From positions 1-28,494 of the forward strand of contig JWZX01003172.1 in assembly GCA_001275005.1 (NCBI GenBank): a DNA stretch of 28,494 nucleotides, written 5' to 3'. Below, piece after piece: positions 1-28,494 of the stretch. Under the pieces are notes generated by a model. It was given only the letters and a program-made list of their open reading frames with translations. It had not been told where the DNA came from and ran no database searches. Made by a program: the position numbers and the translations under genes. Source of the DNA: Chrysochromulina tobinii (taxonomy: Eukaryota; Haptophyta; Prymnesiales; Chrysochromulinaceae). Every line of letters begins with the position of its first letter. Positions within the stretch are counted from its first letter, which is position 1.

Positions 1-218
1 ATGGTGGGGGGGTGGGGGGGAGTCCGCGTCAGGATCGGGTGTGGGAGATGGCGAGAACGTCAAGGTTCGTCAAGGTTCGTCAGGGTTGAGGTGAGCGTCA
101 GGATCGGGTGTGTGAGATGGCGAGAACGTCAAGGTTCGTCAAGGTTCGTCAGGGTTCGTCAGATTGAGGTGGGCGTCAGGGGGGTATGGGCGATGAGCAG
201 CAGCACAGCCTAGGCTAC
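1..218 (-). other. Partial repeat intron 10 or 3' end of giant gene
   Basis: The last visible exon ends AAG|GTAGCC at 219/218. Beyond it the sequence is a minisatellite: a unit of about 69-78 bp beginning GCGTCAGGATCGGG (26, 95) and containing shorter AAGGTTCGTC repeats. On the coding strand these read CTGACGAACC, again with a CTGAY core like the other introns. No acceptor is inside the window. The alternative is that TAG at 210-212 is the true stop and this is 3' UTR. Confidence 0.55.
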
Positions 219-2382
219 CTTGGCCAGCAGCCGCATCGAGAGGCGCATACAGCGCGGCGAGGCGTAATGCCACATGGCGAGCAGCACGCGCAGCCAACGC
301 GTCGTCGTGAGCGCGAGCGCGAGGTCGCCATTCTCGGCACAAGCGTGCACCAACAGCCCGAGCGTCGAGAGCATGCCCTGCTCCGCCTCGAGCCGCGCAT
401 GAGCCTCGCCCATCGCACCCACGCTCATGCCGCCCGAGTCCACTTTGGCGATCTCGCCCTTGGAGATCAGCTCCTCCGCAACAGCAGCCGCCTCGAGCGA
501 CCTCATCGCCGCCTCGTTCGAGAGATGGCGGGGCTCACGCAGGTCGGGCGCTCCGAACGCCGTGCCGGGCGCGCCTTCGGACGACGCGACCATGTCCTCC
601 AAGCGCAACGCAGCGCCCTGAAGCCGCGTGACCAACGAGTCGCAGAGCTCGTCGAGCAGCGCCCACCACGGCGCCCTCGCGCCCGTCTCGTCACTTTGTC
701 CCTCGAGGCGGTTCACACCGCCCCCGAAGCTGTTCACACCGCCCCCACAGCTCGACGCGAGGCTCAGGCTCACCAAGCTCTCCTGTCGCCTCATGCCCCG
801 GGGCGCCGTGGTGGGCGCATCTCCCCCCGGAGATGCCGGCGTGACGCCGCTCGTACCGGTCACACCTGCGGCGCCCGCCACGGCGCTGGACGCGCCGGCA
901 GCCGCCGCGCCGGGCGTGAGGGCGACGGGCGCCGTGGCGGGCGGCTGCAGGCACATCGATGCGAGGCACGTCCATAGGAGTCGGCAGCAATGGGCCTCGC
1001 GGTCGACGCCCCGGCCGTTGAGGCGTAGTCGGCGCATGAGCCGTGAGGTGCACAGCAGCTCACGATCAGGTGTGAACACGGGCATGTGGAGCAACTGCAA
1101 GCCGAGCAGCAGACAGGGGTGGGGTGAGGGTGAGGGTGAGGGCGACCAGGACGCAATCAAGACAGAATCAAGACATAATCAAGACGGCATCAGGACATAA
1201 TCAAGACATAATCAAGACGCGATCAGGACGCGATCAGCGTACCTGCAATGCGAGCAGCCGACAGGTGCGTTCTGACGAAGCGCGAGTGCTCGGCACGGCG
1301 CGCGGCGAGGCCGGCGACAGCCCCTCCGAGGCTTCCAAATATGGAAGAGGGGGTGTCGGTGGCTGCACGGCGCCGCCCGAGACGGCGCCGCCCAAGAGGA
1401 CGCGTGCCTCGTCGGGCGTCGCGTCGTCGGGCTCGATGAGGGTGGTGAGGCCGTCCAGGAGGCAGGCAAACGCGGCGCGCAGGTGCGCCGTCGGCAGCAC
1501 GCCGCATGCCTCGACGTGCGTCAGAAAGTGCGGCTGCGATGGCTCGGTCGGTGCGGGCGGCTTGCGCCCGCCCTTCGACCCCCGGCAGCGCGCGTTCTTC
1601 AGGAGCTCGAGCAAGTGGCAGACGACCTGGGGCGTCGCCGCGTATACCTGCAGCAGCGCCGCACCGATCCGGAGCCAATCAGGAGATGATTGCAATCATG
1701 AAGCAATCAGGAGATGATTGCAATCAGGAGCCCATAAGGAGATGATTGCAATCCGGAGCCAATCAGGAGATGATTGCAATCAATCAGGAGACCATCAGGA
1801 GATGATTGCAATCCGGAGCCAATCAGGAGATGATTGCAATCAATCAGGAGACCATCAGGAGATGATTGCAATCCGGAGACAATCAGGAGATGATTGCAAT
1901 CAATCAGGAGACCATCAGGAGATGATAGCAATCAATCAGGAGACCATCAGGAGGCAATGAACGACACTCGCCTGCAGCAGAGCGGCGCTAATCCGAAACC
2001 CAGCCGCCCGGGAGAAGGCCCGCTGCTGCTGCGTGATCAGGCAATTGTTGAGCTCCTGCACGTCGGGGCGCGAATGCACCCACGAGAGCGCCTCGTCGCA
2101 CAGCGCCGCGCACCGCTCGGCCACCGCACTCGCCGAGCGCCGTGTCGGGCGCACGGGCGCGGCTTGAGGGGCGGACCGCAGCAGCCGATCGGCGAACATG
2201 AAGACCTGCGCGCTCTGGCCGTTGAACTGCTCGTGCTCCGAGATGGCGCGGGCGAGCGAGTCCGCAGCCCTCCAGACCTCTTCAAGGCAGAGACGCACCT
2301 GACTCAAGGAGAAGGACGAGGAGGACGTGGACGAAGAGACGCTGCCGCTGCCGCCGCCTCCGCTGCCTCCGCTGCTGCCTCC

Positions 2383-2416
<34 letters not shown>

Positions 2417-5400
2417 TCGGCGGAGCTCTTGTTGAGATGCATGCCCTCTTCGAGCACCAGCTGCACGCGCGCCATCATCGCATCCGACTCAGACGCCCGA
2501 TACGACGCGACTCGCCATGGAGGCGTCGTGTCGGGCGCCCCGAGCGCCGCATCGAGCGCGCGGCGCACGTCGGCCTCTCCGAGCGCCGTCGCGGCGCTCA
2601 GGATCACCTGTGCCTCGCGCACGAGGCCGGTGTGCACGAGCAGCCAGCCGACCAGCACGGCGCGCGCGCGCTCGAGCTTGGCTAGCGACGTCATGTGCGC
2701 CGGCAGCGGACGGGCTGAATTGGGACGCAGCGGCTGGGCGTCGATGCGGTTGAGCATCGTCACGTGCAGCGCGCCCGCGGCCGACGACGGCAACGGCTCG
2801 CGCCCGCGACGACGCTCGGAGGCAGCGTCGGCGCCCGCGACGGCGCCCGCATCGCGGCTCGAATCTCGCGAATCTCGCGAGATTGAGTCTGGCTCGATCT
2901 GGCTCCATCTCCCCTCCTTGAGATCGGCGAGCAGGAGCGCCGTCTCGGGCGCGACGCCGTGCTCGGCGCTCGGCGCGGCCACGTGGAGCGCCGTGCTGAG
3001 CGGCTGCCCGTGCTCGCGCCCGCCGCCGCCCGCGCCGCCCGCTGGCTCGCCACTTCGCTCGTGCTCGCTCGCTCGCTCAAGGAAGAAGCGGAGCGGGTGC
3101 TCAGCGGGCAACGGCGCCTTGGCATCCCCGCACACGAAGAGCGACGAGCCGAGCCACCGACGCTGCTCCTCATTGCTCTCCTCCGCGTCCAGCAACGGCT
3201 CGCCCGCCAAGAGGGAGCCTGCATGCCGCGCCAGCAGCGCCCCCATGGAGTGCACGAGCAGTGCTGCGGGCGAGGACGATCGCTGATGACGTGGCGGCTC
3301 CCATTGACGAACCTCGATCCGGAAGCCCCAGCGCGGCTCGGCGCTCGAGACGGCGCGCTCGAGACGGCGCCGACTGAGCTCGGCGATCTCGTGACGGAGC
3401 TCGGCGATCTCGTGCAGCTTGGTGCGCGCGAGGCTCCAGCGCTGTCGCGAGCGCCGCTCGGCCGACGAGGGCGCCGTCATGGGCGCCAAGGACGCGACCT
3501 CACCCGACGTGACCGCGACGACGCCCGACGCCTCGGCCACGTCGGTGCCCATGACGGCGCCTGCATCGGCCGCGCCCGACGAGAGCTGTGCCTCGACCAC
3601 TGGCGGCCTCGGAAGCTTCGAGTGCTCGGCTTTGGAAGTGCTCGGCTTCGGAAGCTTCGAGTGCTCGGCTTCGGAAGTGCCCCCACTCCGGACCAGTCGC
3701 ATGCCTCCAGCCAGCAGCTGCGCGCCGCCCTCGCCCTCCTTCTCCATGGCTCCGCCGCCGCCGGCCGGTACCAGCGCCGCCGCCACCTCATCATCTCGGT
3801 GAGATCTCGCCGCCACCTCATCATCTCGGTGAGATCTCGCCAGCTGATGATCCTCCTCCATCGAGCGCATGAGCGCCTCGAGCACCTCATCTTCGTCATC
3901 GCCACCCCGCCCAACGGCCGCCGCCCCAACGGCCGCTGCCCCAACGGCCGCCGACCCAACAACCGCCGCCCCAACGGTCGCCGCCCCAACGGCCGCCGCC
4001 CCAACGGCCGCCGCCTCAACGGCCGCCACCCCAACGGCCGCCGCCGACGGGCTCTGCACGGGCGACTTTGGTCCCAAATTAGGATCGAGTCGCTCGCCGC
4101 TCGTCATGACCAAATTAGGATCGAATCGCTCGCCGCTCGTCATGAGGCAGATGGTGCACTCGTTGCCGGGCAGGATGAGGGGCTTGCGCGGCCAGTGCGA
4201 CGACGAGCCCGCGTACTCGAGCACGCGTCCCGTGCCCGCGGCGACTGCCTTGCGTGCCTCGGTCAGCAGCAGCCGCGCCGCCGCCCCCACATCCTGCACG
4301 CCAGAGGCGGCGCCCGAGGCGGCGCCCGAGGCGGCGCCCGAGGCGGCGCTCGCGACGGCGCCCGCGGAGGACGAGGAGCGCTCGGCACAGCGCTCGATCA
4401 CGCCCGCGAGCAGCTCCGCAGCGACGCGAGGATCTCCCAACGGGCGCAGCTTGAGGCGCGCGGCGCACAGGATGAGGGAAAGATCGTCCGTGGCCGAGTA
4501 CGCGGCCAGGAAGGAGGCGTACGCTTGCCCATAATGGCCTTGGAACTCCTCCCGCCGCGCCTGATGCTCCAAATTAGGCAGCTCCTTGCCCCGAGCAGCG
4601 CCGTCGCGAGCACCGGTGGCGAACGCGGCGAGCTCGGAGTCGAAGGACCAGCCGTTGGGCAGCTGCGGCGCGGGCAGCTCGATGCGCAGCACGTCCGCCG
4701 GGTGCGTCGCACACCTGATGAGGGAGGTCATCAGAGGTCATCAGCGGTCATCAGCAGTCATTAGAGGTCATCAGAAGTCATTAGGGTGCGTCCCACACCT
4801 GATGAGGGAGGTCATCATTAGAGGCCATCAGAGGTCATTAGAGGCCATCAGAGGTCATTAGGGTCGTCGCACACCGAGGGTCGAATGTGAGGCATAGGTT
4901 GGTCGCGCCTTCGAGGCAGATGTGCTGCAGCATTGGCGCTGGCTCGGCTGGCAGTGGATGCTCGGATTCGATCAGAGCCACGTGCTGCGGGGGGTCGGCG
5001 CCCGGTACGACGCCGCTGCGGCCAGCCGCACACGAGGCATCCTTCGGCGTGCCCAGGACGGCGCCGCCCCCACCGGGCGCCGTCGCGAGCGCCGTCGCGA
5101 GCGCCGCCTGCTTAGGTGGGTGCTTCTCCTCGAGCGCCGTCGTGAGCGCGTGCCCGTGCGCCGAGAGGGCGAGCAGCGGCGGGCACGTGGCCGCGGCATA
5201 CAGGGGCGCGCAGAGCTTCTTGGCCCATTCGATGTGCATCAAGGGCATCTGATAGAGCGCATCGAGCGCGTATGGCAGGGCGCGCGCCAGAAAGGTCCGG
5301 TCGAGCGCCGCCTCAGAGAGCGTCGTCCCGGGCGCCGCCTCGGAGAGCGTCGTCCCGGGCGCTACTGCAGTGGTGGTGGCGCCCAGCACGGCGCTCGCCG

Positions 5401-5920
5401 CCTCGAGCATGCCGACGGTGAGTTGGAGCAGCGCACCTGATGAGGGAGGTCATCAGCGGTCGTCAGAGGTCATCAGCGGTCGTCAGCGGTCATCAGGGTC
5501 ATCAGAGGTCATCAGAGGTCATCCGAGGTCATCAGAGGTCATCCGAGGTCATCAGAGGTCATCCGAGGCTATCCGAGGTCATCAGAGGTCATCAGACGAG
5601 CTGGAGCAGCGCACGCGAGGCGTTGGGTATGTCGTGATGAAGCCGATCATCGAGCGACGCCCTTCCACAGAGCTCTTCCACAGCGGCGCATGCCCATATT
5701 AGGATCGAGTCGCCCCCAAACGGCGCCGTCTCGAGCGCGAGCAGCGCCGCGGCATGCGCCCGGAGGGCGCGCACGAGTAACGGCAGTGAATTCCCCACAG
5801 CCGCCGCCGCCGGGGAGAGGTTCCCCACAGCCGGGGAGAGGGGAGCGTTGCCTGATACCGGTACGCTCCGAGTCCCCCCGCTCTCGTGGCTGCCCATGAC
5901 GGCGCTCGGCGTGCCGGCGT

Positions 5921-5955
<35 letters not shown>

Positions 5956-8900
5956 GCGAGCGTGGCCGCGTGCAGCATCGGCACGATCAGAGCGTCGGGC
6001 GCTTGGCCAGTGGGCGCATGCATCCCAACTGGCGGCGGGCAGTGCTCGACTATTTTAGGCTGGGGAGGTGAGCAGTAGAAGCCAACCTTCCTCTTCACAG
6101 CAGGCGCGTCGGCGGCGCCGCTGCTGTGAACACTCGCGGCTGGAGGAGAGGGGGCGGGCACTGGGATCGGCATGAGGGCGTGGGAGGTGCCCGGAGAGTA
6201 GGCGAAGAGGCGAAGGAGCCCGGAAGCGAGCAGCGCCACCGGCAGCGTGGGGCGGGTGGCGGGGGGGAGTGCGTCGAGGACGACGAGGCAAGCCCGGCTC
6301 AAATGCGCTCGCTCGTCGGGGTAGGCGAACCAAAGACGTTCGCCAGCGAGTAGTACCGCAATCGCTTCCGACTGGAGATGGACTCCTAATCGAGCCGAGG
6401 CAACGCCCGGGACGGCGCCCGGGACGGCGGCGCCCGGCGTTGGCGCACAGATGAGCTCGAGGAGGAGCTCGCGCACCTGATGAGGGAGGCCATCAGTGGT
6501 CATCAGAGGCCATCAGAGGTCATCAGAGGCCATCAGAGGCCATCAGCGGCCATCAGAGGTCATCAGCGGCCATCAGAGGTCATTAGCAGCACACCCGAAA
6601 GAAGAGTGGTGGCTCCGCCGACTTGGTCTGCAGGCCGAGCTCCGTCAGAGCGCCGATGTCGAGCGAGGCGCGGCGCAGCCCAAGCAGATGCACGTAGAGC
6701 AGCCGGAGCGCGCACAGGGCTGCCTGAGTGCGGCTGCACAGATATGCGTCGCCGCCGAGCTTGCTGTGGACGCCAACGGCCACCGCGGCTTGTTGTGAAC
6801 GCCCAGGGCCAGTGTGAACACCGCCCATGTGAACAGCAGCGCCGGCCGTTAGGGCCTCGATGAGCCGCGGCTGTGGGAAACCAGCCGAATCGGCCCGAGG
6901 GTCGAGCGAGGCGGAGCTGGGAGGTGTGAACGGAGGTGTGAACGCCGACGGCTCCCTGCCGATCCCAAAAAGCGCCAGTCCCAGAAAGCGCTCACGGGAC
7001 GTGGACGCGTTGGCAGCTCCGAGCGCGCCTTCGGCGCCGGCACCGACCGAGCCTACTACTCCGGCGGCGCCCGGTAGAGGGATGGCGCTCGCTTTTCCTC
7101 CGAGGAGCTCCTCGACGAGGGCGAAGAGCTGCGCGAGCACGCGAGGAACGCCCTCGTGGTCAGCATGCAATGAGGGAGGGCCATCAGCATGCAATCAATG
7201 AGGAACGCCCTCGTGGTCAGCATGCAATGAGGGAGGGCCATCAGCATGCAATCGATGAGGGCCATCAGCATGCGGCCAGCATGCAATCAGTGGCCATCAG
7301 CATGCAATCAGTGGCCATCAGCATACAAATCAGCATACAAATCAGCACGCAATCAGTGGCCTTCACACCTGCGCGAGAGCTCGCGGCGAGCACTCGAGGC
7401 AGCAAAAGCCCCCGAGCCCTCGGACGAGGTCCGGGTGGGGGGGTTGGCCTGCGGCCGTCATGTTCGTGTCCGAGATGGCGGCCAACCGTTCCGAGAGCGA
7501 CGGCAGGCTTGATAAGCTTCGGAGGCTCGCGCGCTCGGTACGGCGCGTGGCTGCGGACGAGGCGAGCCCTTCGGGCTGTGAACGTCCATCGGGCTGTGAA
7601 CGTTCATCGGGCGCGCCCGTCGGCATCGCGAGTGCTGCTGCCAAGGATCCAGTCATCGACGGCATCGACAGCCGCGGCTCAGCGCCGTGCCGAGCGCCTT
7701 GGCCAGCGCGAGTGCTGCTGCCAAGGATCCAGTCTTCCAGACTGGTCGCTTGGTACGCCGCCGCGGCGAGGAAGCACGCGCCCGCACAGGCGGGCGTGAG
7801 CTCGGGGGAAATCTCGGCGTTCCTCGACGCGTCCGCCTTCGATTGGCGACGGCTCGATGGGGCTGTGGGGAATGCATCGAGGAGCGGCGGCGGCGGCAGG
7901 CCGAGCGCTAGAAGCCAAGCCTCTAGACTTACCTGTGGGGAGCGGGCGCCGTGGTGAGCGCTTGCATGCGCGAGGAGTCGGAGACGGCGACTCGAGAGCC
8001 ACCCAAATTTGGACTCGAGAGCCTTGCTCACCATCTCGGGCCGCGAGCTCGCGGGGATCTGGACCGAGCGCGACTGCATGTCGATGGCGTACGCGTGGCA
8101 TAGGCGTGCGAACCTGTGGCCAATAGCCGTGAGGGAGGCCATCCGAGGTCATCCGAGGTCATCCGAGGTCATCCGAGGTCATCAGTGGACGTACCTAAGG
8201 CCCATCAGAGGTCATCAGCGGTCATCCGAGGCCATCAGTGGACATACCTATGGCCCATCCCCGGTGCAGCGGCCGGCGCCGAGCAAGCGCCTTCGGGAGC
8301 CCCTGCAGCGGTAGGCGGCGGCGGCTGTGGGATATTCGGACGGAGCAGCGCACGGGCGCCCGTGAAGAGTGGGCTGAGTGCGCCCGTCGCTTCGGCGAGG
8401 GCGATGACGGATTGGGCAGCCATCCACCACACCTGATGAGGGAGGCAATCAGAGAGGCCATCAGAGAGGCCATCAGAAGCCTTCAGAAGCCATCAGAAGC
8501 CATCAGAAGCCATTAGAGGGCGAGGCAATCAGAGGTCATCAGAGGTCATTAGAGGCCACCATACCTCCGAATGAAGCCCCTGAGAGGCTCGCTCCCGCGC
8601 CTCGCGGCTGCTCACGTCGGTGAGCAATGCATGCAGCGCGATCTCGAGGCTCGAGCTCAGCGGCTCGGGCGCTTGGGTGAGCGGGTGCAGCGAGGTCGAG
8701 AGCGGACCGCCGTTCGCCAACGCGATGCCCCGAAGGGCGCCCGGTGGCAGCAGATCGAGCCGGTTGTGTAGCCGCCAAATGTGCCGACGCTTTGGCCCAA
8801 AGAAGCCTGCATGCAATGAGGGAGGCACACAGAGCCGCAGTCAGAGCCGCAATCAGAAGCCTGCAGCAGGTCGGAGGGGACTCGTCTCTCATCAAGAGTC

Positions 8901-9890
8901 GTCAGCGCTCATCAGCGCTCATCAGCGCTCATCAGCGCTCATCAGAGCTCATCAGAGCTCATCAGAGCTCATCAGAGCTCATCAGAGCTCATCAGAACTC
9001 ATCCGAGCCACTCAAGGCCGCGCACCCGACGTGTACAGTCCCATCGGATCAGTGGGCACCGAGCTCGAGTGCCTCAGTAGTGAGTCCAGCACGTGTCGGT
9101 CGGGAGCGGCCGGGGTGGGTGGGGCGTGGTGCTGCACAAAGGTGGCGTACGCGAGGGCGACGAGGGGCGCGGGCGCGACGCCGCGCCCGAAGAGGCGCTC
9201 CAGGCATGCGAGCTGGATGTGCTGCTGCAACTGTAACCGACGCTCGCGCAGCCCACCTGGCGCATAGCCCTCAAGCTGACCGTGGAGTGAGTGGCGCAGG
9301 GCGCGGTTGAGCGCCGCGCGGTAGTCGGCGGGCCCGACGTGCTGCTCGCTGAGCACGCCCGAGGACAGCAGCAGGAACTCGTTCAGCGGATCCTCACCGG
9401 CCTCGTCCACAGCCTCGATGACTGCATCAGCACTCGTGCGCGGGTCAGCGAGCTGTGTCGTGCGCGTGAAGTGGTCTATGTAAAAGATGCGGCGCGAGCC
9501 GCCCTTGGCGGGCGGCTCGACGCGCTGCTCCCAGCCGATGGGCAGTGTGTGCGACGCGAGCATCTGCGACGCCACCCCTGCAGGGAGCAGGCGCTGCGGC
9601 GCTCGCTCGGCGTGAAAGTGGCCGTCGGGCAGCAGCCGGCTGAGCCGTTGGTAGCGCTCGCGTTCTCCGGGTTCAGCCTCCGGCGGCACTCCGGCGAAGA
9701 GGGCGCGCGTGCCGGTGGGCAGCATGCAACCTAGGTCGCCTACTGCGGTGCGCACTGGGTCACAGGAGGGGAGACGCCTCGACGGCCTCGCCGCTCGGAT
9801 GTCGATGGAAGGAAGAAAAAACTTCTGAAGAAGGCACAGCGTTGCACCGAGCACTTCCTTGTCCAGACTGAGAGTTCTGAGTAGGCGCAT
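219..9890 (-). CDS. Giant multi-exon WW/UIM-like protein, 3' end outside window
   Basis: Exons, read right to left: 9026-9890, 8565-8806, 8248-8432, 7369-8113, 6595-7128, 5615-6476, 4875-5436, 1972-4714, 1243-1647, 219-1094. Every junction joins GT (once GC) to AG and keeps one frame, giving 2,673 codons without a stop. The start is the ATG at 9890; the frame is open further upstream, so an earlier start is possible. A WW domain lies at residues ~116-151 (LPIGWEQ...FYIDHFTRTTQLADPR), but the second Trp is Leu. A near-perfect ubiquitin-interacting motif (DEDEVLEALMRSMEED) lies near residue 1605-1620 (about 3850-3900). The rest is helical Ala/Leu-rich sequence with low-complexity runs, including poly-Gly at 2340-2412 and AAVG repeats at 3905-4040. 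A WW plus a UIM on a giant scaffold recalls ubiquitin-pathway proteins, but no catalytic domain is visible and I do not recognise the family. After residue K (219) the frame meets TAG at once; I read AAG|GTAGCC as a donor into a repeat-filled intron. Confidence 0.8.
1095..1242 (-). other. Repeat intron 9 of giant gene
   Basis: Donor GCATTGCAG|GTACGC and acceptor GGCTTGCAG|TTGCTC, joining LLALQ|LLHMPVF in phase 0. A 22-nt stretch ending in TTGCAG precedes both sites with three mismatches. The body is a run of GTCTTGATTATGTCCTGAT-like units followed by a CCCTCA-rich pyrimidine tract before the acceptor. Confidence 0.87.
1648..1971 (-). other. GC-AG repeat intron 8 of giant gene
   Basis: Donor CTGCAG|GCGAGT (a GC donor) and acceptor CTGCAG|GTATAC, joining AALLQ|VYAATPQ in phase 0. 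About 25 nt of exon sequence ending in CTGCTGCAGG precede both splice sites with five mismatches. The body is a higher-order repeat of about 60 bp at 1740-1940 built from short CTCCTGATTG/CTGATGGTCT units, and contains GATTGCAATC palindromes. Confidence 0.85.
3784..4350. repeat. Cluster of in-frame coding minisatellites in exon 8
   Basis: Four different in-frame repeats lie within 570 bp of the giant gene's largest exon: a 30-bp unit twice at ~3784-3843 (RSHRDDEVAA on the coding strand), a 12-bp CCCAACGGCCGC unit about eleven times at ~3905-4045 (AAVG), a 36-bp unit twice at ~4074-4145 (VMTSGERxDPNL) and a 12-bp GCGGCGCCCGAG unit four times at ~4308-4350 (SGAA). All unit lengths are multiples of three, as expected under coding selection, unlike the 10-bp intron arrays. 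Confidence 0.85.
4715..4874 (-). other. Repeat intron 7 of giant gene
   Basis: Donor CCTCG|GTGTGCGACG and acceptor CATCAG|GTGTGCGACG, with a 10-11-nt duplication. The splice is phase 2 (FDPR|CATHPADV). An internal copy of the whole acceptor region, CTCCCTCATCAG followed by a GTGTGGGACGCACCC variant, lies at about 4785-4811, so the intron looks like two tandem copies of one element. Confidence 0.88.
5437..5614 (-). other. Repeat intron 6 of giant gene
   Basis: Donor CCTCGC|GTGCGCTGC and acceptor CATCAG|GTGCGCTGC. The 17-nt GTGCGCTGCTCCARCTC is present at both ends with one mismatch, the clearest junction duplication in the window. The splice is phase 1 and gives NASR|ALLQLTVG. The body is a 10-bp array of CTGATGACCT and variants, with the CTCCCTCATCAG end. 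Confidence 0.9.
6477..6594 (-). other. Repeat intron 5 of giant gene
   Basis: Donor TTTCGG|GTGTGC and acceptor CATCAG|GTGCGC, joining FFR|VRELL in phase 0. GTGYGC is repeated at the two ends. The body is a 10-bp array (CCTCTGATGR) and the 3' end is CTCCCTCATCAG. Confidence 0.87.
7129..7368 (-). other. Repeat intron 4 of giant gene
   Basis: Donor CTCGCGCAG|GTGTGA and acceptor CTCGCGCAG|CTCTTC share a 9-nt identical exon-side repeat. The splice is phase 0 (ALAQ|LFALVEE). The body has repeats of GGCCACTGATTGCATGCTGAT-like units and a roughly 58-bp segment, including CCTCCCTCAT, present twice near the 3' end (7170-7179 and 7228-7237). Confidence 0.85.
8114..8247 (-). other. Repeat intron 3 of giant gene
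   Basis: Donor GGCCATAG|GTATGT and acceptor GGCCACAG|GTTCGC, so GGCCAYAGGT flanks the intron on both sides. The splice restores PGMGHR|FARLCHAY. A third copy of the donor context (GGGCCTTAG followed by GTACGTCC) lies inside the intron at about 8184-8203 and could act as a decoy donor. Confidence 0.88.
8433..8564 (-). other. Repeat intron 2 of giant gene
   Basis: Donor GGAG|GTATGGTGG and acceptor CATCAG|GTGTGGTGG; the 11-nt junction AGGTRTGGTGG is duplicated at both ends. The splice is phase 0 (HSE|VWWM). The body is a tandem array of CTCTGATGGC-like units and the 3' end is CTCCCTCATCAG. Confidence 0.88.
8807..9025 (-). other. Repeat intron 1 of giant gene
   Basis: Donor TCGG|GTGCGC and acceptor GCATGCAG|GCTTC join in frame (YTSG|FFGPKRR). 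The donor half is a 10-bp tandem array with coding-strand unit GAGCTCTGAT. The acceptor region carries CCTCCCTCAT, and the acceptor context GCAGGCTTCT also occurs once about 60 bp earlier inside the intron. Confidence 0.8.
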
Positions 9891-9949
9891 GTTCAGGCTG
9901 AAACTCTCTAACTTAAATAAACGCGCAAAACTCTCTGAACCTCTCTGTT

Positions 9950-11820
9950 CTATACGTTCTTCTTCTCGCTCTCGGCAGCCGCGGTGGCGGCGGCGGCGGC
10001 GGCGAGGGCGGCGTCGGGCTGAGCATCGGGCTGGACGTGACCAACGATTGACCGAGGCCGAGCACTCTTTGGGGGGACCTTGCCAACTGCAGCTACGGCT
10101 TTCTTGGCAGCGGCGACGGCCTTCTTGGCGCTGGCATTCCCAGATGGCCCTGATCGAAGGTGCGGCATAAGTCGGCGTGCCTTCGCCCCTCGGTACGTCG
10201 ACTGCAGCGCCACCACAGCATCGCGCCGCTTGAGCGCCATGAGCAGCTCCTCGTATTCGATCTTGCCGTTCTTGTCAACGTCAATCTCGTCGAAGACTGC
10301 ATCAAACGCTTCCTTGTTGTCGCCATTTAGGCCAATGAGCGGCAGCGTGACCATAAGTTCCTCCCTAGTGATGCACCCGCTGTGGTCACGGTCCATGGCC
10401 CGGAAGAGGGCCAGAATGTTAGACGAGTTTTCCCGGAGCGCCTTCTTGATGTCGCTGACCATCATCATCGTTTTCGTGTCTGCAGCTTTTAAGACCTTCT
10501 TCTCCTTCTCCTCCGGAGTAGGAGGAGCCTGCCACAGGATGCCCCTCTCCTTCTTCTCGGCCTGGCGGCGGACGCGTTCCTCCTGGGGGTACCCCCCTCC
10601 TCCTCCTCCTCCTCCTCCACCGCCGCCGCCGCCGCCACTGCCACCTCCTGCCCTTTCACCTTCTGAATTGCCACCTTCTGGGCCGCCACCTTTTGGCCCG
10701 CCACCTTCTGGACACCTGCGCTCTCCTGGACTTTGGCCGGCTTCTTCCGGCGGTCGGCCACCTCCTTCTTTGCCCACACCACTAGCGTGTCCAGCCACAT
10801 CCGTCGAGCGCGCCGGCGCCGCCACCATCGCTGGATCTGCACCGCGGCCTGTTCCCGACGCAATCTCTCTCTCTCTCTCTGTCGCATGATTTCGAGCAGC
10901 CGCCATTTGCGGCAGTATCGCCACCGAATCTGGATGGTCCTCACATTCCAGTTGCGGCGCTTTTCCTCCCACGGATACGCGTACGTCCGGTGCGGAAGCG
11001 GTAAATTGGATCGGAGCCGCGGCCCAAGCGCAATCTCGAGCTCCTCGGCGTCGAGGAAGCCGCTGCTATCCAGGTCGAGCGAGTCGAAGACGGCGTCCGC
11101 AACCTTGCCGCACTTGCGCGAATCGTAACCAAGAAGCGGCAGCACGGCTCGGAACTCGCTTCGGCTGAGCTTTCCATCGCCGTTGCGATCCAGCAATCTC
11201 AGCAAGGCGACTGCCCGAGCGGAGCCGCGCGCGAGGGCAGCGGTGAGCTCGGCGACGTTGCATTCCTTCTTCAAGGCCCCGTTGGCGTTGCCCACGCGGC
11301 TTGCGGGGTCCCTGCGTGCGCTCGAGCGCAGTGCAATCCGATTCCGCGAGTGCAGCTCAATCGCTCCCGCGGCCCCCGGGCGAAGCTTGGCGATCTCTGG
11401 GCCGTCCACGCGCCGCAGCGCCTCGTACAGCTCCCGGTACTCGATCTTGCCACTGCCGTCTGTGTCGAAAGAATTGAAGAGCGCTAGCATCGTTGCCTCG
11501 TCCAGCGGGAGGCCAACGTGCGCAGCCCACGCCTCACCAAACACGATGGGGATGACGCTCACAAACTCTCGACGAGACACGCACCCGTCGGCGTTGGAGT
11601 CGATGCTCCTGAAGACGTCGATGATACGATCCAGCCTTCCGTGCATCGCCTCCTTGAACGCCTGAACGGCCTGTTGCACAAATCCGTCCACGGCGTGCGT
11701 CTCGTACTGGGCACCATGGCGAGCGAGAGCCTTCGCTGATCGTTGGCCAGGTTGTTGCCCGAGGCGCGGGGCACCCGATATCGTAGCGTCGTCGTCTCCA
11801 AGCTCGCCCACGGATGTCAA
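9950..11820 (-). CDS. Six-EF-hand, multi-IQ protein with internal frame break
   Basis: A calcium-sensor-like protein read in two frames. The first frame (11820 to about 10600) has EF-hand loops at residues ~74-85 (DSNADGCVSRRE), 119-130 (DTDGSGKIEYRE), 211-222 (DRNGDGKLSRSE) and 249-260 (DLDSSGFLDAEE), then two IQ motifs (RTIQIRWRYCRKW, AVQIQRWWRRRRARR). The second frame (about 10600 to 9950) has two more EF loops (DRDHSGCITREE, DVDKNGKIEYEE) and an IQ-like ALQSTYRGAKARR before a Lys/Ala tail. The frames meet in a GGA/GGG run at 10590-10617, so a one-base error or real frameshift is likely. The first frame has no ATG before EF-hand 1, and its open part begins where the upstream ORF (11817-12644) stops, so the two are probably one gene. 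IQ motifs usually bind calmodulin-like proteins. The product is probably cytosolic or cytoskeletal; the function is unknown. Confidence 0.72.
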
Positions 11821-12644
11821 AAGAATGCCGAGCTCCCGGCCGCTGCCGCTTTCTCCTTGCGCGTGAGCTTGTCCTCGGCGTACACAAAATAGCTCTCGAG
11901 GTCGCTGAAGTTGTGGTTGAGCAGCGCCTTGGCGCGCCGGAATGCCAGATCAATGGGGTTGGACGACTGCTGCTGCTCGCGCAGCTTGGTCCGCGCCTTC
12001 ACTCCTCTGTGGCGCGCCTGCAACAGCGTTGCGGCTCGCTCCTGCTCTTGGGCCTCTTTGCGTCGTCTCTGCTCGGCCTGTTGCTGCCGCTTTGCGTCGC
12101 GCCGCTCTTGCTGCCGCTCTTGCTGCTCGAGCCGCTGCTCTTGCTGACGCCTCCTCTCGCCCTGAGCCTCGAGCTTGAGGTACTCTGCATACGACAGGCG
12201 CTCCTTGATCGGCTGCCGATTGGGCGCACGCCGCTTCTCGTCGGCGACCAGGGCGGGAAAGCGAATCTGGTGGTTCTCGTTGCGGTTCTGCCCGCTGCTG
12301 TCGCCGCTGCTCCCGCTGCCTGCAGGAGGAGATTCAAGTAGCGGCAGCGGCACAGGGGTATGCTGCTGCGGCTGAGGCTTGCGCGGATGCCGTGCAAATG
12401 TGTCATCGTGGAGATGCTGCTGCTGCTTGTGCGCACGGGGCGACGGCATGCCATCTACGAGCCGCTTGTCGATTGTGGGACGCGTTGGCGCGGGAGCGGG
12501 CGCTGTTGGAGCCGAGACCATCGCGTCCTTTGCTATCCTCCGCTTCACGCCCTCCTCGGAGAGCAGCAGCTTGCGAAGCATTGGCGAGGAAACGTGATCG
12601 AGCACGAATTTGGGGGGCGGCATCGGAAGCACGGACGCGGACAT
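11817..12644 (-). CDS. Coiled-coil IQ-motif protein, probable N-terminal part of the EF-hand protein
   Basis: The first ATG in this frame is at 12644 (MSASVLPMPPPKFVLDH); the more upstream open part starts with GTG only. The protein has a Pro/Gln/His-rich middle, then a charged Gln/Arg/Glu coiled coil and a good IQ motif (AATLLQARHRGVKARTKLRE), ending ...AGSSAFF. The stop sits in TTCTTTTGA at 11817; one extra T in the T4 run would join it directly to the EF-hand frame that follows (LTSVGELGDDD...). The absence of an ATG in that downstream frame and the shared IQ theme favour a single gene of roughly 900 residues. Two overlapping genes or an unrecognised intron remain possible. Confidence 0.65.
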   Translation of the reverse strand: MSASVLPMPPPKFVLDHVSSPMLRKLLLSEEGVKRRIAKDAMVSAPTAPAPAPTRPTIDKRLVDGMPSPRAHKQQQHLHDDTFARHPRKPQPQQHTPVPLPLLESPPAGSGSSGDSSGQNRNENHQIRFPALVADEKRRAPNRQPIKERLSYAEYLKLEAQGERRRQQEQRLEQQERQQERRDAKRQQQAEQRRRKEAQEQERAATLLQARHRGVKARTKLREQQQSSNPIDLAFRRAKALLNHNFSDLESYFVYAEDKLTRKEKAAAAGSSAFF

Positions 12645-12893
12645 CGTGCGGAGGGCCGAGGGCAGGCGCCCTGCAGATGCCCACGTCTGCGGCCGAGCCC
12701 GGGCTGACGAGCAGCACCGCACGCGCCGGCCGGCTGCAGCGCCGCAGGCTGGGGGGAGCTGGTGAGAGGAGCGGCGCGTCTGTTATGGTTGTGGTTTCAT
12801 TGTTCAAAGTGTAAGATACCGGTAAAAAGACACCGGGGGAGCCGATACATCGGGTGAGCCGGGGTCGTGTAGAAAACTTACCTTACGAAGATC

Positions 12894-15800
12894 TTACGAA
12901 CCTAAGACAAGGGGCTGGCCCCTGAGTGTTGCTGGCCCCTGTTGCTGGCGCAGGCTGGCCGCGCCGCCTGGCAGGTCGCGCGTGCTGGCGAGGGGCTTCA
13001 TGGGCGCGAGCGCCTTGTCGAGGACGCCATTCGTGGCCATCACCTCCCAGACCCACACGTCCAATGGGTTGAGCGGCGGGCTCTGCGTCCTCCATCCGGC
13101 GAGCAGCTTCTGCATGAGCGGCGCGCGGTAGAGCCACGCAAACGCGTGGAAGGTGGGCCCGACCCGCCGCCAGCCGAAATCTCCGAAATCTCCGATGGCC
13201 TTGGGCCGGCGCGCCCACGACGGCGCCCGCGCGCCCAGCAGGCTTGGGATGTGCTCGGGTTCGCAGAGCTCATAAAAGGGCTCGAGGCCATGTGGGGAAA
13301 GGCAGAGGAGTTGCCACTCGCTGTCCGCCTCGGTTGCGGACGCGACGAGCTCGGGCACGAGTGCAAGCAATTGGAGCGCTCCGCCTGCCAAATCGGGGAC
13401 TACGGCCGCATCGTCCTCGAGGATTAAAGTCCACTCCCAGCCCGCCTCGAGTGCGTGCTGCCAGCACTCGACATTGGAGAGCACGATGCCGACCTCGCCC
13501 GGCGTGAGTCGCCGGCGAGCCCATGCGTCGATTGCATGCAGCTCGTCGAGCGGCAACCCGCCCCCAAGGACGGCTGGCTGCAGCCGCAGCGAGGGCGGCG
13601 GAAAGGGCCACAGATGCGCTCGAGACGGCGCGAGGATGAGCTGCGCGCCTCCTTTGCCGAGCGGCATGGCGTGGTGCACTGCCGTGTGGGTGCTCAGGCA
13701 GAGGAGGCCTAGGCCTTCACACAGCCGCCTCTCTGCGGGATCGAGGTCCTCTGCCCCGCGCTGCCAAATGGTCAGAGCGAGGCCGCGAGCGTATTTGCGC
13801 TGCGCCGGCGAGAGCCAGCCGAAGACCTCGGGGAAAGGTTTGGACTGGAGGGCCCTAGGCAGGTTGGGACCGAAGATGCGCTCCTCGTCGCGCGGCGGGA
13901 AGACACCCGCGTCGCGTCCCTCGCGCACCTGATGAGGGAGCCAATCAGAGGTGATCAGAGGCACTCAGAGGCAGCGGTCATCTCATCAGAGGTCCTCAGA
14001 GGTCCTCAGAGGTCCTCAGAGACCATCAGAGGTCATCAGAGGTCTCCTCGAAGGTCCTCAGAGGTCCTCAGAGGTCATCAAGGGAGATCAATGGAGATCG
14101 CACCTCCGCCTGCTTGAGGCGCGGTTGGGCCGCCGACCAGATCGATCCGAATAAGAGCTGCTCTTCATGCCCTAAATTGGTCCAGCCTCGCGCCGCCACA
14201 CGCTCGAGGAGCGCCTCGGCGCGATCTCGGCTCGTCTCGGCGCGATCTCGGCTCATCTCGGCGCGATCTCGGCTCATCTCGGCGCGATCTCGGCTCATCT
14301 CGGCGCGATCTCGGCTCTTCCTCATCTCCTCAGTCAGCGCCGGCGGTGGCGGCTCTGCGGCCGGTGGCAGCAGCTTGCGAAGCAGTGCGAGCTTCTGAGC
14401 ATACGTGAGCGCCTCTTGCCGTAGGAGCTGCTGATGGTTGATTGCGGTGCCCATCATCCCCTCGCGGCTCTCCCGCTCAGCCGCCTGGAGCCATCGGAGA
14501 CCATCAGAGACCATCAGAGGCCATCAGAGACCATCAGAGACAATCAGAGACCATCAGAGACCATCAGAGACCATCAGGGACCATCAGAGACCATCAGTTG
14601 CACTCGGTCGCACTCAGTGGCACTCAGTGGCAATCAGTGGCAATCAGTGGCAATCAGTGGCAATCAGTGGCAATCAGTGGCAATCAGTGGCACTCGGTCG
14701 CACTCGGTCGCACTCAGGGGCACTCAGCGGCACTCAGGGGCACTCAGGGGCACTCAGGGGCACTCCGCGGCACTCAGCGGCTACCTTGAGCTGCTTGAGC
14801 TCGTACGAAACTTTGATGAGCAGCTCGCGTATCTCGCGTGAGCTCGGGTTGATCTCCTGCGCTTGCACGAGCGCCGCCCATGCCTCCCGTGGGTTGCCGA
14901 GGCCTACGTGCGCCTGCCACCCGATGAGCGTCGACAATCAGTGCCATGGGCAAGCCAAGGCAAGCCAAGGCAAGCCAAGGCAAGCCAAGGCAAGCCAAGG
15001 CAAGCCACGGCAAGGAGTGGCACTCACCTGACCCATCCGGAAGTATGCCTTGGCGCGCTGCGCGGCGGGCGGCCCCGCTTGCAACACCTCGGCGCAGCAG
15101 CGGAGCGCCGTCGTGAGCGCAGTGGCGAGCGACCCCCCCTCGCCCGCCTGGGCGCCCGATACGTTGCCCAGCTTGAGGTGACACGCGGCTGAGTTGAGTA
15201 GGCACGGCACGCGAACCTGTTGGATGGCAGGTAGGTCGTCCGAGCCGAGGCCGCGCTTGTGATCGCCCAGCTCCGCGGCTTGCTGATCACGGCACAGGTT
15301 GGCCATCTCATACCTGGTAGGGGTAGTAGTAGACACCCCGAGCGCAGGTCATCAGACGCAATCAGAGCTCATCAGCGACACTCCTGCAGGTCATCAGACG
15401 CAATCAGAGCTCATCAGCATACTTGAAGAGATCGAGCGCATACTGGTACTCATCGAGGGCATCCTGGTACTTGCCCTCGCTAAACTTGTCGTTGCCCTCA
15501 TCCTGTAGCGAGAGCCACGGCACACTCAGAGGCGCACTCAGAGGCGCACTCAGAGGCGCACTCAGAGGCCATAATTGCACCTTGAGCATCTCAGCGGCGG
15601 AGAGGCGGTGCGCGAGGTTGGATCGTGCCTGAAGGAGCCACATCTGCTGCAGCTGCTGCTTGGTCGCCGGGCTCATCTCCGCCCGGGCTGATGCGTAACG
15701 ACTCTCCCTCAGGTCACGTGGACACAGCTCAACTTCCACAGCTGCCCTCTCCTCAGCCGAGACCGAGTTGCCAAATATGGACAAGGGCCCTGACGCGGCG

Positions 15801-16414
15801 AGCTCCTCGCGCAGCCGTTGACGAGCCTCGAGCTCGCGATCTCGAAGCGCCTCGGCCTCCTCGGGCGTGGGCAGTGGCCCGTGCGCCGCCGCGTCCGATG
15901 CGAGCGCGCCGCCAACACACGCCGTCTTGGGCGCAAGCGATCTCCGGATCGTGAATGCGTAGACGGCGGCGTCGGGCAGCTCGCGCAGTAGCTGAGCGAC
16001 GCGCCGCTCGGCGGAACATGCGACGCCCTGCACGGCGAGCACCGTGTCGCTCACAAAGATCTCACCCGACTGCGCCGCCGGGGAGCCCTCACGCAGCGCG
16101 ACGACCACGTTCGTCGCATCGAGCACGAGGCCCAGCCGCTCGTCGCCCTTGCGGAAGAGGCGCACCTCTACGATCTCGTCGACGGGCGGCTTCTCGCGGA
16201 CGGAGGTTGAGAATGAGATCTCCCACACTTCCTCTCCGTCGGCGAACCCGTCATCGTCATCGTCGTCATCGTCGCCCGTGGCCACGTGCTCATTGTCTTC
16301 GAGCCGGAGGCCGTCGGCGTGCGACGTGGAACCGTCATCGACGGCGCCCTCACCGGGGTTGTCCTCCAGCTCGAGACCACCCTCGTTAGGCGCATGGACG
16401 CACATGTCCATCAT
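12894..16414 (-). CDS. PDZ-like/TPR/GT25-like glycosyltransferase fusion
   Basis: Exons 15581-16414, 15423-15502, 15028-15313, 14785-14913, 14104-14484 and 12894-13928 join in one frame to 914 residues. ATG 16414 follows an in-frame TAA. After an acidic N-terminus with an Asp8 run comes a PDZ-like fold (~82-158: RLGLVLDATNVVVALREGSP). A TPR block follows (~279-445: DEGNDKFSEGKYQDALDEYQ, CLLNSAACHLKLG, KAYFRMGQAHVGLGNPREAW), arranged as in immunophilin/HSP90 co-chaperones. Then there is a five-fold RAEMSRD heptad repeat and a C-terminal GT25-like domain (~690-880) with LTPGEVGIVLSN (the family's 'lspgeiGcalSH' region) and TLILEDDA, where the acidic residues bind metal and sugar nucleotide. The usual N-terminal strand of GT25 is not obvious. 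GT25 enzymes transfer hexoses to lipopolysaccharide or collagen hydroxylysine; the acceptor here is unknown. No signal peptide is seen. Confidence 0.78.
13929..14103 (-). other. Repeat intron 5 of PDZ-TPR-GT25 gene
   Basis: Donor GCGGAG|GTGCGA and acceptor CATCAG|GTGCGC, phase 0 (LKQAE|VREGRD). AGGTGCG is duplicated at the ends. The body is a 10-bp array (CCTCTGAGGA and variants) and the 3' end CTCCCTCATCAG is the same as in four introns of the giant gene. Confidence 0.86.
14217..14320. repeat. 21-bp coding minisatellite, five units
   Basis: Five near-identical 21-bp units (TCGGCGCGATCTCGGCTCAT and variants) encode RAEMSRD heptads on the minus strand between the TPR and GT25 parts of the fusion gene. 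The heptad pattern suggests a helical spacer. Confidence 0.88.
14485..14784 (-). other. Repeat intron 4 of PDZ-TPR-GT25 gene
   Basis: Donor CTCAAG|GTAGCC and acceptor GCTCCAG|GCGGCT, phase 0 (KQLK|AAERES). GCYGCTGAG/GCGGCTGAG occurs just after both sites. Three successive 10-bp sub-arrays follow on the coding strand: TGCCCCTGAG (14700-14780), TGCCACTGAT (14595-14700) and TCTCTGATGG (14490-14595). They look like stages of one unit drifting and re-expanding. Confidence 0.86.
14914..15027 (-). other. Repeat intron 3 of PDZ-TPR-GT25 gene
   Basis: Donor GGTCAG|GTGAGT (the best donor in the window) and acceptor GTGGCAG|GCGCAC, phase 0 (RMGQ|AHVGLG). The body is a perfect 10-bp array, CTTGGCTTGC on the coding strand (14949-15010). 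A single CACTGATTG near the acceptor is the likely branch site. Confidence 0.86.
15314..15422 (-). other. Repeat intron 2 of PDZ-TPR-GT25 gene
   Basis: Donor CTTCAA|GTATGC and acceptor CTACCAG|GTATGA, phase 2 (LDLFK|YEMANLC). It contains two tandem copies of a unit of about 33 bp with GCTGATGAGCTCTGATTG and CTGATGACCTGC, then a pyrimidine-rich CTACTACTACCCCTAC tract before the acceptor. Confidence 0.82.
15503..15580 (-). other. Repeat intron 1 of PDZ-TPR-GT25 gene
   Basis: Donor CTCAAG|GTGCAA and acceptor GCTACAG|GATGAG, phase 0 (EMLK|DEGNDKF), which restores a canonical TPR start. It is only 78 nt, and half of it is four 12-bp GCCTCTGAGTGC units. Without splicing the frame stays open (VQLWPLSAPLSAPLS...), so the intron could be retained without a stop. 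Confidence 0.8.
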
Positions 16415-16655
16415 GTCCTCCTCGATGACGACCAGGGCCGCCTTCGTCGCCGGTACAGAACATTAGAAGCCCGAGCAGCTGACTTCTTTTTGCGTTTCAA
16501 ATTTAGTCAAACGACCCGCACGGAGCTGTGAATGTCTGTGCGCCCCGCGCGCGCAGTGTAGACGCAAAAAGTAGAATAGGACCCCCTGCCCTGCGAGTGT
16601 GACCGTTAGGAGTGTTGCAACTTCTTTGGACTGCATCTTCTTGGTAGCATAGAAG

Positions 16656-17189
16656 ATGTCTCCCCCTGCACGAGCGGTGGCGCACTCCTTCTGCTCGACC
16701 GCCGTCGTCCTAGCGCTGCACGTCTCGGCCACTGAGGCCGCCCCCTCACTCAACTTCCTCCCCTGGTCCAATTTCCTCGCCGACAAGGACTGGCGCGGCC
16801 GCGGCGGTGCCTTGTGGCCACTTCTGCAAATGCAACAGCACCCGGCGCCAGCAGTGGGAGCTACGTACGTCGGGACGATGTCCATGCCTATCCTCGGGAA
16901 GCAGACATTTATGATCAGGGTGCTCACGCGAAGCCACGCGCAGATCACGCTGGTTGGTGCGCTCAACCTTGACGAGCCAGCCAAGTATGCGATGAGCTCT
17001 GACGGCTCGGGTGTGCTCGAGATCGAGTTCTCGCCCCCCACTCTCGCGCTGCTCTGGAGGTATAGGACGCGCATCCGCTCGGTCAAATACTCACGCTCAG
17101 ATGACTCGTGTCGGCTCGTGATTCAGCCCGGCTGGAGCTGGATCCCGGCGTTTCACGTGAGGTTGAGTCGCGAACAAGGCGCCAAGTAA
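16656..17189 (+). CDS. Small secreted or organelle-targeted protein, unknown function
   Basis: 177 residues from ATG 16656. The N-terminus has a signal-peptide shape (basic residue, hydrophobic stretch CSTAVVLALHVSA, then TEAAPS). The mature part is about 150 residues with alternating hydrophobic stretches typical of beta structure (TYVGTMSMPILGKQTFMIRV, ITLVGALNL, GVLEIEFSPP, RLVIQPGWSWIPAF). No family is recognised. A bipartite signal for a complex plastid is possible but unsupported. It is divergent from the minus-strand PDZ-TPR-GT25 gene, with 241 bp between starts. The stop lies in CCAAGTAAGAG, which also resembles a donor; splicing to TTTAG at about 17234 would change only the last residues. 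Confidence 0.6.
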   Translation: MSPPARAVAHSFCSTAVVLALHVSATEAAPSLNFLPWSNFLADKDWRGRGGALWPLLQMQQHPAPAVGATYVGTMSMPILGKQTFMIRVLTRSHAQITLVGALNLDEPAKYAMSSDGSGVLEIEFSPPTLALLWRYRTRIRSVKYSRSDDSCRLVIQPGWSWIPAFHVRLSREQGAK

Positions 17190-17281
17190 GAGAGCGATTG
17201 TGACAGATGAGTGTGCGTCGCGTGTTTGTCTTTAGAACCACATAAAATAACCCTTGGGGATGCAGCACAGTGCGCTGCAGA

Positions 17282-17881
17282 TCATGCCAGCAGCATCGGA
17301 TCGCCTGCCATAGCCGCATCCCGAGCGGCGCGATCACGCTCATCCCTGGCGAAGACTTCGCCGAGGACGCTCATGGGGCGTGCTACCGGTGCTGCTGGGG
17401 TCATCCCGGCGGCGAAGAGCACCGAACCTATGAAGCTACCACTTTCAGAGGCGACTGCAGCGCTGGGCGATGCCGGGCCTTTGAAGCTGCTTGGCCCACG
17501 GCCACGCACAAACGAGGCGGCCGACTCAACTGCCTCGTTGGAGTTGCGCAGCAGGGCTTTTGCCCACGTCGTGGTCAAAGCCACGCCGCGGCGGAAGCTG
17601 CTGCGACTGAGGCTGCCATCCTTTTTGAAGGAGGAAAAGCTGCCCTCACTCTTGAAGGACACGTCCGGCGAGCAGTTTGGCGACGCATCCCCATGCCGTG
17701 CGACCGATGATGGCTCGGGCGCATCGGGGGCGAAGCAGACGGCCATCGTGGGCGAGGATGCTCTGTGCGCTACATTGTTCTCGGCGGCACTCGCACTGAT
17801 GCCGAGCGGCGGCACTTGCGCCACGTGCTTCCCTCCTCCGCGCAGTTGCCTGCCATCTCTTCCAAAGGACCTCAAACTCAT
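17282..17881 (-). CDS. Probable out-of-frame C-terminal extension of the EF/ankyrin protein
   Basis: A long open frame directly below the EF/ankyrin gene with strongly G/C-ending codons and a plausible composition: Ser/Phe/Lys-rich repeats (FKSEGSFSSFKKDGSLS, SSFKGPASPS, SGSFIGSVLF), ending ARDAAMAGDPMLLA. It is in a third frame relative to both the upstream ORF and the EF-hand-4 continuation, so joining it needs two single-base corrections or an unseen intron. It has no clear start of its own in a good context. An antisense or independent short gene is less likely. Confidence 0.4.
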   Translation of the reverse strand: MSLRSFGRDGRQLRGGGKHVAQVPPLGISASAAENNVAHRASSPTMAVCFAPDAPEPSSVARHGDASPNCSPDVSFKSEGSFSSFKKDGSLSRSSFRRGVALTTTWAKALLRNSNEAVESAASFVRGRGPSSFKGPASPSAAVASESGSFIGSVLFAAGMTPAAPVARPMSVLGEVFARDERDRAARDAAMAGDPMLLA

Positions 17882-19818
17882 CGAGCTGCAACTCGCCCGT
17901 CGCCATTTGCATCGACCTGGCTGATGAGGCTCTGGATCTCCGCCTCGGACACTTGCGAGCTACCACCCTTCATGAGCGCCGACTTGAGCTCGCTCGCCGA
18001 GATCGTACCGCTGCCGTCTTGGTCCAGCACGCTGAAGGCCTCCGTGTGCGACATGCTAGGCCGTAGGCCTGATTCCTTCGAGAAGCCGAAGCTTGCTAAG
18101 AAGCCCGTTATGAATTTTCCCTGGCGGGCACCCATCGTACGCATCAGCTCCCCGGCCCAGCCCGTCGGCCCCGCCCGCCCCGCGCCGTCGCCTCTCCTGT
18201 CGGCACGCATGCCCACATCCGCATCGCCTGCCATCGGTGCTTCGGCGCTGCCGCTCACCATCCCCGAACTGGAGCGGCGCATTTCCCGCAGGTTGGCCCA
18301 CTTGGAAGCGCTCTTCTCACGCTTGAGCTGCTGGGCTCCATCCATCTCCGCCGCGCGTGAGCTTACCGCTGCTGCCGATGCCGCTGCCTGCTCAGCCGCC
18401 GCCTGGTCAGCCGCCGCCTGGTGAGCCGCCGCCTGGTGAGCCGCCGCCTGGTGAGCCGCCGCCTTCTTCGCCGCCGCCTTCTCAGCCGCTGCCTGTTCAG
18501 CCGCCGCCTTCTCAGCCGCCGCCTTCTCAGCCGCAGCTGCCTTCCGCCGCGCCTTCTCCTCCGCCTCATCGGCGCTGCGAGCTTCCGCCTCTGCAAGCTG
18601 CTGCGCCGCCTCGGCCTCGAGTGCCTTGAGCACCTTGATCGCTGCGGCCTGCTCCGCTCCCTTGGCCAGGTCCAACGCAGTGCACCCGCTCTCGTCCCTC
18701 TCTGCCAGCCACGGCGCACCAACGATGCTGCCAGCAGCGCGGCGGGCGGCAACAACCTCTTCAATCGAGTCGCCCTCGACGGTGCGCATCGCCCGCATGA
18801 TCGCCCGCTTCTTGCACGTCGCCGCGAGGAGGGTGACTGCTTCCGCGTGCCCGTGCTCTGCCGCATGCATGAGGGCCGTGCGCCCCTTGCCATCGGCGAG
18901 CTCGACAGAGGCGCCTGCCTCCAAAAGAAGTTTGAGCACCTCGACACGTCCGTTGAGCGCACCCAGCATAAGCGCGGTGCGGCGACGCTGGTCGGTCGCA
19001 TCGACCAGTGCTCCTGCATGGAGTAGCGTGCGCACCACGCCCTCGCGCCCATACATGGCAGCTTTGATCAGCGCAGTCACGCCCTCATGATTCGAGTGCT
19101 CGAGCAGCTCCTTCGTGCTGACAGAGGCCGCTGCCAGCGGTTCCCCCTCGCCACTCGGCCGCTCCTGCCCACTCCGCTGGCGAGTGCGCTCCTTCGTCGT
19201 GCTTGCTAGGATGCGTTGCACCTCCTGCAAGTCTCCCGAGGCCGACGCCGTTCGCAGCGCCTCCCCAAGCTCCGCGAGCTTCAGCTGTGCCCGCTCCTCG
19301 ACGAGAAGTCTCTCCTTTAGAGCAAGCTCTTCCGTGCTACGCTCCTTGGCACGCTGCTGTCGGATCGCAGCGTTGCTCATGAACACGTACCCTTGGTTGC
19401 GAGGTGCCTTGTTCGCCTCAAGATTCGCCGCGGCCAACTTTGCCTGCATGGCATCCTTTAGGCTGTCATTGGCTCGAAGCGCCTTTTCCAGCTCCATGAA
19501 GTCTAGGGAGCCTCCCCCGTCGGAATCCCATGCGTCGAAGAGAGCGTCAAACTCAGCATTCTCTCCTTCAACTCCAAGGGCTTTGAGACCGTTGCGAAAT
19601 TCGGCGCGGCTCACTTCGCCATTCCGATCTGTATCCCACTCTCTGACGAGGTCACTGAGCCGGGCGCCGTGATGTTTCAATGCAGCCCTAATCATCGCCT
19701 GGACTGAATCGCCGGGAACACGCTTGATCTCAGGGACAGCGAAACGTGAACCAGACTTGGTGCGAGGACTGGAGACGCGCTTGGTTCCCGGCGGCGCTTT
19801 GCGAGGTGGCGCTGGCAT
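17878..19818 (-). CDS. EF-hand/ankyrin/EF-hand protein
   Basis: 646 residues from ATG 19818 to the first stop. Two N-terminal EF-hand loops lie at 62-73 (DTDRNGEVSRAE) and 98-109 (DSDGGGSLDFME). Ankyrin repeats follow at ~240-345 (GVTALIKAAMYGREGVVRTLL, RTALMLGALNGRVEVLKLLL, RTALMHAAEHGHAEAVTLL), with a further one near 390. Next come a long Ala/Glu/Lys/Gln-rich helix (~400-490), a Gly/Arg-rich linker, and a C-terminal EF pair (DQDGSGTISASE; the second starts DANGDG at 636). The last loop is broken: after GDG the frame gives RVAAR-stop, while skipping one base in the GGG at 17896-17898 gives GELQLDEFEVLWKRWQ, a normal EF-hand exit. A one-base error or recent mutation is likely. The protein is likely a calcium-responsive scaffold; partners are unknown. 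Confidence 0.8.
   Translation of the reverse strand: MPAPPRKAPPGTKRVSSPRTKSGSRFAVPEIKRVPGDSVQAMIRAALKHHGARLSDLVREWDTDRNGEVSRAEFRNGLKALGVEGENAEFDALFDAWDSDGGGSLDFMELEKALRANDSLKDAMQAKLAAANLEANKAPRNQGYVFMSNAAIRQQRAKERSTEELALKERLLVEERAQLKLAELGEALRTASASGDLQEVQRILASTTKERTRQRSGQERPSGEGEPLAAASVSTKELLEHSNHEGVTALIKAAMYGREGVVRTLLHAGALVDATDQRRRTALMLGALNGRVEVLKLLLEAGASVELADGKGRTALMHAAEHGHAEAVTLLAATCKKRAIMRAMRTVEGDSIEEVVAARRAAGSIVGAPWLAERDESGCTALDLAKGAEQAAAIKVLKALEAEAAQQLAEAEARSADEAEEKARRKAAAAEKAAAEKAAAEQAAAEKAAAKKAAAHQAAAHQAAAHQAAADQAAAEQAAASAAAVSSRAAEMDGAQQLKREKSASKWANLREMRRSSSGMVSGSAEAPMAGDADVGMRADRRGDGAGRAGPTGWAGELMRTMGARQGKFITGFLASFGFSKESGLRPSMSHTEAFSVLDQDGSGTISASELKSALMKGGSSQVSEAEIQSLISQVDANGDGRVAAR
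18357..18545. repeat. GCC-rich coding repeat (Ala/Gln/Lys helix)
   Basis: Irregular 12-15-bp units such as GAGCCGCCGCCTG encode AAAEKAAAEQ/AAAHQ repeats on the minus strand, forming the long helix of the EF/ankyrin protein. Confidence 0.75.
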
Positions 19819-20362
19819 CTAAAATGGCCACGCTTTCTATGGAGGAAACCTGACGGCTCCGGCCAGCCGCGAAGATAGTAGGGGAGCGGAGCCAGGAGTG
19901 GAGTTTTGGTTTCCTTCGTCGCTCGGACGCTATGCGGAGTGATGACAGTTCAAATCGGTCCAAGTTTGCGAGATATCCGTCCCGTCCTACACTGTCGGCG
20001 TGAGGCCCCCTCGTTCGGGGACGAGGGGGCAATCAAACGAGGGGATCCTGCAGGCCGAGAGCATGGCCGAGAGTCCTCTGGCTTTGTTACCTAGCTGAGG
20101 GCTTGTCTCTCGCGCCTGGTTATGTGTTGTACGCCCTTGCCGGAAAAGAGCAAGAGACTTGAGTTCGTTCCGAGCACAAAATCAAACGGGAAACGACGAA
20201 AATACACCCCTGAAGCCGGAAACAGTCAGCATCCATCTGCCTGCCAGGGGGCGCCGTTGCATCGAGAGTTCGAGACGCACCGACTGGGGCCGGGTGGGAG
20301 CACTCTCTTCCCGATCTAGTCTCTTCGCCGCATCCCCAACGAGTACTCGTTCCCGTCATTTC
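19819..20362. other. Intergenic region, EF/ankyrin gene to aldo-keto reductase
   Basis: 544 bp upstream of the EF/ankyrin ATG and downstream of the AKR stop. Open frames here are short and codon use is poor. The only structure seen is the GC-rich hairpin at 20005-20030. It should hold the promoter of the EF/ankyrin gene and the AKR polyadenylation region, but no TATA box or clear signal is visible. Confidence 0.5.
20005..20030. repeat. Perfect 10-bp inverted repeat, 6-nt loop
   Basis: GCCCCCTCGT at 20005-20014 pairs perfectly with ACGAGGGGGC at 20021-20030 across the loop TCGGGG. It lies between the divergently spaced ends of the EF/ankyrin 5' region and the AKR 3' end. It could be an RNA hairpin or a remnant of a foldback element; no function is shown. 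Confidence 0.7.
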
Positions 20363-21247
20363 TTATTTGGTGCACTTGAACGAGTAGTGGCCGCTGGGCG
20401 AGGTGGCGGCGTCGAGGGTGGCGAAGTCCTGCGCGCTCAATTTCCAATCGTCGGAGACGGCGTTCTTATTGTCGGTGAGGTACTGCGGGTTGGTCGACTT
20501 GGTGGACAACGGGATGCCGTGCTGGTACACCCAGTGTAGGCTCACCTGCGCGCCCGTCTTGTTGTAAGCCTTGCCGATGCCAGTGACGAGATCTCCCGAG
20601 ATCGGCTCGGAAGAGCCATCGCCGAGCGGCGAGTAGGCCTGGACTTGCACGCCCTTGCCCTTGCAGTAGGAGATGATGCCGCCGGGGTCCGGGCCCATGC
20701 CCACGTGGATCTCCACCTGGTTGACGGCTGGGGTGATGTTGGCCGTCTTGAGGATGCACTCGAAAGACGACGGGCAGTAGTTGCTGACGCCAATCGAGCG
20801 CGCCTTACCGGCCTTGTAAAAGTCCTCGCACGCGCGCCACTGCTCCTGCATCGCCGCACAGTACTGGTCGTTGCCGGTCGGTGGGAAGTGGATGAGCATG
20901 AGATCGACATAGTCCAGGTCCAACTGAGTGAGGCTGAGCTCCATGTCTTTCATGGTCGCATCGTACGCGGTTTTTGACTGCTGCTGCGAGTCGATCTTGG
21001 TTGTCAGGAAGTACGACGAGCGGGGGACGCCCTTGAGACCGGCGCCGACGCTCACTTGGTTGTTGTAGTCATTGGCTGCGTCAATGTGATTGTAGCCGAG
21101 CGATAGCGCCAGCTTGACGACCTGCTCGGCGGTCGGCCCGTCGTACTGCCACGTGCCAGCGCTGATCATGGGCATGATGACGCCGTTGTTCAGGGTCACA
21201 TTCGGGATGGCGGAGAGGGTAGAGAGGACGTGGTAGAAGCTGAGCAT
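20363..21247 (-). CDS. Aldo-keto reductase
   Basis: 294 residues from ATG 21247; longer open sequence upstream has only a TTG start. It is an NADPH-dependent carbonyl-reductase-type (alpha/beta)8 barrel. The catalytic tetrad is present: D56 and Y61 in NHIDAANDYNNQ, K84 in LTTKID, H120 in LMLIHFPP. Other family marks are SIGVSNY, NQVEIH, QAYSPLG and the C-terminal PLSTKSTNPQYLTDN in place of the usual IPKS cofactor loop. The first 13 residues (MLSFYHVLSTLSA) are hydrophobic and could be a short signal sequence, which is unusual for the family; N-terminal processing is uncertain. The length matches single-domain AKRs. The substrate cannot be told from sequence. It is divergent from the plus-strand helical protein gene. 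Confidence 0.9.
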   Translation of the reverse strand: MLSFYHVLSTLSAIPNVTLNNGVIMPMISAGTWQYDGPTAEQVVKLALSLGYNHIDAANDYNNQVSVGAGLKGVPRSSYFLTTKIDSQQQSKTAYDATMKDMELSLTQLDLDYVDLMLIHFPPTGNDQYCAAMQEQWRACEDFYKAGKARSIGVSNYCPSSFECILKTANITPAVNQVEIHVGMGPDPGGIISYCKGKGVQVQAYSPLGDGSSEPISGDLVTGIGKAYNKTGAQVSLHWVYQHGIPLSTKSTNPQYLTDNKNAVSDDWKLSAQDFATLDAATSPSGHYSFKCTK

Positions 21248-21449
21248 GTTGAAGAGCCTGGCGGCTGTACCCTGGGGCCGACGGATCGCGCGTAGCGAAG
21301 TTGGTTGTCCGAAAACACGGAGGCCCCGAGAAACCGAGCGTCGTTGCCAATTTTGTTTGGAATGCCGAGAGACACAAGACGTGTTCCTGCAAGTTCGGTG
21401 GTGCTCGGATTGCAACCATGTGCTCGGATTATCTCCCTCTCCCTTCCCG

Positions 21450-22157
21450 ATGGATCACCTCGATGCGGTCGCGGATGAGTTGCGTGCCGACGAGCCGCGA
21501 ATTACCGATGCGATGAAGAACTACATAAGCTACTTGGGTGCACTCGTCGGACAAGCTGAGGACGGCAGCACAATTCCTCCTCCCGACCTGGCCCAGCTCA
21601 CGACCTGCGCCAAGGTGGCCCTCAAGCAGTGCAACGCGCACAGGCTTCAATCATCAGCCGAGTGGGCCAATGCCAACCCGCAAGGTGAGCACGAACTTGG
21701 GAGCGATAGGATAGAGGCTCTCACTCGTTACAAGGCTTGCGTTTTGCTCGCGGGCCAGATAACATCGGCTGGCGGCAAGGTGACCAAATTGCTCGGGCGT
21801 AAGTATCTGCGCGCCACCAAGGCATGGGGCGAAGTGGCTCCTGGTGTGGCGTCTGAGCTCCTTGCTCTTGGGATCCCGAGCGTCGTCGTGGAGCGCTTCG
21901 TGGAAGGCTTCTCGCGTACTCTGGAGGAGAAGAAGGGCGAGGGTGAGGACGTTGCGTCTTTGGTTTGGTCGTCTGACTTTCAGGCCCAACTGCGAGCAAG
22001 GCAGCAGGCAAGGCAGGCCGAGATCTCGGAGAGGCGCGAGCGCATGCAAGGGAATCAAGATCAATCCGCGATGCTACGTGAGGCTCTCAGAGGCGGCATG
22101 GAAGAGGAGGCGGAAGACGAGGCGGAGCGCTTTGTCGAAGTTGGCGACTCAAGTTGA
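21450..22157 (+). CDS. Helical hypothetical protein
   Basis: 235 residues from ATG 21450 (MDHLDAVADELRADEP). The frame is open back to an ATG at 21246, but that extension (Arg/Cys-rich) overlaps the AKR start codon on the other strand and looks like intergenic sequence. The protein is mostly helical, with an Ala/Leu-rich centre (KVTKLLGRKYLRATKAWGEV, VASELLALGIPSVVVERFVEGF) and a charged Gln/Arg/Glu coiled-coil C-terminus ending in an acidic tail (EEEAEDEAERFVEVGDSS). No signal peptide or membrane span. I do not recognise a family. It is upstream of and co-directional with the FKBP-parvulin pair, 138 bp before the first one's ATG. Confidence 0.6.
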   Translation: MDHLDAVADELRADEPRITDAMKNYISYLGALVGQAEDGSTIPPPDLAQLTTCAKVALKQCNAHRLQSSAEWANANPQGEHELGSDRIEALTRYKACVLLAGQITSAGGKVTKLLGRKYLRATKAWGEVAPGVASELLALGIPSVVVERFVEGFSRTLEEKKGEGEDVASLVWSSDFQAQLRARQQARQAEISERRERMQGNQDQSAMLREALRGGMEEEAEDEAERFVEVGDSS

Positions 22158-22295
22158 ATCAGACGCCGCTCTTTTTCGTAGCCAGACCACAGCCAGAGCC
22201 TCGCGATTTTTTTAATTTTAGTTTTTTCCATTTTCGAACGCGTTGCTTTGCGACTCGCAGCGCGCAGGGATCGGCGCGGGGTCCTTTCGCGGTCA

Positions 22296-23261
22296 ATGCG
22301 CTCGCTCGTCCTGGCGCTCCTCGCTGGCGTGTGCCTGTGTGAAGAAGCGTGGCTCCGCGAAGAGGCGTGGCTCCGCGAGAACGCCGCACGAGAGAGCGTC
22401 ATCCAGCTTGCTTCCGGTGTCCAGTACGAGGTCATCATGAGCGCTCCGCCCAGCCGCCTGAAGCCCATGAAGGATCAGCAGTGCAAATGTCACTGGACCG
22501 TGGCGCTGACGGATGGGACCGTTTTCGACTCGACGCGCGAGAAAGGCATCCCGCAGGTAGTGGTTCCGTACAATGTCCCGGTCGCAGGCTGGGCCGAAGC
22601 TCTGCAGCTCATGTCGCCGGGCGACCGCTGGAAGCTCTTCATCCCGTCCAAGCTCGCCTACGGTCCCACCGGCACCAGCGACGGGATCCCGCCGGACGCA
22701 ACGCTCATCTTTGACCTGGAGCTGATCGAGCTCGGCGAAGCACCCTACACGTTTACAGGTCTACCTGTGGCTCAGGACAGGGCGTTCATGTGGGTGGGCG
22801 GTCTGATCATCATCCTCTACTATTACTACAACGGCTCGAGCGGCCGCAAGATGGTGAGCGCCAGCCATATTCTCGTGGCTGAAGAGGCCGTGTGCGCCAT
22901 GCTGAAGAAGGAGCTGGACAACCTGGCCGGTTCGGAGCTTAGCCTGGAGACCGTGCAGCACAAGTTCGCAGAGCTCGCCCAGCAGCACAGCACGTGCCCT
23001 TCGAGCAAGAAAGGTGGCTCTCTCGGCAGCTTCGGGCCGGGCAACAATGCTCCCAAATTCGACGAGGTGTGCTGGTCGGCACCGATTGGCGTGGTGCAGG
23101 GGCCCGTTCAAACCGGCGCCGGTTTCCATCTCATCCTCGTCACTGAACGAAAAGAGTACGCTGTGACGGGTCGCACCGTCGTCGCGAAGACACCCACCCC
23201 CGCCGAGCTCGCCGAGCAGGTCAAGCAGGCCAAGCGATCCAAGGGGCAGAAGGCCAAGTGA
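22296..23261 (+). CDS. Secretory-pathway FKBP-TM-parvulin fusion, copy 1
   Basis: 321 residues from ATG 22296, chosen because a signal peptide follows at once (RSLVLALLAGVCLC); upstream open sequence has no ATG. It has two peptidyl-prolyl isomerase folds. The FKBP domain (~53-147) has TVFDS with D78, GWAEALQLM with W99, KLFIPSKLAYG with Y122 and LIFDLELIEL with F139. A membrane span (~163-179) ends in a Tyr run. The parvulin domain (~186-285) has SASHILV with H191, C234 in HSTCPSSKKGGSLGSF, FDEVCW and GFHLILV with H278. The tail is Lys-rich. The topology probably puts the FKBP domain in the ER lumen and parvulin across the membrane, unless the span is buried or cleaved. An EAWLRE segment is duplicated in tandem at residues 17-27. 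FKBP plus parvulin in one chain is uncommon. Confidence 0.88.
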   Translation: MRSLVLALLAGVCLCEEAWLREEAWLRENAARESVIQLASGVQYEVIMSAPPSRLKPMKDQQCKCHWTVALTDGTVFDSTREKGIPQVVVPYNVPVAGWAEALQLMSPGDRWKLFIPSKLAYGPTGTSDGIPPDATLIFDLELIELGEAPYTFTGLPVAQDRAFMWVGGLIIILYYYYNGSSGRKMVSASHILVAEEAVCAMLKKELDNLAGSELSLETVQHKFAELAQQHSTCPSSKKGGSLGSFGPGNNAPKFDEVCWSAPIGVVQGPVQTGAGFHLILVTERKEYAVTGRTVVAKTPTPAELAEQVKQAKRSKGQKAK

Positions 23262-23887
23262 GGCGGCCACGCTGGTTCGTCACCGCATTCGGCAGGAAGC
23301 TGCAGGAAGCTGCTGATCGAAAGCGGACGCCAGAGCCAAGGAGCATGCATGAGCATGATGCCAAGGCCCGAGGAGTTCTCATGGGGGTTCTCTTCTCATG
23401 TAAATGTACTACATGCCCAAAGGACACAGAACTGAGGAGTGAGGACTGAAGAGTTGGCATGGATACAACTGGAATATCAGAGACGAGAGAGGTGACACGT
23501 TTCACAGCACTACTTGAGTGAGCGAGGCAGGCGAGCGCGCCATGTGCCTTTTCACACCAATCACGATGGTCTCTAACACTTACACTAAGAATCCTAAGAG
23601 ACTCTTGCAAGAGACTCTCGCATTGTAACACTAAGCATTACTAAGTTGGTGACATATTTGAAATTTTGAATCTGTGGTCGTTTGTTGAGCGACTCACAAC
23701 ATGAGACGTACAAGTAACCGTTCTGGACCGACTTGACTTGACTTGACTTTACATGACCGCAGAATGGCCCGAAAGTCTTCGCGGCGCTCGCCTTTTGCGC
23801 TTCCTCCCGGCCCCGCGGGAGACACCACCGACAGACCGCGGCCGTCTCCGATTTTGCCTCCATCTGCACCTAACCAAGCGTCCGTCG
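23262..23887. other. Intergenic region between the FKBP-parvulin copies
   Basis: 626 bp, AT-richer than the flanks in its second half (23560-23750). It contains a short CTTGA tandem run at about 23731-23749. No convincing gene is present. It should hold the terminator of copy 1 and the promoter of copy 2; the 5' non-coding sequences of the two copies do not look alike. Confidence 0.5.
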
Positions 23888-24796
23888 ATGTATCCCATGC
23901 GCGCGCTTGTACTGGCCCTGCTCGCTGGAGCGGGCCTGTGTGACGATGCGTGGCTTCGCGAGAACGCCAAAAAGAAGAGCGTCGTTCAGCTTCCCTCCGG
24001 TCTCCAGTACACGATCATCGAGAGCGCTCCGTGGGACGAGACGCGCAAGCCCACAAATCACCAGAAGTGCAAATGTCGGTACACTGGCACGCTGATTGAT
24101 GGGACCGTTTTCGATTCTTCGCAAGATGGAGAGGATATGAGCTCGGCGATCTTTGCCCCGGCCGATGTCATTGCAGGCTGGACTGAAGCTCTGAAGCTCA
24201 TGTCGCCGGGCGACCGCTGGAAGCTCTACATCCCATCCAAGCTCGCCTACGGTTCCCGCGGCAACGTTCACATTGGCATTCCGGGGGACGCCACGATCAT
24301 CTTCGATTTGGAGATGCTCGAGATCCTCGAGGAATCGATGCTCGACAAGCTTCTCGACCAGTATCAGTTGTTCATCATCGCGGGCAGCACGATGGTCGCA
24401 CTCTACTTTTACTTCACCGGCGGCGTGGTGAGCGGCAAGACGGCGCACGCGTGCCACATCCTCATGTCTGACAAGAACCTGTGCGCCAAGCTCAAGAAGG
24501 ACCTCGACACGCTGGCCGCCGCGGGGCTCAACCAACAGGGCCTCTTTATCAAATTTGGCGAGTTGGCCAAGGAGCACAGCACCTGTCCCTCGAGCAAGAG
24601 CGGTGGCTCACTTGGCGTCATCGCGCCCGGGGAGATGGTGCCCGCCTTCGACGAGGTGTGCTGGTCGGCACCGATTGGCGTGGTGCAGGGGCCCGTCCAG
24701 ACCGAGTTCGGCTTCCATCTCATCCTCGTCGCGGCGCGGATATCGGCCGAGGAGAATGAAGCGGAGCAAAAAAGGGAGTCGTCTAAGTCCAAGTAG
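23888..24796 (+). CDS. Secretory-pathway FKBP-TM-parvulin fusion, copy 2
   Basis: 302 residues from ATG 23888 (a second ATG at 23897 aligns exactly with copy 1); the ATG at 23753 would add 45 residues in front of the signal peptide and is unlikely. The order is the same as in copy 1: signal peptide (ALVLALLAGAGLC), DDAWLREN, FKBP domain (~55-147; DGTVFDSS, GWTEALKLM, KLYIPSKLAYG, IIFDLEMLEI), membrane span (~158-177, LFIIAGSTMVALYFYF) and parvulin domain (~185-283; ACHILM, HSTCPSSKSGGSLG, FDEVCWSAPIG, GFHLIL). It arose by tandem duplication with copy 1. Near-identical nucleotide blocks in both domains against diverged surroundings suggest strong constraint or gene conversion. The linker and span differ most. 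Confidence 0.87.
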   Translation: MYPMRALVLALLAGAGLCDDAWLRENAKKKSVVQLPSGLQYTIIESAPWDETRKPTNHQKCKCRYTGTLIDGTVFDSSQDGEDMSSAIFAPADVIAGWTEALKLMSPGDRWKLYIPSKLAYGSRGNVHIGIPGDATIIFDLEMLEILEESMLDKLLDQYQLFIIAGSTMVALYFYFTGGVVSGKTAHACHILMSDKNLCAKLKKDLDTLAAAGLNQQGLFIKFGELAKEHSTCPSSKSGGSLGVIAPGEMVPAFDEVCWSAPIGVVQGPVQTEFGFHLILVAARISAEENEAEQKRESSKSK

Positions 24797-24996
24797 CAAA
24801 GGCGAGGTTACTTGTTGTGGGCCGACAATCGAGTGCCGAAAAAAACGAGACTCCGTGAGATCTCGATCTGAGTCTGTTTTTCACTTTTTTTCCGGATTTG
24901 CTTGTGGTCTCATCATCATCCACCCGCGTGGAGCCGTCGGCAAGCAGCGCTGCGACAAGGGACGGACGGGGTACTCACGGACATTCCTGCAACAAA

Positions 24997-26355
24997 ATGT
25001 GGTCCAATGTAGTGGCTGTGGACTCAAGGCACTCACCCGATAGGTACCCGCTCCGAAGCTTTTCGGTCGGTAGCAAGCTCAGCGCCAGCTCGACGCACGA
25101 GGCGATCGCTGGGCTTCGTAAGTCGACCATGTTCAAGTTCTGCAGTGAGGAATCGCTGACGCTCATCGCGAGCAAAATGCGAAGGGTCGACTTGAGAAAG
25201 AATGAGGTGATTTATTATCAAGGCGACCCGACCACCGAGATGTTCATCATCACCCGCGGCGCAGTCTCACGCACACGGCTCGAGAACAATCGGGAGCACG
25301 AGCACAATAACCTGGGCGCGCAGGGCTCCGAGGCCACTATCGGTGGGCTACACCTGCTGCTCAGCGATCCATACTACTCTACCGTTCGCTGCACGCAGGA
25401 CACAACGTGCTACGCGCTCTCGAGTGTTCAGTTCCACGAGCTGGTCAAGGACAACCCGACACTCGCCAAGGAGATCATCTATGCCCTCGCCAAAGACGTT
25501 CTCGCGCAGCAGGTGGTGATGCGCACCGCGCTGCTCTCGCAGTCTGCGCCGAAGAGTCAGATGGATGCGCCGCTGCTCACCGCGCTGTACACGTCAGTCG
25601 GGGCGACTGTCGAGTCATTCTATCGCTCCGCGCTCAACGCCCAACTCAACGCGACGCTCACTGGCCAGCCAGTCGCCGCCTATTTCCCACAGATGCACGT
25701 GCAGCTGCCGCTGCGCGTCGCGTACATCAACGGCTTCAAGGGGCTGCGGCTCGCGGTGCAGCAGACCTTCCACCCCGATGACTGGGGGGCACCGGGGAGC
25801 TCGCAAGTGGTGGGCGCGTCGCTCGCGGCCGCATGCCTCCCAGGCGTCCTCATGTCGCCGATTTCCGGGCTGCTCGAGGCCAGTAACGCGGGCCACTCGA
25901 ACCCGGCGCCGCTCGCCACGCGCTGGCTCAATGGTGCGGCGCCGCGCATGCTGCGCGAGATCATCTTTGGGATCGGGATCAACCAGCTCTCCGAATGGTG
26001 TGAAGAACGTGTGCCGGAGGCTGTGCTCGAGGGCACGGCCGCACGCAACTTTGTCGGCTCGATGAGCGCGGGCGTGGCTTGCGGCTACCTCTCCCACATC
26101 CCGCACAACCTCTCGGCGCTCAAGCTGCTCCAACCGCACAAGAGCTACGCGCAGCACTTTGGAGGCCTCGTCGAGGACTCAGCTGCGCGCCTTCCCTTGG
26201 GCAACGGCTTCCCGCGACCGGCACGCTGGGCGCTCGCGGCCGTCGCCACCGTGCTGGTACCGAAGGGCGTCGCCATCCGCTCCACGCAGATCGCGGGCTC
26301 GTTTGCCATCATCAACGGCACCATCAACTTGATGGCGAGGATGAACAAGCAATAA
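24997..26355 (+). CDS. Degenerate cyclic-nucleotide-binding domain fused to mitochondrial-carrier-like membrane domain
   Basis: 452 residues from ATG 24997; upstream open sequence has only TTG. A cNMP-binding fold lies at ~45-165 (LRKSTMFKFCSEESLTLIASKM, GDPTTEMFIITRGAVSR). The phosphate cassette, normally FGExAL..xPRxAT, reads IGGLHLLLSDPYYSTV: the Glu and Arg that bind cyclic nucleotide are Gly and Tyr, so binding is probably lost or altered. The C-terminal half has several hydrophobic segments and resembles the SLC25 carrier fold: RWLNGAAPRMLREIIFGIGINQ like the family's Gly..Arg helix, and SMSAGVACGYLSHIPHNLSALKLLQ like the G-x-x-AG...P-x-D-x-x-K segment but without the Asp. Three clean Solcar repeats are not seen, so the carrier call is tentative. 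Confidence 0.7.
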   Translation: MWSNVVAVDSRHSPDRYPLRSFSVGSKLSASSTHEAIAGLRKSTMFKFCSEESLTLIASKMRRVDLRKNEVIYYQGDPTTEMFIITRGAVSRTRLENNREHEHNNLGAQGSEATIGGLHLLLSDPYYSTVRCTQDTTCYALSSVQFHELVKDNPTLAKEIIYALAKDVLAQQVVMRTALLSQSAPKSQMDAPLLTALYTSVGATVESFYRSALNAQLNATLTGQPVAAYFPQMHVQLPLRVAYINGFKGLRLAVQQTFHPDDWGAPGSSQVVGASLAAACLPGVLMSPISGLLEASNAGHSNPAPLATRWLNGAAPRMLREIIFGIGINQLSEWCEERVPEAVLEGTAARNFVGSMSAGVACGYLSHIPHNLSALKLLQPHKSYAQHFGGLVEDSAARLPLGNGFPRPARWALAAVATVLVPKGVAIRSTQIAGSFAIINGTINLMARMNKQ

Positions 26356-26878
26356 ACAACCGACGCACTCGGTGATGAATGCCAGGTGCCACCACTCCGC
26401 GCGCCATGCTGGCAAATTCGGTGTGTTCATGCGCGGACCAGGTCGGGACAGAGTCGTTACAGAGTCGGAATCGACACCCCGCCATCCGGACCCGGAACGA
26501 TACTGAGTCTTCTGAGCCCCGCGCGCGCTGAGAAGCGTATTGCGGTACCAAAAGAATATACCACGAAAGGGAACAACATGTGGGTTGGCGCTTTTTACTG
26601 TAGTCTTTTCTTCGTAATCAGTCCTTAAGGGTCGTCAATTGCGCATGCAATTGCGTCAATCTTCGAACCGAATTTGGCTCCTTCTCGAGCTCCTTCTGAG
26701 CAGCCCCTCCTTTCTCGTTGTGAATGGGGGCTCCCACGCCGAGCGTGAATGGGGGCTCCCGCGCCGTGCCGACTCCCTGTGGAAAAACGGGAAGGAGTGC
26801 CTTCACACCTTGAGTGAGAGAAGCGCACGCACCGCACTCTGTGCTGTGGGTCGAGCTCTGCGAAAGGCTCGTGCAAGC
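26356..26878. other. Intergenic region upstream of the dehydrogenase-like gene
   Basis: 523 bp. The frame of the dehydrogenase-like protein is open from 26645 but its composition is not convincing as protein. A segment of about 22 bp (GTGAATGGGGGCTCCC followed by RCGCCG) occurs twice, at about 26718 and 26747. AATAAA at 26351-26356 overlaps the end of the carrier-like gene. Confidence 0.5.
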
Positions 26879-28045
26879 ATGGGCGCCACCGGTTCCAAGG
26901 AAAACTCGTACTCGCCACCCTCACCATACACACCAGGCGGTGCAGCGTACGGCGCGCGCCACTTCTCGCCGGTGCAGTCCGAGCGACCCAGAATGCCACC
27001 GTTCACGCTCAAGGTGGGTATTGTCGGCTCTGGGAGGATGGGGTGCCTCATCGCCGGCGAGCTTGTGCGTCGCGGCTGCACGGTCGTCCTCTACGACATG
27101 CACGAACCAACGCGGACGAGCGCCTTCGAGAGGTTGTGCGAATTGGCCAAGGTCTCCCTGCCCAAGCAGGACGCGGAGTTGGCGATTGCGAGAATTACAG
27201 TCGCCAACTCCTTAAAGGATACCTTAGACCGCTCTGAGCTCATCTTGGAGATGCTCGCTGAGGACCTCGCACTCAAGCAAGCGCTCTTCAACCAGATGTG
27301 CAACATCCTCAAGCAACTCGGGAGGTCGCCCGGCCAAGTCACCCTGTGCTCAGGCACGCTCACGGTCCCGATCGGAGACATCGTCGGAGACATTCAGACC
27401 CAGGAGTACCGCGGCTCGTGCCTCGGCCTGCGCTTTCTGTACCCCGTCTGGTTCATCGACGATGTCGAGGTCATCAACTGCGACCATACGAAACGCTCGA
27501 CCCGCGAAAATTTGGAGAAGAAGCTCAAGGCTCTCGATTTCCAGCCCTTCCTATCTCAAAACGTCAGCTCCAGGCGGAAGCTCAACCCGCAGGAGGTCGC
27601 CTTTTTCATAAACAAGGCCGATCGGCAGAGACAGCGGAAGGTCGAGCAAGAGCAGCAAAGTGGTCTTCAACAAGACGGGCAGCCGCTTGACCAGCCGCGC
27701 TATTCGATCGGCAGCAATGTGTATGTGAAGCGGAGCAACGGAGAGGAGAGCATCGCCTTTGTGAAGGAGTACGATGCGGCGAAGAATATCTACACGGTGG
27801 AGCTTGACCAGGCTGGCTCTGGCAAGCTCATCAAGCAGTGCCGGGAAGATGCGATGCGAAAGGGGCCTTCAGCCGCCGCCGCCGCCGCTGCCGCCGCCGC
27901 CGCTGCCGCCGCTGCCGCTGCCGCCGCCGCCGCTGCCGCCGCTGCCGCCGGGCCTTGTACACGTGAAGATATTTACCAAGTGCTTTTCTCGCAAGGCGAC
28001 GAAGAAGACGCAGTGGACGCGGCCTGTGGAGGCTCCAGCGGATAG
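26879..28045 (+). CDS. 3-hydroxyacyl-CoA-dehydrogenase-like NAD-binding protein with Tudor-like and Ala/Pro repeat tail
   Basis: 388 residues from ATG 26879; MGATGS fits an N-myristoylation site. An in-frame ATG at 26645 would add a hydrophobic leader instead, so localisation is open. Residues ~44-240 are a 3HCDH N-terminal Rossmann domain: KVGIVGSGRMG (G50-x-G52-x-x-G55), AEDLALKQALFNQMCNIL, a 'SGTLTVPIGDI' in place of the usual SNTSsLsi, GLRFLYPVWFIDDVEVI. The C-terminal catalytic 3HCDH domain is missing. Residues ~285-350 (YSIGSNVYVKRSNGEESIAFVKEYDAAKNIYTVEL, split here in reading) look like a Tudor/SH3-type barrel. A GCC/GCT run at about 27869-27950 then gives poly-Ala and an unconvincing end in this frame; another frame gives a Pro-rich linker and WW-like domain, so the ORF probably breaks in the repeat. 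Confidence 0.75.
   Translation: MGATGSKENSYSPPSPYTPGGAAYGARHFSPVQSERPRMPPFTLKVGIVGSGRMGCLIAGELVRRGCTVVLYDMHEPTRTSAFERLCELAKVSLPKQDAELAIARITVANSLKDTLDRSELILEMLAEDLALKQALFNQMCNILKQLGRSPGQVTLCSGTLTVPIGDIVGDIQTQEYRGSCLGLRFLYPVWFIDDVEVINCDHTKRSTRENLEKKLKALDFQPFLSQNVSSRRKLNPQEVAFFINKADRQRQRKVEQEQQSGLQQDGQPLDQPRYSIGSNVYVKRSNGEESIAFVKEYDAAKNIYTVELDQAGSGKLIKQCREDAMRKGPSAAAAAAAAAAAAAAAAAAAAAAAAAAGPCTREDIYQVLFSQGDEEDAVDAACGGSSG
27869..27950. repeat. GCC/GCT triplet run
   Basis: About 27 triplets of GCC and GCT; Ala in the frame of the dehydrogenase-like ORF, Pro/Leu in the next frame. A likely site of copy-number change or sequence error. Confidence 0.85.
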
Positions 28046-28175
28046 CGCAGCGGTTGAGGCGGCGGCGGCGGCCGAGAAGGCGGCCGAGAAGGCGGCGGCC
28101 GTTCCTGGCCAGCGCTACGCCCGAACTGAAAGCCCAGGATGCACGGGCCGCAGGTGTGACCGCATAGGTTTTTAG
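27951..28175 (+). CDS. WW-like C-terminus in shifted frame after the GCC/GCT repeat
   Basis: In the frame one base away from the dehydrogenase-like ORF, the triplet run reads as a Pro/Leu-rich linker ending LPPG. It continues VKIFTKCFSRKATKKTQWTRP, the second half of a WW domain (aromatic, Asn/Ser turn, T-x-x-T-x-W-x-x-P). The first WW Trp position (after LPPG) is Leu. Then come an Ala/Glu/Lys helix and a stop at 28175. The match makes this the likely true end of the upstream gene, reached by a one-base length difference in the repeat. As a free-standing gene it would have no good start. Confidence 0.45.
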   Translation, partial: GLVHVKIFTKCFSRKATKKTQWTRPVEAPADSAAVEAAAAAEKAAEKAAAVPGQRYARTESPGCTGRRCDRIGF

Positions 28176-28360
28176 CAAAGTCTTATCAGTTTTAGCACAC
28201 AATGACACTTCTTGGAGCCGTGACGAACCTGAACTGTAAAACTTGCAAGTTGTCCACAGAGTGTTCGTGACCTCGTGTTGCACCGCTGGCTCCGCCCACG
28301 CTGCGTGGTGGTCGCGAGAGCACGCGGGTGGACGAGCCCCGCTCTCTACTCCGAGCCAAC

Positions 28361-28494
28361 ATGGACTCGGTCGAGGCCAGGGCGGCCGCGGCAGCCGAGG
28401 GTCTCAAGCTGGTGCCGTCTCGTCCTCGTCACGGCCAGACGGCGGTGACGGGCTTCAAGGGCGTGTACATTCATCACGGCAGGTACGCGGCAAT
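28361..28494 (+). CDS. AP2-like DNA-binding protein, 5' part
   Basis: ATG 28361 opens MDSVEARAAAAAEGLKLV..., then TGFKGVYIHHGRYAA at the window edge. 'TGFKGV(Y/S)...(G)(R/K)(Y/F)xA' is the first strand pair of AP2/ERF-like domains as they appear in haptophyte and stramenopile proteins, often preceded by an 'AEGL.LV' segment. Only about 44 residues are visible. AP2 proteins in algae are transcription factors or derivatives of homing-type proteins. The call rests on motif memory. Confidence 0.5.
   Translation, partial: MDSVEARAAAAAEGLKLVPSRPRHGQTAVTGFKGVYIHHGRYAA

Follow-up and report, generated by a model that had tools for sequence, protein, structure and literature searches.

The genome of the haptophyte Chrysochromulina tobinii contains a numerous family of introns with a common 3′ end, and we consider it probable (roughly 0.6) that this large and partly recent spliceosomal intron family spreads by templated insertion, from a DNA or RNA template, of a cassette carrying a branch point and a 3′ splice site. 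What seems to generate new introns is the copying of a short stretch from the end of an existing intron into another gene, accompanied by duplication of the adjoining gene sequence, which provides the splice signal that would otherwise be lacking. The multiplication of introns is a long-standing question, and the insertion anatomy of this family is unlike that of DNA-transposon introners. One of the introns is missing from at least one relative, and the copying step is open to copy-by-copy study because exon-derived passengers match some introns to their likely parents.

Introns of the window gene

The window is the whole 28,494-nt stretch of DNA analysed. The preliminary description listed seven introns of a minus-strand gene in which exon sequence around the donor recurs at the acceptor; all seven duplications are present where it placed them, with donor and acceptor in register and, as it also stated, with one duplicate exonic and the other intronic. 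In-register alignment of each donor with its own acceptor gives scores of 8-15.5, and the chance of such a duplication, estimated from 18,521 random GT/AG pairs drawn from the same 9.5 kb, is 0.0005-0.007 per intron. The best-scoring coding frame agrees over all seven junctions, and also over a further junction at 13929-14103.

In three of these predicted introns, the duplicated block begins 0-2 nt from the junction and extends downstream. The intron at 8433..8564 (minus strand, as are all those below; 132 nt, GT-AG) ends in CTCCCTCATCAG, and its duplication, AGGTRTGGTGG, lies at 8556-8566 and 8424-8434 (11 nt, 1 mismatch, p 0.0046, frame kept). The intron at 5437..5614 (178 nt) also ends in CTCCCTCATCAG and is associated with GTGCGCTGCTCCARCTC at 5598-5614 and 5420-5436 (17 nt, 1 mismatch, p 0.0006, frame kept), while that at 4715..4874 (160 nt) holds a second, internal CTCCCTCATCAG as a serial copy and duplicates GGTGTGCGACG at 4865-4875 and 4705-4715 (11 nt, identical, p 0.0009, frame kept). 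The block lies mostly upstream of the junction in the other four. That of the intron at 8114..8247 (134 nt) occupies 8246-8258 and 8112-8124 (13 nt, 2 mismatches, p 0.0069, frame kept), and the acceptor AG therefore falls inside duplicated sequence. The intron at 7129..7368 (240 nt), which contains remnants of CTCCCTCAT, has the block CTCGCGCAG at 7369-7377 and 7129-7137 (9 nt, identical, p 0.0037, frame kept). At 1095..1242 (148 nt), the block spans 1243-1265 and 1095-1117 (23 nt, 3 mismatches, p 0.0005, frame kept with a small upstream margin of 3.8), and in a predicted GC-AG intron at 1648..1971 (324 nt), with tandem repeats of ~60 nt, the block, which has 5 mismatches over 25 nt, occupies 1971-1995 and 1647-1671 (p 0.0007, frame kept).

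Two further predicted introns also end in CTCCCTCATCAG. One, at 6477..6594, is absent from the preliminary list and has a weak duplication, GTGYGC (~6 nt by eye); the automatically chosen donor for acceptor 6477, at 6715, fails the frame test, and among the nearer GTs 6594 passes and 6592 fails. The other, at 13929..14103, lies beyond the range originally claimed and has a weak 7-nt duplication (p 0.017, frame kept). Altogether, five of these nine introns end in CTCCCTCATCAG. The intron bodies in the window are low-complexity decamer arrays.

A dispersed family with duplicated targets

The CTCCCTCATCAG 3′ end occurs in 1,799 copies in the 53-Mb genome (1,586 before G and 213 before other bases), 1,208 of which stand directly before GT; controls in which the motif is read backward give 0, 6 and 0. 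CCTCATCAGGT is found 2,093 times, against 8 in its control. At 39 scanned loci, 47 of 52 cassette copies, serial copies counted, match at least 31 of 34 positions. Similar sequence recurs in introns of unrelated genes, as expected of introners in the broad sense. Tandem arrays of the duplication-plus-cassette unit occur at four loci (L122, L135, L136 and L155). Introns on the same contig have a mean body identity of 0.46 (109 pairs), compared with 0.40 for different contigs (7,370 pairs), serial tandem copies included.

The downstream exon start is repeated at 72 of 124 sites (58%) selected by the 3′ motif, as were all copies save those in the tracing comparisons and the query run past CAG described below, and the 72 duplications include serial copies; with exchanged exons the figure is 5.4%. 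A stricter criterion gives 59 of 124 sites versus 1.5%, and at 52 of the 124 no duplication of score 9 or more was found. In an unanchored repeat search over 163 sites, 16% of exchanged pairs still passed at score 12; because of this high background, the figures given here are those of the anchored test. Duplications measure 9-63 nt, 9 being the detection limit (9-39 nt at 47 sites with a 40-nt limit), and their length is not constant; the target begins with GT or GC at 109 of 124 sites. The proposal of a dispersed introner-like family with recent intron gain is supported by the 3′-end copies, the duplications at motif-selected sites and the intron-free relative at one site described below.

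Splicing at these sites is predicted to restore the reading frame. Among 47 testable sites, left after removing serial sites and short flanks, 34 of the 38 that could be confidently framed splice in frame (chance one third, p about 1e-12); overall, 37 joins are in frame and 10 are out of frame, including 4 confidently framed ones. One of nine training sequences, with 15 stops, was left out of this test. Intron lengths fall in all three classes modulo 3. The spliced HSP90 protein has a 100% match in entries that presumably derive from RNA; its intron is a degenerate relative of the family. The relatives of this HSP90 also put the organism within the haptophytes.

The intron in the AcuI gene has an identical 36-nt duplication and contains an additional internal copy of the exon stretch. 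A relative protein, P0241, is 95% identical and uninterrupted there, giving an intron-free relative site at one locus, at the protein level; this gain is therefore recent. The suggestion that the gains are recent holds for part of the family, in which 20 of 47 examined duplications are identical; in the window this applies to only 2 of 7. The sequences thus show the family, its duplications, the restoration of frame and this single protein-level presence/absence difference.

Insert ends and exon-derived passengers

The inserts have a nearly constant 3′ end. When a query is run 24 nt past the terminal CAG (position 50), 61 of 64 matches stop at positions 48-55. No fixed 5′ end was seen; inserts range from 26 to 238 nt and share no 5′ start (19 copies compared by eye, at least 2 of which span serial copies). 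The idea that young inserts are short and grow with age was dropped, as duplication mismatch and insert length are uncorrelated (rho 0.08, p 0.60, n = 47). In introns that have a duplication, the 5′ portion is a copy of the local exon and not of the family, and family members are not similar near both splice boundaries. The shared cassette sits between two exon copies, so that inserted sequence of other origin is flanked by direct repeats.

At the 5′ junction, the final 3 nt of the duplication agree with the predicted context of the cassette at 9.7 of 22 usable sites, compared with 0.7 and 1.6 in two controls; these take no account of the duplication being extended by chance, which for 3 nt we estimate to happen in a few per cent of cases. 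Introns with similar bodies showed an apparent trend towards shared target prefixes, a return-point microhomology that would favour a DNA template; the trend is confounded, since part of the sample had been picked with a pattern fixing the target.

Exon-derived sequence from another gene is present in the insert of three traced cases. Contigs C395 and C19 share 58-61 nt at 98-100% identity, of which ~28 nt derive from a C395 exon. C1912 and C1853 share 49 nt exactly, reaching 8 nt beyond the C1912 acceptor into the exon, the one clear overshoot past a parental splice site, and C1912 also shares an exact 44-nt match with C1745. C380 and C992 share 66 nt at 97%, and the C380 insert includes ~20 nt from an upstream exon of its own gene, joined to the cassette. 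A stretch at C1665:17318-17384 gives an 84% match that runs beyond the C1912 acceptor (query 9-74). A 14-mer search for exon-to-intron carry-over returned 12 pairs, against 0 in the control; only L119-L011 and L147-L129 were used after further checking, and the others, short or low-complexity, may be chance matches. The sequences thus show that intron 3′ parts with exon-derived passengers are shared between genes and that the 5′ junctions have microhomology.

A model for intron multiplication and its alternatives

In the proposed mechanism, the moving unit would be a cassette taken from an intron's 3′ part and made of one or more CTGATNNCC-like units, which we take to be branch-point-like from the consensus, followed by the CTCCCTCATCAG acceptor. 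From an existing cassette, ~26 nt to a few hundred nt would be copied into an exon, this direction being the one we infer, and 9-63 nt of the target would end up on both sides of the insert. Where GT or GC opens the target, the first of the target's two copies would become the donor and the cassette would supply the branch point and acceptor, so that splicing would restore the exon exactly; where the target has a suitably placed AG, the AG of the second copy may serve as the acceptor instead. Repair or replication synthesis might switch to an existing cassette by short microhomology and then return to the target upstream of the point at which it left. Selection for clean splicing would account for the donor-like targets at most of the copies that are kept (1,208 of 1,799 before GT; 109 of 124 GT or GC). 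A more specific form of this reading, to which we give a little under even odds, is a transposon-free multiplication in which the cell's own DNA repair or replication copies cassettes down to ~26 nt by switching templates at microhomologies; the cassettes would pick up pieces of host exons and be kept where the reread exon gives a donor. If so, competence for splicing would by itself be what selection acts on, allowing a by-product of repair to act as a mobile family of ~1,800 3′-end copies in one genome.

A common 3′ end, a variable 5′ start and duplication, and 5′ microhomology are the signature of target-primed insertion. Target-primed reverse transcription of an excised intron RNA or a piece of pre-mRNA, with reverse transcriptase acting in trans, is a possible but less probable source of the copies. 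The RNA 3′ end at CAG would be joined to a nicked target, early stops would leave variable 5′ ends and the position of the second nick would set a variable duplication. Such a process fits the common 3′ end at the splice site, the variable 5′ start, the duplication with its fixed left edge and the 5′ microhomology; a near-constant 3′ end is expected of an RNA-templated process in any case, and the genome has 26 reverse transcriptase matches. However, C[TC]CATCAG is absent from the plus strand of the stretch covered at each of the 12 reverse transcriptase loci examined of these 26 (its reverse complement occurs in 1), the C380 insert combines the cassette with an exon piece from its own gene, and the C1912-related insert runs 8 nt beyond the acceptor into the exon. 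Excised-intron RNA as the only template was initially favoured and then lowered because of this C1912-C1853 overshoot. If intron RNA were reverse-spliced into other transcripts or into DNA, an origin proposed for fungal introner-like elements, a common 3′ end at the acceptor would likewise be expected, but a whole intron should enter an unduplicated target; the 5′ part here varies per copy and the target is duplicated, which makes this origin very unlikely.

Neither of the two origins first suggested for the window introns fits in its original form. If an AGGT-containing exon segment had been duplicated in tandem and the repeats had expanded later, this would explain direct exon repeats starting at GT and the existence of duplication-plus-cassette arrays. 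Local duplication cannot, however, supply pieces of the same cassette between repeats at unrelated loci; because a copied cassette separates the exon copies, plain tandem duplication is not borne out as stated and is highly improbable. Target-site duplication by introners stands as regards a dispersed introner-like family, and not as regards a fixed duplication made by a fixed-end transposon, since duplications span 9-63 nt, the 5′ end is not fixed and inserts carry exon-derived passengers. A MITE-like DNA transposon with target-site duplication, already disfavoured on these grounds, is improbable, even though its splice logic would be that of one class described by Gozashti et al. (2022, PMC9860276). 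A short inverted pair, CTGATGA...TCATCAG, seen by eye in the last 20 nt of some copies, is consistent with such an element. We give almost no weight to the absence of any intron-creating process, that is, to chance repeats, microsatellites expanding in old introns or assembly errors: low-complexity decamer bodies in the window and tandem unit arrays that could be assembly-sensitive are compatible with it, but the exchanged-exon rate (5.4% vs 58%), the frame result (34/38) and the relative without the AcuI intron argue against it.

Comparison with known systems

Insertions of non-LTR retrotransposons and SINEs have a common 3′ end, a variable 5′ start, a variable target duplication and 5′ microhomology. 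All four features recur here; in contrast, the 12 loci examined contain no tail shared with a LINE, one insert overshoots into parental exon and the cassette can be as short as 26 nt.

Introners, as described in a large survey (Gozashti et al. 2022, PMC9860276), are likewise dispersed similar introns in unrelated genes, and most families are held to spread as DNA transposons; the examples there include a haptophyte, Chrysochromulina sp. In a Symbiodinium example from that survey, as here, the element brings the 3′ site and the duplicated target brings the 5′ site. Previously characterised DNA-type families in that account have 3-9 bp duplications, whereas here only the 3′ part is common, the body is often low-complexity and duplications span 9-63 nt. 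As the survey outlines its pipeline, similarity is needed near both intron ends and low-complexity families are removed; these three features would be expected to make that screen drop the present family.

Introner elements of Amoebophrya (PMC7789003) resemble the family in having border direct repeats of varying length, and the authors rule out general transposase-mediated mobilisation. Those elements have 3-5 nt direct and 8-20 nt inverted repeats and largely non-canonical splice sites, whereas long direct repeats and GT/GC-AG boundaries are found here. Tandem genomic duplication, as outlined in PMC3443670, also duplicates an exon segment at donor and acceptor in an AG/GT context; here, instead of exon sequence alone, a foreign cassette separates the copies. 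Gain by double-strand break repair in Daphnia (Li et al. 2009, via PMC3443670) shares the short flanking direct repeats and foreign insert; in that summary, repeats flank 43% of gained introns and no shared cassette is described, whereas here a single cassette family accounts for ~1,800 3′-end copies.

Family introns in the window gene

The preliminary description had claimed seven introns within the first 9 kb of the window, each with exon sequence duplicated at donor and acceptor, and all seven repeats were found on the minus strand where they had been placed. When donor and acceptor were compared in locked register, each pair had a chance probability of 0.0005 to 0.007 against 18,521 GT/AG pairs drawn at random from that region. 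By coding-frame scoring, the reading frame is kept across 7/7 introns. Two further minus-strand family introns, at 6477-6594 and 13929-14103, are in frame with weak duplication; for the acceptor at 6477, the automatically chosen donor failed the frame test and one of two alternative donors passed. The scanned part of the gene (1936-4737) gave no Pfam match.

Decamer-like arrays akin to the family (CTCATCAGAG, CCATCAGAGA, ATCAGTGGCA) occur at 8888-9008, 14491-14781 and 15349-15417, in this stretch of the minus strand and the one adjoining it; none has the exact CTCCCTCATCAG end. Elsewhere in the window, the neighboring paralogues at 22182-23261 (FKBP and PPIC domains confirmed) and 23747-24796 (judged by eye) each appear to encode an FKBP-parvulin (PPIC) prolyl isomerase fusion, and a 69-bp unit is present in 1.9 copies (98% identity) at 26-156, close to the end of the contig.

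Genome-wide distribution and splicing

The preliminary description had also called for a genome-wide search for this intron end with direct repeats, which revealed a large family. Across 53.15 Mb in 2,253 contigs, the window being contig C2013, CTCCCTCATCAG, the 3' end of the shared intron segment (the cassette), occurs 1,799 times, 1,586 before G and 213 before other bases, and is followed by GT in 1,208 cases; backward-read controls for the G, other-base and GT patterns gave 0, 6 and 0 matches. These counts refer to motif copies rather than introns, because serial copies within one intron are counted several times. The shorter motif CCTCATCAGGT has 2,093 matches, against 8 in its control.

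Among 124 distinct sites, at loci mostly fetched by motif (96 followed by GT, 13 by GC), the opening of the downstream exon is also found upstream at 72, compared with 5.4% when exons were exchanged (score of at least 9); at a stricter score of 12, the figures are 59/124 and 1.5%. From 5' to 3', these introns comprise copied exon, cassette and CAG, followed by the original exon. Codon scoring of the flanks was feasible at 47 sites after removal of serial sites and short flanks: joining was in frame at 37. Among the 38 whose frames were confident, 34 joined in frame, where chance predicts one third (p about 1e-12), and the lengths of the introns cover all three classes modulo 3.

Intron gain at AcuI and the HSP90 intron

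The acrylyl-CoA reductase (AcuI) gene on contig C180 carries a 110-nt intron with an identical 36-nt duplication and an extra internal copy of the exon stretch. A related 377-residue protein, P0241 (95% identity over 99% of AcuI), runs unbroken across the intron site; its source is a cluster of 40 sequences from 7 contigs of up to 28,980 bases. Of 120 listed relatives, 58 matched a motif spanning the site and the remaining 62 did not match it.

The cytosolic HSP90 gene (contig C2146) has an intron (locus L111, about 1395-1500) with a degenerate family-like body (TGCTGATTGCCTGCCTCATCATGGTGAGC), the acceptor in use being a different one beyond that body. The related entry P0121 deviates in this stretch and continues into the intron, and we therefore take the ENA gene caller to be non-splicing. 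P0125 is an HSP90 protein with the same intron removed, and its short contigs suggest that it derives from transcripts. The best named relatives of this HSP90 are from Calcidiscus leptoporus (96%), Emiliania huxleyi (95%) and Tisochrysis lutea (94%), which places the organism among the haptophytes.

Insertion anatomy and proposed copying

At the 47 sites measured, duplications span 9 to 39 nt (median 22; the lower bound is the detection limit and the upper limit was set at 40) and are identical in 20; the longest, at locus L151, reaches 63 nt once the limit is raised. Inserts at these sites range from 23 to 319 nt (median 74). The 5' start varies among copies with the cassette TCTGAGTGCATGCTGATTGCCTCCCTCATCAG, the shortest having 26 nt after the duplication (L138). 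With a query extended 24 nt beyond CAG (position 50), a test free of motif selection, 61 of 64 matches stop at positions 48-55, the exceptions being the C1912 intron itself, C1853 and C1665.

Exact copies of the C1912 intron, whose host gene appears kinesin-like by eye, are found at C1745 (44 nt) and C1853 (49 nt). The C1853 copy extends 8 nt beyond the C1912 acceptor into exon and is flanked on both sides by a different 22-nt target, and frame scoring prefers splicing at an AG inside that target; this anatomy ties the second class of the claimed introns, those with blocks upstream of the junction, to the same process. A match at C1665 (17318-17384; 84%, query 9 to 74) also runs beyond the acceptor and could be either a paralogous exon or another overshoot. 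Between a C19 intron and C395, 61 nt agree at 98%, and for another copy the agreement is 100% over 58 nt; some 28 nt of the match derive from exon of the C395 gene and are retained (96%) in its downstream exon. The C380 insert joins about 20 nt from an upstream exon of its own gene to the cassette, and a 66-nt piece matches C992 at 97%. In these cases the direction of copying is inferred from which of the loci has the sequence as native exon.

Judging from the sequences, the cassette would supply the acceptor and CTGAT, which we take to be a branch-point-like motif, and the reread exon would provide the donor. Template switching during repair or replication is the preferred explanation for the copying step; it accounts for the variable duplications, exon passengers, chimeric inserts, serial arrays and 5' microhomology. 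The last of these was measured at 22 usable sites (25 of the 47 lacked a predictable cassette context), where the final three duplication bases fit the predicted preceding cassette in 9.7, compared with 0.7 and 1.6 in two controls, neither including chance extension. Target-primed reverse transcription would be just as good an account of the common 3' end, though overshoot and chimera do not fit it easily. The genome has 26 reverse transcriptase (RVT_1) matches, 24 without internal stops and 22 above the curated cut-off, and several of the matches lie in frames that exceed 1,700 residues; among 12 of these loci inspected, C[TC]CATCAG was found on the plus strand in none and as its reverse complement in one. 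Tandem duplication-plus-cassette arrays with units of 44-79 nt (L122, L135, L136, L152, L155) and motif copies spaced 22 nt apart (C815, 10204-10326) point to either slippage or unequal exchange involving direct repeats.

Comparison with known introners

Gozashti et al. 2022 (PMC9860276) describe 548 introner families, the majority consistent with DNA transposition, and some elements that bring their own 3' site together with a borrowed 5' site. The published pipeline requires similarity near both intron ends and discards low-complexity families, so a cassette-type family would be expected to drop out. Among the matches listed for introners and for haptophyte or break-repair intron gain, no title or abstract opening reports this family. 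Comparison also extended to work on Amoebophrya (PMC7789003), Micromonas (PMC3879977), Daphnia as reviewed in PMC3443670, the Diacronema genome (PMC8379373) and a survey, published in 2025, of repeats at introns (PMC11782384). We file the family under introner-like intron gain rather than with the DNA-transposon introners.
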